NCBI GenBank assembly: GCA_030584065.1
Contig: CP129489.1
Location: forward strand, 1,078,640 to 1,142,639
DNA: 64,000 nt
Direction: 5' to 3'
Source: Flavobacteriales bacterium
GTDB taxonomy: Bacteria; Bacteroidota; Bacteroidia; Flavobacteriales_F; PHOS-HE28
Positions 1 through 64,000 of the stretch are shown here, piece by piece; the first letter of the stretch is position 1; each line of letters starts with the position of its first letter. The position numbers and the translations under genes were made by a program. A model generated the notes under the pieces. The model was not told the origin of the DNA and made no database searches. It was given only the letters and a program-made list of their open reading frames with translations.

Positions 1-170
1 TGGTAGAGCAGCGGCTGGAAGCAGTGGTGGTTCTGCTTGTCGAGGAGGAGCACCTTATAGGGCTGGCCGGCCAGCCCCTGCACCACCTCCAGGCCGGCGA
101 ACCCGCCGCCGACCACGATCACCGTTGGATAGGGCAGCTTGTCGTACCGGTGCTTATCGATGGTCCACAT
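1..170 (-). CDS. NAD(P)/FAD-dependent oxidoreductase, NDH-2 type (N-terminal fragment)
   Basis: The window edge cuts this gene and only the first 56 residues are present. They contain a Rossmann dinucleotide-binding motif VVGGGFAGLEV followed by a second strand LLLDKQNHHCFQPLLY, which is the typical start of type II NADH dehydrogenases and related membrane-associated flavoproteins that pass electrons from NADH to quinone. The ATG ends at base 170 and is divergent from mnmE with only 32 bp between the two start codons. A weak promoter-like GAACTTAG (bases 176-183, minus strand) lies 5 nt upstream of the ATG. The exact substrate cannot be read from this fragment. Confidence 0.8.
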   Translation of the reverse strand, partial: MWTIDKHRYDKLPYPTVIVVGGGFAGLEVVQGLAGQPYKVLLLDKQNHHCFQPLLY

Positions 171-185
171 GGGGGCTAAGTTCCG

Positions 186-193
186 GACATTTG
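186..193 (+). promoter_or_regulatory. -7 promoter element GACATTTG upstream of mnmE
   Basis: This matches the Bacteroidota -7 element TAnnTTTG in six of eight positions, including the TTTG half. It ends 9 nt before the chosen mnmE ATG at 203, so the predicted leader is only a few bases long. Confidence 0.45.
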
Positions 194-202
194 CCACCGC
201 TG

Positions 203-1552
203 ATGCTGCTCCGCGACACCATCGCCGCCCTGTCCACCGCCCCGGGCACCGGTGCCATCGCACTGGCCCGGCTGTCAGGGCCCGATGCCATCCGCGTGGC
301 TCGCTCGCTGGTGCCCGGCCTGCCGGAGGAGCCCACGGACCGACACGCCTATCTCGCAGCGCTCAGCGATTCCGAGGGCCGGATCGACGAGGGCCTGGCA
401 ACGGTGTTCAAGGCCCCCCGCTCCTACACCGGCGAGGACGTGGTGGAGCTGGCTGTGCACGGCTCGCCCTACATCCAGCAGCGCGTGATGGAGGCGCTGC
501 TCGCGGCTGGCGCGCGGCTGGCGCTCCCCGGCGAGTTCACGCAGCGTGCCTTCCTCAACCGCAAGCTCGACCTCAGCCAGGCCGAGGCCGTAGCCGACCT
601 CATCGCCAGCCAGAGCGCCGCGCAGCACCGGCTGGCGCTCCAGCAGCTCCGTGGCGGATTCGGTCAGCGGATCGAAGGGCTCCGCCAGCAGCTCATCGAT
701 TTCGCCGCGCTGGTGGAGCTCGAGCTGGATTTCGGCGAGGAGGATGTGGAATTCGCGAAGCGGCCGCAGCTCGTGGAGCTCATCGATGGGGTGGCCGCGG
801 TCTGCACCGGGCTCATCGACAGCTTCCGCTACGGCAATGCCGTAAAGCAGGGCGTTCCAGTGGCCATCGTGGGCGCCCCCAACAGCGGCAAGAGCACGCT
901 GCTGAATGCGCTGCTGGAGGAGGACCGCGCCATCGTGAGCGACATCCCGGGCACCACGCGCGATACCGTGGAGGAGGCCATCACCATCGGCGGGGTGCTC
1001 TTCCGCTTCATCGATACCGCCGGAATCCGCCGAACCGACGATGCCATCGAGCGGATGGGCATCGAGCGCAGTTACAGGAAGGCCCGCGAGGCCGCCATCG
1101 TGGTGCTCCTGGGCGATGCAACGGTGATGAACGAACAGGCCTTCGCCTTCGAGGCCGCCATGCTGCGCGAGCGCATCGGTGAAGGGCCTGTGATCATCCC
1201 GGTGCTCAACAAGGCCGACCTGGCCCTCACCCCCCCTGGATCGACCCTCGCCATCAGCGCGAAGGCCGGGCAAGGCCTCGAAGCCCTCCGGGAGCGCTTC
1301 CTGGTGCAGGTCAATGCCCTGCAGGGCGGCACCGGCGATGCGGCGGTGACCAACGCCCGCCATGTGGATGCGCTCACCAAGGCACGCGCAGCGCTGCATG
1401 ATGCCCGCAACGCCATCGAGCGCGGACTCAGCGGCGAGTTGCTGGCAGTGGACCTCCGACGGGCGCAGCACCACCTTGGCGAGATCACCGGGCGCATCAC
1501 GCCGGATGATCTGCTCGGCAGCATCTTCAGCCGGTTCTGCATCGGCAAGTAG
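203..1552 (+). CDS. mnmE: tRNA uridine-5-carboxymethylaminomethyl(34) synthesis GTPase MnmE
   Basis: MnmE works with MnmG to modify the wobble uridine (cmnm5U) of several tRNAs. The 449-residue protein has the N-terminal tetrahydrofolate-binding domain beginning DTIAALSTAPGTGAIA, a helical domain, an inserted G domain from about residue 215 with P-loop GAPNSGKST (about 222), the TTRDT switch, DTAG and NKAD, and the family C-terminus ending FCIGK with the conserved cysteine. Length is normal for the family. I chose the ATG at 203 rather than an upstream in-frame start because the family N-terminus begins at that point and a promoter element sits just before it. MnmG is not in the window. Confidence 0.97.
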   Translation: MLLRDTIAALSTAPGTGAIALARLSGPDAIRVARSLVPGLPEEPTDRHAYLAALSDSEGRIDEGLATVFKAPRSYTGEDVVELAVHGSPYIQQRVMEALLAAGARLALPGEFTQRAFLNRKLDLSQAEAVADLIASQSAAQHRLALQQLRGGFGQRIEGLRQQLIDFAALVELELDFGEEDVEFAKRPQLVELIDGVAAVCTGLIDSFRYGNAVKQGVPVAIVGAPNSGKSTLLNALLEEDRAIVSDIPGTTRDTVEEAITIGGVLFRFIDTAGIRRTDDAIERMGIERSYRKAREAAIVVLLGDATVMNEQAFAFEAAMLRERIGEGPVIIPVLNKADLALTPPGSTLAISAKAGQGLEALRERFLVQVNALQGGTGDAAVTNARHVDALTKARAALHDARNAIERGLSGELLAVDLRRAQHHLGEITGRITPDDLLGSIFSRFCIGK

Positions 1553-1665
1553 CAATGCTGCCTGCCGACCATGCTCCGCGGCACGCATCTCCACGCAACT
1601 CATCGCCGCAGGTCACGTAGGAAGGGCCTCCTAATCAAGGGGATGCTCCCCAGCCCTCCGTCATC

Positions 1666-2856
1666 GTGACCATAAACGCTGGTTCAATCAGGCTTGGCCG
1701 CCACTCCTCCCCGGCAGTTATCGCCACAGCCCTCGCAGGGCTGCTGACCCTCGCTTCCACCGCTCAGGACGATGGACAGGAGTACCGCATCCTGAAAGTG
1801 GGCGGCACCGAGAGCATCGCCGGCTACCTCACCAGCTGGATCGATGTTTCGCCGGATGGCAGCACCGTGGGCCTCTCCGCCACGCAAGGCTTCCCCTACC
1901 GACTCTTCCCCGCCAGCGACGAGGCCCAGGTGCGCACCATCGACGTGGGAAACTGGTACGCCGGGTCCCGCGCACGCTTCAGCAGCACAGGCAGATACAT
2001 CCTGCTGCAGCAGCTTTTCTACCTGGACTATGCCCCCAACAAGGACCGGCCCATCAAGTACGAGGTGGTCGACGTGACCACAGGCAAGGCGGTCTTCTCC
2101 ATGGACGAGCTGTATGCGGCCGCCTTGACACCCGACGAGACCACCGTGGTGACCCTGGGCAAGGATGGTCTTCACCTGGTGGACCTCGGTTCCGGCAAGC
2201 GCCGGTCGACAGGACTGGAACGCATGGGCAATGCCGTTGCGGTGAGCACCGATGGCCAGCGTGTTGCCGTGGCCCACAAGCCCACGAAAGCGGAACTGGA
2301 AGCGCTGACCGGGCTGCGCAACGACAAGGACGCACTGAAAAACGCGCTGAAAGTGGGCCAGTTGGTGACGGTGTACGACCTGGCCACCCTGAAGCCGCTC
2401 TACACGCTGAACGAGCTCTTCGACAAGATCTTCCGGTTGGAGTACAGCCCCGATGGGCAGGACCTGTGGATCCACGCCAAACCGCACACGCGGAAGGGCG
2501 GCAATCCCAACCCGAACCAGTGCTACGTGAGCGTGGCCGATGCCCGGACCGGTGCCATGCGCCGCACCGCGTTCCCTTCCCTGGCGCAGTACGAACCTGA
2601 TTTCCGCATCAGTCCTGACGGGAAACTCTTCGCCATCGGCAGCCAGGGCAACAAGTTCATGGAGGTGCACCTCTACGAGCGCGCCACCGGCCGCATGGTG
2701 GACCGCTTCGTACTGAGCTACCGCCTGTTCGAGAAGATGGCCAGCAAGGCCGAGTTCCCCAGCGATGGCCGGGTCTCCTTCGTGTTCCTGCCCGATGGCC
2801 GGCGCATGCTCATGACGTTCGGCAACCGCCTCATCGAATGGACCTACGCCCCATGA
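1666..2856 (+). CDS. Secreted WD40/YVTN-like beta-propeller protein
   Basis: The 396-residue protein has a signal-peptide-like N-terminus (hydrophobic segment about residues 16-30, ending in ASTAQ) followed by propeller-type repeats with SPDG and STDG turns, for example DVSPDGSTVG, AVSTDGQRVAV, EYSPDGQDLW and RISPDGKLFAI. The only plausible start is GTG at 1666. Its stop overlaps the start of the next gene in an ATGA junction and a second, larger propeller protein follows, so the three genes form an operon. The proteins probably act in the periplasm or at the cell surface. I see no catalytic motif and do not assign a function. Confidence 0.75.
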   Translation: MTINAGSIRLGRHSSPAVIATALAGLLTLASTAQDDGQEYRILKVGGTESIAGYLTSWIDVSPDGSTVGLSATQGFPYRLFPASDEAQVRTIDVGNWYAGSRARFSSTGRYILLQQLFYLDYAPNKDRPIKYEVVDVTTGKAVFSMDELYAAALTPDETTVVTLGKDGLHLVDLGSGKRRSTGLERMGNAVAVSTDGQRVAVAHKPTKAELEALTGLRNDKDALKNALKVGQLVTVYDLATLKPLYTLNELFDKIFRLEYSPDGQDLWIHAKPHTRKGGNPNPNQCYVSVADARTGAMRRTAFPSLAQYEPDFRISPDGKLFAIGSQGNKFMEVHLYERATGRMVDRFVLSYRLFEKMASKAEFPSDGRVSFVFLPDGRRMLMTFGNRLIEWTYAP

Positions 2857-3230
2857 AACACCTTCTCACCATCCTGTTCCTGGTGAGCATCGGTCTCACC
2901 GCCGCGGCCCAGAAGAAGGAGCTGCTGGAGGACAAGGAGACCATCCTGGCCCGCGCCACTCTGGCGCTGGATGCCGCCCTGCAGCCTGGACAACCCCTGC
3001 ATGAGGCGGTGGTGAAGGAACAGCTCATCGGCCGCTATGTGATCCAGGTGAGCTTCCGCGAGAAGGGCGATATCAGCAGCGTGTTCGTGGTGAGCGCCGA
3101 GATGCACGACCAGCGTTCGCAGAACCGCTTCAAGGACCTGGTCCATCAGCTGGAGCTGCCTTTCAAGATGCCCAAGGGCCGTCAGTACCGCATTGAACAC
3201 ACGTTCGACCTCAACACCATCCACCGATAA
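2853..3230 (+). CDS. Small secreted protein of unknown function
   Basis: This 125-residue protein starts at the ATG inside the ATGA overlap with the upstream propeller gene, which implies translational coupling. It has a clear signal peptide (MKHLLTILFLVSIGLTAAAQ) and then a charged alpha/beta-looking region of about 105 residues. The phrase YVIQVSFREKGDISSVFVVS is reminiscent of the short C-terminal domain of TonB-like energy transducers, but the family signature is not present, so this is only a suggestion. It sits between two propeller proteins and may be their partner. Confidence 0.7.
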   Translation: MKHLLTILFLVSIGLTAAAQKKELLEDKETILARATLALDAALQPGQPLHEAVVKEQLIGRYVIQVSFREKGDISSVFVVSAEMHDQRSQNRFKDLVHQLELPFKMPKGRQYRIEHTFDLNTIHR

Positions 3231-3253
3231 GAAGCGACAACAACCCACCGACC

Positions 3254-4900
3254 ATGAAACATCTGCTCATCACCGGATCACTGCTGTGTGCCACGGGGCT
3301 GCTTGCCCAGGAGGACATGCCCACGATGTGGGAGACCAAACTGGAGCACCGCATCGAACATACCGGCACCGGCACCGAGGAGCGTGGCTACAGCTACGCC
3401 GCCAGCGAGAAGGAGATCACCGTTTTCGACAACAAGACCGGCGCCACGCGGTGGACCGGCAGGTTCAAAGACCTGGCACCGCGCCTGAACAAGGTGGACG
3501 AACTGGTCCCCTTCTGGGAGAGCAACGTGCTCTTCCTCTTCGACCGCAAGATGGGCAAGGACCAGATCGCCTGCCTGGACATGAGCGATGGCCGCCTGCT
3601 ATGGGCCACGGACAAGTACCAGAACGTGACCGATGAGAACGTGGTGTACATCCCCGAGCTGGATGGCTTCGCGATCTCGCTGAAGGAGCGCCTGGTGTGG
3701 ATGATGGCCCGCACCGGCGAGGAGCGCTGGAGCACCGACAAGTTCAAGGGCGTGGTGGGCCAGTACGTGGTCACCGGCGACAACAAGCTGGTGATGGTGA
3801 ACTTCGTGCCCGGCAACCTGGGGGCCCTCTTCAGCGGTTACAAGAACCAGATCGTCCGGATCGACCTCACCAACGGCAACATCCTGTGGGAGAACACCTA
3901 CGTGGGCCGCGCCGAACGCAAAGTGATATCCAAGGAGTTCCTCTATGACCTGGACGTGGTGGGCGACAAGGTCTTCCTGCGCATGAACGGCATGCAGGTG
4001 TACGACCTGAACACCGGTGCCAACATCTACACCGCGGCCTTCGATTACACCCCGGACAAGCTCGTGGGAGCACCTGCCGGCGCCAAGAAGTTCGGCGTGT
4101 ACCATGCCGTGGCCGATCCGGTGGTCGTGGGCGACGACCTCTACGTGCTGGACATGAGCAACAAGAAGAGCCAGTACGTGAAGAAGTACGACAAGAACAG
4201 CGGCAAGCTGCTGTGGACCAGCCCGGAAATCAAGGAGGCCCGCGCCATCCCGGCCATGTACGTGGTGGGCGACCGTGTGCTGCTGCAGATCGGCGGCAAT
4301 GTGGAGGCCCAGGCCTACATCTACAAGCGTGAGCCTGACGGCCAGGGCGGCTGGCGCATCACCGAGGAGTGGCGCATCTGGCATCCCAACGTGAAGCCCA
4401 ACGGCATCCAGGCCTTCAGCACGGCGGATGGCAGCCTGGCATGGGAGAGCGAGCGCTTCAGGAAGGGCATCACAAACGCCGTGGTGGTGGGCGATCAGTT
4501 CATCGTGTGCAGCGGCAAGGAACTCTACAGCATGGATATCGCCACCGGGGCCGAGAAATACGCCGTGCCCGTATCCAAAGGCGGCCTTGGCCTCGCCGAC
4601 CAGATCATGGTGTACAAGGACATGATCGTGGTGATCGGGGACAAGGGCGTAAGCACCTTCAACGCCAAGACCGGCGCACCCGTGGCCATGGGCAAGTACA
4701 AGAAGAGCGACCTGGAGGACTTCGAGGGCGACCGCATGATCCTGAAGACTGACAAGGCCGACATCGCCTGCTTCGACCTGGACGATTGCACCTACAAGCA
4801 GTTCAATGCTCGCACGGGAGCCATCACCAGCATGAGCACGGACGGCAACTTCGTCTACGTCTACGAGAAGAAGAACGTCACCAAGGTGGGTACGCGATAG
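3254..4900 (+). CDS. Secreted PQQ-like beta-propeller repeat protein
   Basis: The 548-residue protein starts with a signal peptide (MKHLLITGSLLCATGLLAQ) and continues as a repeat protein in which units of 40-60 residues end in patterns such as DNKTGATRW, MSDGRLLWATDKY, RTGEERWSTDKF, LTNGNILWENTY, NSGKLLWTSPE and ADGSLAWESERF. This G-x-x-x-W pattern is the signature of PQQ/BamB-like eight-bladed propellers. No quinoprotein dehydrogenase active-site residues are evident, so a scaffold or binding role is more likely than catalysis. It is the last gene of the three-gene operon, 23 bp after the small secreted protein, and is followed by a hairpin terminator. Confidence 0.8.
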   Translation: MKHLLITGSLLCATGLLAQEDMPTMWETKLEHRIEHTGTGTEERGYSYAASEKEITVFDNKTGATRWTGRFKDLAPRLNKVDELVPFWESNVLFLFDRKMGKDQIACLDMSDGRLLWATDKYQNVTDENVVYIPELDGFAISLKERLVWMMARTGEERWSTDKFKGVVGQYVVTGDNKLVMVNFVPGNLGALFSGYKNQIVRIDLTNGNILWENTYVGRAERKVISKEFLYDLDVVGDKVFLRMNGMQVYDLNTGANIYTAAFDYTPDKLVGAPAGAKKFGVYHAVADPVVVGDDLYVLDMSNKKSQYVKKYDKNSGKLLWTSPEIKEARAIPAMYVVGDRVLLQIGGNVEAQAYIYKREPDGQGGWRITEEWRIWHPNVKPNGIQAFSTADGSLAWESERFRKGITNAVVVGDQFIVCSGKELYSMDIATGAEKYAVPVSKGGLGLADQIMVYKDMIVVIGDKGVSTFNAKTGAPVAMGKYKKSDLEDFEGDRMILKTDKADIACFDLDDCTYKQFNARTGAITSMSTDGNFVYVYEKKNVTKVGTR

Positions 4901-4920
4901 GCGGCTTGCACAAAGAGCAG

Positions 4921-4950
4921 CGCGGGCCGTGGCGGAAGCTGCGGCCCGCG
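4921..4950. terminator. Intrinsic-type hairpin between convergent genes
   Basis: A perfect 9-bp stem (CGCGGGCCG and CGGCCCGCG) with a 12-nt loop lies 20 bp after the propeller operon and 6 bp before the end of the NlpE-like gene on the other strand, so it can serve both. Confidence 0.6.
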
Positions 4951-4956
4951 TGGCGT

Positions 4957-5718
4957 TCAGGGACACGCCTCCGCAGACCCAAGCACACGGTGGATGAAGA
5001 TGTACTCATCCGCCCCATCGCCCTCCATGGCCGGCCCCATGGCCAGGCTGCACTCCACCTCGATCAACCAGGGATCGCCGCCTTGCTTCACGCTTCGCAG
5101 GTAGCGCCGTTCAAGCTCGGCGGTATTCAGGCTGCCCAGCACCTCGCCCTCATCCGTCCATTCCTCGCCACCGGCGCAGGGCCAGCTGAAGGGGGATCCG
5201 CAGGGCCTGAAGCTCATGGCATCGGCCATGTAGGTGAATTCGCCACGGAGCCGCATGCGCGGAATCTCATCGCCGATCTCATCCGCCAGCTTCTCCAGGG
5301 CCATGCCCGCCGACGCACCCACCCCGTTGATCACATCCATGAAAGCAAGCCCCGTCTCCGTACGCTGGTAGTGGTCAGGCGGGTTTCCACCGTGCTGGAA
5401 CCGGAGCAGGCCGGTGGCAGGTCCGCCCGGCAGATCGACCGCCTGCCATCTCCCGATCGCCCCTTCCGGCAAGGTGTCCGCCTCACCGCGCCGCTGCCGG
5501 ATCACGAAGGTGCTGTCGCTCCGCACCCACAGTTGCACGGTCATCCTCCGGTCCTCGCCAAGCGGAAAGGTCCCTTCGTAGTAGCCGGGCCAATCAGCTA
5601 CCATCCGGGCCGATGCAGTGGTGTCGGCGAGCGCTGCCGCATTCTCCGTGGCCGGGGCGGGATCGGATCCGCATGACACAAGCAAGGCACAAGCGGCAAG
5701 CGATCGCAGTGGATGCAT
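4957..5718 (-). CDS. NlpE-like lipoprotein
   Basis: The 253-residue protein begins with a lipoprotein signal sequence with lipobox LVSC at about residues 13-16, so it should be membrane-anchored. The following segment (WPGYYEGTFPLGEDRRMTV and then a short beta-rich stretch with GRWQ) resembles the NlpE N-terminal beta-barrel domain of copper/envelope-stress lipoproteins. The middle contains FTYMADAMSFRPCGSPFSW, a pattern I associate with the second domain of NlpE/META-type lipoproteins. An alternative ATG exists at 5736, but the promoter element TAACTTCG (5737-5744) abuts it directly, so transcription would start inside that reading. This favours the ATG at 5718. The NlpE assignment is by fold pattern, and the CXXC metal motif of E. 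coli NlpE is not seen. Confidence 0.65.
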   Translation of the reverse strand: MHPLRSLAACALLVSCGSDPAPATENAAALADTTASARMVADWPGYYEGTFPLGEDRRMTVQLWVRSDSTFVIRQRRGEADTLPEGAIGRWQAVDLPGGPATGLLRFQHGGNPPDHYQRTETGLAFMDVINGVGASAGMALEKLADEIGDEIPRMRLRGEFTYMADAMSFRPCGSPFSWPCAGGEEWTDEGEVLGSLNTAELERRYLRSVKQGGDPWLIEVECSLAMGPAMEGDGADEYIFIHRVLGSAEACP

Positions 5719-5736
5719 GAGGGAAGGATGATGCAT

Positions 5737-5744
5737 CGAAGTTA
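5737..5744 (-). promoter_or_regulatory. -7 element TAACTTCG of the NlpE-like gene
   Basis: TAnnTTCG element 18 nt upstream of the ATG at 5718. It decides the start codon because the alternative ATG at 5736 touches the element. It lies next to the divergent wbqC element. Confidence 0.55.
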
Positions 5745-5750
5745 GGGCGC

Positions 5751-5758
5751 GACCTTTG
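5751..5758 (+). promoter_or_regulatory. -7 element GACCTTTG of the WbqC-family gene
   Basis: Six of eight positions match TAnnTTTG. The element ends 5 nt before the ATG at 5764, which predicts a leaderless mRNA. Confidence 0.5.
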
Positions 5759-5763
5759 GCACC

Positions 5764-6447
5764 ATGGACCCTGTCCTCTCCGCCTTCTACTTCGGCTGCG
5801 TGGAGCACTACCACCTGCTGGCCGGCCATCCAAGGGCGATCATCGACATTGGGGAGCACTACGAGCGGCAGAGTTACCGCACCCGCACCCGCATCGTGGG
5901 GCCAAACGGGGTGCAGGACCTCAATGTGCGCATTGCCCGCGACCACGGCAAAAAGATGCCCATGCGGTCGGTGGAGCTGAGCTATGCGGAGACCTGGCCC
6001 GAGCAGCATCTGCATGCGATCCGCAGTGCCTACGGGAAGACGCCATGGTTCATCCATTACATCGATGACATCGAGGCCGTGCTGATGGCCCGGCACCGGC
6101 TCCTCATCGAGCTTGACCTGGCGACGATGCGGCTGGGCATGAAATGGCTGGGGCTGAAGACCGAGGTGGAGGTGAGCAAGGAGTACGTGGGCGCCAGCCG
6201 CTCCGCCCCACCTGAGGCGGGCGATGCAGGTCCCGATGCGGCGCTTTCCCACTTGTCCTACAGCCGCTCGCCGTTCGACTTCCGCGCCGCCCTGCACCCG
6301 AAGCGGCCCCTCCCGCCTGAACTGAAGGGAGCGCCACCCTACCCGCAGGTATTTGCCGACCGCCATGGCTTCCAGCCCCGCTTGAGCGTCATCGACCTGG
6401 TGATGAACACCGGGCCGGAGGCCGCCCGAACCATCCGCAGGCCTTGA
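5764..6447 (+). CDS. WbqC family protein
   Basis: The 227-residue protein has the WbqC-like pattern: an early YFG motif (AFYFGCVEHYHLLAG), then YERQSYRTRTRIVGPNG, a central basic and aromatic region with AETWPEQHLHAIRSAYGKTP and FIHYIDDIEAV, and a C-terminal conserved block. WbqC proteins are associated with polysaccharide or sugar-amine metabolism, but their reaction is not firmly established. The gene stands alone and divergent from the NlpE-like gene. Residues 130-160 form a variable, Pro/Ala-rich insertion compared with what I remember of the family. Confidence 0.8.
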   Translation: MDPVLSAFYFGCVEHYHLLAGHPRAIIDIGEHYERQSYRTRTRIVGPNGVQDLNVRIARDHGKKMPMRSVELSYAETWPEQHLHAIRSAYGKTPWFIHYIDDIEAVLMARHRLLIELDLATMRLGMKWLGLKTEVEVSKEYVGASRSAPPEAGDAGPDAALSHLSYSRSPFDFRAALHPKRPLPPELKGAPPYPQVFADRHGFQPRLSVIDLVMNTGPEAARTIRRP

Positions 6448-6504
6448 GCGGCGGGCGGTCCAGGGCTGATCCGGCCTCGCCGCTCATCCCCGGCGCTTCC
6501 GCCG

Positions 6505-6512
6505 TACCTTCG
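6505..6512 (+). promoter_or_regulatory. -7 element TACCTTCG of the cold-shock-domain gene
   Basis: Perfect TAnnTTCG element 104 nt upstream of the ATG at 6617. The long leader is typical of cold-shock mRNAs. Confidence 0.55.
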
Positions 6513-6616
6513 CCGCACGAGCGCTGTTCAGCAACACTTGATCGGACACCTGATCCGCGCATAGCGGCCCATGCGACCAAGGACCACCTGAGCGGGAGAA
6601 ACGTTCGGTGCGATAC

Positions 6617-7054
6617 ATGGCCACATTCGAGAAGCGCGAGAAAGAGAAGAAACGGCAGCAGAAGAAGGAGGAGAAGGAACGCCGCAAACAGGAACGCAAG
6701 GCCAATTCCCCCGGCGGCGGCCTGGAGAACATGATGGCCTATGTGGATGAATTCGGTCGCATCACGGATACACCGCCCGACCCCGCCAAGCGCAAGGAGA
6801 TCGACATCTCCGAGATCGAGATCGGCGTTCCGCGCCGCGCGCAGGAGGATGAGCAGCCCGCCATCCGCAGCGGCCGGGTCGATTTCTTCGACTCCAGCAA
6901 GGGCTTCGGATTCATCCGTGAGGACGGCACGCAGGAGCGCTTCTTCGTGCATGTGAGCCGGGTGGAGGACGCCATCGCAGATGGGGACAAGGTGCGCTTC
7001 GAAGTGGAGCGCGGCCCCAAGGGCATGAATGCGGTGAATGTGAAGAAGGCGTGA
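6617..7054 (+). CDS. Cold-shock-domain protein with basic/acidic N-terminal extension
   Basis: The 145-residue protein has a C-terminal cold-shock domain (about residues 80-145) with RNP1 KGFGFIR and RNP2 FFVHVS, so it should bind single-stranded RNA or DNA. Residues 1-35 are almost entirely Lys, Arg, Glu and Gln (EKREKEKKRQQKKEEKERR), predicted as a charged helix, and a linker follows. This long form is common in Bacteroidota alongside the short CspA type (see 15230-15421). The ATG at 6617 was preferred over an in-frame GTG at 6608. A TAnnTTCG promoter gives a leader of about 100 nt. Confidence 0.9.
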   Translation: MATFEKREKEKKRQQKKEEKERRKQERKANSPGGGLENMMAYVDEFGRITDTPPDPAKRKEIDISEIEIGVPRRAQEDEQPAIRSGRVDFFDSSKGFGFIREDGTQERFFVHVSRVEDAIADGDKVRFEVERGPKGMNAVNVKKA

Positions 7055-7440
7055 TTGGCAGCAGCCGCTGACCACAAGATCCTGCTGCAGTAGCGATCAA
7101 TCCCTGATCACGCGCTGCGGCCAAGCACAGCCTGCCGCCTCCGCCCGCGGTGAACAGAGGCCCTGCGGCTAGGCGCTCAGGTCCATGGTGCCACCCGATG
7201 ATGCGTCTCTGCTTCACCTGCACGCCGGCGGCGCGGAGCAACCGTATTGCAGGCGAGCACTTCGAGGTCGGTGCCCTGACCTGGCCATGCAGGCAGCCAT
7301 GATGCGCCATGCAGGAAGCGGGCGACTGCAGTTGGCACCCATCCCAATCGCGAATCCGATATCGCCCAAGGCTGCATTCGAACCCGGAAGGGCACGAACA
7401 GGCTGGGAGGCTGGGCGCTGCGGCTGCCAGCGTGCGGGGA
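7055..7440. other. Intergenic region without recognisable gene
   Basis: Nearly 400 bp between the cold-shock-domain gene and the next promoter. Open frames here have no family match that I recognise and no start or promoter context. I see no tRNA, repeat or strong hairpin. Confidence 0.5.
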
Positions 7441-7448
7441 TACCTTCG
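7441..7448 (+). promoter_or_regulatory. -7 element TACCTTCG, leaderless configuration
   Basis: Perfect TAnnTTCG ending 4 nt before the ATG at 7453. Confidence 0.55.
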
Positions 7449-7452
7449 CACC

Positions 7453-8271
7453 ATGGTCCGCTCCTGCCTCGCCGCTGCATTCACGATCTCCGCGATCCAA
7501 TCATGCGCGCAGCCGCGCGCCAACATCGCCGGCCCGGACCAGTTCATCTGCGGCACAGCCACCTCCATGAACGCACAGCCCTTGGCTGCGCTTGAAACCG
7601 GCCAATGGTCCGTGCTGCAGGGCAGCGCGCAGTTCAGCGACATCGGCTCACCTGCCACCCCGGTCACGGGGCTGTCCTTGGGCGAGAACATCCTCCGCTG
7701 GACCGTGCTCTCGCCAACGGGCACGGAAACGGACCTGGTTTCCATCTGGTGCTACAGCAGCGCCATGCCCTCGGCGGACGCCGGACCCGACCAGACCGTT
7801 CCGCCTTGGCCCGGCGCTGTCCAACTGAATGGCTCCACCCCGGTTGCGCCGGCCACCTGCCTTTGGACGCTAGTATCCGGCAGCGGCATCTTCAGCGACC
7901 CCTCTGACCCGCAGGCGACGTTCTCCGCGCCTGCCATAGGAACCAACGTGCTGCAATGGAGCTGCGACAACGGCCCCTGCGGCCAGAGTTCAGATGCCGT
8001 GGTGATCGAAGGCGTCGTGGGCATCGATGATGCGAACGCCCCGATGGCGGCCATCCGGTACGATGCCCAGCAGCATGCACTCGTGATCACGGGTGCCCGC
8101 GAAGCGATGGACCTGGTGATCCATGATGCGCAAGGCCGTGAGGTGCGTTCCGTGCGCACGCCCGCCGGAGCGGGCCTCTGGAAACTGGATGACCTGCCGG
8201 ACGGCGTGTACGTGGCGTCCGCTTCAACGAACGTGCGGCGCATCACGCTGCGGTTCGCGGCCACCCATTGA
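7453..8271 (+). CDS. Secreted PKD/SprB-repeat-like protein with T9SS-type C-terminal domain
   Basis: The 272-residue protein has a signal peptide (MVRSCLAAAFTISAIQSCAQ) and two Ig-like repeats, each beginning with an A-x-A-G-P-D-Q motif (NIAGPDQFICG and DAGPDQTVPPW) and containing a W-S/T-L-x-S-G-S core (QWSVLQGSAQF, LWTLVSGSGIF). These are typical of Bacteroidota gliding or adhesin surface proteins. The last 75 residues (ALVITGAREAMDLVIHDAQG to GVYVASASTNVRRITLRF) look like a T9SS type A sorting domain, so the protein is probably exported across the outer membrane. The start follows a promoter element by 4 nt. It is followed by the TonB-like gene after 22 bp. Confidence 0.75.
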   Translation: MVRSCLAAAFTISAIQSCAQPRANIAGPDQFICGTATSMNAQPLAALETGQWSVLQGSAQFSDIGSPATPVTGLSLGENILRWTVLSPTGTETDLVSIWCYSSAMPSADAGPDQTVPPWPGAVQLNGSTPVAPATCLWTLVSGSGIFSDPSDPQATFSAPAIGTNVLQWSCDNGPCGQSSDAVVIEGVVGIDDANAPMAAIRYDAQQHALVITGAREAMDLVIHDAQGREVRSVRTPAGAGLWKLDDLPDGVYVASASTNVRRITLRFAATH

Positions 8272-8293
8272 ACATGCACGAACCCTAGAGCCC

Positions 8294-8743
8294 ATGAAAC
8301 TCCGCCACGCCCTCTCCTTCCTCAGCCTGATGGCCACCACCGCCTGCCTCGCGCAGAATGACAATGTCATCGATGTGGCGGTGCCGCAGAGGGAGGAGGC
8401 GCACGACCCCAATGAACCGTTCACCTTGGTAGAGGTTATGCCCGAATACCCTGGCGGGCAGGACGCCATGTTCGCGTACATCGGCAATACGCTGAAGTAC
8501 CCGAAGGAGGCCATGGAGAAAGGCATCCAAGGAACCGTCATCGTGAACTTCGTGGTGGAGCGCGATGGCAGCGTCAACGAGGTGAAGACGCTCCGCGGCA
8601 TCGGTGGCGGATGCGATGAGGAGGCCGTGCGCGTGGTGCGGGGCATGCCCAACTGGAAGCCCGGAAAGCAGCGCGGCGAGGCGGTGCGGGTGAAGTACAA
8701 CCTGCCGATCCGGTACAAGCTGACCGGGTCACAGCAGAAGTAG
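8294..8743 (+). CDS. Energy transducer TonB C-terminal domain protein
   Basis: The 149-residue protein has a signal peptide (MKLRHALSFLSLMATTACLAQ) in place of the usual TonB membrane anchor and proline-rich spacer, and a TonB C-terminal domain from about residue 60: PEYPGGQDAMFAYIGNTLKYP, GIQGTVIVNFVVERDGSVNEV, and a final block with AVRVVRGMPNWKPGKQRGE. Such soluble TonB-domain proteins are abundant in Bacteroidota. Some link to outer-membrane receptors, others are of unknown role. It may be co-transcribed with the upstream secreted protein. Confidence 0.85.
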   Translation: MKLRHALSFLSLMATTACLAQNDNVIDVAVPQREEAHDPNEPFTLVEVMPEYPGGQDAMFAYIGNTLKYPKEAMEKGIQGTVIVNFVVERDGSVNEVKTLRGIGGGCDEEAVRVVRGMPNWKPGKQRGEAVRVKYNLPIRYKLTGSQQK

Positions 8744-9013
8744 CGCCCCATCCGAGGGCGGCGGGGTTCCGCAGACGGCCAAGAGGGCCGGGAAATCGAT
8801 TGACGCCGCTGTTTCCGGACCGCCACGTAGCGTGTCCTCCGGTTGGACGCTCCTTCAGCACAAGGGCATGGACCGCATGCTCTGTTACGCGGGGTTCACC
8901 CGTTGCTCGCCGTAGCCGGGACACGCAGATGGTTCCATACCCACGAAAGTGGATATCCGACCAGGCATTGGAGTTCGCAGTTTTCGGCGCTCAACAATCC
9001 GGACACGATCGCC

Positions 9014-10399
9014 ATGCGCATTCCTCTGCTGCTCACCGCCCTCCTGACCGCCACCCTTGCTGTGCGCGCCCAACAGATCGGAGCCGGAGCCTATTGGTCC
9101 ATGGCCACCTGTGGCAATGCGGTGCTGCACTCCTGGGGCAGCAACATCTATGGCCAACTGGGCGACAGCACCAGCACCGGGCATTACACTGCGGCGCCGG
9201 TGCATGGCTTGCTCGAAGTGGTGGACATGCAGGGCGGTTTCGGACATACCGTGGCGCTCGCGGCCAATTCCACCGTGTGGTGCTGGGGCCGCAACGACGC
9301 GGGCGGCCTTGGCGACGGCACCACCAACAGCAGCAGCATCCCAGTCCAGGTACCCGGCTTGGATGGCGTCATAGCGATCGCGGCAGGCGACATGTTCTCC
9401 GCCGCCCTCAAGGCCGATGGAACCCTGTGGACCTGGGGCGAGAACAACTACGGACAGCTGGGCACCGGCATTCCCGGCAACTCCTCGGTTCCCGCCCAAG
9501 CGAACCTCACGGGCGTTACCGCCATGGCTGCCGGCAATGGCCACCTGCTCGTGCTACTTGCCAACGGCACCGTGTGGGGCTGGGGCCTGAACGATAACCA
9601 CCAGCTCGGTGCCGGTCTGGGCGCACCCATCGTTGCCGACACCGCCCTGCAGGCCGTTGGGCTCGACCAGGTGGTGGCCATTTCGGCCGGGCGGTACAGC
9701 TTCAATGCGGCCTTGCGTGCCGATGGCACCATATGGACCTGGGGCTACAACCAGTGGGGCCAGCTGGGCAACGGAGGCAATATCACCGGCGACACTCCCG
9801 CACAAGTGCCGGGCCTCACAAACATCGTATCCATCGCCCGGCAAGGGGGCCAGGGGCATATGTGCGCTGTGCGCGACGACGGCACTGTATGGTCATGGGG
9901 CTACAACCTGGCCGGCCAACTGGGCAACGGCGCCAACTCCGACAGCAACGTCCCTGTGCAGGTCGGCGACATCTCGGATGTGGTGGCGGTGACCTGCGGC
10001 ATGAGCCATGCGCTGGCCTTGAAGGCAGACGGCACCACCTGGGCCTGGGGTAGCAGCGATTGGGGCCAGCTGGGCTATGGTGGCTTGGTCGCCAGCTATG
10101 TGCCTGTGGCGGTCAGCGGCATCTGCGCGGGAACGACGGAGATCAGGGAGCCGGAGGCCCCCGGCGCGCTATCCGTCTTCCCCAACCCTGCAAGCGGCAT
10201 CATCCGGCTGCGGACCGAGCAACGACCCGGCAGCACCGGGGCGATCCACGATGCCTTGGGGGCCAAGGTGATGGACCTGACGGCTGCGCAGCTAAGCGGA
10301 TCCGATGCCATCGATGTATCGGGGTTGCAGGCAGGCACCTACCTCCTGCGCGCCATTGACCCGAGCGGCTCGGCTGCTGCGCGGGTCGTGGTGCAATAA
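9014..10399 (+). CDS. Secreted RCC1-repeat propeller with T9SS-type sorting domain
   Basis: The 461-residue protein has a signal peptide ending ATLAVRAQ, then seven RCC1-type blades each marked by W-x-W-G-x-N-x-x-G-Q-L-G (SWGSNIYGQLG, CWGRNDAGGLG, TWGENNYGQLG, GWGLNDNHQLG, TWGYNQWGQLG, SWGYNLAGQLG, AWGSSDWGQLG). Seven blades is the number expected for a closed RCC1 propeller. The last 75 residues, starting LSVFPNPASGIIRL, are a T9SS type A sorting domain. It is probably cell-surface attached or secreted, and its ligand is unknown. The ATG at 9014 was chosen because it begins the signal peptide. Confidence 0.88.
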   Translation: MRIPLLLTALLTATLAVRAQQIGAGAYWSMATCGNAVLHSWGSNIYGQLGDSTSTGHYTAAPVHGLLEVVDMQGGFGHTVALAANSTVWCWGRNDAGGLGDGTTNSSSIPVQVPGLDGVIAIAAGDMFSAALKADGTLWTWGENNYGQLGTGIPGNSSVPAQANLTGVTAMAAGNGHLLVLLANGTVWGWGLNDNHQLGAGLGAPIVADTALQAVGLDQVVAISAGRYSFNAALRADGTIWTWGYNQWGQLGNGGNITGDTPAQVPGLTNIVSIARQGGQGHMCAVRDDGTVWSWGYNLAGQLGNGANSDSNVPVQVGDISDVVAVTCGMSHALALKADGTTWAWGSSDWGQLGYGGLVASYVPVAVSGICAGTTEIREPEAPGALSVFPNPASGIIRLRTEQRPGSTGAIHDALGAKVMDLTAAQLSGSDAIDVSGLQAGTYLLRAIDPSGSAAARVVVQ

Positions 10400-10457
10400 G
10401 GTCGGGCTCCCCCCTATGCAGGAACCCCGCGCGCGGAGGCCCGTGCCGCTTACGGCC

Positions 10458-10465
10458 TACTTTCG
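10458..10465 (+). promoter_or_regulatory. -7 element TACTTTCG of the acyl-CoA carboxylase gene
   Basis: TAnnTTCG element 44 nt upstream of the ATG at 10510. It probably also drives the cargo genes that follow the carboxylase. Confidence 0.5.
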
Positions 10466-10509
10466 CTGCATTCAGCACTTGGACAAACCCATGTGCAGCG
10501 ATGTGACGC

Positions 10510-12150
10510 ATGGCTGAGAAGATCGATATCGAAGTGTCCCGCAATGAGGACCACAACAAGCTCCTCGTCTCCGCACTCCACGCGCGCCTGAAGAAGGTCC
10601 ACCTCGGCGGCGGCGAGAAACGCATCGAGAAGCTGAAGGCCGACGGCAAGATGACCGCCCGCGAGCGCATCGACGCGCTGCTGGACAAGGGCGCGCCCCG
10701 CATCGAGATCGGCGCCTTTGCGGCCGATGGCATGTACACCGAACACGGTGGCGCCCCCAGCGCGGGCGTGGTGGTGGTGATCGGCTACGTGAGCAAGCGC
10801 CAGTGCATCGTGGTGGCCAACGACGCCACCGTGAAGGCCGGCGCCTGGTTCCCCATGACGGGCAAGAAGAACCTGCGCGCGCAGGAGATCGCCATCGAGA
10901 ACCGCCTGCCCATCATCTACCTGGTGGACAGCGCCGGCGTGTACCTACCCATGCAGGACGAGATCTTCCCCGACAAGGAGCACTTCGGCCGGATCTTCCG
11001 CAACAACGCGGTGATGAGCTCCATGGGCATCACGCAGATCGCCGCCGTGATGGGCAGCTGCGTGGCCGGCGGCGCCTACCTGCCCATCATGAGCGACGAG
11101 GCCCTGATCGTGGAGAAGACCGGCAGCATCTTCCTCGCGGGCAGCTACCTGGTGAAAGCCGCCATCGGCGAGGACATCGACAACGAGACCCTCGGCGGGG
11201 CCACCACCCACAGCGAGATCAGCGGCGTGACCGACTACAAGTGCAAGGACGATGCGGACTGCCTGAAGAAGATCCGCGCCATCATGGACAAGCTCGGCAA
11301 GCCGAAGGACGCGGGGTTCAGTCGCGAAAAGCCCGCCGCGCCCAAGGCCGATCCCAAGGAGATCTACGGGATCATCCCCGCCGACCGCGCCAAGCCCTAC
11401 GACATGCGCGAGGTGATCGCGCGCCTGGTGGACGACAGCGAGTACACCGAGTACAAGGAAGGCTTCGGCCAGAGCATCATCACCGCCTACGCCCGCATCG
11501 ACGGCTGGGCCGTAGGCATCGTGGCCAACCAGCGCAAGGTGGTGAAGAGCAAAAAGGGCGAGATGCAGTTCGGCGGCGTGATCTACAGCGACAGTGCGGA
11601 CAAGGCCACGCGCTTCATCGCCAACTGCAACCAAAAGAACATCCCGCTGGTCTTCCTGCAGGACGTCACCGGCTTCATGGTGGGCAGCCGCAGCGAGCAC
11701 GGCGGCATCATCAAGGACGGCGCGAAGCTGGTGAACGCCGTGAGCAACAGCTTGGTGCCCAAGTTCACCGTGATCGTGGGCAACAGCTACGGCGCCGGCA
11801 ACTACGCCATGTGCGGCAAGGCCTACGACCCGCGCCTCATCGTGGGCTGGCCCAGCGCCCAGGTGGCCGTGATGGGCGGCGACCAGGCCGCCAAGGTGCT
11901 GCTGCAGATCGAGGTGGCCGCCCTCAAAGGCCGCGGCGAAGAGATCACCAAGGAGCGCGAGGCCGAGATCCTCGGCAAGATCCGCGCGAAGTACGAGGAG
12001 AGCATGAGCCCTTATTACGCGGCAGCACGGCTGTGGCTGGATGCGATCATTGATCCGTTGGAGACAAGGACGTGGATATCGATGGGGATAGAGGCGGCGA
12101 GCCAGAGTCCGGCGACGCGGGAGTTCAATATGGGGGTGTTGCAGACCTAG
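10510..12150 (+). CDS. Acyl-CoA carboxylase carboxyltransferase (beta) subunit, methylcrotonyl-CoA carboxylase type
   Basis: The 546-residue protein transfers CO2 from biotin to an acyl-CoA. The signatures VDSAGVYLPMQDEIFPD, HFGRIFRNNAVMSS, VMGSCVAGGAYLPIMSDEA, and in the second half GFMVGSRSEHGGIIKDGAK and GNSYGAGNYAMCGKAYDPR fit the methylcrotonyl-CoA carboxylase beta or propionyl-CoA-type family, and length is normal. The alpha (biotin carboxylase/biotin carrier) subunit is not in the window; a BirA biotin ligase lies about 21 kb away. Codon use in the gene body is strongly C-ending, but the last 45 codons or so, from about 12010, switch to GCG, ACG, CGG, TTG, ATA and GGG. That same tail is repeated twice downstream (12737-12895 and 13139-13216), which suggests that the 3-prime end has been replaced by recombination. 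Confidence 0.93.
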   Translation: MAEKIDIEVSRNEDHNKLLVSALHARLKKVHLGGGEKRIEKLKADGKMTARERIDALLDKGAPRIEIGAFAADGMYTEHGGAPSAGVVVVIGYVSKRQCIVVANDATVKAGAWFPMTGKKNLRAQEIAIENRLPIIYLVDSAGVYLPMQDEIFPDKEHFGRIFRNNAVMSSMGITQIAAVMGSCVAGGAYLPIMSDEALIVEKTGSIFLAGSYLVKAAIGEDIDNETLGGATTHSEISGVTDYKCKDDADCLKKIRAIMDKLGKPKDAGFSREKPAAPKADPKEIYGIIPADRAKPYDMREVIARLVDDSEYTEYKEGFGQSIITAYARIDGWAVGIVANQRKVVKSKKGEMQFGGVIYSDSADKATRFIANCNQKNIPLVFLQDVTGFMVGSRSEHGGIIKDGAKLVNAVSNSLVPKFTVIVGNSYGAGNYAMCGKAYDPRLIVGWPSAQVAVMGGDQAAKVLLQIEVAALKGRGEEITKEREAEILGKIRAKYEESMSPYYAAARLWLDAIIDPLETRTWISMGIEAASQSPATREFNMGVLQT

Positions 12151-12155
12151 AAGGA

Positions 12156-12689
12156 ATGGAACTGACCCGCGCTGAAGAGCTCGACCTTTCGCGCCAATTC
12201 GGCTTCTATGTGATAGAGCGCGAAGATCGCTTCGAGGCGGTCAGCTATTTCCACATCGGCAGGCAGGACAATTGGGGCATGTACCTCATTCTTGCCCTTG
12301 CACTCTTCCCAGTCCATCAGATGATCTATAACGAGGACCTGGTCGTGCGCATCTTCTGCGGGATCCTCGGCATCGGCCTTGGTGGCTTTGCTCTGCTTGG
12401 TTTGCTCAAGCAGGCGACCGACCAACTGGTGGTCACCAAGGACCGGATCACCTTCCGCAACAGCCTTGTGCGAAGGTCCTTGCCGGTCGAAAAGGACATG
12501 AAGATCCAGATGCGAACTGACCGGCTGGTATCGCGCCGAGGGCAGCCCCACCTCTACGTGAACCTGTGGCTTGTAACTCCCACAAGGGAACATCGCATCT
12601 TTGACTTCAGCAGTCACGAGAAGGATCGCATCCTCCTGGAAAGGCTTGGAAAGCAGATGCGCGCCACGATCAACCGCCACATCCAATGA
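12156..12689 (+). CDS. Membrane protein of unknown function, cargo 1 of the carboxylase 3-prime array
   Basis: The 177-residue protein starts 5 bp after the carboxylase stop, and those five bases (AAGGA) look like a ribosome binding site. It has about 40 polar N-terminal residues, two adjacent membrane segments (about residues 43-60 and 65-83), and a C-terminal cytoplasmic-looking beta-rich region (DQLVVTKDRITFRNSLVRRS ending in a long helix) that resembles bacterial PH-like domains. I do not recognise the family. Its TGA overlaps an ATG that opens the second copy of the carboxylase tail. Base composition is lower in G+C than the carboxylase, consistent with acquired cargo. Confidence 0.7.
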   Translation: MELTRAEELDLSRQFGFYVIEREDRFEAVSYFHIGRQDNWGMYLILALALFPVHQMIYNEDLVVRIFCGILGIGLGGFALLGLLKQATDQLVVTKDRITFRNSLVRRSLPVEKDMKIQMRTDRLVSRRGQPHLYVNLWLVTPTREHRIFDFSSHEKDRILLERLGKQMRATINRHIQ

Positions 12690-12895
12690 CCATCGGCAAG
12701 ATCCGCAGCAAGCTTCATAGTCCCGCCTTAGCGGGATACGAGGAGAGTATGAGTCCCTACTACGCGGCGGCGCGGCTGTGGCTGGATGCGATCATCGATC
12801 CGTTGGAGACGAGGACGTGGATCAGCATGGGAATCCAGGCGGCGAGCCAGAGCCCGGCGACGCGGGAGTTCAACATGGGAGTACTTCAGACCTGA
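12686..12895 (+). pseudogene. Second copy of the acyl-CoA carboxylase 3-prime end, interrupted by a REP-like hairpin
   Basis: Bases 12737-12895 repeat the last 53 codons (including stop) of the carboxylase gene (11992-12150) at equal length. I count about 23 base differences by eye, and apart from the stop codon only one changes an amino acid (Glu to Gln). Further homology (GGCAAGATCCGC...AAG, 12694-12712 against the carboxylase just before 11992) continues upstream of a 24-bp in-frame insertion at 12713-12736 that carries a CCCGCC...GCGGG hairpin. A 69-residue reading frame is open across the whole copy, starting in an ATGA overlap with cargo 1. A 69-residue carboxylase tail cannot be an enzyme, so I call it a relic. 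Confidence 0.85.
12721..12736. repeat. REP-like hairpin CCCGCCTTAGCGGG, copy 1
   Basis: TCCCGC-CTTA-GCGGGA, a 6-bp stem. It lies inside a 24-bp insertion that interrupts the second carboxylase-tail copy exactly between codons that are adjacent in the intact gene. The core CCCGCCTnnGCGGG recurs at 31815-31828 and 32691-32704. Confidence 0.7.
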
Positions 12896-12900
12896 TCGCC

Positions 12901-13137
12901 ATGGACAATCCCAACATTCCCACGGAAAAGGAGCGAGCCTATTTCGCTATGCTGGAATACCTCCACGCCTATTGGGAGCGCGGTCAATCGGCCGAAGTTG
13001 GAGGTATGCTAGGTGACATGCATTTCGTTCCTGGAGGCACCACGATGGATGCAGCTTGTTGGGAAGACTGGAACCATGCTTGGAAAAAGTCGGAAGGCAA
13101 GGCGAAAGCAGACTATCTTCTCAAGTTGCGCAAATGA
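12901..13137 (+). CDS. Small protein of unknown function, cargo 2 of the carboxylase 3-prime array
   Basis: The 78-residue soluble protein begins 5 bp after the stop of the second carboxylase-tail copy, the same spacing as cargo 1. It is acidic-aromatic with the pattern AYFAMLEYLHAYWERG, then GGMLGDMHF and CWEDWNHAW. The GDM...W-x-D-W arrangement reminds me of small immunity-type proteins found beside polymorphic toxins, but I cannot verify this and no toxin is adjacent. It ends one base before the third, shortest copy of the carboxylase tail. Confidence 0.6.
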   Translation: MDNPNIPTEKERAYFAMLEYLHAYWERGQSAEVGGMLGDMHFVPGGTTMDAACWEDWNHAWKKSEGKAKADYLLKLRK

Positions 13138-13138
13138 C

Positions 13139-13216
13139 CTTGATCAGCATGGGGTAGAGGCGGCGAGCCATAGCCCGGCGATGCGGGAGTTCAATATGAT
13201 GGTGTTGCGGACATGA
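13139..13216 (+). pseudogene. Third, degenerate copy of the acyl-CoA carboxylase 3-prime end
   Basis: About 78 bp align with the final 26 codons of the carboxylase, with one single-base deletion (ATGGGG-TAGAG against ATGGGGATAGAG) that breaks the frame. It retains the block GGCGGCGAGCCA...GCGGGAGTTCAATATG. It is shorter and more diverged than the second copy, so decay increases with distance from the functional gene. Confidence 0.75.
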
Positions 13217-13323
13217 TGACGTGGCTTAGACGGATCATCGTCGCATTGCCTCTGGCTGTAATCGCCATGCTCTTTCTTGCCGTGATCGCCGGTGCGTTGT
13301 TCTTCTTGGTCATGTTTGATTGA
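13213..13323 (+). CDS. Possible 36-residue membrane peptide, cargo 3
   Basis: An ATG overlapping the TGA of the third carboxylase-tail copy opens a 36-codon frame: a short basic start (MMTWLRRII) and then one continuous hydrophobic helix of about 25 residues. It occupies the same place relative to the repeat as cargo 1 and cargo 2. The size and composition are like small single-pass peptides, but so short a frame could be chance. Confidence 0.4.
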   Translation: MMTWLRRIIVALPLAVIAMLFLAVIAGALFFLVMFD

Positions 13324-13329
13324 GGTTTG

Positions 13330-13421
13330 GGCGTGCCCCGGCTCAGATCGCCGGGTCCGGCTCTCCGCTACAAGTCCTCGCTCGTTCCTCGCTCCGGGCT
13401 TTCCGCTGCGATCCGTCACGC
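13330..13421. repeat. Dispersed intergenic repeat element, copy A
   Basis: The element begins GGCGTGCCCC, contains a 6-bp stem (CCCGGC at 13337-13342 with GCCGGG at 13350-13355), carries two internal half-repeats of the form GGCTyTCCGCTrCrA, and ends CCGTCACGC. The element at 51035-51191 has the same outer termini with a different middle. I recall similar GGCGTGCCCC...CACGC elements scattered in Bacteroidota genomes next to accessory genes. The rest of the 281-bp gap to the transposase holds nothing else recognisable. Confidence 0.5.
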
Positions 13422-13578
13422 GGAATGCGGCGTTGTCCATTGATCCGGTACGGGGCACGTTGGTCCGTACACGGTTCATACGCCAATGTTGCAAATGCCG
13501 GGTCGACCGTGGTCGCCCCCTATCGGTCCGTGGCACGGAACCGGTCGCGTTCCCCATTCATCGGGTTTTCCCACGTTG

Positions 13579-13598
13579 GGGCCGATCATGATCGGCCC
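13579..13598. repeat. 20-bp perfect palindrome beside the RAYT transposase (putative REP/BIME unit)
   Basis: GGGCCGATCATGATCGGCCC is a perfect palindrome and ends 6 bp before the stop codon of the transposase. A near-identical copy occurs inside the transposase gene at 13881-13900. Confidence 0.7.
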
Positions 13599-13604
13599 GG
13601 GTCG

Positions 13605-14180
13605 TTACCGGTTATTGAACCTATCCCCCTTCCAATTCTTCGGGTTGTCCTGGATGTATCGGGCGATGCGTCCGTACTCGCCGTCGTCGCGGATCACACG
13701 GTCCCAATAATTGCGTTGCCAGATGGGTGTACCGTGTGGCACCAACCCGTCGCGGTACGCCATGCGCGTAACGGCGGATTTGTATGCACGCACGATGCGG
13801 CCCAACGAACCCACGGGGACAACGGGCATGGTGCGGGCGATGGAATTCGTGGGCGGCGTGGGCGGCGCGGGCGGGCGTTCGGGCCGATCATGATCGCCCC
13901 CCACGGGAACGACCAACCGTTCCCGTATCACCACGATCCCATGCACATGGTTGGGCATCACCACGAATTCCCCGACATCCACATGCGGCATGTGGTCCGG
14001 TATCCCATTCCAACACCGTTGCGCCCATTCCCCGATGGGTGATGGATGCATCACACCATCAACGATGCGACCGAACAGGTGCAACCGGTCCTGCGTGCAG
14101 ATGGTCAGGTAATACGCGCCGACGTTGGCGTAATCGTATCCCCGCCATCGGATGGTACGGCGTTGCGGCAATTCGGCCAT
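13605..14180 (-). CDS. REP-associated tyrosine transposase (RAYT, Y1/HUH family)
   Basis: The 191-residue protein matches the single-domain HUH transposases related to IS200: an N-terminal strand RWRGYDYANVGAYYLTICT, the HUH motif in FVVMPNHVHGIVV (two histidines as metal ligands), a helix RIVRAYKSAVTR, WQRNYWDRVIRDD, and the C-terminal YIQDNPKNW. The catalytic Tyr is probably in WQRNYWDRVIR or YIQDNP. RAYTs mobilise or spread REP palindromes rather than whole transposons, and a matching palindrome sits just past the gene. A Pro-rich, low-complexity linker (about residues 92-112) carries a second copy of the palindrome in coding sequence. No terminal repeats of a classical IS are seen. Confidence 0.87.
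   Translation of the reverse strand: MAELPQRRTIRWRGYDYANVGAYYLTICTQDRLHLFGRIVDGVMHPSPIGEWAQRCWNGIPDHMPHVDVGEFVVMPNHVHGIVVIRERLVVPVGGDHDRPERPPAPPTPPTNSIARTMPVVPVGSLGRIVRAYKSAVTRMAYRDGLVPHGTPIWQRNYWDRVIRDDGEYGRIARYIQDNPKNWKGDRFNNR
13881..13900. repeat. Second copy of the GGCCGATCATGATC palindrome, inside the RAYT gene
   Basis: GGGCCGATCATGATCGCCCC differs from the 13579-13598 palindrome by one base position in the right arm. It encodes part of the low-complexity linker of the transposase (Gly-Asp-His-Asp-Arg-Pro). Confidence 0.6.
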
Positions 14181-14252
14181 TTCATCCCGAAGATCGGCAT
14201 CAATCCCATTTCGATCGAACCCCTATCCCCCTGCCGTGTACCGCCCCCTGTC

Positions 14253-14678
14253 ATGCGCCCCCTCCTACCCATCATCCTGCTTCTCGTGGCCCTACCCGCC
14301 CATTCCCAATGGCATTCCAGCGACCCGGCCCACCTGTTCGAGCGGTTCGAGGGTCGGATGCAGCAGAGCCCGGCCGACAGCGCCGACTTCGCCCGGTTCG
14401 GAGAGGCACTGGCGCGCACCACACCGGACATCGGCCCGCTGCCCGACCCCAAGGAATACCGCTTGGTTTGGGAGGTTATCTGCGAGGGCGGCACGTGGCT
14501 GCAGCGCGGCAACGGAACCGACCTGACGACCTTCCTGAAGGACCCGCCGGAGAAGCGTTTCACGGTGCCGGTGTGCTGCCCGCGCTATTACGGCGGCCGC
14601 TACGCCGTGGTGCACTGGGAGCCGCCCACGGGGCTGGTGCGTTACCGGTACTGGTTCTTCGAGCGTGTTCAACCTTGA
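14253..14678 (+). CDS. Secreted protein of unknown function
   Basis: The 141-residue protein has a signal peptide (MRPLLPIILLLVALPAHSQ) and a mature part of about 120 residues with YRLVWEVICEGGTWLQR and VPVCCPRYYGGRYAVVHWE; the three cysteines may form a disulfide. The start at 14253 is the first ATG giving a signal peptide. The next gene encodes a similar-sized secreted protein with a related central pattern (LRMVWMASEFGDTWYVKR), so the two may be diverged paralogues. I do not recognise the family. Confidence 0.6.
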   Translation: MRPLLPIILLLVALPAHSQWHSSDPAHLFERFEGRMQQSPADSADFARFGEALARTTPDIGPLPDPKEYRLVWEVICEGGTWLQRGNGTDLTTFLKDPPEKRFTVPVCCPRYYGGRYAVVHWEPPTGLVRYRYWFFERVQP

Positions 14679-14694
14679 ACAACTGTACCAAGCC

Positions 14695-15108
14695 ATGACC
14701 GGTCGCGTTCTTACCCTGCTCCTTCCCGCGGTCCTTCACTTGGTCGCCATGGCCCAATGTCCGCTCCTGCCAACTACCCAGGTGGCCTCCTCCCCGAAGT
14801 ACCTGTTCCAGAACGCAGCGGACAGCCTGGCCTACCTGCAGTTCACCGCAGGGCTTCGCGAACGACCATCCGAACTGCCCATGGATACGTCCACCGCAGG
14901 GTTGCGCATGGTGTGGATGGCGTCGGAGTTCGGTGATACTTGGTACGTGAAGCGGGGCGATGGCCGTTCACCGCAGGACTTGGAGTTGCGGCCGTTCAGT
15001 TTCCACCTGGCCATGCTCTCCGACGAAGGCAAGCGTGTGCTACAGGTGATCGAAGAGTACCCTTGTGCCTTGACCTGCCACACCGTATGGTACTTCGTGG
15101 TGGAGTGA
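14695..15108 (+). CDS. Secreted protein of unknown function, possible paralogue of the preceding gene
   Basis: The 137-residue protein has a signal peptide (MTGRVLTLLLPAVLHLVAMAQ) and a Cys-containing mature region ending EEYPCALTCHTVWYFVVE. An in-frame GTG at 14665 overlaps the upstream gene, but the ATG at 14695 gives the better signal peptide. The parallels with the previous protein are a short aromatic core (W-x-A/V-x-E-x-G-T/D-W), a following Arg-rich turn, and an ending in an aromatic strand. Function unknown. Confidence 0.6.
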   Translation: MTGRVLTLLLPAVLHLVAMAQCPLLPTTQVASSPKYLFQNAADSLAYLQFTAGLRERPSELPMDTSTAGLRMVWMASEFGDTWYVKRGDGRSPQDLELRPFSFHLAMLSDEGKRVLQVIEEYPCALTCHTVWYFVVE

Positions 15109-15179
15109 CGGGATCGGGCGATGCCCAGAAGATCGGACCACCGTGTGCGCGAGCCTTCATGGCAAGGTCATGAACGACA

Positions 15180-15204
15180 AAGCCCCGGCTCATCGCCGGG
15201 GCTT
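15180..15204. terminator. Bidirectional hairpin terminator
   Basis: A perfect 10-bp stem AAGCCCCGGC / GCCGGGGCTT with a 5-nt loop between the convergent secreted-protein gene and the cold shock gene. Confidence 0.75.
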
Positions 15205-15229
15205 CGCTGTTGCTGCGTGAGGGGGAACC

Positions 15230-15421
15230 TCAGGCCTTGGTCACGTTGACCGCGTTGAGGCCCTTGGGGCTGTTCTCTACCTCAAAGTTGACCTTGTCAC
15301 CTTCGTAGAGGGGCTGACGGGTGCCGGTCTTGTGGACGAACACGTCCTTACCACCCTCGTCGGGGGTGATGAAACCAAAACCTTTCTCCGTGTTGAAGAA
15401 CTTCACTGTACCGCTTGACAT
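15230..15421 (-). CDS. CspA-type cold shock protein
   Basis: The 63-residue protein is a single cold-shock domain: GTVKFFN, RNP1 KGFGFI, RNP2 VFVHKT, and the Bacteroidota-typical end [14 protein letters not shown]. It binds single-stranded RNA/DNA and is usually an RNA chaperone. The start ATG at 15421 gives the normal family N-terminus [10 protein letters not shown] promoter element at 15535-15542 implies a leader of about 105-110 nt, typical for cold-regulated csp mRNAs. Confidence 0.95.
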
Positions 15422-15534
15422 TGACTGACTGGTAATGTGCCTGCCTTCCGGCCGACGTGTTGATCCCCGGCAAAACCACCGGGGCATTGATGGAACAAAG
15501 GTCGACCATTCCGCCCCGCTCCCGACGATCGTGG

Positions 15535-15542
15535 CGAAATAT
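15535..15542 (-). promoter_or_regulatory. -7 element ATATTTCG of the cspA-type gene
   Basis: On the minus strand CTATATTTCG lies about 113 nt upstream of the ATG at 15421, giving a long leader. Confidence 0.4.
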
Positions 15543-15587
15543 AGATGCCCGGCTCCCGCAGAGGGTTCCTGCAACCGTTGCGATGAC

Positions 15588-15595
15588 CAACTTCG
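15588..15595 (+). promoter_or_regulatory. -7 element CAACTTCG of the DUF1801 gene
   Basis: Seven of eight positions match TAnnTTCG. It ends 7 nt before the ATG at 15603, a near-leaderless arrangement. Confidence 0.35.
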
Positions 15596-15602
15596 CAGGA
15601 CC

Positions 15603-16073
15603 ATGCCCAGGCCCACGAAAAGTCCCTCAGCCAAGGCGAAAGCCCCAGCCAAGAGATCCGGCAAGGCCCAGGTGAAGCTCCTCTCCGGCGGCAATCCGCA
15701 GATTCCCAAAGGCGATGGCGATGCGCCCGTGCAGGCTTACATCGCTGCCATGCCCGGCTGGAAGCGCGCTATCGGTGAGCGCCTGGACGCCCTGCTCGAG
15801 GAGCATGTCCCGAAGCTGCAGAAGGCCGTAAAATGGAACTCGCCCTTCTATGGTGTGGAAGGCCAGGGCTGGTTCATCGCCACGCATTGCTTCACCCACT
15901 TCGTGCGCATCACGTTCTTCTTCGGGCAATCGCTCCAGCCCATGCCACCAGGCCCCAGCAAGGACCCGAACGCGCGTTACCTGGACATCCGCGTGAGCGG
16001 CATCGAGGATGAGCAGCAGCTGATCAGCTGGATCAAGCAGGCCGCCGCGCTGCCGGGGTGGATGAGCCACTGA
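15603..16073 (+). CDS. DUF1801 domain protein
   Basis: The 156-residue protein has a Lys/Ala-rich N-terminus (residues 1-28) and a DUF1801 (YdhG-like) domain: [25 protein letters not shown], then [19 protein letters not shown] and a strand-rich second half. The family has an SCP-like or frataxin-like fold and no firm biochemical role. It is followed 17 bp later by a second DUF1801-type protein. Confidence 0.8.
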
Positions 16074-16090
16074 ACCGGTCACACATCGCC

Positions 16091-16678
16091 ATGAGCGCAT
16101 CGAACCCCAAGGTCGACTGGTTCTTCGCCAAGGCGGGTCCCTGGCAGGCATGCTTCGCCCAGCTGCGCAAACTGTCCTTGGACACCCGCCTCACCGAAGA
16201 GCTGAAGTGGGGCCACCCATGCTATACGCTGAAAGGGAAGAACGTCTTCCTGATGCACGGCTTCAACGATTATTGCGCGCTGCTCTTCCACAAGGGCGCG
16301 CTGCTGAAGGACGACCACAAGCTCTTGGTGCAGCAGACCGCCAACACGCAGAGCGCGCGGCAGATCCGCTTCAACAGCGTGAAGCAGATCAACGAGCTGA
16401 CCTCGGTAATCCGGAGTTATATGCAGCAGGCGATTGCCGTGGAGCAGAGCGGGCAGGAAGTGGCGCTGAAGAAGACCGCCGAATTCGCGATGCCCGAGGA
16501 GTTCACCGCCAAGCTGAAGGCCATGCCGGCGCTGAGGAAGGCGTTCGATGCGCTCACGCCGGGCAGGCAGCGCGGCTACCTGCTGCACTTCGCCGGGGCC
16601 AAGCAAAGCAAGACCCGGGAGGCGCGCATCGAGAAGCATCTGGAGCGCATCCTCCAGGGCAAAGGGCTGGACGACTGA
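16091..16678 (+). CDS. YdeI-like protein (DUF1801 plus C-terminal OmdA-type helical region)
   Basis: The 195-residue protein has an N-terminal DUF1801 domain (WQACFAQLRKLSLDTRLTEE, then LKWGHPCYTLKGKNVF and a DYCALLFHKGALL strand) and a C-terminal helical segment with MPEEFTAKLKAMPALRKAFDALTPGRQRGYLLHF...KTREARIEKHLERI, as in YdeI/OmpD-associated proteins. Family role unclear; some are linked to stress resistance. The start ATG at 16091 was chosen over an upstream in-frame ATG that overlaps the preceding gene. Confidence 0.85.
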   Translation: MSASNPKVDWFFAKAGPWQACFAQLRKLSLDTRLTEELKWGHPCYTLKGKNVFLMHGFNDYCALLFHKGALLKDDHKLLVQQTANTQSARQIRFNSVKQINELTSVIRSYMQQAIAVEQSGQEVALKKTAEFAMPEEFTAKLKAMPALRKAFDALTPGRQRGYLLHFAGAKQSKTREARIEKHLERILQGKGLDD

Positions 16679-16684
16679 GCCACC

Positions 16685-17023
16685 TCAGGCCTTGCGCACG
16701 TAGATGCTCTTCAGCCCCATGGCGCCGAAGCCCTCGATGCGGCAGTCGATGTCGTGATCGGCCTCCACCAGCCGGATGTTCTTCACCTTGGTGCCAGCCT
16801 TCACCGGCTTGGGCATGCCCTTCACTGGCAGGTCCTTGATCACCACCACGTCATCCCCGTCGTTCAGCACGTTGCCGTTGGCGTCTTTGATCACCGGGCC
16901 CGCCCCGGCGGCGGCCACCTCCTCCGGGTTCCATTCATGGCCGCACTCGCCGCACATCCACGATGTCCCGGTCGGGTATGTGATGGTCGAGCGGCACTCC
17001 GGGCAGGGCTTGGTATCGGGCAT
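16685..17023 (-). CDS. PhnA (YjdM) family zinc-ribbon protein
   Basis: The 112-residue protein has an N-terminal zinc ribbon with two CXXC pairs (CPEC and CGEC) and the conserved PhnA domain VIKDANGNVLNDGDDVVVIKD, KGMPKPVKAGTKVKNIRLVE, DIDCRIEGFGAMGLKSIYVRKA. Despite the historic name it is not part of phosphonate degradation by C-P lyase, and its function is uncertain. A TACTTTCG promoter element ends 7 nt before the ATG. Confidence 0.93.
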   Translation of the reverse strand: MPDTKPCPECRSTITYPTGTSWMCGECGHEWNPEEVAAAGAGPVIKDANGNVLNDGDDVVVIKDLPVKGMPKPVKAGTKVKNIRLVEADHDIDCRIEGFGAMGLKSIYVRKA

Positions 17024-17030
17024 AGCGGGG

Positions 17031-17038
17031 CGAAAGTA
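17031..17038 (-). promoter_or_regulatory. -7 element TACTTTCG of the phnA-type gene
   Basis: Perfect TAnnTTCG, 7 nt from the ATG, which predicts a leaderless or nearly leaderless mRNA. Confidence 0.55.
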
Positions 17039-17061
17039 CCCCCTTGCCGCTGAAACAAGCC

Positions 17062-18399
17062 TCAACGCATGCCGTGCACCCATTCGGCGATGATCCGCGG
17101 CACCTCCGAATTGAAGTGGTCGGCCATGTAGACCGCATCAATCCGGCCCTCCGCCTCCATGCACACATAGTCCTGCATGGACGGCACGGTGTGGTAATGG
17201 TGCGTGGTTCCGGGAACGACCATGCTGGTGGCCGTGCCGGGCCGCGTTCGGTTCACGGCGTCTGCAATGGCAGCGGCCCATCCGGTATCGATGGCATGCA
17301 GGTCATGCTCCCCAGCCAACAGCAACAAGGGCCGGTCGATGGCGCGATACGCCGCAAGGATGTCGAGCCGGCCGATGCCCTGGAAGAAGTCGGGGTGCTG
17401 GAGCCCATGCCAGGTGCGTCCATCATAGTATTCCGCGAGCGCTGTCGCAAGCTCCGGTCGCTGCGCCAATTCCTCAACGGTCTTTCCGTGCACATAGAAT
17501 TCCGCGAGCAGCGGGAGCCGCGCGCGCACCCGCTCCTCGATGGCCACGGGATCCATGCCCTTGATTGCCTCCTGCTCGCGGATCAGGCGCACCTCGTACT
17601 CGAACCAGCTGGTGGCCAGACCACCCCAGGCGATGGCTCCCGCCACCGGCCCTGATGCCGCCACACGCGGCAGGCTGAGCACGCCCATGGAGTGGCCGTA
17701 GAGGAAAATGCGCTCGGGATCGATGCCCGGCAGGCCGCGCAGGTGGGCCAAGGCGGCGGAATAGGCCGCAACCTCATGATCGAAGTCCATGTCGAGGCAG
17801 GACGTGCGGTTGCGGCTGTCGCCCATGCCCGGCTTCTCCACGCGGAACACGGCGATACCGCGCTGCACCAGGCCTTCCACCCATTGCTTGTAGGGCGAGC
17901 GCGGGTCCGCTGCGAAATCCTGTGAATAGCATCCCACGCCCGGCAACCAGAGCACCACCGGGGCCTTCTCCGTGCCATCCGGCAGCTCCAGGATGCTGCG
18001 CAAGGCACCGCCATCGAAGGGCGCCTCGCCATAGATGACCTGCCCATGCGCTGAGACCTCCTGGGGCTTGCCCACTACCTTCCCATCCAATGCTTTGCGC
18101 GCGCCGTTGCGCATCACCTCCAGCCGCAGGGGCATGCCCGCCGACCAATCACCCACCATGGCCACAAGGTCATTGATCGCTCGCACCGGGGTGCCATTGA
18201 CCGTCTGCACGGCATCACCTGGCCGAAGCCCGATGGATGCCGCCGTGGTGCCGGGAATCACGCGCACAATGCGAATGCCGGCAGGGTCTGTGGACATTTC
18301 CAGCTGTGCCCCGAGCGACCCCTTCCGGACGAGCGGCTGGGAGACTACGAGGGCTGAGGTGGCCCATGCTGCGGCAAGGCCGTGATAACGGAGGCGCAT
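17062..18399 (-). CDS. PDZ domain fused to alpha/beta hydrolase, exported
   Basis: The 445-residue protein has a hydrophobic N-terminus (about residues 5-22), then a PDZ domain (about 28-105) with GIRIVRVIPGTTAASIGLRPGD, and an alpha/beta hydrolase from about residue 115. The catalytic triad is visible: nucleophile Ser in YGHSMGV (about 234), Asp in LAGEHDLHAID (about 366) and His in VPGTTHHYH (about 398). This looks like a secreted or periplasmic peptidase or esterase of the S9/DLH type. An N-terminal PDZ on such a hydrolase is unusual and may recruit a protein substrate. A GTATTTCG element lies 4 nt before the ATG. Confidence 0.8.
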   Translation of the reverse strand: MRLRYHGLAAAWATSALVVSQPLVRKGSLGAQLEMSTDPAGIRIVRVIPGTTAASIGLRPGDAVQTVNGTPVRAINDLVAMVGDWSAGMPLRLEVMRNGARKALDGKVVGKPQEVSAHGQVIYGEAPFDGGALRSILELPDGTEKAPVVLWLPGVGCYSQDFAADPRSPYKQWVEGLVQRGIAVFRVEKPGMGDSRNRTSCLDMDFDHEVAAYSAALAHLRGLPGIDPERIFLYGHSMGVLSLPRVAASGPVAGAIAWGGLATSWFEYEVRLIREQEAIKGMDPVAIEERVRARLPLLAEFYVHGKTVEELAQRPELATALAEYYDGRTWHGLQHPDFFQGIGRLDILAAYRAIDRPLLLLAGEHDLHAIDTGWAAAIADAVNRTRPGTATSMVVPGTTHHYHTVPSMQDYVCMEAEGRIDAVYMADHFNSEVPRIIAEWVHGMR

Positions 18400-18403
18400 G
18401 GGG

Positions 18404-18411
18404 CGAAATAC
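18404..18411 (-). promoter_or_regulatory. -7-like element GTATTTCG
   Basis: An imperfect match to TAnnTTCG ending 4 nt before the hydrolase ATG at 18399. Confidence 0.3.
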
Positions 18412-18540
18412 GGCACGAGGCCCGGCCCATGGGCTACCGCTCATGTGATCCCACCTCCATCCGCCTGCTTGCTATAGCCGTAGGCGTCCTTCACCCAAGT
18501 GCTCCGATGCCCGAGTTGACCAACGGTGAGGGCCTGCGCC

Positions 18541-18548
18541 GAACTTCG
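18541..18548 (+). promoter_or_regulatory. -7 element GAACTTCG of the DinB gene
   Basis: Seven of eight positions match TAnnTTCG. It ends 4 nt before the ATG at 18553, a leaderless configuration. Confidence 0.45.
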
Positions 18549-18552
18549 TCGC

Positions 18553-19062
18553 ATGGACCGCACCTTGCTCTTCGCGCAGCTCGAGCGCCATGCCGAAGTA
18601 TTCCGAGCGCTGTTGTCCGGCCTGGCTCCGGAGGAGTTCCGTTGGAAACCCGCGCCGGAGAACTGGTGCGCGCTGGAGGTGGTCTGCCACCTCCATGACG
18701 AGGAGCGCGAGGACTTCCGCGCGCGCCTTCGGTCCACGCTGGAGACGCCCGCCCTGCCCTGGCCCGCAATCGACCCGGCTGCATGGGTGGGGCAACGGAA
18801 CTACATGGATCAGGACTTCGAGGCCAGGCTTCGCGGCTTTCTGGAGGAACGGAGGTGTTCGGTGGAATGGCTTCGCGGGCAGGAAAGGTCTCCTTGGTCC
18901 AATGCCTACCTCCATCCCAAAGTGGGCCCGGTGAGTTGCGATCTGCTGCTGACGAACTGGGTGGCGCATGACCTGCACCACATCCGCCAGTTCGTCAACC
19001 TCCGGTACGGCTTCCTGAAGGCGCAGGTCGCCGTTCCGCTCGATTACGCAGGAACCTGGTAG
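18553..19062 (+). CDS. DinB family protein (putative metal-dependent)
   Basis: The 169-residue protein fits the DinB/DfsB helical-bundle family: FRWKPAPENWCALEVVCHLHDEEREDFRARL carries the first histidine, and a C-terminal NWVAHDLHHIRQFVNLRY carries the His pair that completes the metal site. Members act as thiol transferases (bacillithiol or similar) or as damage-induced proteins of unknown role. It is a single gene, divergent from the PDZ hydrolase and followed by a shared terminator. Confidence 0.87.
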   Translation: MDRTLLFAQLERHAEVFRALLSGLAPEEFRWKPAPENWCALEVVCHLHDEEREDFRARLRSTLETPALPWPAIDPAAWVGQRNYMDQDFEARLRGFLEERRCSVEWLRGQERSPWSNAYLHPKVGPVSCDLLLTNWVAHDLHHIRQFVNLRYGFLKAQVAVPLDYAGTW

Positions 19063-19105
19063 CGGCCCGAGCGGGCGCCCCCTGACCGGACAGCCGGAAA
19101 GCGAA

Positions 19106-19131
19106 CGCCCCGGAGCAGGTGCTCCGGGGCG
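19106..19131. terminator. Bidirectional hairpin terminator
   Basis: A perfect 11-bp stem CGCCCCGGAGC / GCTCCGGGGCG with a 4-nt loop between the convergent DinB gene and the large T9SS protein gene. Confidence 0.75.
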
Positions 19132-19157
19132 CTCGGCGAAAAGCCGGTGGGGCGGAA

Positions 19158-22100
19158 TCAGCGCGCCACCTGCACGCGCTGCACCTTGGTCCACTGCTCA
19201 GTGGCCAGCTGCACCACGTATTGGCCGCTCTGGAGGCCTTGCATGTCGATGGAGCTGGCCGAGCCGCTGCGGACGTTGATCGGTGCCTCCAGCACGGTGC
19301 GCCCGCTCATGTCGAGCACACGCACACGGGCGGTACCGATCACATCCGGGCCCACATTGATGTAGAGCAGGCCTTCAGTCGGATTGGGGTACACGGCGAA
19401 GCCGCCTTGCGCGAGCTCCTCCATGCCCACGGCACCGCAGCCCACTGTCCAGCGCAGGGGAATCGCCACCTGGCCATCGTCGCAAGAGCCGGCGGCATTG
19501 GACTGGATCCGGAGCGTGATGGCATTGCTCGGGTTCTGCGAGTTCACCGCGAAGCCGGCCAGGTTACCGGCATTGTTGCCCTGGTAGATCACCGTGGCGC
19601 TCTCATCGAACCCGTTGTACACCACGATGCGGTCACCGGCCTGCATCTGCCCTTGGATGAAGGCGATGGTGGTGGGCACGGGGAGCTGTGAGCGGTAGGT
19701 GTACCAGCGGTCCTCATCATTCTCGTAGCAGTATTCGTAATTGTCGAATCCGCAGGATACGATCACGCAGCTGTCGCTCGGGAAGGTGAGCGAGTCGCTG
19801 AGCCAGGTGCAGCCGGGCTCGCTGAGGTCGGTGATGCCGAAGATGGCCAAGCTGTCGGTTCCGTACGGACCGAATTCGTAGATGCCCGTGCCCGTCACGC
19901 TGAGGGTCTCGCCGGTGATGGTGTTGGCGATGGTCATGCCCTCGGCGCTCGGCGGTGTGGTGATGATCACCTCCGTCTTGTAGGTGCGGTGCAGGCAATC
20001 GCTCACCAGATTGTAGGCGACGCCCGGCGCCGCGCAGCCGATGCAGGAGACCTGCCACTCCCAGCTGTCGAAGGTCGTGGCAGAGGAGACGCAGGAGACC
20101 GAACCGTCCGTGGTGAGCACCATGTAGATGTTGCCCGTGGTGCTGGTGACGTTCACCGCGTAGTAGGGCGAAGCGGCGCTGTTCACTGCGCTGCCGGCGG
20201 CCCCCAGGTTGTAGGTGCTGGCGTTGCTGTGCGAGAAGAGGATCGGGCCGCTGGCATCAGGGCCGTCGTAGATCGTGAGGTCGTCCCATGTGTTGCTCTC
20301 GATGGTGCCGCGCGTGAACTGGAGGTTCAGCGTGGCGCCCGGAGTGGGGGCCTCCCAGGCCCATGCCCGGTCCTCGAGGTTGTCGTAGCAGTAGGTCTCC
20401 ACCAACGGGGTGCCTCCGCAGAGGATCGTCGGGCATAGCGGGTTCACCAAGGTGCCCGAATAGATGTTGCAGAGGTTATTGGCGTCGTTCACCAGCGTCA
20501 GTTCCACCTGGGTTCCCGAAACGAAGGGCCCGATCTGGTAGGTGCCGGTGGCAGTGATGCTGGTGGAGGCCACACCGGCCGTGTTCGTGATCTCCACCTC
20601 CGGGTCGCTGCCCAGGTCTGTCACGTTCACGTCGACGAAGTACTGGAACTGCTCGCAGTCCTGCACGATGCTGAAGGTGGCGGTGGGGGGCACGCAATCC
20701 AGGCAATCCACCGTCCACTGCACCGGGACCTGACTGGCGCTGGTGGCGCAATCCGTGAACCCGTTGGCCAGGATCCGCACCGTCATCCGATGCTCGGGGT
20801 TCGTGGTGAAGAAGAACAGCCCCGTGACATCGCCGCCGTTGTTCCCCGAATAGATGAGCGGGGCGGTGATGTCGCCGCCGTCATACACCTGCACGAGGTC
20901 GCCAGCGAAGACGGCTCCCTGGTCGAAGAAGATGCCCAGCGGGAAGGTGCCGGTTCCCTGGTAGTACCAGCGCACATCGTTGTTGTTGGCGTAGCAATAG
21001 CTCACCTCGATGGGCGTGCCGCAGGTGATCAGCTCGGGGCAGGTGCCGGTATCGCTGAAGTCGCCCTTGGGGATATTGCAGAGGCTGTTGCTCTCGTGGG
21101 CGATCGTCACGTTCACGATATCATCGAAGGCGAAGGGGCCGATGGTGGTGATGCCGATCCCGGCTCCGGTCTGGGTCTGCACCGGCCCGCCGTTCACCGT
21201 GTACTCGATGGTGGCGGTGGCGGCATCACCCGTGCTGGTGATGTCCACATCCAGGCTGAACTGGTTGTTGGCGCAGTCATCCACGATGGTCACCGTACCG
21301 GCGGGGATGGTGCAGTCAAGGCAAACCACCTCCCACTCCCAGGAATCGTAGGTCTCCGTCGGGAAGGGATCACCGCACTGCACGGAGCCGTCGGAGCTCA
21401 TCTCCATGTAAAGGGTGCCCGTAGCGGAATACACCTGCACCGCGTAGTAGGTGGTGAGCGCATTGTTCACCGCGCTGCCCACAGGCCCCAGGTTGTAGGA
21501 GGTGGCGTTCGTGTGCTCGAAGACCAGCGTACCCGTTGCGTCGGTGCCATCGTAGATCCGCAGGTCATCGAAGGTGTTGCTCTCGATGGTGCCGCGGTTG
21601 AAGGTGAGACGGAGGGTGCCGCTGCCCACCGACTGGTAGGACCAGCTGCGGAAATCGTTGGCCACGTAGCAATACGTCTCCTCCAGGGGCTGGGCGCCGC
21701 ATACGATGAGGTTGGGGCAGTCGCCGCCATCGGTCACCGTGCCCAGTTCGATATTGCAGGCGGGGTCGGATTCGTGCTGGACGAAGACTGATACCACATC
21801 ATTGATGGTGAAGGGCCCGAGCTCGGTGATTCCGGTGCCCACACCCGTCAGGAACACAGGCAGGCCGCCGTTCACCGCATAGGCGATGGTGACGGTGGAG
21901 CCATCACCAGTGCTCTGCACGTCCACCGGCACGGTGAACTGGTTGTTCAGGCAGTCGTCCACATTCACCATGGACGCTTGCGGGAGCTGGCAGTTGAGGC
22001 ATTGCACCTGCCAATCCCAGGAGGTCTGACTGCCATCGGCACAGGAGCCGAAATCGCTGGACGTAAGGCGCATGTGAATCGACCCGGTGGTGGAGGCCAC

Positions 22101-23027
22101 GAATACGCTGGAGAGGTCGGTGTTGCCCTGCCCGGTATGCTCGAACAGGATGGGGCCGCTGTCGTCGGTACCATCGTAGATAACGAGCTGGTCGTTGAAG
22201 CTGGCCTCGATGTCGCCGCTGATGAAGTCGAGCACCAGCGACCCGGTGCCGCCCAGCGAGCTGTAGTTCCACACCTTGGTCTCACCGTTGCCGTAGCAAT
22301 ACGAGAAGGCCTGTGCGGGCTGCCCGCAGAAGATGAAGACCGGGCAGGCGCCTGATTCCCGGATGAGTCCGAGGTCCTGGCTGCAGGCTGAATTCGTCTC
22401 GTGCTCGAGCAGCACGAGCACCTCCTCACCGAAGAAGAACGGACCAATCTGGGTGACACCGAGGCCCACCCCTGACACCGAGTTCACGGTACCGAAGACA
22501 TCGTAGGTGATGGTGGCGGAGGTGCCATCGCCCAGGGATAGCACGTCCACGTCCACGTAGAAGAGCTGCTGGTCGCAATCCTCCACGAGCGTGGCAGTGC
22601 CGAGCACCGGCGCGCAATCGCCGAAGAACTGGACAGAGGTCTCCACGCAGTCGCTCATGGTGCTGCACGCATCGTCCACGTTCCAATGCGGGAACAGGTC
22701 ACCGGCATCGGCGGCCAGCACATCCACCACGGCGAAGCCCTGTGCCACCACGGGGCCATCGAAGGTGCCTTGGCGCACGGTGATATAGCCCTGGCTGCTG
22801 AGCCGGAAGCGATAGGTGGCTCCGGTCTGGATGCCCGTCACCTGCGAGTACTCCTCCTCGAAGCTGCAGGTGGAGATGGTCGTAATGGCCCCCCCGGCAT
22901 CCGGGGTGACCGCAGCGGTGGGATACTGGAAATCGTTCTGGCAATCACCCTGCGCCAGCGCCGGAAGCCCCGGTAGCAGGAATGCCGCGGCCATCAGGGC
23001 CCGATTCAATCGTCCAAGTCGTGACAT
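19158..23027 (-). CDS. 1289-residue secreted repeat protein (CUB-like domains) with T9SS-type sorting domain
   Basis: The protein has a signal peptide (about 1-26, ending LPALAQ), an N-terminal domain, and about five tandem units of 170-230 residues. Each unit pairs a CUB-like domain (W-x-Y followed by F-x-x-G-x-I/V, then L-x-I-Y-D-G-T-D-x-x-G and a closing W-x-V-x-C-L-x-C) with an Ig-like domain (V-D-V-x-S-T-G-D-x-x-x-V-T-I, G-x-G-I-T-x-L-G-P-F, H-E-S-x-x-x-C-N, C-P-x-x-I-x-C-G). The paired cysteines suggest disulfides in an extracellular protein. The last 80 residues (GFAVYPNPTEGLLYINVGPD...GQYVVQL) are a T9SS type A sorting signal. A TACCTTCG promoter lies 34 nt upstream. It is probably a surface adhesin or matrix protein; the ligand is unknown. 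Confidence 0.85.
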   Translation of the reverse strand: MSRLGRLNRALMAAAFLLPGLPALAQGDCQNDFQYPTAAVTPDAGGAITTISTCSFEEEYSQVTGIQTGATYRFRLSSQGYITVRQGTFDGPVVAQGFAVVDVLAADAGDLFPHWNVDDACSTMSDCVETSVQFFGDCAPVLGTATLVEDCDQQLFYVDVDVLSLGDGTSATITYDVFGTVNSVSGVGLGVTQIGPFFFGEEVLVLLEHETNSACSQDLGLIRESGACPVFIFCGQPAQAFSYCYGNGETKVWNYSSLGGTGSLVLDFISGDIEASFNDQLVIYDGTDDSGPILFEHTGQGNTDLSSVFVASTTGSIHMRLTSSDFGSCADGSQTSWDWQVQCLNCQLPQASMVNVDDCLNNQFTVPVDVQSTGDGSTVTIAYAVNGGLPVFLTGVGTGITELGPFTINDVVSVFVQHESDPACNIELGTVTDGGDCPNLIVCGAQPLEETYCYVANDFRSWSYQSVGSGTLRLTFNRGTIESNTFDDLRIYDGTDATGTLVFEHTNATSYNLGPVGSAVNNALTTYYAVQVYSATGTLYMEMSSDGSVQCGDPFPTETYDSWEWEVVCLDCTIPAGTVTIVDDCANNQFSLDVDITSTGDAATATIEYTVNGGPVQTQTGAGIGITTIGPFAFDDIVNVTIAHESNSLCNIPKGDFSDTGTCPELITCGTPIEVSYCYANNNDVRWYYQGTGTFPLGIFFDQGAVFAGDLVQVYDGGDITAPLIYSGNNGGDVTGLFFFTTNPEHRMTVRILANGFTDCATSASQVPVQWTVDCLDCVPPTATFSIVQDCEQFQYFVDVNVTDLGSDPEVEITNTAGVASTSITATGTYQIGPFVSGTQVELTLVNDANNLCNIYSGTLVNPLCPTILCGGTPLVETYCYDNLEDRAWAWEAPTPGATLNLQFTRGTIESNTWDDLTIYDGPDASGPILFSHSNASTYNLGAAGSAVNSAASPYYAVNVTSTTGNIYMVLTTDGSVSCVSSATTFDSWEWQVSCIGCAAPGVAYNLVSDCLHRTYKTEVIITTPPSAEGMTIANTITGETLSVTGTGIYEFGPYGTDSLAIFGITDLSEPGCTWLSDSLTFPSDSCVIVSCGFDNYEYCYENDEDRWYTYRSQLPVPTTIAFIQGQMQAGDRIVVYNGFDESATVIYQGNNAGNLAGFAVNSQNPSNAITLRIQSNAAGSCDDGQVAIPLRWTVGCGAVGMEELAQGGFAVYPNPTEGLLYINVGPDVIGTARVRVLDMSGRTVLEAPINVRSGSASSIDMQGLQSGQYVVQLATEQWTKVQRVQVAR

Positions 23028-23061
23028 GGTCTCGGTGTTTGGTCAGTGAGAGGTTCGCGGA

Positions 23062-23069
23062 CGAAGGTA
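23062..23069 (-). promoter_or_regulatory. -7 element TACCTTCG of the large T9SS protein gene
   Basis: Perfect TAnnTTCG 34 nt upstream of the ATG at 23027. Confidence 0.5.
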
Positions 23070-23154
23070 GTTTTCTATCGCGGCTGAGCATCCCTTTCCC
23101 CAATGCGGCTTGCGGAGCCAAGGCACTGCTTGTTGGCTGGGCGCCATGCCAACC

Positions 23155-23174
23155 GGCCGGCAGGGCAGCCGGCC
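23155..23174. terminator. Hairpin downstream of the beta-mannosidase gene
   Basis: A 7-bp stem GGCCGGC / GCCGGCC with a 6-nt loop, 4 bp past the stop of the minus-strand glycosidase gene and upstream of the next minus-strand promoter. Confidence 0.5.
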
Positions 23175-23178
23175 AGCA

Positions 23179-25152
23179 TTAGGGTCTGGCGAACAGCTGC
23201 TTAACCTCCTCGTAGGCCGGCTTCGGACGGCCCGCGAAGTCGATGATGCTCCAGCTAGGGCCTGGCCAGCAATCGTTCAACTGCCAGAGGAGCGTACCCA
23301 TGCAATTCGGCCGGGCGGCCATGTGCGCCTCGATGGCCATGCGGTAGGCCTTGGCCTGTGCCCGCTGGCTCGCTTCGATGAAACTGCCCAGGTTGGTGGG
23401 CCGATCCTCTCCCAAGTCGAGTTCGATGGCCTCCCAGATGGGCCGGTCGGTTTTATAGCTGCGTTGAAGGCGCTTCACCTCCGGTGATCCGAGGTGAAGG
23501 CTTTCGGGGTGGTTGTACCTGGCCAGCAGCGCGCTGTCCGGGTAGCTCTGGAACCCCCACTCGCTCACGAAACGGCCTACGTTGTTCTTGAAGGAGGAGA
23601 AGGTGCTGTCGCCGTGCCACACGCCCCAGTAGTGGAGGTCGCCGTGCCTCAGGCCGATGGAGCTGCCCCAGTTGCTCAATGGCGAGGTCGGCACATAACG
23701 CCCAGCACCGAGGCTCTCGGCGATGCCTGCCAAGCCCTGCTGCCAGAGCTTCTCGTTGCTCAGGATCACACGCGCCGAGTCGGGGCCACGCAGGCCGTAG
23801 CGATCCTGCCAGCCCCAATGGTGCCAGGCCACGCGCAGCTCGTTGTTCCCGCAGAGCAGAGCCACGCTGGGGTGGTGCTGGATCCGATGCGCCTGCTCCC
23901 AGGCCTCATCCAGGAGGTTTCGATGGAAACCGCCTTCTGCCGGCACCAGGTTCGCCAGCATGAAATCCTGCCATACCACGATTCCCGCGGTATCGCATGC
24001 TGAATAGAAGGCATCGGGCGGATAGATGCCGCCGGCCCAGATGCGCACCATATTCATGCCGGCACGCTGCATGTGCCGTACCTGGGCGATCCATGCGCTG
24101 TCCGTGATGGCCGATGGCACCAGATGCGGCGGTATGAGATTGCAGCCCTTGGCGAAATAGGGCCGGCCATTCACTGCGAAAGTGAAGGAGGTGCCGAGGG
24201 AATCCGAGCCTTGCACCAAGGCATGGCTGACACGGGCGAAGGGCGCCTGGTAGCGCGATAGCTCCTTGCCGCCGTCCATCAATCGGATCACCATCGCTTT
24301 CACGGGGCGCGGGCCCATTCCCGAGGGGAACCACTCGGGAAGGTCCGTGACCGGAACCGTAGCCGCCAGCTTCCAAGCCCTATCGGCCCTGGCGGTCGCA
24401 ACACGCCTCCCATCGACGAGGACCTCGCACCTCAGCCGCCGCAGCGATCGGGGCCGGGCATCCATCCAAGGCACGAACCGCACGTGGTCACCGTTCCAGC
24501 GCACCGTTGCACCGGCGATCCGAGCACCGCTCCACGCCCTCAGCTCCACCCCCTTCCAGATCCCGGACGTAACCAGCCGCGGGCAGAAGTCCCAGCCGAA
24601 CTGGTAGGCCGCTTTACGGATATAGGGGCTTACGCCGCTCGGGTCGCTATCGTGCGGCAGCTGTATGCCGTACGCCTCGCGCAGCTTCGCCCCTTGCTTG
24701 ATCGGACTGCGGAAGACGACCTTCAGCTCATTCCAGCCCTTGCGCAGCGCTTTACGGATGTCCCACTCCCACGTGCGGAACATGTTGTCGGCAGTGCCGA
24801 TGAGCGAATCGTTCAAATGGACTTCGGCGAAGGTGTCGAGGCCCTTGAAGACGAGGTCGAGGTGCTCATGCTGCAACAGCGTGTCGGCCACGAAGAGCAT
24901 TCGCCGGTAGATCCAGTCCTCCCCCTCCACCCATTGCACGCTATCGATGTTGCTGCCTTGCATGAAATCGGGGATGAGCCCATGCCGCAGCAGATCGGCC
25001 TGCACCACGCCCGGCACTTCGGCGCTGCGCCATTGCTCCGTGCCCGCTCGGCAGAAGCTCCAGCCCTCGTTCAACGGGTAGTACCGTTCCTGCGCGCGGG
25101 CAGCGGCGAACCAAGCCCCCATGCAACCCACCGCCAACAGCCAGTGTCTCAT
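23179..25152 (-). CDS. Glycoside hydrolase family 2, beta-mannosidase type, short form
   Basis: The 657-residue secreted enzyme (signal peptide about 1-20) has a jelly-roll sugar-binding domain (LNEGWSFCRAGTEQW, SVQWVEGEDWIYRRMLF, FKGLDTFAEVHLNDSLIG, DNMFRTWEWDI), an Ig-like domain and a TIM barrel. The acid/base Glu is in CGNNE and the nucleophile Glu in SEWGFQSYP, with RIWAGGIYPPDAFY and DCWPGPSWSIIDFAGRPKPAY as beta-mannosidase signatures. Family members usually reach 800-900 residues; this one stops soon after the barrel, so the C-terminal Ig-like domains are absent. Expected action is release of beta-mannose from mannan or glycoprotein oligosaccharides. Its ATG overlaps the cutC stop (ATGA), so it is translationally coupled to that gene. 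Confidence 0.9.
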   Translation of the reverse strand: MRHWLLAVGCMGAWFAAARAQERYYPLNEGWSFCRAGTEQWRSAEVPGVVQADLLRHGLIPDFMQGSNIDSVQWVEGEDWIYRRMLFVADTLLQHEHLDLVFKGLDTFAEVHLNDSLIGTADNMFRTWEWDIRKALRKGWNELKVVFRSPIKQGAKLREAYGIQLPHDSDPSGVSPYIRKAAYQFGWDFCPRLVTSGIWKGVELRAWSGARIAGATVRWNGDHVRFVPWMDARPRSLRRLRCEVLVDGRRVATARADRAWKLAATVPVTDLPEWFPSGMGPRPVKAMVIRLMDGGKELSRYQAPFARVSHALVQGSDSLGTSFTFAVNGRPYFAKGCNLIPPHLVPSAITDSAWIAQVRHMQRAGMNMVRIWAGGIYPPDAFYSACDTAGIVVWQDFMLANLVPAEGGFHRNLLDEAWEQAHRIQHHPSVALLCGNNELRVAWHHWGWQDRYGLRGPDSARVILSNEKLWQQGLAGIAESLGAGRYVPTSPLSNWGSSIGLRHGDLHYWGVWHGDSTFSSFKNNVGRFVSEWGFQSYPDSALLARYNHPESLHLGSPEVKRLQRSYKTDRPIWEAIELDLGEDRPTNLGSFIEASQRAQAKAYRMAIEAHMAARPNCMGTLLWQLNDCWPGPSWSIIDFAGRPKPAYEEVKQLFARP

Positions 25153-25886
25153 CGCAGACCGGCCTTCACCAGTGCATTCAGCACGCCCTCGATCTTGGCT
25201 TCGTCCGGTTCCGTGGAAAAGTCCATGCCGGCGTTGGACGAGCTCATGGATGCCCCCTCTGCCCTATCCGCACGCGGTTTCTGCGCTGCGAAATGAACCT
25301 CGGTCACTCCGGTGCGCTCCACCAGTTCCACCACATTGCCGGCGTGGACCCCCCCGGCTGCGGCGATCACGGCCCGGCCCTCAGCGCGTACCACCATCCG
25401 CCTGATCATGCGTGCACCGTCCATGGCAAGCGTCTCGCCGCCACTGGTGAGCACACGGTGCACGCCATGCGCGACGCATTCGTCGAGGACCGCCAGCATG
25501 TCATGCGCATGGTCGATCGCCCGGTGAAAGCTGACCTCCTTGCCGCTGCCAAGCAGCCCCCCGAACGCAGACCACGGCACATGGCCTTCTTGGTTGAATC
25601 CACCGGCCACCAAGCCAGTCACGCCCTGAAATCCCGAAAGAAGGAGAGCATCGCTGGCGACCAGGTCGATCTCCTCTTGGGAGTAGCGGAAACCGCCGGG
25701 ACCTGGACGGCAGAGCACGCGGAGGCGCCTTGGCCTCAGCACACCAACGCGCTCCACGAATCCGCTGCTTGGCGTTACGCCCCCGCAGGCGAGCCACGCG
25801 CAAGCCTCAATGCTGTCCACACCAGCAGCGATGGCGGCCCTCGCTTCCGCCAAGGACGCCACGCACACCTCCACGGATACGCGCAT
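25149..25886 (-). CDS. cutC: Copper homeostasis protein CutC
   Basis: The 245-residue TIM-barrel protein shows the CutC signatures VEVCVASLAEARAA, ELCA-like IEACAWLACGGVTPS, FRYSQEEIDLV, LVAGGFNQEGHVPW, EVSFHRAIDHAHDM, VHRVLTSGGETLAMDGA and VIAAAGGVHAGNV, ending EVHFAAQKPR. CutC was named for copper tolerance in E. coli, but the biochemical role is unsettled. The start is the ATG at 25886, because the TATGTTTG element ends 4 nt before it and longer in-frame starts run through the promoter. It is the first gene of a two-gene operon with the secreted beta-mannosidase, an unexpected pairing. Confidence 0.93.
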   Translation of the reverse strand: MRVSVEVCVASLAEARAAIAAGVDSIEACAWLACGGVTPSSGFVERVGVLRPRRLRVLCRPGPGGFRYSQEEIDLVASDALLLSGFQGVTGLVAGGFNQEGHVPWSAFGGLLGSGKEVSFHRAIDHAHDMLAVLDECVAHGVHRVLTSGGETLAMDGARMIRRMVVRAEGRAVIAAAGGVHAGNVVELVERTGVTEVHFAAQKPRADRAEGASMSSSNAGMDFSTEPDEAKIEGVLNALVKAGLR

Positions 25887-25890
25887 GCCC

Positions 25891-25898
25891 CAAACATA
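25891..25898 (-). promoter_or_regulatory. -7 element TATGTTTG of cutC
   Basis: Perfect TAnnTTTG ending 4 nt before the cutC ATG; it decides the start codon and predicts a leaderless mRNA. Confidence 0.6.
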
Positions 25899-25947
25899 GC
25901 CGGCGTAACCCCATGGCACGGGCCGCGTACCAACGGTTCTCCTAACC

Positions 25948-27852
25948 ATGCCCATCCGCCGCATCCTCATCGCCCTCCTACTCCTGGTTCATGCGGCACC
26001 GGGACTCCAGGCCTCCCAGACCGGCGACAGCCTGCGGTACCTGATCGATTCCGACGCCACCGCACAGGAGCGGGTGCATGCCCTGTGCCGGTTGGTGGAC
26101 CGCTCTATGAGCGGGGATCCTACAGCGGCACTCGCCCATGCAGCGCACGCCGTGAGGCTGGCGGAGGGAACGAAGGACCCGGGGTTGCAGCACATGGCCC
26201 TGGTCGCGCTCCGCAATGTGCAGCAGAGCCTGGGAATGGTCACCGAAGAGTTCAGCACCACGCTTCAGGCCCTGGAGAGGTCGCGAGCCATCGGTGACCC
26301 CGTGCGCATCAGCACCGACCTGCAGGCGCTGGCCACGGCGTACCAGGCGAATCACCGTACGGAAAAATCCGTTGAGCAGGCGCGTATGGCGCTGGCCATG
26401 CTGCTGCCGACCAAGGATGAGGCCGCCATCGCGCAAGCGGAGGTATTCCTGCTCCGTGCCCTGCTTCAGCATGGTGCCTATGATGAGACCATCCGCACCG
26501 GCGAACGCGTGCTGGTGCGCACCGCCGCGCTGGCGCCGATGGAACATGCCAGGGCCCGCTCGATCATCGCCCGGGCACTGATTGAGCAGGGCCGGTATGG
26601 CGATGCTCTTCCCTACTTGGCCGTGGCCGGCCGGTCGTTCGATGCCGAAGGCACACCAGAGGATCGCTTCGGTCATGCACTGGGTCAAGCGATGGCCTCA
26701 GCCGGCACCCGCCAGTTCAAGGCAGCAGCGCAGCACCTGGCCGCTGCCGAAGCGCTCCTGCCCGCGGTCAGGGATGCGCACGCACCGGCTGACCTCATGC
26801 GGGCGCAGCACAAGCTGGCCGTTGCTGAAAAGGACTGGGTCAAGGCCCACGGGGTCCTGGAGCGGCTGCAGGGCTTCCAGGAGCAGGAGGCGAAGAGGGT
26901 CAGAGACCTTTCTTTAGCCGGCATGCAGGTGATGTACGACCTGAAGTCCCGCGACGACGATAACCACCAGCTGCGCGACCGGAATGCGAGGACGGAAGCC
27001 CTCTTGGATGACCAGCGGGCCTCGAACCGCTACCTGAGCGCCTCGGCCGCATTGTTGCTGGTCCTCCTTCTGGTCGTGATCCTGATGGCCAGGCAGGCCT
27101 ATCGGTCAGCCCGGAGGATCCGCCTCAAGGGCGCCGTCATCCAGAAGCAGAAGGACGAGATCCATGCGAAGAACATGGACCTCCAGCGGCAGAACATGCG
27201 GCTCGCTGACGCGCTCATGCGCGAGGAGCGGCAGGACATTGTGCTCAGTGAGATCCATCACCGTGTGAAGAACAACCTCCAGGTGATCGATGCCCTGCTG
27301 CACATCCAATGCGGAACGGCCCATGACGAGCGAGTGGAGCGCATGCTCCGCGATGCGCAGGGACGGCTCCGTGCCATGGCGCTCGTGCATACCACCATCT
27401 ACCGATTGGGCGACGAGGCGGCCATCCCCGTCCGGGAGCACATCGAGGAGCTGTCCCGGAACATTCTCGTGGCCTTCGGCCGGCACGACCGGGTATCGGT
27501 CGCCATCGACGCCGAACGCCTCACCATGCATGCGCAGGACCTCATGCCCCTGAGCCTGGTGGTGAACGAGCTGCTCACCAACTCGATCAAGCACGCGTTC
27601 AACGGGCGCGAGCACGGATCGGTCCATATCGTCATCCGGTCCGATGACGGCTGGTTCGAGCTCCGGTACTGCGATGACGGCCCGGCGGCCAAGGAGAGCC
27701 ATGACCTGCTCCGCGAAGGGTCGTTCGGCCTGCAGCTCCTCCGCACGCTGGCGCTCCAGCTCAACGGGGAGCTCAGTGCACAGCCAGGCCCGCGACTCAC
27801 GTTCTGTCTCCGTTTCAAGCCCGACCACGGCGCCCTGAGACAGGCGTCCTGA
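25948..27852 (+). CDS. Sensor histidine kinase (HisKA_2) with TPR sensor region
   Basis: The 634-residue protein has a signal peptide (about 1-23), a periplasmic helical TPR-like region (about 35-335, repeats such as AALAHAAHAVRLAEGTKD and GRYGDALPYLAVAGRSFD), a coiled coil, one membrane segment (about 356-378), a second coiled coil, a HisKA_2 dimerisation domain with phosphoacceptor EIHHRVKNNLQVIDALL (His about 436), and a HATPase_c domain with N-box NELLTNSIKHAF (about 540) and a degenerate G-rich region SFGLQLLRTLALQLNG. This architecture is common in Bacteroidota. No response regulator gene is adjacent, so the partner is encoded elsewhere. Confidence 0.9.
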   Translation: MPIRRILIALLLLVHAAPGLQASQTGDSLRYLIDSDATAQERVHALCRLVDRSMSGDPTAALAHAAHAVRLAEGTKDPGLQHMALVALRNVQQSLGMVTEEFSTTLQALERSRAIGDPVRISTDLQALATAYQANHRTEKSVEQARMALAMLLPTKDEAAIAQAEVFLLRALLQHGAYDETIRTGERVLVRTAALAPMEHARARSIIARALIEQGRYGDALPYLAVAGRSFDAEGTPEDRFGHALGQAMASAGTRQFKAAAQHLAAAEALLPAVRDAHAPADLMRAQHKLAVAEKDWVKAHGVLERLQGFQEQEAKRVRDLSLAGMQVMYDLKSRDDDNHQLRDRNARTEALLDDQRASNRYLSASAALLLVLLLVVILMARQAYRSARRIRLKGAVIQKQKDEIHAKNMDLQRQNMRLADALMREERQDIVLSEIHHRVKNNLQVIDALLHIQCGTAHDERVERMLRDAQGRLRAMALVHTTIYRLGDEAAIPVREHIEELSRNILVAFGRHDRVSVAIDAERLTMHAQDLMPLSLVVNELLTNSIKHAFNGREHGSVHIVIRSDDGWFELRYCDDGPAAKESHDLLREGSFGLQLLRTLALQLNGELSAQPGPRLTFCLRFKPDHGALRQAS

Positions 27853-27872
27853 GCGCCCCTGCCCGATCCGGC

Positions 27873-27880
27873 TATCTTCG
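27873..27880 (+). promoter_or_regulatory. -7 element TATCTTCG of the DEAD-box helicase gene
   Basis: Perfect TAnnTTCG, 43 nt upstream of the ATG at 27924. Confidence 0.5.
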
Positions 27881-27923
27881 CCGCCCAGCACCGGCGGGCT
27901 ACCCGTCATCGCCCCCACTCCGC

Positions 27924-29156
27924 ATGGATTTCCATTCGCTCGGCATCAGCGACGACCTCCTTCAGGGCCTCGATGCCATGAACATCAAGGTTCCGACACC
28001 CATCCAGCAGCAGGCCATCCCCGCAGTGCTCGACCACCGCGACTTGATCGCCTGCGCCCAGACAGGGACCGGGAAGACCGCCGCTTTCCTCCTCCCCCTC
28101 ATCGATGTCATCACCGGGTACAGACCCAAGGTGGAAGGCAGCATCCGCGCGTTGGTGGTGGTGCCCACCAGGGAACTGGCCTTGCAGATCGACCAGCAGC
28201 TGCAGGCCATCGCCTACTACACGCCCATCACGTCCATACCGCTCTATGGCGGAAGCGATGGCTCCACCTTCGACCAGCAGAAACAGGCCCTGACAGGAGG
28301 CGCTGAGGTGGTGGTCGCCACACCGGGGAAGCTACTCAGCCACCTCAACCTGGGCTATGTGCCAGTGAAGGGGCTGGAGTTCCTCGTGCTCGATGAGGCC
28401 GACCGGATGATGGACATGGGCTTCATCGACGACATCAACCGCATCATCAAGTTCCTGCCGGCCGACCGGCAGACCCTGATGTTCAGCGCCACCATGCCCC
28501 CGGCCATCCGGGAGCTCTCGAAGCGAATCCTGCACGATCCTGTGGAGATCACCATCGCCTTGAGCAAGCCTGCCGAAGGCGTGGACCAGCAGGCCTACGT
28601 GGTGTTCGACATGAAGAAAGCCGGGGTGCTGGAGCATATCCTGAACACCAACCCCGCCACGAGCATCGTGATCTTCGCCGGGCGGAAGGTGGAGGTGAAG
28701 AACCTTAACCGCCACCTGCAGAAGCGCGGCTTCAATGCCCGGGCGATGCACAGCGACCTGGACCAGTCGGAGCGTGAGGAGGTGATGCTTGACTTCCGCA
28801 ACCGCAAGCTTCGGATCCTCGTGGCCACCGATGTGGTGAGCCGGGGCATCGACATCGACGACATCGACCTGGTGATCAACTACGATGTGCCGCGCGACCC
28901 CGAGGATTATGTGCACCGCGTGGGACGCACCGCCCGGGCCGCGCGCAAGGGAACGGCCATCACCTTCGTCAACGAGAAGGAGATGCGCGAGTTCGGCCGC
29001 ATCGAAGCCCTCATCGGCTATGAGGTGCGCAAGATGCCCCTGCCGGAAGGGCTCGGACCCGGCCCGGCATACGACCCCCTTGGCGGGAAGCGCGAAAAAG
29101 GGAACGGCCACCGCCGGGGCGGTGGCCGCTCATCAAAGGGGCATGGGCGGCGCTAG
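27924..29156 (+). CDS. DEAD-box RNA helicase
   Basis: The 410-residue protein has all the core motifs: Q motif (VPTPIQQQAIP), motif I AQTGTGKT, Ia PTRELALQI, motif II DEAD in VLDEADRMMDMGF, motif III SAT, motif V ATDVVSRGIDIDDI and motif VI HRVGRTAR. The C-terminus is a short basic Gly/Arg tail (HRRGGGRSSKGHGRR) as in RhlE/CsdA-like enzymes that remodel rRNA or mRNA. A promoter 43 nt upstream separates it from the histidine kinase gene. Its TAG stop shares the palindrome CTAG with the stop of the convergent cyclophilin gene. Confidence 0.96.
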   Translation: MDFHSLGISDDLLQGLDAMNIKVPTPIQQQAIPAVLDHRDLIACAQTGTGKTAAFLLPLIDVITGYRPKVEGSIRALVVVPTRELALQIDQQLQAIAYYTPITSIPLYGGSDGSTFDQQKQALTGGAEVVVATPGKLLSHLNLGYVPVKGLEFLVLDEADRMMDMGFIDDINRIIKFLPADRQTLMFSATMPPAIRELSKRILHDPVEITIALSKPAEGVDQQAYVVFDMKKAGVLEHILNTNPATSIVIFAGRKVEVKNLNRHLQKRGFNARAMHSDLDQSEREEVMLDFRNRKLRILVATDVVSRGIDIDDIDLVINYDVPRDPEDYVHRVGRTARAARKGTAITFVNEKEMREFGRIEALIGYEVRKMPLPEGLGPGPAYDPLGGKREKGNGHRRGGGRSSKGHGRR

Positions 29157-29815
29157 CGCTGCCGGAACTTCGACTGATTGGCATTGAGCACGGCCACGGC
29201 ATCCCAGGCCTTGGCCGCCTTGCCTACCCGCTCGATCCGCACGGTCTCCATCACATCGTCCTTCTGGATGGCATTGACCACCTCCTGACCGCTTGTGACG
29301 TAACCGAACACGGCATGACGGCCATCGAGCCAGGGCGTATCCTTGTGCGTGATGAAGAACTGGCTGCCATTCGTGGCAGGCCCCGCATTGGCCATGCTCA
29401 GCGTACCGGCGCGGTTGTGCTTCAGGTCGGGATGGATCTCATCCGCGAACGCATAGCCGGGTCCGCCGCTGCCGGTGCCCGTGGGGTCGCCGCCTTGGAT
29501 CATGAAGTCGGCGATCACCCGGTGGAACTTGAGCCCGTCGAAATAGGGCGTGCCCTCGGGCTTCGCGGTATTCTTCATCTTGCCTTCGGCCAGTGCCACG
29601 AAGTTGGCCACGGTCATCGGCGCCTTCTCGTGCTCAAGCTTGATGACGATGGTGCCCTTGGTGGTCTTGATGCTGGCATATAGCCCGTCGGTCTTCGTCT
29701 CCACGGTTTTCTTGGGTGTTTGGTCGGCCGCACCGGTTCCCTCACCGGCGGAGCCGCAAGCCACCAAGGAGAGGGCCAGCATGGCGGAGGAGCAAAGTGT
29801 GATCGGCATGTTCAT
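29153..29815 (-). CDS. Cyclophilin-type peptidyl-prolyl isomerase, lipoprotein
   Basis: The 220-residue protein has a lipoprotein signal with lipobox LVAC (about residue 20), a short Thr/Lys linker, and a cyclophilin domain with FDGLKFHRVIADFMIQGGDP (catalytic Arg in FHRVI), GTLSMANAGPATNGSQFFIT and LDGRHAVFGYV. It catalyses proline isomerisation in the periplasm or at the membrane. The ATG at 29815 was chosen over an upstream TTG because the promoter element TACATTTG (29834-29841) then leaves an 18-nt leader. The stop codon overlaps that of the convergent helicase. Confidence 0.94.
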   Translation of the reverse strand: MNMPITLCSSAMLALSLVACGSAGEGTGAADQTPKKTVETKTDGLYASIKTTKGTIVIKLEHEKAPMTVANFVALAEGKMKNTAKPEGTPYFDGLKFHRVIADFMIQGGDPTGTGSGGPGYAFADEIHPDLKHNRAGTLSMANAGPATNGSQFFITHKDTPWLDGRHAVFGYVTSGQEVVNAIQKDDVMETVRIERVGKAAKAWDAVAVLNANQSKFRQR

Positions 29816-29833
29816 GATTGGTTTGATGGTGGG

Positions 29834-29841
29834 CAAATGTA
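29834..29841 (-). promoter_or_regulatory. -7 element TACATTTG of the cyclophilin gene
   Basis: Perfect TAnnTTTG, 18 nt upstream of the ATG at 29815; it supports that start over the upstream TTG. Confidence 0.6.
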
Positions 29842-29860
29842 GATGGGAGCAGTCGCCGCC

Positions 29861-30388
29861 TCATCGCAGCAGCACTTCCTCGATGGCCTCCAGCTTGTCG
29901 TCTGAGAACTCCCCTTCCGTACGGTGCAGGATCCGCCCCTCTTTGTCGACCACGAAGAAGTAGGGCCGGCCCCTGTCCTTCAGGCCCAAGGCCCTTTGGA
30001 ACTCGTCCGTATCCGACTTCACGAACACCACGCGGTCGGCCACCTCGGGGGCCGCGCTCTTCCGGAAGCGCTTAAGGCTTGGCTCATAGGCCGCTTTGTT
30101 GGCGCCAGTGAACAACGGCACGAAATAGACCTCTGCGGAATATGCACCGGCAAACAGGCCATGTTTCGCCACGAACCGCAAATAGGCCGGCTCGTACCAT
30201 CCCTCCAATGCCGGCTGAGCCCGCTGGCCGGCAGCCACGGCGATAAGGACGAAATCCGCGGCCGAATGGCCAGGAAGCTCCACTGTGCGGCCGTCCGCGA
30301 GCTCGCCCTTGATGGCGGGGAATCGCTCCTGTGCGCTGGTGATCAGCGGAAGCAGGGCCATGAATGCCAGGCCGGGGAAACGGTTCAT
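29861..30388 (-). CDS. Thioredoxin-fold-like secreted protein without CXXC
   Basis: The 175-residue protein has a signal peptide (MNRFPGLAFMALLPLITSAQ) and a redoxin-like pattern: GRTVELPGHSAADFVLIAVAAG, a central helix, and RPYFFVVDKEGRILHRTEGEFSDDKLEAIEEVL as in AhpC/TSA and TlpA families. The position of the catalytic CXXC is occupied by AGQRAQP, so a redox role is unlikely; it could be a binding or structural member. It lies between two other minus-strand genes and has no clear promoter of its own. Confidence 0.6.
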   Translation of the reverse strand: MNRFPGLAFMALLPLITSAQERFPAIKGELADGRTVELPGHSAADFVLIAVAAGQRAQPALEGWYEPAYLRFVAKHGLFAGAYSAEVYFVPLFTGANKAAYEPSLKRFRKSAAPEVADRVVFVKSDTDEFQRALGLKDRGRPYFFVVDKEGRILHRTEGEFSDDKLEAIEEVLLR

Positions 30389-30416
30389 ACGCCCCGTGGA
30401 TGCAATAGTGATGCCA

Positions 30417-30965
30417 TCAGCGGATGCCAAGGTCGGGATGCTTGCCCTTGTGCGGCCTGAACCAGTCCTTCATCCGCGCGATATCGGCCTCGGGGTCCTG
30501 CGTCAGCGGGAACGGCGCCGTGATGATGCAAAGCCTGTTGGGGTAGTCGAACGTAGCCAGCAGGATGGGCACCCCGGCCCTCGTGGCGATCCGGTGGAAG
30601 CCGGTCTTCCAATTCGGCTGATAGGAACGGGTGCCCTCCGGCGTGATGGCGATCTTCTTGATTTCGCCGCGCTGGAACATGGCCACCACGGCGTCTACCA
30701 TGTTGTTGTGCTTGCTGCGGTCAACAGGGTAGCCGCCCAAAGCCTTGAAGAACCATCCCGTAAGGGGTCCGAAGAGGGAATCCTTCGCCAGGTACTTCAC
30801 ATCCTGCAAGCGGGCGATGCTGCGCACGGCGAGGCCGACGAGGAAGTCCCAGTTGCTGGTATGCGGGGCCACCACGATGATGTACCGATCCACTCCGGGC
30901 GGCCGCTCATCCTGGATTCGCCAACCCAGCACCCGTTGGAAGACGAGTTCGTAGAGGAAGCGCAT
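30417..30965 (-). CDS. PlsC-like 1-acyl-sn-glycerol-3-phosphate acyltransferase family protein
   Basis: The 182-residue protein carries the acyltransferase HX4D motif in APHTSNWDFLVG and the substrate motif PEGTRSYQPNWKTGF; ALGGYPVDRSKHNN is the family block between them. The short, soluble-looking form is a known Bacteroidota variant. It probably acylates lysophosphatidate or a related lipid at the inner membrane. The start is the ATG at 30965, which is preceded after 5 nt by CATCTTTG; a longer frame to 30989 would run through the promoter. Confidence 0.88.
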   Translation of the reverse strand: MRFLYELVFQRVLGWRIQDERPPGVDRYIIVVAPHTSNWDFLVGLAVRSIARLQDVKYLAKDSLFGPLTGWFFKALGGYPVDRSKHNNMVDAVVAMFQRGEIKKIAITPEGTRSYQPNWKTGFHRIATRAGVPILLATFDYPNRLCIITAPFPLTQDPEADIARMKDWFRPHKGKHPDLGIR

Positions 30966-30970
30966 GATGG

Positions 30971-30978
30971 CAAAGATG
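30971..30978 (-). promoter_or_regulatory. -7 element CATCTTTG of the acyltransferase gene
   Basis: Seven of eight positions match TAnnTTTG, 5 nt before the ATG at 30965. Confidence 0.45.
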
Positions 30979-31112
30979 GGCGCTGGCATCGGATGCCGGA
31001 TTTGGCCGCTTGCATGCGCAGCAGCATCTTTGGAACGCTGGTCATGCTGCGCATCCCCATCCCGAGTTCCCCGCGAGCAACCCCTCCGGCCCCACCGGCG
31101 TATGAGGGCGCC

Positions 31113-31673
31113 ATGCTAGGGCTACGGTTCGCGGTGCTGGATGTGGAGACCACCGAGGGAAATCCCTCCGAGGGACGCGTCATGGAGGTCGCGATCGTGG
31201 CCATGGATGGCGCTCAGGAGCGCCTGCGATGGTCAAGTCTCATCCAGCCGCGTCAGCGAGTCCCTTGGTTCACCCGTAAGCTCACCGGCATCGATGACCG
31301 GTTGCTGCGCGGTGCACCGGCCTTCCATGAAGTGGTGCGCTCCATCGAAACCCTCACACAGGACCGCATCGTGGTGGCCCATAACGTGCGCTTCGACATG
31401 ACGGCCCTTGCGCATGAGTTCGCGCGCACCGGCTTGGTCTTCGAGCGCTCCACCCTTTGCACCGAAAGGCTGGGGCGCCGCTTGGTGCCGCATCTGGAGC
31501 ACTATAACCTAGGCAGCCTGTGCCGGTATTTCGGCATCCACTTCCCCAAGGCACACAGGGCCATGGCCGATGCGGAGGCTACCGCTCAGCTTCTGGGGCG
31601 GTACATCGATGCCTACGGGCACCAAGCGGTCACGGATGCTGTAGTTCCGCTGCATCGAGCGGTGCGGGCCTGA
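31113..31673 (+). CDS. DEDDh 3-prime to 5-prime exonuclease (DnaQ/epsilon-like)
   Basis: The 186-residue protein has the three exonuclease motifs: ExoI FAVLDVETTEG (Asp, Glu), ExoII VVAHNVRFDMTAL (Asp) and ExoIII HRAMADAEATAQLL (His, Asp), so it should degrade DNA or RNA from the 3-prime end. The ATG at 31113 places ExoI close to the N-terminus, as is typical. It could be a proofreading subunit or a stand-alone DnaQ-like nuclease; no GIY-YIG domain follows, unlike the long DnaQ-like proteins. Confidence 0.9.
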   Translation: MLGLRFAVLDVETTEGNPSEGRVMEVAIVAMDGAQERLRWSSLIQPRQRVPWFTRKLTGIDDRLLRGAPAFHEVVRSIETLTQDRIVVAHNVRFDMTALAHEFARTGLVFERSTLCTERLGRRLVPHLEHYNLGSLCRYFGIHFPKAHRAMADAEATAQLLGRYIDAYGHQAVTDAVVPLHRAVRA

Positions 31674-31812
31674 ACCCAAGGGACCCAAGGCTCCCCTGTG
31701 ACCTCCGGGTCGCTGGATTCCGAACTGGCAGGCCTGTATAGGATGTCAGCGATCTGGTCCTAGGTGCTGCTCCAAAGCCCGTTCCCGCGCCATAGCCTTG
31801 TGGTGAGCGAAG

Positions 31813-31830
31813 CTCCCGCCTCGGCGGGAG
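31813..31830. repeat. REP-like hairpin CCCGCCTCGGCGGG, copy 2
   Basis: CTCCCGCC-TC-GGCGGGAG, an 8-bp stem in the 287-bp intergenic region before the alpha/beta hydrolase. Same core as 12721-12736. Confidence 0.65.
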
Positions 31831-31944
31831 GCGTTCTGGTCGGCGGACCGCCCGGGCACAGCCTTGGCGGTTCCGCTGTTCTTGGGGGCCTGCGATGGGG
31901 TGCCATCGGCTGCCCCCCCCCGTGCCGCTGAGGGCTGGAGGGGC

Positions 31945-31952
31945 GAACTTCG
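31945..31952 (+). promoter_or_regulatory. -7 element GAACTTCG of the alpha/beta hydrolase gene
   Basis: Seven of eight positions match TAnnTTCG. It ends 8 nt before the ATG at 31961. A run of eight C (31914-31921) lies just upstream of it. Confidence 0.45.
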
Positions 31953-31960
31953 CAGCGCCG

Positions 31961-32803
31961 ATGACCCTGCACCCACAGAGCGGACCCGCACCGGTGCGCT
32001 ATTTCACGCACGGCGTAACGCTGGCCTACCGGACCTATGGCCAAGGCCCGCTGCAAGCTGTCGCCTTCCATGGCTTCGGACGGACCGGAGAGGACTATCG
32101 CATCCTGCAAGGTCCGCTGGGCGATCGCCTGACCATACACGCCTTCGACCTTCATTTCCACGGGCAAAGCCCCGGGTACCCCCACCGGGCGGACGAGCCC
32201 TTCGCACCGGAGGAGCTGGCATCATTCTTCCGGGCCTTCCTCGACTCCATGCAAGCGCCGAAGGCAGCCCTAATCGGGTACAGCCTTGGCGGTCGCATTG
32301 CGCTCTGCCTGCTGGAGCAACTGCCGGAGCGGTTCTGCATCGCGTTCCTTGCAGCGCCCGACGGCCTGAAGACCCGGCCTTGGTACCGAGGCCTGGCGGC
32401 CTCCGCGCCGGGCCGATGGGCCTACAAGCGGTTCGTTGCCCACCCGGGCCGCATCCACCTCCTCATCGACGTTCTCCGCGCCATGCGACTGATGAATGAG
32501 CGCATGCACCGGTTCCTCAAGGGGCAAACTGACAGCCGCGCCAAACGGCAGCTGGTGCACGATGTATGGCTGAGCTATCGCCGCATCGAGCCCGATCTCG
32601 GGGCCGTGGCCAAGGGCGCTGCTGGACTGCGCCTTCCCATCCATCTCTTCTTCGGGAAGCACGACCGGATCATCAAGCCCGCACTCGGCCCCCGCCTAAG
32701 CGGGCATGCCCCCGAGGTTATCCGCCAGCATGAGCTCCCCTTCGGGCATGTGCTCCTCACCACCGAGTTGGGTGATGCCATGCGTGAATTGCTGGGCGAC
32801 TAG
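31961..32803 (+). CDS. Alpha/beta hydrolase
   Basis: The 280-residue enzyme has the fold signatures VAFHGFGRTGEDYR (oxyanion region), nucleophile elbow IGYSLGGRIALCLLE (Ser about 107), acid in FFGKHDRIIKP and catalytic His in ELPFGHVLLTTEL. No strong lid domain or cofactor motif is seen, so the substrate cannot be named (esterase, lipase or MenH-like are possible). The coding region contains the REP-like core CCCGCCTAAGCGGG at 32691-32704, encoding Pro-Arg-Leu-Ser-Gly, close to the C-terminus. Confidence 0.88.
   Translation: MTLHPQSGPAPVRYFTHGVTLAYRTYGQGPLQAVAFHGFGRTGEDYRILQGPLGDRLTIHAFDLHFHGQSPGYPHRADEPFAPEELASFFRAFLDSMQAPKAALIGYSLGGRIALCLLEQLPERFCIAFLAAPDGLKTRPWYRGLAASAPGRWAYKRFVAHPGRIHLLIDVLRAMRLMNERMHRFLKGQTDSRAKRQLVHDVWLSYRRIEPDLGAVAKGAAGLRLPIHLFFGKHDRIIKPALGPRLSGHAPEVIRQHELPFGHVLLTTELGDAMRELLGD
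32691..32704. repeat. REP-like core CCCGCCTAAGCGGG inside a coding sequence, copy 3
   Basis: Same 14-bp core as at 12722-12735 and 31815-31828 but in frame within the alpha/beta hydrolase gene, between the catalytic Asp and His segments. Confidence 0.5.
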
Positions 32804-32825
32804 GCTCCTGATGCAACCGAATGGA

Positions 32826-32850
32826 GAAGGCCGCCCATAAGGCGGCCTTC
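32826..32850. terminator. Bidirectional hairpin terminator
   Basis: A perfect 10-bp stem GAAGGCCGCC / GGCGGCCTTC with a 5-nt loop between the convergent hydrolase and rpmH. Confidence 0.75.
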
Positions 32851-32872
32851 CATGATTCAGGATGCGGGTTGC

Positions 32873-33031
32873 TTACTTCGCCCCTACGCGCTCGTCGCTC
32901 ACCGTGAGCTTCTTGCGGCCTTGGCGGCGACGGCTGGCCAGCACGGCGCGACCGCTAGCGGTGCTCATGCGCTCGCGGAAGCCGTGCTTGTTGATCCGCT
33001 TGCGTTTGCTGGGCTGATACGTGCGCTTCAT
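32873..33031 (-). CDS. rpmH: 50S ribosomal protein L34
   Basis: Reading the minus strand gives a 52-residue, Arg/Lys-rich protein beginning [20 protein letters not shown] and continuing with [22 protein letters not shown], the L34 signature. It ends [11 protein letters not shown], the slightly extended Bacteroidota form. A TACATTTG promoter element lies 26 nt upstream. Neither dnaA nor rnpA is adjacent, unlike many bacteria, so this site need not mark an origin. Confidence 0.97.
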
Positions 33032-33057
33032 GACCGTCGAGTTTCGTTAAGGGTCGG

Positions 33058-33065
33058 CAAATGTA
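33058..33065 (-). promoter_or_regulatory. -7 element TACATTTG of rpmH
   Basis: Perfect TAnnTTTG, 26 nt upstream of the rpmH ATG. Confidence 0.6.
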
Positions 33066-33093
33066 GGCCTTTTCCCTGCTCCGCCAAATCCGC

Positions 33094-33834
33094 TCAGCGG
33101 GGCGCGAACCGCAGCCTGTCCGAACCGAAGGCCTGAACCGCCCCATCCTCCATTTCGACGATGAGCCTCCCTAAGTGATCCACGTCCAACGGCCTTGCGC
33201 TGATCATGGCCCCATCGAGCTGCATCCGGGTCCAGCGGCCACGGGTCCATAGCCGGTCAGTATAGGATGCCAATCCAGCCTCACGGTCCTCATCCCACCT
33301 TCCCCACCAATGCCCGAAGCGGCCCAGGAGATGCCTCAGCACCACCCACCGATCTAGAGCCCCTCTCGCCTCCAAGGCCAGGCTTGTGGCCACCAACTCC
33401 TCCGCAAAGGAGGTGCTGTTCACGTTGAGGCCGATACCAATGATGCTCAGGGACACCTTGTCTCCGGCCAACTCGTTCTCGATCAGTATGCCGGCCGCCT
33501 TGCGCCCCTCCACCAGCACATCGTTCGGCCATTTGATACTCGGCTCGGCACCGGCCAGGTCCCTTACCGTATCGTGCACGGCCAGTGCAGCCACCTTCGC
33601 CAAGCCGAACTGCGCATCGGCTCTGAGGCCCACCGGTTGGGTTATTATGCTGAGCGCGAGGTCCACCCCTGCCACCGAGCGCCATACACGACCCTGCTGC
33701 CCGCGCCCTGCCGTCTGCGCATGAGCCAGAATGACAGCCCCGTGGCCCGCCTTGCCGGCCGCCACGAGTTCGGCAGCCGTTTTGTTGGTGCTGTGCAGTT
33801 CTGGGAATTCGAGCAACGGGGTGCCGAACGACAT
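33094..33834 (-). CDS. birA: Biotin--[acetyl-CoA-carboxylase] ligase
   Basis: The 246-residue protein has the biotin ligase catalytic core: STNKTAAELV, the biotinyl-AMP loop GRGQQGRVW, KWPNDVLVEGRKAAGILIEN and GIGLNVNS. The N-terminal winged-helix repressor domain of E. coli BirA is absent, so this is the group I (non-regulatory) form. It activates biotin carboxyl carrier domains, for example of the acyl-CoA carboxylase whose beta subunit is at 10510-12150. Divergent from rsfS. Confidence 0.94.
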   Translation of the reverse strand: MSFGTPLLEFPELHSTNKTAAELVAAGKAGHGAVILAHAQTAGRGQQGRVWRSVAGVDLALSIITQPVGLRADAQFGLAKVAALAVHDTVRDLAGAEPSIKWPNDVLVEGRKAAGILIENELAGDKVSLSIIGIGLNVNSTSFAEELVATSLALEARGALDRWVVLRHLLGRFGHWWGRWDEDREAGLASYTDRLWTRGRWTRMQLDGAMISARPLDVDHLGRLIVEMEDGAVQAFGSDRLRFAPR

Positions 33835-33889
33835 GGTAGCACTTGCTGTTTAGAGCCTTGCGTCACCCGTTGTTCGAGCGTGCATGCCC

Positions 33890-33897
33890 TACCTTTG
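33890..33897 (+). promoter_or_regulatory. -7 element TACCTTTG of the rsfS-ftsH operon
   Basis: Perfect TAnnTTTG, 20 nt upstream of the rsfS ATG. Confidence 0.6.
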
Positions 33898-33917
33898 AAC
33901 GCACCAAGGTAATCCGG

Positions 33918-34292
33918 ATGAAAAAGCAGGCCGGCGGGAGCTCCGCCAAGCTGGTGGATGCCGTGATCGGCGGGATTCAGGAGGTCAAGGGGCGTGAGAT
34001 CGTGCATCTCGACCTGCGGGGTATCCCCAATGCGGTCTGCGACCACTTCATCGTCTGCCATGGCGATTCGGACACTCAAGTGGAGGCCATCACCCGGTCT
34101 GTGCTTGAGACCGTCCGCAACCGCACCGGAGAGAAACCTTGGCACACCGAAGGGGAGCGCAACGCCGAGTGGGTGCTGCTGGATTTCGTGGACGTGGTGG
34201 TGCACATCTTCCACCGGGACAAGCGGGGATTCTATGCCCTGGAGGACCTTTGGGGCGATGCTGCGCGGAAGCGATATGACAATGTGGCCTGA
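33918..34292 (+). CDS. rsfS: Ribosome silencing factor RsfS
   Basis: The 124-residue protein has the RsfS/Iojap signatures EIVHLDLRGIPNAVCDHFIVCHGDSDTQVEAI, EGERNAEWVLLDFVDVVVHIF and an end RGFYALEDLWGDA. It binds ribosomal protein L14 and blocks subunit joining when cells are starved. The ATG at 33918 follows a perfect promoter element by 20 nt. It is the first gene of the conserved Bacteroidota order rsfS-ftsH-cdsA-psd, 20 bp before ftsH. Confidence 0.95.
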   Translation: MKKQAGGSSAKLVDAVIGGIQEVKGREIVHLDLRGIPNAVCDHFIVCHGDSDTQVEAITRSVLETVRNRTGEKPWHTEGERNAEWVLLDFVDVVVHIFHRDKRGFYALEDLWGDAARKRYDNVA

Positions 34293-34312
34293 GCGCCAAT
34301 AGCAACGAAGAC

Positions 34313-36310
34313 GTGGAGAACAAGACTGAACGCAGCGACCGACAGCCGAACGAACGACCCAAACGGTCGTTCAATTTCTACTGGATCTACGGGATCATCA
34401 TCCTCGTCATCCTCTCCATCCAGCTCTTCCAGTACGGGGGGCGTATGGAGAAGATCACGCCCACCGAGTACAAGGCGATGGCGGCCAACGGCGACGTGGA
34501 GCGGATCGTGATCGTGAACGACCAGATCGTCAAGGTCTACATCAAGAAGGAGCGGCTGACGCAGGAGCCGCACAAGAGCAAACTGAAGGGCGGTGCGCTG
34601 AGCGGCGACAATGCCACGGGCCCGCAATACGCCTTCAACCAAGGCAACAGCGATGTGGAGCGCAACGACCTGGTCCTAGAGGCCCGCAAGCATGGCATTC
34701 CCTACGAGTATGAGACCCAGGACAACTGGGGGCGCGAGGTGGTTTATTGGGTGGTGTTCTTCGGCGTGATGATCCTGATCTGGGTCTTCGTGATGCGAAG
34801 GATCGGCGGAGGTGGCGGCCCCGGGGGCCAGATCTTCAACATCGGCAAGAGCCGCGCACAGGTGTTCGAGGGCGGCAAGAGCACCAATGTCACCTTCAAC
34901 GACGTGGCCGGCCTGGCGGAAGCCAAGGAGGAACTGCAGGAAATCGTGGACTTCCTGAAGAACCCCAAGAAATACACGGACCTGGGCGCCAAGATTCCGA
35001 AAGGAGCGCTGCTGGTGGGGCCTCCGGGCACCGGCAAGACCCTCCTCGCCAAGGCCATTGCCGGCGAGGCGAACGTGCCCTTCTTCAGCCTCAGCGGCTC
35101 CGACTTCGTGGAGATGTTCGTAGGCGTGGGGGCAAGCCGTGTGCGCGACCTGTTCAAGCAGGCCAAGGAGAAGGCCCCCAGCATCATCTTCATCGACGAA
35201 ATCGACGCCATCGGCCGGGCTCGCGGCCGCAGCGTGAGCATGGGCGCCAACGACGAGCGCGAGAATACCCTGAACCAGCTCCTCACCGAGATGGACGGTT
35301 TCGGGACCAATAGCGGGGTGATCCTGATCGGTGCCACCAACCGGGCCGACGTGCTCGACCGCGCGCTGCTTCGCCCGGGCCGTTTCGACCGGCAGATCTT
35401 CGTGGACATGCCCGACCTGAACGAGCGCGAGGAGATCCTGAAGGTGCACCTGAAGCCCTTGAAGCTCGACCTGACCGTGGACGTAGGCTTCCTGGCGAAA
35501 CAGACCCCTGGGTTCAGCGGCGCGGACCTGGCCAACATCTGCAACGAGGCCGCCCTTATCGCGGCACGCAAGAAGAAGAAGAGCGTCGACAAGCAGGATT
35601 TCCTCGATGCTGTGGACCGTGTGATCGGCGGCTTGGAGAAGAAGAACAAGATCATCACCACCGAGGAGAAGCGCGCCATCGCCTTCCATGAAGCCGGCCA
35701 CGCCACAGTGAGCTGGCTGGTGGAGCATGCCGCTCCGTTGATCAAGGTTACCATCGTGCCCCGTGGGCGCTCCCTGGGTGCCGCTTGGTACCTGCCGGAC
35801 GAGCGCCATCTCACCACCGCCGAGCAGATGCTGGACGAGATGTGCATGGCCCTCGGAGGCCGGGCAGCCGAGGATGTCGTTTACGGCAAGGTGAGCACCG
35901 GCGCCCTCAGCGACCTGGAGAAGGTGACCAAGCAAGCCTATGCCATGGTCACGATGTACGGCCTGAACGACCGCGTCGGCAACATCAGCTTCTATGACAG
36001 CACCGGTCAGAGCGAGTACACCTTCGGCAAGCCCTACAGCGAGAAGACCGCCCAGGCGATCGATGAGGAAGTGAGCAAGATCGTGGAAGGGCAGTATCAG
36101 CGGGCCAAGCGGATCCTTGCGGAGAACAAGGACAAGCTCACCGCGCTGGCCACGCAATTGCTGGAGAAGGAGGTGATCTTCAAGGAGGACCTTGAGAAGA
36201 TCTTCGGCGAGCGCCGCTTCGGCAGTGCCGTGGAGGGGGTGGCCGGCCATACCAACGGCAGCAGCAAGCAGGAGGCGGCCGTGCCGGGTGGCGCCCAGGA
36301 GTCAGCCTGA
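34313..36310 (+). CDS. ftsH: ATP-dependent zinc metalloprotease FtsH
   Basis: The 665-residue membrane protease starts at a GTG. It has two membrane segments (about 22-41 and 142-160) flanking a periplasmic domain, an AAA domain with Walker A GPPGTGKT (about 236), Walker [12 protein letters not shown] (about 292) and second region of homology [18 protein letters not shown], and a peptidase domain with zinc motif HEAGH (about 460). It degrades misfolded membrane proteins and specific regulators. The basic cytoplasmic N-terminus and the C-terminal extension rich in Gly/Ala/Ser are usual for the family. Second gene of the rsfS-ftsH unit. Confidence 0.98.
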
Positions 36311-36375
36311 GGCTGAACCGGCCGGTGACTCCCATGGGGCAGGACGGCTCAGCGCCGCTGAAGTCAGCGCGGTCC

Positions 36376-36383
36376 TAACTTGG
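36376..36383 (+). promoter_or_regulatory. -7-like element TAACTTGG of cdsA
   Basis: Matches TAnnTT-G, 17 nt upstream of the cdsA ATG at 36401. It suggests that cdsA also has its own promoter. Confidence 0.4.
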
Positions 36384-36400
36384 CCACCGGCCGGCCCACC

Positions 36401-37201
36401 ATGAGAGAGCTTTCCGTTCGCGCCGCCAGCGGTGCCGTCTTCGCTGCAACGCTGCTGCTCTGTGCGTGGTGGGGCAGCATCAGCACAACGGCGCTCTTCG
36501 GCGTGGTGACCGTGTTCGCCGCAGGGGAGTGGCACCGGCTCCTCATTGCCCCATCCGGCCGCACCCTGTTGCGAACGGTCCTCGTCGTGCTGGGTGCCTA
36601 CGCCGCTGGGGTTGCGACCGCCTTCGGCTACGACGTGGCAGCCAGTGCAGCCGCACTGGTTGGCCTGCTGCTCCTCGCTTGTTTGGCGGCGCTCCGCAGC
36701 GGGCAGCCCGATTCCGGCCGGCAGTTCCTGATCCAGGTCGGTGGGGCCGCGCTCGTCGGTCTCCCCCTGAGCTTCGCCACGCTTCTGGTCGTTCACGACC
36801 CGCTGCTGCTGATCGGCTTCCTGCTCCTGCTCTGGACCAATGACAGCGGGGCCTACCTGGTGGGAAAGGCGATCGGCCGCCACAAGCTCCTGCCTGCGGT
36901 CAGCCCCGGCAAGACCTGGGAGGGCTTGTTCGGCGGTGTTGCACTGGCTTTTGGAGCGGCTTATGGCCTGGCCATCGCTTGGCCGCAGGTGCTGCCTGCA
37001 ACCGAATGGCTCATGATGGCCTTGGTCATCTCGCTCTCCGCCACCCTGGGTGACCTTTTCGAAAGCGCCATCAAGCGGGCTGCCGGGGTGAAGGATAGCG
37101 GCCGGCTAATGCCCGGCCATGGCGGTGCTTTGGACCGCTTCGATGGCTTCCTGTTCGCTGCGCCTGCCGCATACTACCTGCTGGAGGCCTTGGGACCCTG
37201 A
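36401..37201 (+). CDS. cdsA: Phosphatidate cytidylyltransferase
   Basis: The 266-residue polytopic membrane enzyme converts phosphatidate and CTP to CDP-diacylglycerol. The C-terminal signature SATLGDLFESAIKRAAGVKDSG followed by LMPGHGGALDRFDGFLF is diagnostic, and about seven or eight hydrophobic segments are visible. The ATG at 36401 was chosen as the start because it follows the TAACTTGG element. It feeds the phosphatidylserine pathway of the next gene, psd. Confidence 0.96.
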   Translation: MRELSVRAASGAVFAATLLLCAWWGSISTTALFGVVTVFAAGEWHRLLIAPSGRTLLRTVLVVLGAYAAGVATAFGYDVAASAAALVGLLLLACLAALRSGQPDSGRQFLIQVGGAALVGLPLSFATLLVVHDPLLLIGFLLLLWTNDSGAYLVGKAIGRHKLLPAVSPGKTWEGLFGGVALAFGAAYGLAIAWPQVLPATEWLMMALVISLSATLGDLFESAIKRAAGVKDSGRLMPGHGGALDRFDGFLFAAPAAYYLLEALGP

Positions 37202-37222
37202 ATTGGGGTTACCGGCCACGGC

Positions 37223-37230
37223 TATCTTCG
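37223..37230 (+). promoter_or_regulatory. -7 element TATCTTCG of psd
   Basis: Perfect TAnnTTCG, 22 nt upstream of the psd ATG. Confidence 0.5.
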
Positions 37231-37252
37231 CCGCCGCCCTACCCATTGCCGC

Positions 37253-37915
37253 ATGCGCCTGCATCGCGAAGGCACCCCCACCCTCCTGCTGACGGTTTCG
37301 GCTGTGGCCTTCGGCCTGTTCGGTATCTGGAACTGGCCGATCCTGCCGCCGGCATTCGCCATTGCGCTGAGCGGTCTGCTCCTGGCGCTGCTGGCGATCA
37401 TCGTGTGGTTCTTCCGTGTGCCGTCACGCCTCGTTCCCGCCAACGATGCACATGTCCTGTCGCCGGCCGACGGGAAGGTAGTGGCCATCGAGGAGGTGCA
37501 TGAGCCTGAGTACTTCAATGACAAACGTCTGCAGGTGAGCATCTTCATGTCGCCGCTCAACGTGCATGTGAACTACTACCCCATCGGGGGTACAACGAGC
37601 TATTACAAGTACCATCCGGGCAAGTACCTGGTGGCCTGGCATCCGAAGAGCAGCACGGAGAATGAGCGGAGCACGGTTGTGGTGCGGCACGCCCGGCATG
37701 GCGAGGTGCTCTTCCGGCAGATAGCGGGGGCCCTGGCCCGACGGATCTGCACCTACAGCCGGCCTGGGCAGCCGGCCCGCCAAGGTGCCGAGTTCGGGTT
37801 CATCAAGTTCGGGTCACGCGTGGATGTGCTGCTGCCCTGCGATGCACGGGTCTCGGTGAAGCTCGGTGACAAGGTGCAGGGTTCCGTTTCGGTGATCGCT
37901 CAATTCGCATGCTGA
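37253..37915 (+). CDS. psd: Phosphatidylserine decarboxylase proenzyme (short type)
   Basis: The 220-residue protein has two N-terminal hydrophobic segments, the block VLSPADGKVVAIEEV, FMSPLNVHVNYYPIGG, KSSTENERS (the catalytic region) and the self-cleavage site GFIKFGSRVDVLLP, in which cleavage between Gly and Ser (about residue 188) creates the pyruvoyl group. It makes phosphatidylethanolamine, the main Bacteroidota phospholipid. The short form (about 220 residues) is the type found in Bacteroidota and archaea. The next gene starts without a gap. Confidence 0.96.
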   Translation: MRLHREGTPTLLLTVSAVAFGLFGIWNWPILPPAFAIALSGLLLALLAIIVWFFRVPSRLVPANDAHVLSPADGKVVAIEEVHEPEYFNDKRLQVSIFMSPLNVHVNYYPIGGTTSYYKYHPGKYLVAWHPKSSTENERSTVVVRHARHGEVLFRQIAGALARRICTYSRPGQPARQGAEFGFIKFGSRVDVLLPCDARVSVKLGDKVQGSVSVIAQFAC

Positions 37916-38458
37916 ATGATCCGCACGGTCAAGACCCTCCTTCTAATCCTCATCGCGCTGCTAGCGGTGGTGCTGGCCTACAGGATGCTCTCCAAGCCTG
38001 CCGCCGACGGCTCGGGCATGCAGGAACCGAGCGGTGAGGCCGCTTACAGCGGCCCCAGCCCGTTCGAGGGGCTCGGTCTGCGGTACGACGGACATTACCG
38101 GTGCGATCGGGGCGACCTGCGCTACTTGATGCGCTTCTGGCCGGAAGGGCGCGTGGTGCTTGTCAATGGAACCAAGCAGATTGAATCGACCCTTCCCGCC
38201 TTCCTCACCCGCGACACCAAGGGCAATCCTGCGATGGGCCTCTATAATGTCATGGCCCGGGTGGAGGGCGACAGCCTGTACTTCATCACACGCCCGGAGA
38301 AGGGCGAGATCAGCTATCGGGGCCGTGTGGAGAGCGCTTCCCGCGTCCATTTCCACCGGTACAGCCACATCACGGGCAAGCATTTCGATATGGACTACCT
38401 CTTCGTGCCCGATACCCTTGCCGCCCTCCTACCCCAGGATGGGCAGCAGGTCCGATAG
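37916..38458 (+). CDS. Membrane-anchored protein of unknown function
   Basis: The 180-residue protein begins directly after the psd stop and has one N-terminal membrane segment (about 7-22). The rest is a beta-rich domain (LRYDGHYRCDRGDLRYLMRFWPEGRVVLVNGT, ISYRGRVESASRVHFHRYSHITG) of no family that I recognise. Operon position suggests a role near the membrane-lipid genes, but this is inference. Its last 30 bp overlap the convergent YjjG-type gene. Confidence 0.7.
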   Translation: MIRTVKTLLLILIALLAVVLAYRMLSKPAADGSGMQEPSGEAAYSGPSPFEGLGLRYDGHYRCDRGDLRYLMRFWPEGRVVLVNGTKQIESTLPAFLTRDTKGNPAMGLYNVMARVEGDSLYFITRPEKGEISYRGRVESASRVHFHRYSHITGKHFDMDYLFVPDTLAALLPQDGQQVR

Positions 38459-39139
38459 GTGAGCCACCCGGTATGTCGCTCCGGGGTCCGGCTCGGCCTC
38501 CGCGTGGAAATGCGCATGGTCCCAGCCCGCGCTGCGTGCGCCGGCCATGTCCGCATCGGCGCTGTCCCCGATCATAAGGCAGTTGTCGGCTGCCGCTCCT
38601 GAGCGGCGCAACGCCTCCTGGAAGATGCGCGGATGGGGCTTCGGGGCCCCGGCCCGCTCACTGGTGAGCACCACATCGAAATGCGCCGCGATGCCGCTGG
38701 AGCCGAGCTTTACGCGCTGCACCTCCTCGAAGCCGTTGGTGATGATATGGAGCCTGTACCGGCCTTCAAGCCCGGCCAGGAGTTCACGCGCCCCGGGCAT
38801 CAGTGCGGACTTCAATGGGCAATGGGCCAAGTAGTCGGCGGACAAAGCGGCCGCGAGCCGGCCATCGGCGACCCCGAAATGCTGCAGCACCCGGCGGAAG
38901 CGGAGCACACGCAGGACCTCCTTCGGCATGCGGCCCTTGCTGAGCTCGGCCCACAGCAACGCATTGATCCGCTCATAGGCGGCGATGAAGGCCTCCGTGT
39001 CCTGGATGCCCCGGTCGGCCAATCGATGATGGCTGTGCAGCTCGGCGAGCGTCGTGCGCGAATTGGTCGTGAAGTCCCACAGCGTGTGATCCAGATCGAA
39101 GAAGAGGTGCGCGTAGCGTTTCACCGGAGGAAACCCCAT
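38429..39139 (-). CDS. YjjG-type HAD superfamily nucleotidase
   Basis: The 236-residue protein has HAD motif I FFDLDHTLWDF, motif II IITNGFEEVQ, Lys in KPHPRIF and motif IV MIGDSADADMAGA. The DHTLWDF variant is typical of the YjjG/YfnB group, which dephosphorylates pyrimidine nucleoside monophosphates and non-canonical bases and may clean the nucleotide pool. The ATG at 39139 overlaps the upstream gene by 19 bp; a GTG at 39124, within a GTGA stop overlap, is an alternative start. Last gene of the radC-wecB-upp unit. Confidence 0.9.
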   Translation of the reverse strand: MGFPPVKRYAHLFFDLDHTLWDFTTNSRTTLAELHSHHRLADRGIQDTEAFIAAYERINALLWAELSKGRMPKEVLRVLRFRRVLQHFGVADGRLAAALSADYLAHCPLKSALMPGARELLAGLEGRYRLHIITNGFEEVQRVKLGSSGIAAHFDVVLTSERAGAPKPHPRIFQEALRRSGAAADNCLMIGDSADADMAGARSAGWDHAHFHAEAEPDPGATYRVAHLSDLLPILG

Positions 39140-39573
39140 GCCGTGCTGAGGACCACGGACCACGCCACCACCGCAGAGAGCAGGTAGGGCAGCGTGCGCC
39201 GATCGTGACCGTAGTACTTCGCAGCCACCAGTGAGGTGATCGGGATGGAGAGTATGGGCGGCATCACCGCCAGGCCGATCAGCCCGTAGGTGCGCTTCAC
39301 CCGCACGATGAAGCGATTGGTGCGCGTGAACACCTTCCGCGGCGGCAGTCCCTGCGCGATGCGCGCTGCACGGCGATGCAGGGAGCGGCGCTGAAGCCAG
39401 CGCAGCAGGCGCAAGCCCAGGAGGTAGAAGACCACCGTGCCGATCGCTCCGCCCAGCGCGAGCAGCAGGACCGTTTGCGCGAACGTGTGCTGGAACCCGT
39501 AGGAGACCGCTGCCGCGAACAGGAATTTCACGATGCTGGTGCCCAGCACGGTGATGGCGCCCAAGGCATCCAT
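39121..39573 (-). CDS. Small polytopic membrane protein
   Basis: The 150-residue protein has four predicted membrane segments (about 12-30, 35-57, 93-113 and 126-146) separated by a basic loop (RLLRWLQRRSLHRRAAR). The turn YGLIGLAVMPPILSIPITSLVAA resembles small multidrug-export or DedA/SNARE-associated membrane proteins, but I cannot name the family. It sits between upp (3-bp gap) and the YjjG-type gene (overlap) in one operon. Confidence 0.65.
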   Translation of the reverse strand: MDALGAITVLGTSIVKFLFAAAVSYGFQHTFAQTVLLLALGGAIGTVVFYLLGLRLLRWLQRRSLHRRAARIAQGLPPRKVFTRTNRFIVRVKRTYGLIGLAVMPPILSIPITSLVAAKYYGHDRRTLPYLLSAVVAWSVVLSTAWGFLR

Positions 39574-39576
39574 GGC

Positions 39577-40227
39577 TTACACCTTTCGGCCGTAGGCCAG
39601 GTCGCCGGCATCGCCAAGCCCGGGCACGATGTAGGCTTGAGCCGTCATCTCATCATCGATGGCCCCGACCCAGAACCGCGTGCCGGCCGGCAGGTGGAGC
39701 CTGGCGTGCTCCAGTCCTTCGCTGCTGGCGATGGCCGTCACCACATGAAGCGCCTTGGGTGCGCCGTGCCGCAGCAGCGCCCGATACACCAGCACCATGC
39801 TCTGGCCAGTGGCGAGCATCGGATCGCAGAGCACGAGCACCCGGTCGGCTATGGACGGGCTGCTCAGATACTCCACCTCGATGTCGAATCCGTCCTCTCC
39901 CTTGCGGTGCTTGCGGTAGGCGCTGATGAAGGCGCTGTCGGCCCGGTCGAAGTAATTGAGGACGCCTTGATGGAGGGGAAGGCCGGCGCGGAGGATGGTG
40001 GCCAGGACGGGCTGCTCCCGCAGCAGGTGGGCACGCGCCACGCCCAAGGGGGTGATCACCTCCTGCTCTTCGTATTCCAGCGTGCGGCTCATCTCCAGTG
40101 CCAATGCCTCCCCCACCCGTTCCAAGTTGCGCCTGAAGCGCATCGGGTCCTTCTGCACCCCCACATCGCGCAGTTCCGCGAGGAAGTGCCCCACGATGCT
40201 CCGCTGCTTCGCCAATTCCAACACCAT
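39577..40227 (-). CDS. upp: Uracil phosphoribosyltransferase
   Basis: The 216-residue enzyme salvages uracil to UMP using PRPP. It shows the PRPP-binding loop VLVLCDPMLATGQSM, the family block ATILRAGLPLHQGVLNYFD, and the uracil-binding C-terminus FWVGAIDDEMTAQAYIVPGLGDAGDLAYG. Length is normal. It follows the FemAB-like gene by 4 bp and is co-transcribed with polysaccharide genes upstream and a nucleotide phosphatase downstream. Confidence 0.97.
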   Translation of the reverse strand: MVLELAKQRSIVGHFLAELRDVGVQKDPMRFRRNLERVGEALALEMSRTLEYEEQEVITPLGVARAHLLREQPVLATILRAGLPLHQGVLNYFDRADSAFISAYRKHRKGEDGFDIEVEYLSSPSIADRVLVLCDPMLATGQSMVLVYRALLRHGAPKALHVVTAIASSEGLEHARLHLPAGTRFWVGAIDDEMTAQAYIVPGLGDAGDLAYGRKV

Positions 40228-40231
40228 GCTG

Positions 40232-41137
40232 CTATCGCTTGATTAATCGTAGGGGGGCCGGTAGACGGTTCCGCACCAGGCGTAAATATACCCTGGGCTG
40301 CGCACCGAAGCCCGCATTGAAGCGCGCCACGCTGGGCGTTTCGGATCCCGCGAAATCCATGAGCAGGGGTTGCCCGGCATGCTGCGCGATCCAGGCATCC
40401 ACGATCCGGAACATGGCCCTTGCGCGCTGGCCGGCCACGGTATTGGCAGCCTTCAGCAGGATGGTACGCCCGCCCCAGGTGGCGAAGCAGGCCGCAGCGA
40501 TGCGTGCCGAGCCATCGCTGAGCGCCACCACCTCGCATTGACCGCGGGCCACGCCCTCGGCCAGCGCCTCGCCGAAGGCCTCAAGGCCGCGCACGGCACC
40601 GGGGCCGAAACGAGCACCGGTGGTGCTACGGAAGAGCGCGACGAACTCCGATACGGGCATCGTATCGGTCAGGAGGCCGTGATCCGCTGCACGGAGGTTC
40701 CTCCGGTGATTCGGAGAGTAGGCGGCACGCAATGCAGCGATCGGCTGCCCTAGGCTGAGCACCTGGTTGGTGCGCTGATGCTGCGTGAAACCCTTGAATG
40801 GACCGGCTCCCATGGCCTCGTTCAGCTGGATGTCGGCGTAGCGGAATCGCGACGGCATGCGCTCCAGAAATGCGGCTTCAAGGCCCTCATCGGGCCGCGA
40901 GGCGAACACGCCAAGCTGCTGGACACCGAGCGGTTGGAAGAGGTAGTCGATACCCCACTTGCGGCGCCGGGTAAGCGGCATCATGGCCCCCTGCTCCTCA
41001 TCAAGGAGTGCCTCCCAGCCCGGGCTGACGCGATCGAGCACCCAGCTCTGGGCGTACCAGAGACGGTTGGCGCAGGCCCCCAAGGCCTCATCCCATCGCT
41101 GTTTATCGATGGCAGCGTGCGGCAGGTGGCGAATCAT
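40232..41137 (-). CDS. FemAB/GNAT-like acyltransferase
   Basis: The 301-residue protein resembles GNAT-type acyltransferases of the FemAB/CelD class: an N-terminal region with NRLWYAQSWVLDRVSPGW, a core FTQHQRTNQVLSL and LRAAYSPNHRRNLRAADH, and a C-terminal acetyltransferase half with GGRTILLKAANTVAGQRARAMFRIVDAWI. Such proteins transfer amino acids or acyl groups, often in cell-envelope polysaccharide or peptidoglycan synthesis. Its ATG overlaps the stop of the deacetylase gene (ATGA). The substrate is unknown. Confidence 0.75.
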   Translation of the reverse strand: MIRHLPHAAIDKQRWDEALGACANRLWYAQSWVLDRVSPGWEALLDEEQGAMMPLTRRRKWGIDYLFQPLGVQQLGVFASRPDEGLEAAFLERMPSRFRYADIQLNEAMGAGPFKGFTQHQRTNQVLSLGQPIAALRAAYSPNHRRNLRAADHGLLTDTMPVSEFVALFRSTTGARFGPGAVRGLEAFGEALAEGVARGQCEVVALSDGSARIAAACFATWGGRTILLKAANTVAGQRARAMFRIVDAWIAQHAGQPLLMDFAGSETPSVARFNAGFGAQPRVYLRLVRNRLPAPLRLIKR

Positions 41138-42441
41138 GGCCGGGCGGCATGTATGATCCGCCGCACCGCCTCACGCCATGCTGCTGAGGGCCCGGTCGGC
41201 GCGAGGAAGCTCTCGTGCCAGAGGCCCGTGAACGTGCCCCTGACGCGCTTCACCGATTGGATCAAGGGCAGTACGGCCTCGACCGCCTTTTCCGGGGCGA
41301 GGTGCAGTTTGTCGCGCAGCGTGTTGTCCATCACCGTGAACGGATGGACCATCAGGGCCGTGGGCTCATTCCGCTCCAGATCGAACCAAGGGTATGGGGT
41401 GCAAGTCCCAGCACGGAACCCCGGCAGGTCATGGTAGCCCATGCTATGCTCCTCGGCCACGCCCATGCCCACCAGCTCGCGGAACGTACGGGGCGTGCGG
41501 AACCGGAGGAAATGCTGACGGCTGAGCGTGACCGGCCTGCCTATCACGTGAGCCAGCCGCGAGCGCTCCTGCGCGGTCAGACCCGGTTGCGCACTGGTTC
41601 TGTAGGATGGGTGGATGCCGATCTCGAAGCGCCGGGCCAACCCGCGCAGGTACTCCGCGTATCCGCCATGGAGCACCGGGACGGCATGGTCCCAAGGACC
41701 GCGGTCGGCAGCCAGTACGAAGAACAGGACGCGGTCGGCGCCATCGCCGAGCCATGCCAGCGTGTCGTCACCGAGCTGGTAGGGATCGTGCGCTCTGCCC
41801 AAGAGCACGCGCAGCCGCTCCGCCAGTGCGAAGCCATCTCCGCGCAAAGCATCGCGGGACCACGAACCAAGCGTACGCCACCATGAGCGGCCCCGGTACT
41901 TGAAGCCATTGTCCAGATCCACGGTCACCACTTGGCGATACCGTCGTTCGGGACTTGGCGCCACCGGATGTCGTACTCGCCATCGCTCAAGCAGCATGTG
42001 GGCCCATTCATCCACCACCGGGCGCTGCGCGTAGCCCCTGCGGACCGCGTGCAAGGCCCTGGTCAAGGGCCGGCCATGCGCATCCGCGGGAAGGTCTCCC
42101 CATTCCTCATGGCGGGAGAGGGCGAAGAAGGCCGCCGCGAATGGATCGAAGTGCAGGTCGCCTTTGTCCGTTGGGAACAGCAAGGGCCCATCGGCGCTCT
42201 CCCTCACCACAGGATCGATGGCCGCCGTTCCGGTCTCCTGGAGCCAGCCATGCGGCACCACCCACAATGCCCCCTGCACAGGGGACTCCGAATACGCCAG
42301 TCCAGGGCCCTCTGCGGACCTCAACCCATGCAAGTCGGCCATGAACCGGACCTCGAGGCCCAGTACGCGGCCCACGAGATGATCAATGGCATACCGGACC
42401 CGTGGGCCAGGTTTCTCGATCCAGGCATTGATGTGCGTCAC
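41134..42441 (-). CDS. Polysaccharide deacetylase-like protein
   Basis: The 435-residue protein has an N-terminal region of about 155 residues (LHFDPFAAAFFALSRHEEW) followed by a deacetylase-like NodB barrel: VVTVDLDNGFKYRGRSW (the D-x-D metal-type motif), EIGIHPSYRT (a probable metal His), and a later DLPGFRAGTCTPYPWFDL (motif R-A-G). This matches the two-domain deacetylase proteins found in surface-polysaccharide loci. It is translationally coupled to the FemAB-like gene. The exact substrate, presumably an N-acetylated sugar, is inferred. Confidence 0.8.
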   Translation of the reverse strand: MTHINAWIEKPGPRVRYAIDHLVGRVLGLEVRFMADLHGLRSAEGPGLAYSESPVQGALWVVPHGWLQETGTAAIDPVVRESADGPLLFPTDKGDLHFDPFAAAFFALSRHEEWGDLPADAHGRPLTRALHAVRRGYAQRPVVDEWAHMLLERWRVRHPVAPSPERRYRQVVTVDLDNGFKYRGRSWWRTLGSWSRDALRGDGFALAERLRVLLGRAHDPYQLGDDTLAWLGDGADRVLFFVLAADRGPWDHAVPVLHGGYAEYLRGLARRFEIGIHPSYRTSAQPGLTAQERSRLAHVIGRPVTLSRQHFLRFRTPRTFRELVGMGVAEEHSMGYHDLPGFRAGTCTPYPWFDLERNEPTALMVHPFTVMDNTLRDKLHLAPEKAVEAVLPLIQSVKRVRGTFTGLWHESFLAPTGPSAAWREAVRRIIHAARP

Positions 42442-42487
42442 CGGTGATTGACGCGGGCAAGGTACTCAAGCCGCCCAGCGCCGATGC

Positions 42488-43603
42488 TCAGGCCAGCGCT
42501 TTGACAATGGCCTCTGCGGCATGGCCATCCCCGTACAAGGGAGGGCAATCAGGCAAGCCCTGCTCCATGAAGTGGCTCACCGCCTGCGCCAGGCGCTGCG
42601 GATCGGCATCGGCGAGCACGGCCTGCCCGTGATCGATGAGTTCCACCCACTCGGTCTCGGGCCGCAGCACCACGCAGGGGCGATGGAAGAAGTAGGCTTC
42701 CTTCTGCACCCCCCCGCTATCGGTGATGATCAGCCGGGCGTTGCGCTCCAGTTCGATCATATCCAGGTAGCCTGCGGGCGGAATCACCTGAAGACCGGCC
42801 AGCTCAGCCTCCTCCAGTCCTAGCGGGCTGAGGCGTGCCTTGGTCCTCGGGTGGAGGGGGATCACCACCCTGAGGCCATGCCGGGCAGAGGCCTCCGTTA
42901 GCGCTGTGATGATGGTGCGAAGCCGCTCCGCATCATCGGTATTGAAGTCGCGATGGATGGTGGTCAGGAAATAGCCATGGGGCTCCAAGCCGAACGCCTC
43001 AAGCACCTGCGACCGCTGGGCCGCGACCGCTGCGAAATGCAGGCTGTTGTCCAGCATGACATCGCCCGAGAGGCATACAGAGGGGGAATCGGGGCTGGGA
43101 TGCGGATGCTGGACCGTTCGAAAGCCCTCGCGCGCGAGGTTGTCGACCGCGGTGGAGGTCGGGCAGAACAGCCAAGTGGAGCAATGATCGCAGAGCACCC
43201 GGTTCACCTCCTCCGGCATGGCCTTGTTGAAGGAGCGGAGCCCCGCTTCGACATGCGCGATGGGAACGCGGAGCTTTGACGCAGCCACGGCGCCTGCGAG
43301 GGTGCTATTGGTATCGCCATAGAGGATCAGCGCATCAGGGCGATGCTCGAGCAGGGCTTGCTCGATACCCTGTATCATGCGCGCCGTCTGCTCCCCGTGC
43401 CGGCCTGATCCCACGCCGAGGTGGATGTCCGCGGCAGGTATCTCCAGCTCCTCGAAGAAGATGCGGCTCATGGCGTCGTCGTAGTGCTGGCCGGTGTGCA
43501 GCAGCACATGACGGATGCCCTTCTGCGCTGCGATGGCGCGGTGGAGGGCCGCAGCCTTCACGAATTGGGGCCTTGCCCCCACGATGCTGAGCAGCGTCCT
43601 CAT
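42488..43603 (-). CDS. wecB: Non-hydrolysing UDP-N-acetylglucosamine 2-epimerase
   Basis: The 371-residue enzyme interconverts UDP-GlcNAc and UDP-ManNAc. Signatures: IVGARPQFVKAAAL, HTGQHYDDAMSRIFFEEL, LILYGDTNSTLAGA, HVEAGLRSFNKAMPEEVNR, LTTIHRDFNT, LHPRTK and the effector-site block ITDSGGVQKEAYFF. The ManNAc product matches the WecG-type transferase encoded at 46062-46853. Its ATG overlaps the radC stop (ATGA). Confidence 0.96.
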   Translation of the reverse strand: MRTLLSIVGARPQFVKAAALHRAIAAQKGIRHVLLHTGQHYDDAMSRIFFEELEIPAADIHLGVGSGRHGEQTARMIQGIEQALLEHRPDALILYGDTNSTLAGAVAASKLRVPIAHVEAGLRSFNKAMPEEVNRVLCDHCSTWLFCPTSTAVDNLAREGFRTVQHPHPSPDSPSVCLSGDVMLDNSLHFAAVAAQRSQVLEAFGLEPHGYFLTTIHRDFNTDDAERLRTIITALTEASARHGLRVVIPLHPRTKARLSPLGLEEAELAGLQVIPPAGYLDMIELERNARLIITDSGGVQKEAYFFHRPCVVLRPETEWVELIDHGQAVLADADPQRLAQAVSHFMEQGLPDCPPLYGDGHAAEAIVKALA

Positions 43604-44304
43604 CCCATCATGCCGTTATCGGCGAAACTGAAGTAACCGGTGGCCGTTACAATGAGGTGGTCCTGTACCGCGATATCCAGGAGCCGTGCGCCTTCGGTGA
43701 GCTTGCGGGTCAGCCGGATGTCCTCCTCGCTGGGCCTCAGCTGGCCGCTCGGGTGGTTGTGGCAGAGCACCAGTCCGGAAGCCCTTTTGTCGATGGCGGC
43801 CTTGAAGATGACCTTGGGGTCGGCCACGGTGCCATGCATCCCCCCGGCGCTGATCCGCATGCGCTCCAGCAGCCGGTTGCCACGGTCCATGAGGAGCAGC
43901 CAGAACTCCTCGCTTGGGAGGTCGGCGAGGCTGGCCCGGATCAGCTCATAGGCCACCGCGCTGCTGGTGACCGACGGCCGCTCGGGCGGATCGGTGGCCC
44001 TCCGGCGGCGCCCCAGCTCCAAGGCAGCAACGATGGCGATGGCCTTGGCCTCCCCCATGCCGCTGTAGCGTACCAGGTCGTCCACACCGAGCCTGGCCAG
44101 CCGGTGCAGGTCATTCCCGTTGTGCGCCATGATGCGCTTGGCCAGGTCTACCGCGGACTCCTTGGTGGATCCGGAGCGGATGAGAATGGCCAGGAGCTCG
44201 GCATCGCTCAGCGCCCGAGCGCCGTGGGCCATCAGCTTCTCCCGAGGGCGGTCATCCCTGGCCCATGCACGAATCGGCATCCGCGCATCCTCTTGTTCCT
44301 CCAT
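43600..44304 (-). CDS. radC: RadC family JAB-domain DNA repair protein
   Basis: The 234-residue protein has an N-terminal helix-hairpin-helix region (ARALSDAELLAILIRSGS, LVRYSGMGEAKAIAI) and a C-terminal JAMM/MPN domain with the metal motif HNHPSGQLRPSEEDI. RadC is widely conserved; a direct role in recombination repair is disputed and a JAB-type nuclease or protease role is possible. I chose the ATG at 44304 (MEEQEDAR) because the longer frame lies in the terminator region of rpsT. First gene of a seven-gene minus-strand run. Confidence 0.93.
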   Translation of the reverse strand: MEEQEDARMPIRAWARDDRPREKLMAHGARALSDAELLAILIRSGSTKESAVDLAKRIMAHNGNDLHRLARLGVDDLVRYSGMGEAKAIAIVAALELGRRRRATDPPERPSVTSSAVAYELIRASLADLPSEEFWLLLMDRGNRLLERMRISAGGMHGTVADPKVIFKAAIDKRASGLVLCHNHPSGQLRPSEEDIRLTRKLTEGARLLDIAVQDHLIVTATGYFSFADNGMMG

Positions 44305-44323
44305 CGCAGGGGTCTGAAAGCGA

Positions 44324-44348
44324 ACAGGTCCCCGTATGGAGGACCTGT
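44324..44348. terminator. Hairpin downstream of rpsT
   Basis: An 8-bp stem ACAGGTCC / GGACCTGT with a 9-nt loop, 21 bp after the rpsT stop on the minus strand and upstream of radC. Confidence 0.55.
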
Positions 44349-44369
44349 CCAAGGTAATCCGGGCGCGAA

Positions 44370-44624
44370 TCACTTCAGCCCGTTGACGTGCTTCTTGATG
44401 GAACTCTTCAGGTTGGCCGCCTTGTTCTTGTGGATGATGTTCCGCTTGGCCAACTTATCCAGCATGGCGGTCACCTCGGGAAGCAGCTTCTCCGCCTCTT
44501 TCTTATCCGAGGCGGTGCGCAGGGCACGAACCGCATTGCGCGTGGTCTTGTGCTGGTAACGGTTGCGCTCGTTCCGGGTCTCGGTCTGGCGGACGCGCTT
44601 GAGGGCTGACTTGTGGTTGGCCAT
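44370..44624 (-). CDS. rpsT: 30S ribosomal protein S20
   Basis: The 84-residue basic helical protein begins [22 protein letters not shown] and continues with the S20 pattern [18 protein letters not shown] and [26 protein letters not shown]. The ATG at 44624 gives the universal MANHKSA start. A TATATTTG promoter element lies 34 nt upstream. Confidence 0.97.
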
Positions 44625-44658
44625 TGATTCGCTCCCTGCCTCATGGGCTAAGGGGCCG

Positions 44659-44666
44659 CAAATATA
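44659..44666 (-). promoter_or_regulatory. -7 element TATATTTG of rpsT
   Basis: Perfect TAnnTTTG, 34 nt upstream of the rpsT ATG. Confidence 0.6.
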
Positions 44667-44744
44667 GTGGGACAACCGATGCCGCCAAGCACTTTGACGA
44701 AAAAGGGCCGGTCATCCCGGCCCCAGACGTTGCGGAATGCCGCA

Positions 44745-45887
44745 TCAATAGGCCATCTCGTCCTTGCCGAACATGTTGGTCACGGTCTTCACCACGATCC
44801 GGAGGTCGAGCCAGAAGGACCAGTTCTCCAGATACCAGATGTCCATCTCCACGCGGCGCTCCATCAACTCGGGCGTTCGGGTCTCACCGCGCAGGCCGTT
44901 CACCTGGGCCCATCCCGTGATACCGGGCCGGACGAAATGGCGCACCATGTACTTGTCGATGATGTCGCGGTATTGGTCGTTCAGCCTCAGCGGGTGAGGG
45001 CGCGGGCCCACCACGCTCATGTGCCCGAGCAGCACATTGATGAACTGAGGCATCTCATCCAGGTTGCTCTTGCGCAGGAACCGCCCGATAGGGGTCACCC
45101 GGGGATCATTCTTGGTGGCCTGCTTCACATCGGCCTCCTTGTTCATGCGCATGCTGCGGAACTTCCAGCACACGAACTCCTTGTTGTCACGGCCCAGGCG
45201 CATCTGCTTGAAGAACACAGGGCCCTTGCTGGACATCTTGATCAGGAGTGCTAAAAGCGGGAACAGCCAGGAGAAGATGACGAGGATCACGGCTGCGGAG
45301 AACACGATGTCGAACCCGCGCTTCATCCAGCGATTCAGCTGCCGGTCGAGGGGTTCGCTCCGGAGCTTGCTCACCGGAACGGCCCCATGGAACTCCAGTT
45401 CGCTGGTCTTCACCACCGGGATGAAGCTGTCGGAACTGGGAATCACCCGGAAGCGGATGGTGTTGCGCTCACAGAACTCCATCAGGTCCGTGATCTCCTG
45501 CTTGCGCGTACCGGGCAGTGCGCAGTAGACGATGTCGATGCGATTCTGCACGGCGAAGGCCTTCACGGCTTCCACATCACCCATGCGGTGCTGTGCGAGC
45601 ATGCCCTCCACCGGCTCATCAGTGAAGATGCCGCGGAAGCGATAGCCCCGTACCGTATGGTCCTCGCAGTAACGGAAAATCTCCTCCGCTGCCGGGCTGT
45701 CACCCACGATAACCAGATCCTTCACCGAGGTGAGCGGCTCCAAGGTGAGCACCTTGTTCAAGCCGGTCTGCACGTGCTGCAGTGAAATCTTGCCGGAGCG
45801 CAACAGCGTGGACAATTCCTGCCCCCGCTCGCCCCCCCCCGTGCCTCGGCCACCCGCTCCCCGATTCGGCGTAATGATTCGCTCCAT
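44745..45887 (-). CDS. Undecaprenyl-phosphate sugar-1-phosphate transferase (WcaJ/WbaP-like), N-terminally short
   Basis: The 380-residue protein starts exopolysaccharide units by moving a sugar-1-phosphate onto undecaprenyl phosphate. It has a CoA-binding-like domain (KDLVIVGDSPAAEEIFRYC, about 55-170), one membrane helix (about 190-218, FDIVFSAAVILVIFSWLFPLLALLI) and the catalytic domain with FFKQMRLGRDNKEFVCWKFRSM, SNLDEMPQFINVLLG, SVVGPRPH, and PGITGWAQVNGLRGET. Typical family members have four or five N-terminal membrane segments; here there are none and only 174 bp separate it from the upstream gene. The N-terminus carries a run of nine G (45832-45840). Confidence 0.92.
   Translation of the reverse strand: MERIITPNRGAGGRGTGGGERGQELSTLLRSGKISLQHVQTGLNKVLTLEPLTSVKDLVIVGDSPAAEEIFRYCEDHTVRGYRFRGIFTDEPVEGMLAQHRMGDVEAVKAFAVQNRIDIVYCALPGTRKQEITDLMEFCERNTIRFRVIPSSDSFIPVVKTSELEFHGAVPVSKLRSEPLDRQLNRWMKRGFDIVFSAAVILVIFSWLFPLLALLIKMSSKGPVFFKQMRLGRDNKEFVCWKFRSMRMNKEADVKQATKNDPRVTPIGRFLRKSNLDEMPQFINVLLGHMSVVGPRPHPLRLNDQYRDIIDKYMVRHFVRPGITGWAQVNGLRGETRTPELMERRVEMDIWYLENWSFWLDLRIVVKTVTNMFGKDEMAY
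45832..45840. repeat. Homopolymeric tract of nine C (G9 in the coding strand)
   Basis: The tract encodes Gly residues at about codons 17-19 of the sugar transferase. A change of one base would frameshift the protein after about 18 residues, so this is a candidate phase-variation tract. Confidence 0.6.
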
Positions 45888-45942
45888 GCTGGACGCTTCT
45901 GCTGACTGCTGTTCGTGGTGTGTGGTCGGGTGAGGAGTGGGA

Positions 45943-45950
45943 CAAAGCTA
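45943..45950 (-). promoter_or_regulatory. -7 element TAGCTTTG of the sugar transferase gene
   Basis: Perfect TAnnTTTG, 55 nt upstream of the ATG at 45887. Confidence 0.55.
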
Positions 45951-46061
45951 GACGCCCCTTCGCACTCTGTCAAGTTGGTCGAAGGATTTTATCGCTTCGT
46001 CGAATTACGGACGTTTCGGTCGCCGAAAATGCAGGCTCCCCCTCGGCAGCATGTCGCGCCA

Positions 46062-46853
46062 TCACTCCATCGGATGGCCATAGGCTCTGGGCCTTGTCAT
46101 TCTCCTGACAATCTCCCTGGCGAGGTGCGCAAGGAAGAGCACGTTGGTCACTAGGTAACGCTTCCAGAGTCTTCGGGGTTCGAGCCAGAGCCGGTAGAGC
46201 CATTCCAAGGACAGCGAACGCATCCATTTCGGGGCGCGCGAGTCGATGCCGGCATAGAGCAGGAAGGCACCTCCCAAGCCCAGCATCACCCCGTTCACAC
46301 GCCCCTTGAGCGCCGCCATGAAGCGCTCCTGCTTGGGGCAGCCTAGCGAGACCATGATTATCTGAGCACCAGTACTATTGATACGGTTCGATTCGACCCT
46401 TAAGTTAAATTGGCTCAGGGGACCATAGGGAGGGGCGTGGCATCCAGCGATGACCAAACGGGGGTGCTCCCGGGCCACGCGCTCCAAGATCCTGCGGTGC
46501 ACCTCCTCGCTCCCACCGTAGAGGTATACGGAAAGTCCCTCCGACTCCGCCTTTTCCAGCAGCGCTGGCATCAGGTCATTGCCTGCCACACGCTCTTGAT
46601 CGACACCGTGCAGCCCACGCATGGCCAGCAGCACAGGCATACCATCCGGCGTCGCGAGATCCGCTCCAGAAACCACCTTGGCGAATCCGCTGTCCCGGGC
46701 CTCCATCGTCATGTGGGCATTCACGCAGCACACGTAGGAGGAGATGCGCGCATGTGCCAGCGCCGCAATGGCGTCCACCTGATCTGAGAAGGAACCGCAG
46801 GTGATCGGGGCAGTGATGACACGGTACTTGGGCAAGCGGAAGGGAACTGTCAT
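46062..46853 (-). CDS. WecG/TagA/CpsF family glycosyltransferase
   Basis: The 263-residue protein has the GT26 signatures YVCCVNAHMTMEARDS (in place of the usual N-x-H pattern), ADLATPDGMPVLLAMR, GNDLMPALLEKAESEGLSVYLYGGSEEV, IMVSLGCPKQERFMAA and GLGGAFLLYAGIDSRAPKWM. Members transfer N-acetyl-D-mannosaminuronate or ManNAc to a lipid carrier, which agrees with WecB nearby. The C-terminus is a basic amphipathic tail. The ATG at 46853 was preferred to the adjacent GTG. Confidence 0.93.
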   Translation of the reverse strand: MTVPFRLPKYRVITAPITCGSFSDQVDAIAALAHARISSYVCCVNAHMTMEARDSGFAKVVSGADLATPDGMPVLLAMRGLHGVDQERVAGNDLMPALLEKAESEGLSVYLYGGSEEVHRRILERVAREHPRLVIAGCHAPPYGPLSQFNLRVESNRINSTGAQIIMVSLGCPKQERFMAALKGRVNGVMLGLGGAFLLYAGIDSRAPKWMRSLSLEWLYRLWLEPRRLWKRYLVTNVLFLAHLAREIVRRMTRPRAYGHPME

Positions 46854-46927
46854 CACTCGGAGGAGTGACGTTCAACGCATCCCGGCCCGGCAGGATACAG
46901 CGCCATGCAACTTCTTGGCAATGAAAG

Positions 46928-46957
46928 CACAAGGCGGTGCTTCCGCACCGCCTTGTG
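46928..46957 (-). terminator. Hairpin terminator of the tRNA-Arg gene
   Basis: A perfect 13-bp stem CACAAGGCGGTGC / GCACCGCCTTGTG with a TTCC loop, overlapping the last two bases of the tRNA gene on the minus strand. It is followed by a short T-rich stretch. Confidence 0.75.
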
Positions 46958-47029
46958 ACCCCGGCAGGACTCGAACCTGCAACCAACAGAACCGGAATCT
47001 GTCATTCTATCCAATTGAACTACGGGGCC
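46956..47029 (-). tRNA. tRNA-Arg, anticodon CCG
   Basis: On the minus strand the 74-nt sequence folds as a cloverleaf: acceptor GGCCCCG / CGGGGTC, D arm, anticodon stem ACAGA / TCTGT with a 7-nt loop TTCCGGT giving anticodon CCG, and T arm GCAGGTTCGAGTCCTGC. The discriminator base is A and CCA is not encoded. The anticodon decodes the CGG Arg codon. A TATCTTCG promoter element is 9 nt upstream. Confidence 0.95.
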
Positions 47030-47038
47030 ATCGGGCGG

Positions 47039-47046
47039 CGAAGATA
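47039..47046 (-). promoter_or_regulatory. -7 element TATCTTCG of the tRNA-Arg gene
   Basis: Perfect TAnnTTCG, ending 9 nt upstream of the mature 5-prime end of the tRNA. Confidence 0.55.
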
Positions 47047-47142
47047 GACTTCGCGGCGTGCATGCAGGAAGTGCTGAACCGGTGCAATCATCGAAGGGCT
47101 GGGGGGCATCAGTCAAACCGCTCATATCCCGCGAATTCCGCT

Positions 47143-47150
47143 TACATTTG
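47143..47150 (+). promoter_or_regulatory. -7 element TACATTTG of rpsA
   Basis: Perfect TAnnTTTG, 100 nt upstream of the rpsA ATG, leaving a long leader that could be used for autoregulation. Confidence 0.6.
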
Positions 47151-47250
47151 CGGCCCCAATTCAGGGAACGCCCATGCAGGGATGCCATGGGCTCACCCGT
47201 CAAACCCTTCCGGACAGCATCCTCCCGGTCCGGGATACAAGCAGGAACAG

Positions 47251-49104
47251 ATGTCAACCGTAGAGAACAACAAGGTCACCTTCGCCGAACCGCCCGCCGA
47301 TTTCGATTGGGCCGCCATCGAGGATGACAGGAAGAGCCAGGCCGCTGATGCGCGCCAGCAGATGGAGGCCGCCTACGAGAAGACCCTGAGCAGCATCTCC
47401 GAGAAGGAGGTCCTCATGGGCACCGTGGTGGGCATGAACAAGAAGGAGGTGGTGATCAACATCGGCTACAAGTCCGAGGGCGTTGTTCCCATCAGTGAAT
47501 TCCGCTACAAGCCCGATCTGAAGATCGGCGACCAGGTGGAGGTGTACATCGAGAAGCAGGAGGACAAGGGCGGCCAGATGGTGGTGAGCCACAAGACCGC
47601 GCGCGTGCACAACGCGTGGGGCAAGGTGAACCACGCCATGGAGACCAACGAGGTGATCACCGGCTACGTGAAATGCCGCACCAAGGGCGGTCTCATCGTG
47701 GACGTGTTCGGCATCGAGGCCTTCCTGCCCGGCTCGCAGATCGACGTGAAGCCGATCCGCGACTACGACCAGTTCGTGGGCAAGAACATGGAGTTCAAGG
47801 TGGTGAAGATCAACCAGGAGTTCAAGAACGTGGTGGTCTCGCACAAGGCGCTGATCGAGGCTGAACTGGAAGCCCAGAAGAAGCAGATCATCGGCGGCCT
47901 GGAGAAGGGCCAGGTGCTGGAAGGCACCGTGAAGAACATCACCAGCTACGGCGTGTTCGTGGACCTGGGCGGCGTGGACGGCCTGATCCACATCACCGAC
48001 CTGAGCTGGGGCCGCGTGAGCCACCCCGAGGAGGTGGTGAAGCTCGACGACAAGATCAACGTGGTGATCCTGGACTTCGACGACGAGAAGAAGCGGATCG
48101 CCCTGGGCCTGAAGCAGCTGCAACCGCACCCTTGGGATGCCCTGAGCGCCGACATGAATGCCGGCGACAAGGTGAAGGGCAAGGTGATGGTGATCACGGA
48201 CTACGGCGCGTTCGTGGAAGTGGCACCCGGCGTGGAAGGTCTGCTGCACGTGAGCGAGATGAGCTGGAGCCAGCACCTGCGCAGCCCGAAGGACTTCCTG
48301 AAGGAGGGCCAGGAGATCGAGTGCGTCATCCTGAACATCGACCGCGAAGAGCGGAAGATGAGCCTGGGCATGAAGCAGCTGAGCCCCGACCCTTGGGCCG
48401 ATATCGAGTTCAAGTACCCGGTCCGCTCCAAGCACACCGCCAAGGTTCGCAACTTCACCCACTTCGGCATCTTCGCCGAGCTGGAAGAGGGCGTGGATGG
48501 CCTCATCCACATCAGCGACCTCAGCTGGACGAAGCGCATCAAGCACCCCAGCGAGTTCTGCAATGTGGGCGATGAGATCGAAGTGGTGGTGCTGGAAGTG
48601 GACAAGGACAACCGTCGCCTGAGCCTCGGGCACAAGCAGGTGGAGGAGAACCCTTGGGAGGTGTTCGCCACCGTGTTCACTCCGGGCAGCGTTCATGAGG
48701 GCACCATCACGGGCCGCGCAGGCCAGAATTTCGTGGTGAGCCTACCCTATGGCGTGGAAGGCACCGTGACCGCCAAGCACCTGAAGAAGGCCGACGGCTC
48801 GAAGGCTGAACTGGAGGAGAAGCTCCCCTTCATGGTCCTTGAGTTCAACGGTGACGCGCGCCGCATCGTGCTGAGCCACACCCGCACGTTCGAGGAGGGC
48901 GATGAGCCCCTGGAGACCGTCGCCAAGGGCAAGCGTACCCGCAAGGAGGGCGACACCGCCGCCACCAGCGCCAGCGTGAAGAGCGTGAACGACAAAGTGG
49001 AGAAGAGCACGCTCGGTGACCTCGGCGTGCTGAGCAGCCTGAAGAGCTCCATGGAGAGCAACGAGCGCGCCGCCAAGGACAAGAAGGACGAGGCCGAAGG
49101 CTGA
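47251..49104 (+). CDS. rpsA: 30S ribosomal protein S1
   Basis: The 617-residue protein has six S1 OB-fold domains: VLMGTVVGMNKKEVVINIGY, VITGYVKCRTKGGLIVDVFG, VLEGTVKNITSYGVFVDLGG, VKGKVMVITDYGAFVEVAPG, HTAKVRNFTHFGIFAELEEG and HEGTITGRAGQNFVVSLPYG. The C-terminal 60 residues are charged and low in complexity, typical of Bacteroidota S1. It brings mRNAs to the 30S subunit, relevant here because many genes have short or no leaders. The start MSTVENNKVTFAE at 47251 was chosen over a very long upstream extension that runs through the promoter and tRNA region. Confidence 0.96.
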   Translation: MSTVENNKVTFAEPPADFDWAAIEDDRKSQAADARQQMEAAYEKTLSSISEKEVLMGTVVGMNKKEVVINIGYKSEGVVPISEFRYKPDLKIGDQVEVYIEKQEDKGGQMVVSHKTARVHNAWGKVNHAMETNEVITGYVKCRTKGGLIVDVFGIEAFLPGSQIDVKPIRDYDQFVGKNMEFKVVKINQEFKNVVVSHKALIEAELEAQKKQIIGGLEKGQVLEGTVKNITSYGVFVDLGGVDGLIHITDLSWGRVSHPEEVVKLDDKINVVILDFDDEKKRIALGLKQLQPHPWDALSADMNAGDKVKGKVMVITDYGAFVEVAPGVEGLLHVSEMSWSQHLRSPKDFLKEGQEIECVILNIDREERKMSLGMKQLSPDPWADIEFKYPVRSKHTAKVRNFTHFGIFAELEEGVDGLIHISDLSWTKRIKHPSEFCNVGDEIEVVVLEVDKDNRRLSLGHKQVEENPWEVFATVFTPGSVHEGTITGRAGQNFVVSLPYGVEGTVTAKHLKKADGSKAELEEKLPFMVLEFNGDARRIVLSHTRTFEEGDEPLETVAKGKRTRKEGDTAATSASVKSVNDKVEKSTLGDLGVLSSLKSSMESNERAAKDKKDEAEG

Positions 49105-49121
49105 TTCGCACTCCCGAGCCA

Positions 49122-49439
49122 TCAAGAAGCAAAGAGCCCCGGCGATCGCCGGGGCTCTTTGCTTCCTGCCAGGCAGGTCAAAGGCTTCCCCTCCCCGCTG
49201 CGAACGCCTTCCGGCCGGTCCAGCTCGCCAAGCTGTCCACGGCGCCGGTTCCAAACCGTCGTCCCCTGGCCATCCACCGCACGGAAAACCGAGTTCCCCG
49301 AAGGGAAGCTTTCGGGCAGCGACTCCACCACCCCCAAGCATGCCTGCGAGGCGATGAGGCTGCCTTTAACCGGGTCCTGCGCGCTCTGTGCCCCAGTCAG
49401 GAGGCACAAGAGCCAGGAAAGCGAGGTCCTGCACCGCAT
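49122..49439 (-). CDS. Possible small secreted protein
   Basis: A 105-residue frame starts with a convincing signal peptide (MRCRTSLSWLLCLLTGAQSAQ) and continues with a short mature part (LGVVESLPESFPSGNSVFRAVDG). However, its last codons translate the rpsA terminator, no family is recognisable and no strong promoter is seen. It lies in a 536-bp gap between rpsA and ffh. It may be a real small gene or chance; nothing else in the gap is recognisable. Confidence 0.3.
   Translation of the reverse strand: MRCRTSLSWLLCLLTGAQSAQDPVKGSLIASQACLGVVESLPESFPSGNSVFRAVDGQGTTVWNRRRGQLGELDRPEGVRSGEGKPLTCLAGSKEPRRSPGLFAS
49126..49165. terminator. rpsA terminator, 40-bp perfect palindrome
   Basis: The sequence from GAAGCAAAGAGCCCCGGCGA to its exact reverse complement is a 20-bp perfect stem with no unpaired bases, 21 bp after the rpsA stop. 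Confidence 0.8.
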
Positions 49440-49613
49440 GCGAGCAAGTAAGATGGCCGGACCGGAATTCGAGAAGGCGCGGCCGTGCAGCCGCTCTTGG
49501 GCGCGTACCCTGGTGATGGGCACGCCAAAGCCGAGCCTTTCGCATGAGCTCTGGGTCCTGGCTTCCAAAGTGGCGAGCGGGGGCCGAGAGGGCTTGGGGC
49601 TCCGCTCCCCGCC

Positions 49614-49621
49614 TACCTTCG
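49614..49621 (+). promoter_or_regulatory. -7 element TACCTTCG of ffh
   Basis: Perfect TAnnTTCG, 19 nt upstream of the ffh ATG. Confidence 0.55.
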
Positions 49622-49640
49622 CGGTCCTTTCGATAACGAC

Positions 49641-50981
49641 ATGTTCGAGAATCTGAACGACAAGCTGGAGCGGGCCTTCAAGGTGCTGAAAGGCCAGGGG
49701 CAGATCACGGAGATCAACGTGGCGGAGACCACCAAGGAGATCCGCAAGGCGCTGCTCGATGCCGACGTGAATTACAAGACCGCCAAGGACTTCACCGACC
49801 GGGTGAAGGCCAAGGCGCTGGGGCAGAACGTGCTCACGAGCATCAGCCCGGGGCAGCTGCTCACCAAGATCACGCACGACGAGCTGGCCGAGCTGATGGG
49901 CGGGCAGAGCGCCGGCATGAACATGAGCGGCAACCCCACGGTAGTGCTCATGAGCGGCCTGCAGGGCTCCGGCAAGACCACCTTCAGCGGCAAGCTCGCC
50001 AACTACATCCGCAAGAAGGGCAAGCGCCCGCTGCTGGTGGCTTGCGACGTGTACCGCCCCGCGGCCATCGACCAGCTGGAGACGCTCGGCAAGCAGCTGG
50101 ACATCGCGGTGTTCAGCGAGCGCGAGAACAAGGATCCGGTGAGCATCGCGCAGAACGCGATCGCCCATGCGAAGCAGCACGGCTTCACGGCCGTGATCGT
50201 GGATACCGCCGGCCGCCTGGCGATCGATGAGCAGATGATGGACGAGATCGCCCGCGTGAAGAAGGCGATCAACCCGCAGGAGACGCTTTTCGTGGTGGAT
50301 GCCATGACCGGTCAGGACGCGGTGAACACGGCCAAGGCCTTCAACGAGCGCCTGAACATCGATGGCGTGGTGCTCACCAAGCTCGACGGCGATGCGCGCG
50401 GCGGCGCTGCGCTTTCCATCCGCAGCGTGGTGGACAAGCCGATCAAGTTCATCGGCACGGGCGAGAAGATGGAGGCGCTGGACGAGTTCCACCCTGACCG
50501 CATGGCCGGCCGCATCCTCGGCATGGGCGACGTGGTCTCGCTGGTGGAGCGGGCGCAGGAGCAGTTCGACGAGAAGGCGGCGCGCGAGCTGAGCAAGAAG
50601 ATCGCGAAGGACCAGTTCGGCTTCGACGATTTCCTGGAGCAGATCGGGCAGATCAAGAAGATGGGGAACATGAAGGACCTCATGGGCATGATCCCCGGCG
50701 TAGGCAAGGCGATGAAGAACATCGATATCCCGGACGACGCCTTCAAGGGTATCGAGGCCATCATCAAGAGCATGACGCCGGAGGAGCGCAAGAATCCCTC
50801 GGTCATCAACGGCAGCCGTCGCGCGCGCCTGGCCAAGGGCAGCGGCCGCGGCATCGAAGAAGTGAACAAGCTGATGAAGCAGTTCGAGGACATGCGGAAG
50901 ATGATGAAGATGATGGGGGACAAGAGCAAGATGCAGAACATGATGCGGCAGATGCAGGCGATGCAGGGGATGAGGAGGTAG
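49641..50981 (+). CDS. ffh: Signal recognition particle protein Ffh
   Basis: The 446-residue protein has the N domain (ALLDADVNYKTAKDF), a G domain with P-loop GLQGSGKTT (about 106), DVYRPAAIDQL, DTAGR (about 187) and TKLDGDARGG (about 245), and a Met-rich M domain at the C-terminus (MRKMMKMMGDKSKMQNMMRQ) that binds 4.5S RNA and signal sequences. It delivers inner-membrane proteins to FtsY/SecYEG. Length and order are normal. Confidence 0.98.
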   Translation: MFENLNDKLERAFKVLKGQGQITEINVAETTKEIRKALLDADVNYKTAKDFTDRVKAKALGQNVLTSISPGQLLTKITHDELAELMGGQSAGMNMSGNPTVVLMSGLQGSGKTTFSGKLANYIRKKGKRPLLVACDVYRPAAIDQLETLGKQLDIAVFSERENKDPVSIAQNAIAHAKQHGFTAVIVDTAGRLAIDEQMMDEIARVKKAINPQETLFVVDAMTGQDAVNTAKAFNERLNIDGVVLTKLDGDARGGAALSIRSVVDKPIKFIGTGEKMEALDEFHPDRMAGRILGMGDVVSLVERAQEQFDEKAARELSKKIAKDQFGFDDFLEQIGQIKKMGNMKDLMGMIPGVGKAMKNIDIPDDAFKGIEAIIKSMTPEERKNPSVINGSRRARLAKGSGRGIEEVNKLMKQFEDMRKMMKMMGDKSKMQNMMRQMQAMQGMRR

Positions 50982-51034
50982 GGCGAAAAGGTGAGAGAGT
51001 ACGAGGGTACCTGCCCCGAGCAGAGTTGAAGGAT

Positions 51035-51191
51035 GGCGTGCCCCTCGCAAGAGCCTCGGGTCGCGTGCTACGCTTTAGCCGGACTTGTCGCGGCTCGCGG
51101 TCGCGGGCTGCGGGGGCTCCTGCGTCGCCGCCTCGCTCCACGCGCCCGCAAGGCCGCAACCGCGCCGGGCTGCCGCTTCTCCCGTTCACGC
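51035..51191. repeat. Dispersed intergenic repeat element, copy B
   Basis: It begins GGCGTGCCCC and ends CGTTCACGC, with CCGGGCTGCCGCTT in the right part, matching the termini and right half of the element at 13330-13421. The middle (CTACGCTTTAGCC...CGCCCGCAAGGCC) is longer and different. It occupies the 446-bp gap after ffh, at the border of the accessory region; the rest of the gap shows only the promoter at 51287. Confidence 0.45.
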
Positions 51192-51286
51192 AGATACCAA
51201 TGCAACCCCAGTTCGGGGTAAAGAGTCGCGTCGACCTTCCACCGTCGAACCCATCCCTCAGCTGGTAGGATTGACCTTGGGGCCCC

Positions 51287-51294
51287 TACATTTG
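51287..51294 (+). promoter_or_regulatory. -7 element TACATTTG
   Basis: Perfect TAnnTTTG, 133 nt upstream of the ATG at 51428. Confidence 0.5.
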
Positions 51295-51427
51295 TCAGAC
51301 TGTACCATGCTGTTTAGTTTTGCTGACACCTGTGGGCGACTTCGCCCCGCCCCTTGTCACAGAGAATGTAAGACCCACATGAGTCGAGAATCTTAAACAC
51401 AGAGTTGACTGCCAACAACCACCGACC

Positions 51428-53071
51428 ATGAGAACACGGGTGCTTCATCTTCTCACAGCGCTGCTCTGCATCGTTTGCAACTTCGTCAGCGCTTCAGCCC
51501 AATCCTGCTCTGGAGGGTCCAAGGACCGGATGGTGGAGTTTCCCACGCCGATATGGGGATTGAAAATATATGCTTGTATACATGGTGCGAACGAAGCGAG
51601 TATTGGCGCTCATCAGGACGTGAGTTGGGGCATCAAGAACACACGCACTGACACCTTTGAGGTTTCTTTCACCAAGGTGTACACTTTTCGCAGCGGCAAG
51701 GTGATCGAGAAAGCGTTCGGATGGGGTGCGATTAAAGTACTGCCAGGTCAAACTGTTTATGGTGGGAATTTCACAGGAGACGCGGATTTGACCGATATAT
51801 TTTTTCCGGAGGATTGCGATTGTCCCAAAGAATCCAAGCGGATAAAGTACCTCGATATACGTGACTTGGTGATCGTCAATCTTGGTGAACTCCGCCGCAA
51901 GCAAGAACAAGAGGAGCGCATACGAGTGGCCAACAATCAAGCGGAAAGGGAAAAAGCGAAGAAGGAAGAACCGGACCGCGTGGAGGACGGGAATAAAACG
52001 GAGAAAGAGCGTGAAGAAGCCGAGGAGAAGAGCGAGAAGGAGGAAAAGAAAGAAGACGGGGATGAAAGCAAGGGGTCGAAATCCTATTCGCCACCACCAC
52101 CTACCGCCAACCAGATCCGGATGGGGGAACTCCGTAACCAGGCCGTGCAACGACAGGCCCAAGGAACGGCGTACATCGCCGGATGGAGTACGGCCACGGT
52201 GGGCTTGTTGTTCTTGAAGTTCAATGATGGAGAAGGCAGCTACTTCCGGGGAGGCGGCTTCCACATTCGGGGCAACTTCGGTGTCGGCCTGTTCAACGTG
52301 AGCAACATGGTAGCGCATGAGTACACGACGACGGACTATGATGTGTACTACAACGGTTGGTTCGACCACCATGTGCATGAAGAGAGAGAGGACAGCACAT
52401 CCAACAATATCACAACTCTTGGGTTCTCTTTCTCTGCGGCCATGGACCTCTTCAATAGCCGGAACTTCATAATTGGGATGGAGGGCAAGTACAGTGCGGG
52501 TTTCTGGTTCGGCGGGTTGGGCGATGCGACTGTCACATCATCGACCACGCAAACAATCGGGCAATGGAGCTTGACCGGAAAAGCTGCTATTGGTACTGCC
52601 AGCGTGAAACTACTGGCCGGATATGGTTTGGAGAGAACGGAAGCCGCGGGATCAACGACCATCGCCATCGATCAATACTTAGGCAGCACTGACCCAGGTG
52701 TAAGTGTGCAGGACTTTTTGGATGAAACCACAGAGGTAACCCTGTTCGATGTGGAATATCTCAAGCCGAGCATTGGGCTTCGGTTTTCCAGCACTGACAA
52801 GCCCTTTCAAGTTGATCTTGAATACCATCAAGTATCACCTCGTGGGGATTACTATGGTGAGAGGCTCAAGCGAGATGGCGGGTCCGATATGTTCGGTGTC
52901 TCCCTCTCCATTACGCGGGTGAACAGGATGCGCTTTGAGATTTCCTATTCCCAGTTGAAGAACCGGTGGTGGGACCAGGATCCAGCGTCTTGCTGGATGG
53001 TCTCGCTCACTAAACAGTTGGATTATTTTAGCAAGAAATATTCCAAGAAGGGTATTCAATACATCCGATAG
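51428..53071 (+). CDS. Secreted protein with charged coiled coil and C-terminal beta-barrel-like region
   Basis: The 547-residue protein has a signal peptide (ending SASAQ), an N-terminal globular part with several Cys (about 25-155), a very charged Lys/Glu helix (about 155-225, for example EKEREEAEEKSEKEEKKEDG), a Pro spacer (SPPPPTANQ) and a C-terminal half of alternating strands with aromatic ends (FHIRGNFGVGLFNVSNM, IIGMEGKYSAGFWFGGLG, MRFEISYSQLKNRWW) typical of outer-membrane barrels. Its G+C content is visibly lower than its neighbours (codons such as AAA, GAA, ATT), suggesting recent acquisition. I do not recognise the family. Confidence 0.7.
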   Translation: MRTRVLHLLTALLCIVCNFVSASAQSCSGGSKDRMVEFPTPIWGLKIYACIHGANEASIGAHQDVSWGIKNTRTDTFEVSFTKVYTFRSGKVIEKAFGWGAIKVLPGQTVYGGNFTGDADLTDIFFPEDCDCPKESKRIKYLDIRDLVIVNLGELRRKQEQEERIRVANNQAEREKAKKEEPDRVEDGNKTEKEREEAEEKSEKEEKKEDGDESKGSKSYSPPPPTANQIRMGELRNQAVQRQAQGTAYIAGWSTATVGLLFLKFNDGEGSYFRGGGFHIRGNFGVGLFNVSNMVAHEYTTTDYDVYYNGWFDHHVHEEREDSTSNNITTLGFSFSAAMDLFNSRNFIIGMEGKYSAGFWFGGLGDATVTSSTTQTIGQWSLTGKAAIGTASVKLLAGYGLERTEAAGSTTIAIDQYLGSTDPGVSVQDFLDETTEVTLFDVEYLKPSIGLRFSSTDKPFQVDLEYHQVSPRGDYYGERLKRDGGSDMFGVSLSITRVNRMRFEISYSQLKNRWWDQDPASCWMVSLTKQLDYFSKKYSKKGIQYIR

Positions 53072-53208
53072 AAACCTGACTTCTGGTCCGTTTCGCGTCA
53101 TAGTACAGGTCAATTAGGAGTAGACTAGGTACGCGGATATCTGCGGCGCGAGGCAGGATGCGAGGCGGTCGTCGCACTGATTTCGGTTCTTCATACGTAT
53201 ATCCTGCG

Positions 53209-53216
53209 TAATTTCG
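53209..53216 (+). promoter_or_regulatory. -7 element TAATTTCG of the toxin-antitoxin operon
   Basis: Perfect TAnnTTCG, 20 nt upstream of the antitoxin ATG. Confidence 0.5.
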
Positions 53217-53236
53217 CTGTGTAAACATCCATCGCC

Positions 53237-53500
53237 ATGGACACCAAGCTCACCCTCAGCTTCGACGCGGGCGTGGCCGAGCGGGCCAAGGCCTTCGCCG
53301 AGGCGAACAACATCAGCCTCTCGCGGCTCATCGAGTTCATGCTGAGCAAGGTGACCGACAAGCGCTACCGCAGCCTAGATGAACTGCCCGTGAGCGATTG
53401 GATAAGCCAAGTAGCCGAAGGCGAAGCGACCTACGTGCGGAAGAACGCCGCGGAGCGGAACGTGAAGAAGGATTACCTGGCCAGCCGGAGGAAGCGGTAG
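53237..53500 (+). CDS. Antitoxin of a PIN-type module (DUF6364-like)
   Basis: The 87-residue protein begins with a ribbon-helix-helix-like segment (KLTLSFDAGVAERAKAFAEANNISLSRLIEFML), the expected DNA-binding and dimerisation part, followed by a C-terminal charged tail (VKKDYLASRRKR) that would bind the toxin. This is the arrangement of DUF6364/RHH antitoxins. The PIN toxin gene follows after 93 bp, an unusually wide gap that is filled by an inverted repeat. Autorepression through its RHH domain is likely. Confidence 0.82.
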   Translation: MDTKLTLSFDAGVAERAKAFAEANNISLSRLIEFMLSKVTDKRYRSLDELPVSDWISQVAEGEATYVRKNAAERNVKKDYLASRRKR

Positions 53501-53507
53501 AAGAGGT

Positions 53508-53581
53508 AACCGCAAAGACGCAAAGAGCGCAAAGGGTAATTCCGTACTGGGCTTCTTGGCGGTCTTTGCGTCTTTGCGGTT
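53508..53581. repeat. 19-bp perfect inverted repeat AACCGCAAAGACGCAAAGA between antitoxin and toxin
   Basis: Arms at 53508-53526 and 53563-53581 are perfect reverse complements separated by 36 bp. The arm contains tandem CGCAAAGA units. I recall the same CGCAAAGACGCAAAG sequence as a dispersed repeat in many unrelated bacterial genomes. It separates two genes that would normally be adjacent or overlapping. Confidence 0.75.
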
Positions 53582-53593
53582 TGAATTAACCCC

Positions 53594-54052
53594 ATGCCCC
53601 CCAAGCGAATCTTCCTCGACGCCAACGTCCTTGTCACGGTGCTCTGCAATGAGTACCCGCGTTTCGGGGCGTGCGCCCGCGTGCTGAGCCTCGCTGATGA
53701 CAAGCGCTTCGAGGTGTACACCTCACCGCTGTGCCTGGCGATCGGGGCCTACTTCGCGGAGAAGACGTCTTCGTCCCGCATCGGCGGGAAGAACGGGAAG
53801 AAGCTGGCCCGGAGGAAGATCGCGCTGCTGGCGGAGAAACTCCGGGTCACCACCATGGGAGCCAAGGCTGTGGAGCGCACCATGGCCGATCCACGCATCA
53901 CGGACATCGAGGACGGGTTCCAGTACTTCTCAGCAGTCGATGCGGGCTGCACGAGCATTATCACACATGACAAGCGCGACTGGAGATTCGCAGCGATGGA
54001 GGTGCTTGCCCCGGAGGACTTCCTGCTGAAGCATGCTGTGAGGAAGGCCTGA
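53594..54052 (+). CDS. PIN-domain toxin (VapC-like ribonuclease)
   Basis: The 152-residue protein has the PIN acidic residues: FLDANVLVTVL (first Asp), a central helix with a Glu region, and the C-terminal DGFQYFSAVDAGCTSIITHDKRDW (two further Asp in D-x-x-x-x-x-x-A-x-D and T-H-D-K-R-D). Enzymes of this type cleave RNA and are neutralised by the upstream antitoxin. Length is usual. A basic insertion (SSSRIGGKNGKKLARRK) sits between the first two motifs. Confidence 0.85.
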   Translation: MPPKRIFLDANVLVTVLCNEYPRFGACARVLSLADDKRFEVYTSPLCLAIGAYFAEKTSSSRIGGKNGKKLARRKIALLAEKLRVTTMGAKAVERTMADPRITDIEDGFQYFSAVDAGCTSIITHDKRDWRFAAMEVLAPEDFLLKHAVRKA

Positions 54053-54055
54053 CCG

Positions 54056-54063
54056 TACGTTCA
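54056..54063 (+). promoter_or_regulatory. -7-like element TACGTTCA
   Basis: Partial match to TAnnTTCG with a second candidate CACATTCG at 54062-54069. Either gives a leader of about 7-15 nt before the ATG at 54083. Confidence 0.3.
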
Positions 54064-54082
54064 CATTCGGGGCACTTTCCCG

Positions 54083-55384
54083 ATGAGGGTGAAAACTTCC
54101 ATTATGACCATCGCCCGTGCACCCCTGATTGGCCTGCTCGCCGCATTCGTAGCCTGTTCCAGTGGCCCTGGCCGGTCGGCTGGTTCGGAGGAAAGCCCAG
54201 AAGAGGCAAGGGACATGAGCGATGAGCAGCAGCCGCGCTTCGTGGAGGGCAAGGACTACACCGTGCTCGAGCGGGTGCGCTTCATGGATGCTCAGGGATT
54301 CGAGCGCCCGGCCGAGGCCTTCAGCGTGCTGCTGCCGAAGGGCTGGACCCATGAGGGCGGCGTGTCGTGGAAGGGGCTGAACGAGTGCCGGGGCGAGATG
54401 ATCGCCGCGAAATGGAGCGCGAGCTCACCCGATGGCGCCATCCGCTATCAGGTGCTGCCCAATCACAGCTGGTCATCGGCCAGCGACATGATGATGATGC
54501 AGAACCTGCAGATGCAGGCTCAGCAGGGCGGCTGCGAGGTGGGCGGTCCCATGGATGCCGCCAGCTACCTGCGCGAGGTGTTCGCGCCGCGCGAGCTCCG
54601 TGGGGCGAGCATCACCGAGGTGAAGGAGAACGCGGAGGTGGCACGCGAGATGGAGCGCATGGCCGCACAGACGAAAGCGGCCTTCGAGCAGTGGGGAGGC
54701 CAGGCCACGCTGCAACCCAGCGCGATCATCGCCCGGCTGAAGTGGAACGATGGCACCGAAGGCATCGCGCTGGTCTCGGTGCTCAACGTCATCAACGTGT
54801 CGCAGAACATGTATACCGGCGAGTACCAGCAGCTCACCAACAGCAACGCCAGCGAGCGGAGCATCCTCCGCTTCCCGGCTGGGCGGCGCGATGAGGCCGA
54901 GCGCGTGCTGGCCACGATCAAATCGAGCTTCCGCACCAACCCCGCCTGGAAACAGGCCGTGGAGGGCTACTTCGCGCAGCTGCGCCAGCAGCAGGACCGG
55001 ATGCATCACATACGCATGGCCGCCATCGACGCGCAGACCGCCGCCAACACCCGCGCGCACAACCAGCGCATGGCCGACATACAGGCCCAGGGCGCCGCGA
55101 ACACCGCACGGCACAACGAGCGCATGGCCGGTTACGACCAGCAGATGCGCAGCTGGGAGCAGCAGCAGTCGTCGCAGGACCGCCAGCACACGCAGTTCGT
55201 GAAGACGATCCGCGAGGTGGAGACCTGGAATGATGGGGGCAATGGGCGCGTGGAGCTCACCAGCGGATACGACCACGCGTGGAGCCGTGGCGACGGCAGC
55301 TACATCCTGAGCAACAGCCCCAACTTCGACCCCAGCTCAGTGTTCCAGGACCAGAATTGGAAGCCGATGACCCCTGCTGACTAG
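54083..55384 (+). CDS. Lipoprotein of unknown function with Gln-rich coiled coil
   Basis: The 433-residue protein has a lipoprotein signal with lipobox AFVAC (Cys about 25). The first half has a compact domain (FERPAEAFSVLLPKGWTHEGG, IRYQVLPNHSWSSASDMMMMQNL), and from about residue 290 a long Gln/Arg/Ala helix (AQLRQQQDRMHHIRMAAIDA, repeated NQRMADIQAQGAANTARHNERM) ends in a small globular tail (GRVELTSGYDHAWSRGDGSY). The first half resembles serum-resistance-like or DUF-type lipoproteins only loosely. A second in-frame ATG at 54104 would give an equally good signal. Function unknown. Confidence 0.7.
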   Translation: MRVKTSIMTIARAPLIGLLAAFVACSSGPGRSAGSEESPEEARDMSDEQQPRFVEGKDYTVLERVRFMDAQGFERPAEAFSVLLPKGWTHEGGVSWKGLNECRGEMIAAKWSASSPDGAIRYQVLPNHSWSSASDMMMMQNLQMQAQQGGCEVGGPMDAASYLREVFAPRELRGASITEVKENAEVAREMERMAAQTKAAFEQWGGQATLQPSAIIARLKWNDGTEGIALVSVLNVINVSQNMYTGEYQQLTNSNASERSILRFPAGRRDEAERVLATIKSSFRTNPAWKQAVEGYFAQLRQQQDRMHHIRMAAIDAQTAANTRAHNQRMADIQAQGAANTARHNERMAGYDQQMRSWEQQQSSQDRQHTQFVKTIREVETWNDGGNGRVELTSGYDHAWSRGDGSYILSNSPNFDPSSVFQDQNWKPMTPAD

Positions 55385-55427
55385 CCGAGTGGCTCATGTG
55401 CCGTATCCTTGGAGCAAAGCGCAAGCG

Positions 55428-55724
55428 ATGCTCAAGCCACTCGCGCTCACCGGCGCATTGGCATTGGCCAGGCCTCCACTGGCCCGGGATGGATACGAAT
55501 TCGCCTGGGTCCGGAACACCCCATTCGGCAAGCGGGTGGTTGTGGTCACCGTGGAGCCCGGTGAAAGCGCAGCCAAGGACCTGGGCGGCATCACTCTCGG
55601 AGCGTTGGCCGCCCAGGCTATGTCCATCATTCCATCCTGGCCACAGAGCGCGACCAGGAGTCGCAGGGCTGGGGGGCACCTTGGACGATGCCGTATGGCT
55701 ATGCTCCGCATGCCCCGGCCATGA
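55428..55724 (+). pseudogene. Possible remnant of a small secreted protein
   Basis: From 55428 a frame starts MLKPLALTGALALARPPLA and continues YEFAWVRNTPFGKRVVVVTVEPGESAAKDLGGITLG with codons rich in G/C at the third position, as in real genes here. Around 55640 the frame becomes Arg-rich while another frame (SILATERDQESQGWGAPWTM) becomes more protein-like. This looks like a decayed gene with a frameshift, but a chance open frame in high-GC DNA cannot be excluded. It lies in the 393-bp gap before the first TPR gene. Confidence 0.25.
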
Positions 55725-55777
55725 TTCTCGCAGTGCCTAGGCAACGTGGCCCGGTTCCTGCCGGTCATCGCACACGC

Positions 55778-56482
55778 ATGCGGCTGTTCGCCTCCCTCCT
55801 TCCCTTTGCGCTGGCCGTCGCCGCCTCCGCGCAGCACCTCACCTATGAGGAGTGGCTGCGCCGCGCCATGGTGGACATGCGCCTGCAGCCAAGGTTCGGC
55901 GACCAACCGAAGAATGAGGCCCAGGTTTCCAGCGACGCGGAGTTCACGCGCCTTATGCTGGAGCAGGAGCCCGATCGGCGGAAGGCCAGCGAGCAACTGC
56001 TGCTGCACGGCTTCGACCTGCTCCGCAAGGGCGAGATGCCTGCGGCGATGAACCGGTTCAACCAGGCTTACCTGCTGGACAGCACGAACGCGGATGTCCA
56101 TTGGGGATATGGCACCTTTTTCATGATGCTCGACCGTCCCGGCATGGCGCATCGGCAGTATGAGCAGGGCCTGGCCTTGGACAGCACGAGCGTGCGCCTG
56201 CTGACGGCCGATGCAGCCGCCTACCTGAACGAGCGGGGCGCCATCGTCGTGAGCGACCCGGCAGCCGCGAGGTCCCTCGCCGATCGGGCGTTCGACCGGC
56301 TCCTGCAGGCACAGCGCCATCACCCTGACGACCCTGGCATGCTCTACCGCCTGAGCGTCTGCCATCTCCTGCGCGGGGAATGCGACGAGGCTTGGCGCGC
56401 CTACCGCGCCTGCAAAGACCACCCGGAGGCGCCAATCGACCCCGGGTATCCGGAATACCTGCGGGGGCAGTGCCCCGAGTGA
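55778..56482 (+). CDS. Secreted TPR-like protein, paralogue 1
   Basis: The 234-residue protein has a signal peptide (MRLFASLLPFALAVAASAQ), then HLTYEEWLRRAMVDMRLQPRFGD and helical repeats: MPAAMNRFNQAYLLDSTNADVHWGYGTFFMMLDRPGMAHRQYEQGLALDST. It is homologous to the next gene, with shared order E/D-W, L-K/Q-P-Q/R-F-G-D, M-x-R-F-N-x-A, N-x-x-V-H, R-P-x-x-A-H-x-x-Y-x-x-G and I/L-D-S-T. The two form a tandem duplication, 48 bp apart. A periplasmic scaffold role is likely; no enzyme motif. Confidence 0.75.
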   Translation: MRLFASLLPFALAVAASAQHLTYEEWLRRAMVDMRLQPRFGDQPKNEAQVSSDAEFTRLMLEQEPDRRKASEQLLLHGFDLLRKGEMPAAMNRFNQAYLLDSTNADVHWGYGTFFMMLDRPGMAHRQYEQGLALDSTSVRLLTADAAAYLNERGAIVVSDPAAARSLADRAFDRLLQAQRHHPDDPGMLYRLSVCHLLRGECDEAWRAYRACKDHPEAPIDPGYPEYLRGQCPE

Positions 56483-56530
56483 GGCGAGGAATGGCCCGAT
56501 GATTGCCAAATTAGCGGCTCCAGAAGCGCC

Positions 56531-57238
56531 ATGAGAACATCCGTATTCGCCCTCCTGACCCTGGTCAGCCTTTCCGCCCATGCCCAATTGCTCTCGTTCG
56601 ATGAATGGTATGAGCGCTCCGACAAGGACCTCTACTTGAAGCCGCAGTTCGGTGACCGCGGTCCAGATGTGATCAACAACCTGGTGGACCAGGATGTCTT
56701 CGTGGCCATCATGAACAACCGCAACCGTCAGCGCGCGGTGAGCGACAGCCTTGTGAAGCTGGGCTTGGAGCGGCTGCGGAAGAATGATCACGTGGCCAGC
56801 ATGCGCCGGTTCAACGAGGCCTGGCTGGCGATGCCGATCAATCCCGAGGTGCACCGGGCCTTCGGCGCTTATTTCCGCAGCATGAAACGCCCCCTGGAGG
56901 CCCATGAGCACTACCAGGCCGGCATCGCCATCGACAGCACCTATGCCCCCCTCCTGAAAGAGGAGGCCGACGTGTACATGGAGCAGCGGTACCACATGCA
57001 ACAGGAAGGGCGGGACAAGAAGGCCGAGGAGCTCACACTCAAGGCCTTGGACCTTTACAAAAGGGCCTATCGCCGCATGGGCAATGACCCAGAGGTGACC
57101 TATCGCCTCTTCGAATGCTACGTGCTCACGCTGAACTGCCCCAAGGCCTGGGAATTCCACGACAAGGTGGTGGAGATGAAGGCGCGCAGCGTGGAGGAGA
57201 TGTACCTGAACCGGCTGAAGGCCTACTGCGTTCGCTGA
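56531..57238 (+). CDS. Secreted TPR-like protein, paralogue 2
   Basis: The 235-residue protein has a signal peptide (MRTSVFALLTLVSLSAHAQ) and the same layout as its neighbour: LSFDEWYERSDKDLYLKPQFGD, SMRRFNEAWLAMPINPEVHRAFGAYFRSMKRPLEAHEHYQAGIAIDST and a further helix pair ending with two cysteines (FECYVLTLNCPKAW), which are mirrored in paralogue 1 (SVCHLLRGECDEAW). The pair has diverged well but kept the domain, consistent with partner or heterodimer proteins. Convergent with the GlmU-like gene. Confidence 0.75.
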   Translation: MRTSVFALLTLVSLSAHAQLLSFDEWYERSDKDLYLKPQFGDRGPDVINNLVDQDVFVAIMNNRNRQRAVSDSLVKLGLERLRKNDHVASMRRFNEAWLAMPINPEVHRAFGAYFRSMKRPLEAHEHYQAGIAIDSTYAPLLKEEADVYMEQRYHMQQEGRDKKAEELTLKALDLYKRAYRRMGNDPEVTYRLFECYVLTLNCPKAWEFHDKVVEMKARSVEEMYLNRLKAYCVR

Positions 57239-57243
57239 GGCAT

Positions 57244-58437
57244 TCAGGCGCTGCCCGTCTCGCTGGCGTGGATACGCCGCAGGACGTCCTCGGCCTGCGG
57301 CGTGAGCTGAACACCCCGCCGCTCCATGACCCTCCGCATAGCCGTCAAAGCCCGCTCGATGTCGTAGACGGCGAAGCCCTCGCTGCCGCCCCAGGCGAAT
57401 GAAGGCACATGCTTGGGTGGGAATCCACCACCGAAGACATTCGCCGCCACCCCCACCACAGTACCGGTGTTGAACATGGTGTTGATGCCGCTCTTGGCGT
57501 GATCGCCCATCATCAGCCCGCAGAACTGGAGGCCAGTGGCGGCCTCCCGGCCTTCGGCATAGCTGTATGCCCTTACCTCCCCGTAGGTGTTCTTGAGGTT
57601 GCTATTGTTGGTGTCCGCCCCGAGGTTGCACCACTCCCCGAGCACGCTATTGCCCAGGAATCCATCGTGGCCCTTATTGCTGTAGCCGAGTATCACGCTG
57701 TTGTTCACCTCCCCTCCCACGCGGCACTCAGGACCGAATGCGGAGGGGCCATAGATCTTGGCGCCCATCTTCAGTTGGGCATGGTCGCCCAAGGCGACGG
57801 GGCCGCGCAGCATGGCGCCCTCCATCACCTCCGCGCCGTGACCGATATAGATGGGCCCTCCCTTGGTATTGAGGATGCAAGCCTCCACGATGGCCCCTTC
57901 CTCCAGGAAGATGAGGCCCGGGTCGCCCACCACCGTATTGAGTGCGCTCAAGGGCTGGGAACGGCGCCCATCCGTGAGCAGGCGGAAATCGTGGTCGATG
58001 GCCCGGCCGCAATGCTGGAAGAGGTGCCAAGGCCGTTCGAACCGGATCAGCTCGCCGGGGAATGGCACCGGGTGCAGGTAGGCCGGCGGGGCCTCCCAGT
58101 CGGTCATAGCGGGAGCCTCCGCGCCCGCCAGCCCGAACGCCAAGGCGCGCCCGTCGCGCACCAGCACCTCACCCGGCCGCAGGCCTATGACCGCAGCCAC
58201 CAGGTCGTCCGTCGGGAACAGGGCCCCGTCAGCCTCGAAGCGCGGTGCGAGATCGGACGGCAAGGGGAACAGCGGGCCGAGGTAAGGCTCCGTGCGATAG
58301 CCCACCTGCAGCCCGCTCCGCACATACCAGCCTTCGGCTATCCGCAGGATTCCGGGGCGGAGCTGGGCCACGGGCCTGGTGAACGTGAGTGGCAGCAACT
58401 GCGCGTGGCGCCCGGCGTCGGACAGGATGATGGCCAT
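57244..58437 (-). CDS. GlmU-like protein with left-handed beta-helix (putative sugar-nucleotide or acyl transferase)
   Basis: The 397-residue protein has an N-terminal half with LPLTFTRPVAQLRPGILRIAEGW and a C-terminal half of hexapeptide repeats (AEVMEGAMLRGPVALGDHAQL, FLGNSVLGEWCNLGADTNNSN) ending in AATGLQFCGLMMGDHAKSGINTMFNTG, as in bacterial GlmU family proteins and Bacteroidota homologues of UDP-N-acetylglucosamine pyrophosphorylase. The N-terminal half lacks the canonical G-x-G-T-R-x nucleotidyl signature, so it may only keep the acyltransferase-like function. Promoter TACCTTCG is 5 nt upstream of the ATG. Confidence 0.8.
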   Translation of the reverse strand: MAIILSDAGRHAQLLPLTFTRPVAQLRPGILRIAEGWYVRSGLQVGYRTEPYLGPLFPLPSDLAPRFEADGALFPTDDLVAAVIGLRPGEVLVRDGRALAFGLAGAEAPAMTDWEAPPAYLHPVPFPGELIRFERPWHLFQHCGRAIDHDFRLLTDGRRSQPLSALNTVVGDPGLIFLEEGAIVEACILNTKGGPIYIGHGAEVMEGAMLRGPVALGDHAQLKMGAKIYGPSAFGPECRVGGEVNNSVILGYSNKGHDGFLGNSVLGEWCNLGADTNNSNLKNTYGEVRAYSYAEGREAATGLQFCGLMMGDHAKSGINTMFNTGTVVGVAANVFGGGFPPKHVPSFAWGGSEGFAVYDIERALTAMRRVMERRGVQLTPQAEDVLRRIHASETGSA

Positions 58438-58442
58438 ACGGG

Positions 58443-58450
58443 CGAAGGTA
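58443..58450 (-). promoter_or_regulatory. -7 element TACCTTCG of the GlmU-like gene
   Basis: Perfect TAnnTTCG ending 5 nt before the ATG at 58437, a leaderless configuration. Confidence 0.6.
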
Positions 58451-58470
58451 GCGGGCGCTCCAGCACCCGA

Positions 58471-59604
58471 TCAAGGCATGCCGAAGAGGCCGCATACCCA
58501 CCAAGCGATGGCTGCAAGCACAGCGCTCACCGGTATGGTCAGGATCCAGGCCCAAAGGAGCCTCAGGGTCACCCCCCATCGCACGGCACTGAGGCGCTTG
58601 GTGGCCCCCACGCCGATGATCGATCCGGTGATGGTGTGGGTGGTGCTCACGGGGATGCCCATCTGCTCGGTCATATAAAGCGTCATGGCACCGGCGCTCT
58701 CCGCGCACACGCCCTCCAGCGGGCTCACCTTCGTGATCCGGGTACCCATGGTCTTCACGATCTTCCAACCGCCGCTGAGCGTGCCGGCTCCGATTGCGCC
58801 ATAGCAGGCGAGCGGGACCCAGTTCGGCATGGCCTCCAGGTTCTCGGCGTGGCCGCTGGCCACCATGGCCACCATGATGATGCCCATCACCTTCTGCGCA
58901 TCGTTGCCCCCATGGCCTATGCTGAATGCAGCGGAGCTCAGCAGTTGGAGCCGCTTGTAGATGTTCGCCGTCCGCAGCGCGCTCGGTGCCTTGGTCATGT
59001 CCACCGCATAGGTGACCATGAACACCAGGGAGAAAAGCGCCATTGCAATGCGCAGGTCGTTGTTCTTCAGGATGAAGAGCGAGGTGATGGCCGTCGCCAC
59101 CGCGATAATGAGCATGCGAAGCCAGAGCCGCTGCACCAGGGTGACCAGCGTGATGAAGATGCTGATGATCATGCCCACCAGGGGGGCGAGGAAGATGAAG
59201 GCCGCCACCAGCCCGATCTTCTGCATGTTGACGCTGTCGATGTCGAAACCCGCCCCCGCCAGTGCAGCGCCCGCGAAGCCGCCGATGAGCGTGTGCGATG
59301 AACTGCTCGGAATGCCGTACCACCAGGTGAGCAGATTCCAGGCGATGGCCGCAATGAGCCCTGCCAGGACAACGCGGAGGGTGATGAACTCCTCGTGCAC
59401 CGTCTTGGCCACGGTATTGGCCACGTGGTGGTCGCTGAAGATGAAGAAGGCGATGAAGTTGAAGGCGGCCGCCCAGATGACGGCCTGGACGGGTGTCAGC
59501 ACCTTGGTGCTCACGATGGTGGCGATCGAGTTCGCCGCGTCGTGGAACCCGTTGATGTAGTCGAAGATCAGCGCTAGCGCGATGATGACGATGAGCAGGG
59601 TCAT
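58471..59604 (-). CDS. Inorganic phosphate transporter, Pit family
   Basis: The 377-residue membrane protein has the two Pit signatures: GFHDAANSIATIVSTKVLTP near the N-terminus and SIGHGGNDAQKVMGIIM near residue 230, plus GIPSSSSHTLIGG and GIPVSTTHTITGSIIGVG. About ten membrane segments are visible. It imports phosphate, probably as a metal-phosphate complex driven by protons. It follows the DUF47 gene by 4 bp in the usual operon pair. Confidence 0.96.
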   Translation of the reverse strand: MTLLIVIIALALIFDYINGFHDAANSIATIVSTKVLTPVQAVIWAAAFNFIAFFIFSDHHVANTVAKTVHEEFITLRVVLAGLIAAIAWNLLTWWYGIPSSSSHTLIGGFAGAALAGAGFDIDSVNMQKIGLVAAFIFLAPLVGMIISIFITLVTLVQRLWLRMLIIAVATAITSLFILKNNDLRIAMALFSLVFMVTYAVDMTKAPSALRTANIYKRLQLLSSAAFSIGHGGNDAQKVMGIIMVAMVASGHAENLEAMPNWVPLACYGAIGAGTLSGGWKIVKTMGTRITKVSPLEGVCAESAGAMTLYMTEQMGIPVSTTHTITGSIIGVGATKRLSAVRWGVTLRLLWAWILTIPVSAVLAAIAWWVCGLFGMP

Positions 59605-59608
59605 GCGC

Positions 59609-60256
59609 TCAGGCGTACTTCAGCATGATGGATTCGAGCACGTTGCCGACGTCCTCGCACTTGTCGGTGGCAAGCTCGAGCGTGCTGTAGAGGTCGCGCA
59701 TCTTGATGAGGGTGATCGGATCCTTCTCGTTGGCGAAGAGGTTCTGGATGGCGCGGTCATAGACCTCATCGGCCTCGTTCTCCATGCTGTTGATGCGGAC
59801 CACGAACTCGTTGTGGTCATTGGCCTTGTGCATGTGCCGCAGGCCCTGCACCGCCAGCTGAACGATGCCGCAGCCCTCATGCACCAACCGGGCCAACTCG
59901 CGGCAGGTCTCGTCGGGCTTGCCGATGGCGAAGAGGCTGAGGTTCTTCGCGCTCGCCAGGATGAAGTCGGCCACGTCATCGAGGCTCGTTGCCAGGTAGT
60001 GGATGTCCTCCCGGTCAATGGGCGTGATGAAATTCCGCGCCAGGTCGGTGAAGATGGTGTGCGTCAGGTCGTCGTTGGCCCGCTCGGCGATCTCGAGCCG
60101 TTCCAGGAGCGCAGTGCGCTGCGCGCCGGGCTCGGTATTCATGATGGCGATCAGGTCCTCGCTCATCTTCAGCACATTCGCCGCCGAGGCCTCGAAGTGA
60201 TAGAAGAACACGCGGTCGCGCGGTTTGAAGATGCTGAGGAGGGCTTCGATTGCCAT
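59609..60256 (-). CDS. DUF47 (PhoU-like) phosphate transport regulator
   Basis: The 215-residue helical protein has the family pattern VFFYHFEASAANVLKMSEDL, ITPIDREDIHYLATSLDDVADFI and INSMENEADEVYDRAIQNLF, including the acidic E-x-x-A-D and D-D-V-A-D metal-binding clusters. It is nearly always encoded with a Pit transporter and is thought to regulate it. The ATG at 60256 was chosen because the promoter element TAGATTTG (60275-60282) lies 18 nt upstream and a longer frame would run into it. Confidence 0.93.
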   Translation of the reverse strand: MAIEALLSIFKPRDRVFFYHFEASAANVLKMSEDLIAIMNTEPGAQRTALLERLEIAERANDDLTHTIFTDLARNFITPIDREDIHYLATSLDDVADFILASAKNLSLFAIGKPDETCRELARLVHEGCGIVQLAVQGLRHMHKANDHNEFVVRINSMENEADEVYDRAIQNLFANEKDPITLIKMRDLYSTLELATDKCEDVGNVLESIMLKYA

Positions 60257-60274
60257 GCGCTGGAGTTTCGGGCG

Positions 60275-60282
60275 CAAATCTA
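60275..60282 (-). promoter_or_regulatory. -7 element TAGATTTG of the DUF47-pit operon
   Basis: Perfect TAnnTTTG, 18 nt upstream of the ATG at 60256. Confidence 0.6.
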
Positions 60283-60370
60283 TCCGGGGCGACCCTCATG
60301 CACCGGCGGCCGCAAATCCTTAACGATGGCTTAACATGCCCATGGCGCGGCTCAGGAACCGACGGGCCTC

Positions 60371-60378
60371 TAACTTTC
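60371..60378 (+). promoter_or_regulatory. -7 element TAACTTTC of the PaaY-like gene
   Basis: Matches TAnnTTT with C in the last position. It ends 4 nt before the ATG at 60383, a leaderless configuration. Confidence 0.5.
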
Positions 60379-60382
60379 CCCC

Positions 60383-60982
60383 ATGCTCTATGAATTCAAC
60401 GGATACAGGCCGGTTGTGCATCCTTCAGCCTTCGTGCATCCCCAGGCTGCGGTCACGGGCAACGTGGTGATCGGCGCGGATGTTTACATCGGACCCGGCG
60501 CAGCGCTTCGCGGCGATTGGGGCGAGATCGTGGTGAAGGATGGATGCAACGTGCAGGAGAACTGCACCATCCACATGTTCCCTGGCGTGAAGGTGGTACT
60601 GCATCCGGGCGCTCACATCGGCCATGGAGCGGTCATCCACGGGGCCACGATCGGCAGGAACTGCCTGGTGGGCATGAATGCGGTGCTCATGGACAATGTC
60701 GTGCTTGGCGACGAGTGCATCGTGGGGGCGCTGAGCTTCCTCCCGGCGGATAGCGTATGGGCCCCGCGCAAGGTGGTCGTAGGCAACCCGGCCCGAGTGG
60801 TGAAAGAGGTGAGCGACGCCATGATCGCATGGAAAACCGAGGGTACCCGGCTCTATCAGCAGCTGCCCGCCGAGTTGCACGCCACGCTCCGGGAATGCGA
60901 GCCGCTGCGCGAAGCGGACCGGAGCAAGCCACCGGTGACAGCCCAATACCGGACCTGGAACGAGACGAGGTCCGGAGACTGA
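60383..60982 (+). CDS. PaaY-like gamma-carbonic-anhydrase family hexapeptide protein
   Basis: The 199-residue protein is a left-handed beta-helix with hexapeptide repeats (VTGNVVIGADVYIGPGAALRGDWGEIVVKDGCNVQENC). Probable zinc ligands are the histidines in CTIHMF and HPGAHIGHGAVIHGAT. The block KEVSDAMIAWKTEGTRLYQ is typical of PaaY/CaiE thioesterase-related members of the gamma-CA family, and the tail fits PaaY. No phenylacetate genes are nearby, so a thioesterase or carbonic anhydrase role is possible; the substrate is unknown. Confidence 0.9.
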   Translation: MLYEFNGYRPVVHPSAFVHPQAAVTGNVVIGADVYIGPGAALRGDWGEIVVKDGCNVQENCTIHMFPGVKVVLHPGAHIGHGAVIHGATIGRNCLVGMNAVLMDNVVLGDECIVGALSFLPADSVWAPRKVVVGNPARVVKEVSDAMIAWKTEGTRLYQQLPAELHATLRECEPLREADRSKPPVTAQYRTWNETRSGD

Positions 60983-61008
60983 CCGGTTCCGCTGCCCAAC
61001 GCCGCCGA

Positions 61009-61362
61009 TCACGCGCTTCCGTCGGGCTGCTCCAAGTGCAGGGCGTGGAGCATGCGGTGCACCAACGGGGCGAGGATCACGGCCATGGTCCCCAGCAACG
61101 CGATGCCGCTGTAGAGGGCGTACACAGCGGCAAAGACCTTCGCCCCATCGGTATCGAGCGGGTCCACAGGGCCCATTCCGCCCATGATCATGGACGCATT
61201 GAGCAGGGCATCCACGAAGCGCATTCCTGCCAGATCCATGTATCCTGCAATACCTATGGCCAGGGAGCCGCAAGCCATCCCTGCGGCAAGCAGGAGGTAC
61301 CGCAATTGGCGCAAAGCGAACCGATTGGCGGACAGCAGGGGCTTGGAGCGATGCTCGAACAC
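61009..61362 (-). CDS. Small membrane protein of unknown function
   Basis: The 117-residue protein begins FEHRSKPLLSANRFALRQLRY, has two hydrophobic segments (about 22-41 and 79-101) and a conserved-looking turn NASMIMGGMGPVDPLDTDGAKVFAAVYALYSG, ending LAPLVHRMLHALHLEQPDG. I recall this pattern from a widespread small protein family without function. I chose the GTG at 61362 because a perfect TAAATTTG promoter element ends 5 nt upstream; longer frames start inside or before the promoter. Confidence 0.75.
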   Translation of the reverse strand: MFEHRSKPLLSANRFALRQLRYLLLAAGMACGSLAIGIAGYMDLAGMRFVDALLNASMIMGGMGPVDPLDTDGAKVFAAVYALYSGIALLGTMAVILAPLVHRMLHALHLEQPDGSA

Positions 61363-61367
61363 CCCGG

Positions 61368-61375
61368 CAAATTTA
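61368..61375 (-). promoter_or_regulatory. -7 element TAAATTTG of the small membrane protein gene
   Basis: Perfect TAnnTTTG, 5 nt before a GTG start. It decides the start and predicts a leaderless mRNA beginning with GTG. Confidence 0.55.
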
Positions 61376-61444
61376 CGGGCGCGATCAACAGCAGGGCGTT
61401 CAACCATGCCCGGCATCCGGCCATTGCCATGGAACCGGTGAAGC

Positions 61445-61452
61445 GACCTTCG
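61445..61452 (+). promoter_or_regulatory. -7 element GACCTTCG
   Basis: Partial match to TAnnTTCG, 18 nt upstream of the ATG at 61471. Confidence 0.35.
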
Positions 61453-61470
61453 CAGCGTGCTCACCGCCGC

Positions 61471-61839
61471 ATGAAAGCCCTTTCCACCATCGGCCTGCTC
61501 ATTCTCTCCAATGCCTTCATGACGCTGGCCTGGTATGGGCACCTTCGCTTCAAGGAATACGATTGGGGGCGTGGGCTGGGGCTCTTCGCCATCATCGCCA
61601 TCAGCTGGGGCATCGCCTTCTTCGAGTACTTGCTGCAGGTGCCGGCCAACCGCATCGGCAGCAACCTGCATGGAGGTCCCTTCACCTTGGTGCAGCTGAA
61701 GGTGCTACAGGAGGTGATCACGCTCGCGGTGTTCACCTTGTTCACCCTGGTGGCCTTCCGACACGAGACGCTACGCTGGAACCATGCGCTTGCCGGCCTG
61801 TTCCTGGTGGCCGCCGTATGGCTGGTTTTCAAGAAATGA
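61471..61839 (+). CDS. DUF486/DMT family membrane protein
   Basis: The 122-residue protein has four predicted membrane helices and the family pattern LILSNAFMTLAWYGHLRF, ISWGIAFFEYLLQVPANRIG and FTLVQLKVLQEVITLAVFTLF. DUF486 proteins are small drug/metabolite-transporter-like membrane proteins of unknown substrate. It precedes the antiporter gene by 3 bp and is probably co-transcribed with it. Confidence 0.9.
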   Translation: MKALSTIGLLILSNAFMTLAWYGHLRFKEYDWGRGLGLFAIIAISWGIAFFEYLLQVPANRIGSNLHGGPFTLVQLKVLQEVITLAVFTLFTLVAFRHETLRWNHALAGLFLVAAVWLVFKK

Positions 61840-61842
61840 TGC

Positions 61843-63852
61843 ATGCACGCCCCGCCGCTCTTCGGTGAATTGGTCGTTATCCTGGCGCTGTCAGCCGGCA
61901 TCCTCATGCTGTTCCGGCGTTTCAGGCTACCGGGCATCCTGGCGTTCATCCTCACGGGAATGATCGCCGGACCCCATGGGCTGGGCTGGGTGAGGGATGT
62001 GGAGGAGGTGGTGGCCTTGGCGGAGATCGGCGTGGTGTTCCTGCTCTTCGTCATCGGAATGGAGTTCAGCCTGAAGAAACTCGCCAACCTGGGAAAGACG
62101 GTGTTCGTGGGCGGCGCCCTTCAGGTGGCGCTCACCATCACGGGCATCGGCGGCGTGCTGCATGCCTTCGGCATGCGCACCGAGAGCGGCATCTTCATCG
62201 GCTTCCTGGTCTGCCTGTCGAGTACGGCCATCGTCCTGCGGGCGCTCCAGGAGCGCGGGCGCACGGACAGCGCGCCGGGACGGGTGGCCACCGCGATCCT
62301 CATCTTCCAGGACATCGTGGTGGTGCCCATGATGCTGCTGACGCCGCTGCTAGCCGGCCAAAGCGACGATATCGGGAACGACCTCCTCTGGCTGCTTGGC
62401 AAGATGGCCATCCTCCTGGTGGCCGTTTTCGTTAGCGGGCGCTACCTGGTGCCCCGGCTGCTGCGTGTGGCGCTCAAAGGGCGGGGCAATGAGCTGTTCA
62501 TCATCACCATCGTGGTGATCTGCTTCGCTGCGGCCTACACCACGCAGGCCATGGGCCTATCCCTGGCATTGGGCGCCTTCTTCGCCGGGCTGGTGATCAG
62601 CGAGACGGAGCACGCTTACCATGCAACCGGCATCGTGCAGCCGTTCCATGAGCTCTTCCTCAGTTTCTTCTTCGTCTCCATCGGCATGCTGGTGGATGGA
62701 GGGCTCTTCCTGCGCTCGCCGCTGACCATCCTTGCGCTGTTCATCGGCGCCACCCTTGTGAAGGTGCTCGCAGCCACCATCGCCGTATGGGTGCTGCGCT
62801 ATCCGCTCCGCACGGCACTGCACACTGCGCTTTCCCTGTTCCAGCTCGGCGAATTCGGATTCGTGCTGGCCATCCCCGGCCTCAAACTCGGCCTGCTCTC
62901 CAGCGACCACTACCAGCTCTTCCTGGCCGTTTCCATCCTGGGCATGGCCACAACACCGCTCATGCTGGACAGGTCGGAGCGCATCGTCCGACGGGTGTTC
63001 ATGCAGTTCGTACCGGCTGCGGTCAGCGAGCGCCTCGACCGGGTGATGCGTGTGAAGCTGGAGCAGGTACGCAAGCACGCCTCCGTCCTCAAGGGCCACC
63101 TGGTGGTGATCGGATACGGGCTCAATGGACAGAACGTGGCCAGGGCAGCGCTGAATGCAGGGGTGCGCTGCGCTGTCATCGAGGAGGACCCCGATCAGGC
63201 CGCACTGGCCCGTTCCGCCGGGTTGCCCGTGCTGCACGGGGATGCATGCAACACACACATGCTGGAACAGGCCCACGTGGAGAGCGCACGCGTCATCGTG
63301 GTGGCCATCAGCGATTCGGAGCAGACCGTGAAGATCGTGGCGGCCATCCGCAGCATCACCTCCACCGCCTACATCATCGTGCGCACGCGGTACGTGCGCG
63401 ACATGGAGCGCTATCTGGACGTGGGTGCGAATGAGGTGATACCGGAGGAATTCGAGACCAGCATCGAGATCTTCTACCGCGTGCTGCGCAAGTACCTGAT
63501 TCCGGAGGACCGGATCCAGGGATTGGTGGCGCAATGCCGCTCCCAGCACTACGGTATGCTCCGAGGGGCGCCATCCCTGCCCCGTGCCGCACAGGCCAAG
63601 CAGGATACGCTGACGATACCAGGGCTCGAGATCGCCACCCTGCCGGTGACCCAGGGCCGGGGAAAGGTGGTCGGCCGCAGCATCGGCGAAGCCGGGCTCC
63701 GGGAGAAGTACGGCGTAACGGTGCTCGCCATCAACCGGGGCGGCCGGTACATCACCAACATGAGGGGCGACACCCGCATCCTTACCGATGATGTGCTCTA
63801 CCTGCTGGGCAGCCCGGAGAGCATCGTTCGCCTCGACCAGGACCTGCGCTGA
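61843..63852 (+). CDS. CPA2 monovalent cation:proton antiporter, KefB-type with RCK domain
   Basis: The 669-residue protein has about 12 membrane helices from residue 5 to 380 (GLGWVRDVEEVVALAEIGVVFLLFVIGMEFS, LCLSSTAIVLRALQERG, GLSLALGAFFAGLVISETEHA). A C-terminal TrkA-N/RCK nucleotide-binding domain follows, starting GHLVVIGYGLNGQNVARAA (about 420), then a TrkA-C domain (about 585-669, VVGRSIGEAGLREKYGVTVLAI). It exchanges K+ or Na+ for protons under RCK control. The gene starts 3 bp after the DUF486 gene. The glutathione-binding residues of E. coli KefC are not evident. Confidence 0.93.
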   Translation: MHAPPLFGELVVILALSAGILMLFRRFRLPGILAFILTGMIAGPHGLGWVRDVEEVVALAEIGVVFLLFVIGMEFSLKKLANLGKTVFVGGALQVALTITGIGGVLHAFGMRTESGIFIGFLVCLSSTAIVLRALQERGRTDSAPGRVATAILIFQDIVVVPMMLLTPLLAGQSDDIGNDLLWLLGKMAILLVAVFVSGRYLVPRLLRVALKGRGNELFIITIVVICFAAAYTTQAMGLSLALGAFFAGLVISETEHAYHATGIVQPFHELFLSFFFVSIGMLVDGGLFLRSPLTILALFIGATLVKVLAATIAVWVLRYPLRTALHTALSLFQLGEFGFVLAIPGLKLGLLSSDHYQLFLAVSILGMATTPLMLDRSERIVRRVFMQFVPAAVSERLDRVMRVKLEQVRKHASVLKGHLVVIGYGLNGQNVARAALNAGVRCAVIEEDPDQAALARSAGLPVLHGDACNTHMLEQAHVESARVIVVAISDSEQTVKIVAAIRSITSTAYIIVRTRYVRDMERYLDVGANEVIPEEFETSIEIFYRVLRKYLIPEDRIQGLVAQCRSQHYGMLRGAPSLPRAAQAKQDTLTIPGLEIATLPVTQGRGKVVGRSIGEAGLREKYGVTVLAINRGGRYITNMRGDTRILTDDVLYLLGSPESIVRLDQDLR

Positions 63853-63900
63853 AGATCCGCTTGCCTTGCATCGGGCGAGCGCCGTCCGATTGATCACCAG

Positions 63901-63923
63901 TCGGCAGGCCCTTCGGCTGCCGA
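63901..63923. terminator. Hairpin downstream of the antiporter gene
   Basis: A 7-bp stem TCGGCAG / CTGCCGA with a 9-nt loop, 48 bp after the antiporter stop. The final 75 bp of the window show no clear gene start. Confidence 0.45.
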
Positions 63924-64000
63924 TGGCACGGCCGCCCGAACCTTACAGGGCCGGCTTCCGTTCAACGCGCCCGCCAACCGCTTGAACCGCGACGCATGCC

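Follow-up and report, generated by a model that had tools for sequence, protein, structure and literature searches.

A perfect hairpin separates a putative antitoxin gene from a PIN-domain gene

In the window (the whole stretch of 64,000 nt analysed here), a DUF6364 gene for a putative antitoxin is followed by a gene for a PIN-domain protein, a putative RNase toxin (Table 1). The PIN domain scores above its Pfam cut-off, as in PIN toxin–antitoxin systems, and the pairing with an upstream putative antitoxin gene is conserved at 28 loci in the genus and 27 outside it. The locus resembles VapBC-like PIN modules in having a small gene and then a PIN gene on one strand, normally overlapping; it differs from them in that the first gene is DUF6364 and this copy is split by a palindrome. 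We found no significant relative of the toxin in a sequence search of solved structures, no paper on DUF6364 in the one literature collection searched and no sigma-70-like site in a promoter scan around the gap, which covered this one promoter type only.

Table 1 Features of the DUF6364–PIN locus, in window coordinates
Feature	Coordinates	Strand	Remarks
DUF6364 gene, putative antitoxin, 87 aa	53237..53500	+	ORF; Pfam PF19891, E 1.5e-15, 57.8 bits vs cut-off 27.3
Whole 93-bp gap between the DUF6364 and PIN genes	53501..53593	.	Missing in homologous pairs from outside the genus
5′ arm, perfect 19 nt, AACCGCAAAGACGCAAAGA, units CGCAAAGA-CGCAAAGA	53508..53526	+	
Extended 5′ arm, three 8–9-nt units	53508..53534	+	27 nt, 93% complementary
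20-nt spacer separating the extended arms	53535..53554	.	
Extended 3′ arm	53555..53581	-	27 nt, 93% complementary
3′ arm, TCTTTGCGTCTTTGCGGTT, exact reverse complement of the 5′ arm	53563..53581	-	
PIN-domain gene, putative RNase toxin, 152 aa	53594..54052	+	ORF; Pfam PF13470 PIN_3, E 1.9e-12, 48.5 bits vs cut-off 27

An earlier, sequence-only reading of this DNA had described a 93-bp gap between the two genes, filled by a perfect 19-bp inverted repeat. The open reading frames, which end at 53500 and resume at 53594, give exactly this gap, and every coordinate of the two arms was right. Between the stop codon of the DUF6364 gene and the hairpin lie 7 nt, and the loop of the hairpin contains no ORF. 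Allowing at most one mismatch, CGCAAAGACGCAAAGA occurs in the 64 kb only in the two arms and in none of 100 shuffles, and the RNA of the gap folds with −44.3 kcal/mol (z = −6.0 against dinucleotide shuffles); the shuffle count and the fold together rule out a chance origin of the repeat. No known RNA family scored above threshold (a MIR1437 match over the hairpin reached 23 bits, against a cut-off of 168). By eye, there was no clear target-site duplication at the module or at other copies, the ends of which are not fixable to the base.

Two other genomes were compared at this locus. G001, from the same species and 83% complete, gave no toxin match and is therefore unusable as a same-species comparison. 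On contig C175 of G002, the place syntenic with window positions 51000–54080 lacks both the DUF6364–PIN pair and an upstream 547-aa ORF, and is thus an empty site for the whole region, not for the hairpin alone. A stretch of ~140 nt within ~51035–51219 of the window is another dispersed repeat: genomes of the genus contain it at many sites, with 70–86% identity.

The gap is derived and the overlap ancestral

The sequence-only reading had taken such gene pairs to be normally adjacent and had suggested comparing the locus in relatives with and without the repeat. Outside the genus the premise held without exception: all 27 DUF6364–PIN pairs scored overlap or abut, with intergenic distances of −11 to +3 nt, mostly −4. 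Within the genus the arrangement is mixed, 9 of the 28 pairs being adjacent (−4 to +9 nt) and 19 gapped (35–151 nt). We scored a hairpin where the inverted repeat of a gapped junction was better than in all of 30 simple base shuffles of it, as was so for 12 of the 19 gapped junctions; 10 of the 19 contain at least two units in each half. The remaining 7 gapped orthologues and all 9 adjacent ones are without a hairpin. The 8–9-nt unit of the hairpin varies by species and reads CGCAAAG, CGCAGAG, CGCGGAG or CACGGAG.

On a tree of both proteins, in which several nodes are weakly supported and the loci, being of one genus, are not independent, the overlap lies at the base (outgroup and basal lineages), at least four changes of state are needed and the 4-nt overlap also occurs nested within gapped clades. 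Two sister pairs with support of 100 differ at the junction: L048 has a hairpin whereas L045 has an overlap, and L049 carries CGCCAAG units whereas L046 carries CRCGGAG. The unit of L037, AAGGTGAG, is of another class. We conclude that the gap is derived, with the overlap as the ancestral arrangement.

Similar hairpins occur in an unrelated operon gap and across phyla

The gap between paaC and paaD, in an unrelated operon of the same genus, served as a control junction. Here too, the inverted repeat beat all shuffles in 12 of 19 gapped junctions, at least two units were present in each half in 10 of 19, and the units were equally varied (CGCCAAG, CGCAAAG, CGCAACG and CGCAGAG). The exact equality of the counts is a coincidence; what matters is the similarity, which means that the module is not a special place. 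Because this unrelated gap carries like hairpins equally often, a special role of the repeat in the toxin module is not supported, and module-specific conservation of the hairpin is ruled out. At four loci (L339, L341, L345 and L353), another short palindrome, approximately GTCGACC...GGTCGAC, fills or enters the paaC–paaD gap.

Searching the genome for other copies, proposed earlier as a check for a mobile repeat, yielded them in the genome itself, in the genus and in many phyla. The window's own genome (3.92 Mb, one contig) has related copies near 236.7, 251.9, 694.1, 2586.3 and 2599.6–2600.3 kb, together with five hairpins built of the sister unit CACAGAG, each of them running from TCACC or TAACC at its 5′ end to GGTGA at its 3′ end. 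The gap palindrome itself has the ends TAACC...GGTTTGA; most other copies read TCACC...GGTGA. Of the 44 genomes of the genus, 23 contain a match to a strict degenerate hairpin pattern and none a match to its reversed control. Beyond the genus, the exact CGCAAAG hairpin is present in at least 114 stretches from many phyla, and the phyla and groups among the matches listed include Verrucomicrobia, Acidobacteriota, Flavobacterium, Proteobacteria, Chlamydiae, Planctomycetota and Chloroflexi. The sequence-only reading had allowed that the repeat would have no special role if it lay in hundreds of unrelated intergenic places and the toxin had its own promoter; we did find it in many such places. Such dispersed extragenic palindromic copies are a hallmark of REPs and REPINs.

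Since the units differ by species and an unrelated operon gap is filled likewise, we conclude that the hairpin is a copy of a dispersed palindrome superfamily that has settled in operon gaps. The idea that the repeat is a later insertion gains support on both counts, because the overlap is ancestral and the repeat belongs to a dispersed family. No transposition event or excision was seen in the genomes compared. A search of one literature collection found no paper with the exact unit strings, which is not proof of novelty. In G031 (C159, 13124–13573), three copies of a hairpin-bearing unit follow one another at a spacing of ~193 nt.

Many GxxExxY genes lie within longer palindromes

The repeats at 2599.6–2600.3 kb adjoin and enclose a gene of the GxxExxY family (TIGR04256/PF13366), an uncharacterised family of PD-(D/E)XK nuclease-like proteins; the gene scores 141 bits against a TIGR04256 cut-off of 35 and matches Pfam PDDEXK_3. 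The second GxxExxY gene of this genome is likewise enclosed, by CGCAGAG/CGCGGAG units. With these two loci (L027 and L363) flanked by units of its family, the palindrome shares its ends with a longer, putatively mobile coding element, as MITEs do. The longest GxxExxY reading frame of L027 (5737–6225) begins within the flanking repeat (MGRVHRQDAKSARD...), which leaves the true start of this gene uncertain.

Of the 44 genomes of the genus, 40 contain GxxExxY, as do 74 of 148 genomes sampled across the phylum. The domain was placed in 135 loci, 130 of which were tested for flanking inverted repeats. The flanks scored 18.3 on average; moving 700 nt outward lowered the mean to 9.1, and pairing flanks from different loci gave 9.2. 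The pooled 99th percentile was exceeded at 68 of 130 loci but at none of 128 far flanks. A smaller flank run had the same outcome in the genus and phylum-wide sets taken separately. At 94 of the 130 loci, at least two units of the same class stand on each side in hairpin orientation; the wrong orientation gives 18 of 130. The array arms show an extra, modest self-match at 8–9 nt (0.35–0.39 versus 0.26–0.29).

The units also match the proteins that they flank. Proteins with a GPG[LM]xE motif are accompanied by CRCNRAG units in 67 cases and CRCNRAT units in 3, versus 8 and 27 for other motif types (Fisher p = 8e-15, which overstates independence because the loci are related by descent). Both combinations exist within single genomes, for example in G033, where L262 and L400 combine GPGLLE with CRCNRAG, and L380 and L398 combine GHGLLEKPY with CRCNRAT. 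We conclude that, at the level of sequence, protein motif type predicts unit type. The candidate nuclease residues D68, E78, K80 and Q92 are nearly invariant (pattern D, E-x-K, Q-x3-Y), and a nuclease fold also fits the weak Cas4-like matches; a sequence search against solved structures gave no significant relative (best E 0.31). Among the matches listed, 1 of the 114 hairpin loci of other phyla (stretches of up to 8 kb) has a GxxExxY gene, which is as expected for non-autonomous copies and is not direct support. Titles and abstracts in the one collection searched contained passing mentions of GxxExxY and no link to repeats. Beside the GxxExxY genes of L262, L245 and L250 lie tandem arrays of a whole half-element with a period of 43–53 nt.

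Four-helix-bundle genes of the S23 type (TIGR02436), present in all 44 genomes of the genus, also lie between inverted repeats of short units (mean 17.0 versus 8.8 in both controls). The unit sequences at these loci differ from those at GxxExxY loci, so the two protein families appear each to have a unit vocabulary of their own: three or more GxxExxY-type units were found at 2 of 30 four-helix-bundle loci versus 114 of 130 GxxExxY loci (Fisher p 1e-17). Separate vocabularies strengthen specificity, and fit proteins that are movers and proteins that are passengers. Across the genus, TIGR02436 genes of L443–L472 lie inside tandem-unit inverted repeats of GTTGTCA, GGGTAGT, AATGGTG, AAGCCTC and GATTGCT.

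Origin of the hairpin

We consider it likely that the repeat is a non-autonomous, REPIN- or MITE-like palindrome in an operon junction, probably mobilised by GxxExxY proteins. Members of the superfamily would consist of tandem 8–9-nt units (roughly CRCNRAG, CRCNRAT or CRCRACG), with a purine-rich 5′ arm and a matching 3′ arm. One palindrome would have landed in an operon junction at which the ancestral genes had an overlap of ~4 nt and where insertion was presumably tolerated. Longer members carry the gene of the PD-(D/E)XK nuclease-like GxxExxY protein between their arms, and these proteins may be what recognises the units and disperses the short copies, by analogy with RAYT transposases, which are thought to spread REPs. 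That longer palindromes often enclose a GxxExxY gene hints at the mover and does not amount to proof. The insertion would abolish the stop/start overlap and place a strong hairpin between the cistrons, with the likely consequence that toxin translation is uncoupled and the mRNA is more open to cleavage at the hairpin. A lowering of toxin expression relative to antitoxin, which the sequence-only reading had suggested for the hairpin, is a possible effect.

Selection could instead have retained the hairpin in this module as an element for mRNA processing or attenuation that holds toxin below antitoxin. This would suit the very stable fold, the retention of a hairpin in 12 of 19 gapped orthologues despite differing sequence and the largely purine-for-purine variation of CRCRRAG-type units, to which, as read by eye, changes in the other arm correspond. 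We judge it very unlikely: an unrelated operon gap carries hairpins just as often (12/19) and varies in the same way, like hairpins occur in many unrelated places, and 7 of 19 gapped orthologues and all 9 adjacent ones manage without. Termination of the antitoxin transcript is rejected as having next to no probability; the hairpin does begin 7 nt past a stop codon, but the stem is followed by no U-run, a terminator scan around the gap found none, and the toxin would be severed from its operon.

A gap that arose once, its hairpin then altered in place through point mutation and homogenisation of its units with no new insertions, agrees with the similar short outer flanks of several orthologues (GAAGAG before the hairpin and a C-rich run before the ATG), but is unlikely given that unit family, or the very presence of a gap, differs between well-supported sisters, that the unit of L037 is of another class and that the 4-nt overlap is nested in gapped clades. 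The GxxExxY genes could also be mere passengers, with another agent moving the palindromes or recombination spreading them, because four-helix-bundle genes are enclosed as well, inside tandem-unit inverted repeats of other sequence; most hairpins, moreover, are distant from any GxxExxY gene. This has an appreciable chance of being right, but we doubt it, since unit class tracks GxxExxY subfamily and the unit sets of the two protein families are nearly exclusive (114/130 versus 2/30).

Beyond mobilisation of the short palindromes, we tentatively propose, leaning somewhat towards doubt, that GxxExxY proteins may act as the enzymes of mobile elements of a class not described before. In this class, a nuclease gene would lie inside inverted arrays of 8–9-nt units, ORF-less derivatives would be the palindromes seen across phyla, and each subfamily would read its own unit. 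A parallel S23/four-helix-bundle class with other units might then bring the intervening sequences of 23S rRNA and the TAACTGA-type repeats under the same way of life. At the level of the module the story is ordinary, a common palindrome having probably hit a toxin–antitoxin junction. GxxExxY, a family of unknown function, gains in the unit arrays a concrete candidate partner, and a possible source is offered for palindromes that recur in many phyla. Because two unrelated operons in one genus both show 12 of 19, perfect hairpins in operon gaps, even position-conserved ones, may be products of mobile-repeat turnover rather than regulatory elements.

Relation to known repeat systems

REPs and REPINs with their RAYTs (REPtrons) are likewise short, dispersed intergenic palindromes, often inside operons, in several phyla (PMC3733652, PMC3116915, PMC8266576), and a relative of the gap element likewise encloses a nuclease-type gene. 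Unlike them, the copies read here lack a conserved GTAG or CGTC tag; a GTAG near 53497 belongs to the stop codon context of the putative antitoxin gene and is not a palindrome tag. The gap element also differs in being built of tandem 8–9-nt units and in its candidate partner, which is PD-(D/E)XK-like, whereas that of REPs is a Y1 tyrosine transposase. With MITEs, the gap family shares a length of 70–300 bp, inverted repeats, intergenic location and the absence of coding capacity, the gap element itself being short and non-coding with terminal inverted repeats. It differs from MITEs in that no target duplication was found, in having no known DDE transposase partner and in that its terminal repeat is a unit array.

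In the intervening sequences of 23S rRNA, a small S23p ORF is bordered by complementary, stem-forming ends, and the stem is cleaved by RNase III (PMC4990558). In the genus, four-helix-bundle genes likewise sit within inverted repeats, but the gap element has no ORF and lies in a protein operon, not in rRNA, and its long relatives encode GxxExxY. The TAACTGA repeats of Beggiatoaceae, Cyanobacteria and Bacteroidetes are horizontally scattered short units next to start codons, spread by an unknown mechanism (PMC4679880); they differ from the gap element in unit sequence and are mostly direct repeats. At one locus of the genus, L461 (G017:C162), arrays of the related unit AACTAACAACTGACAACTAACAACTGA, which resemble TAACTGA repeats, lie on both sides of a four-helix-bundle (TIGR02436) gene.
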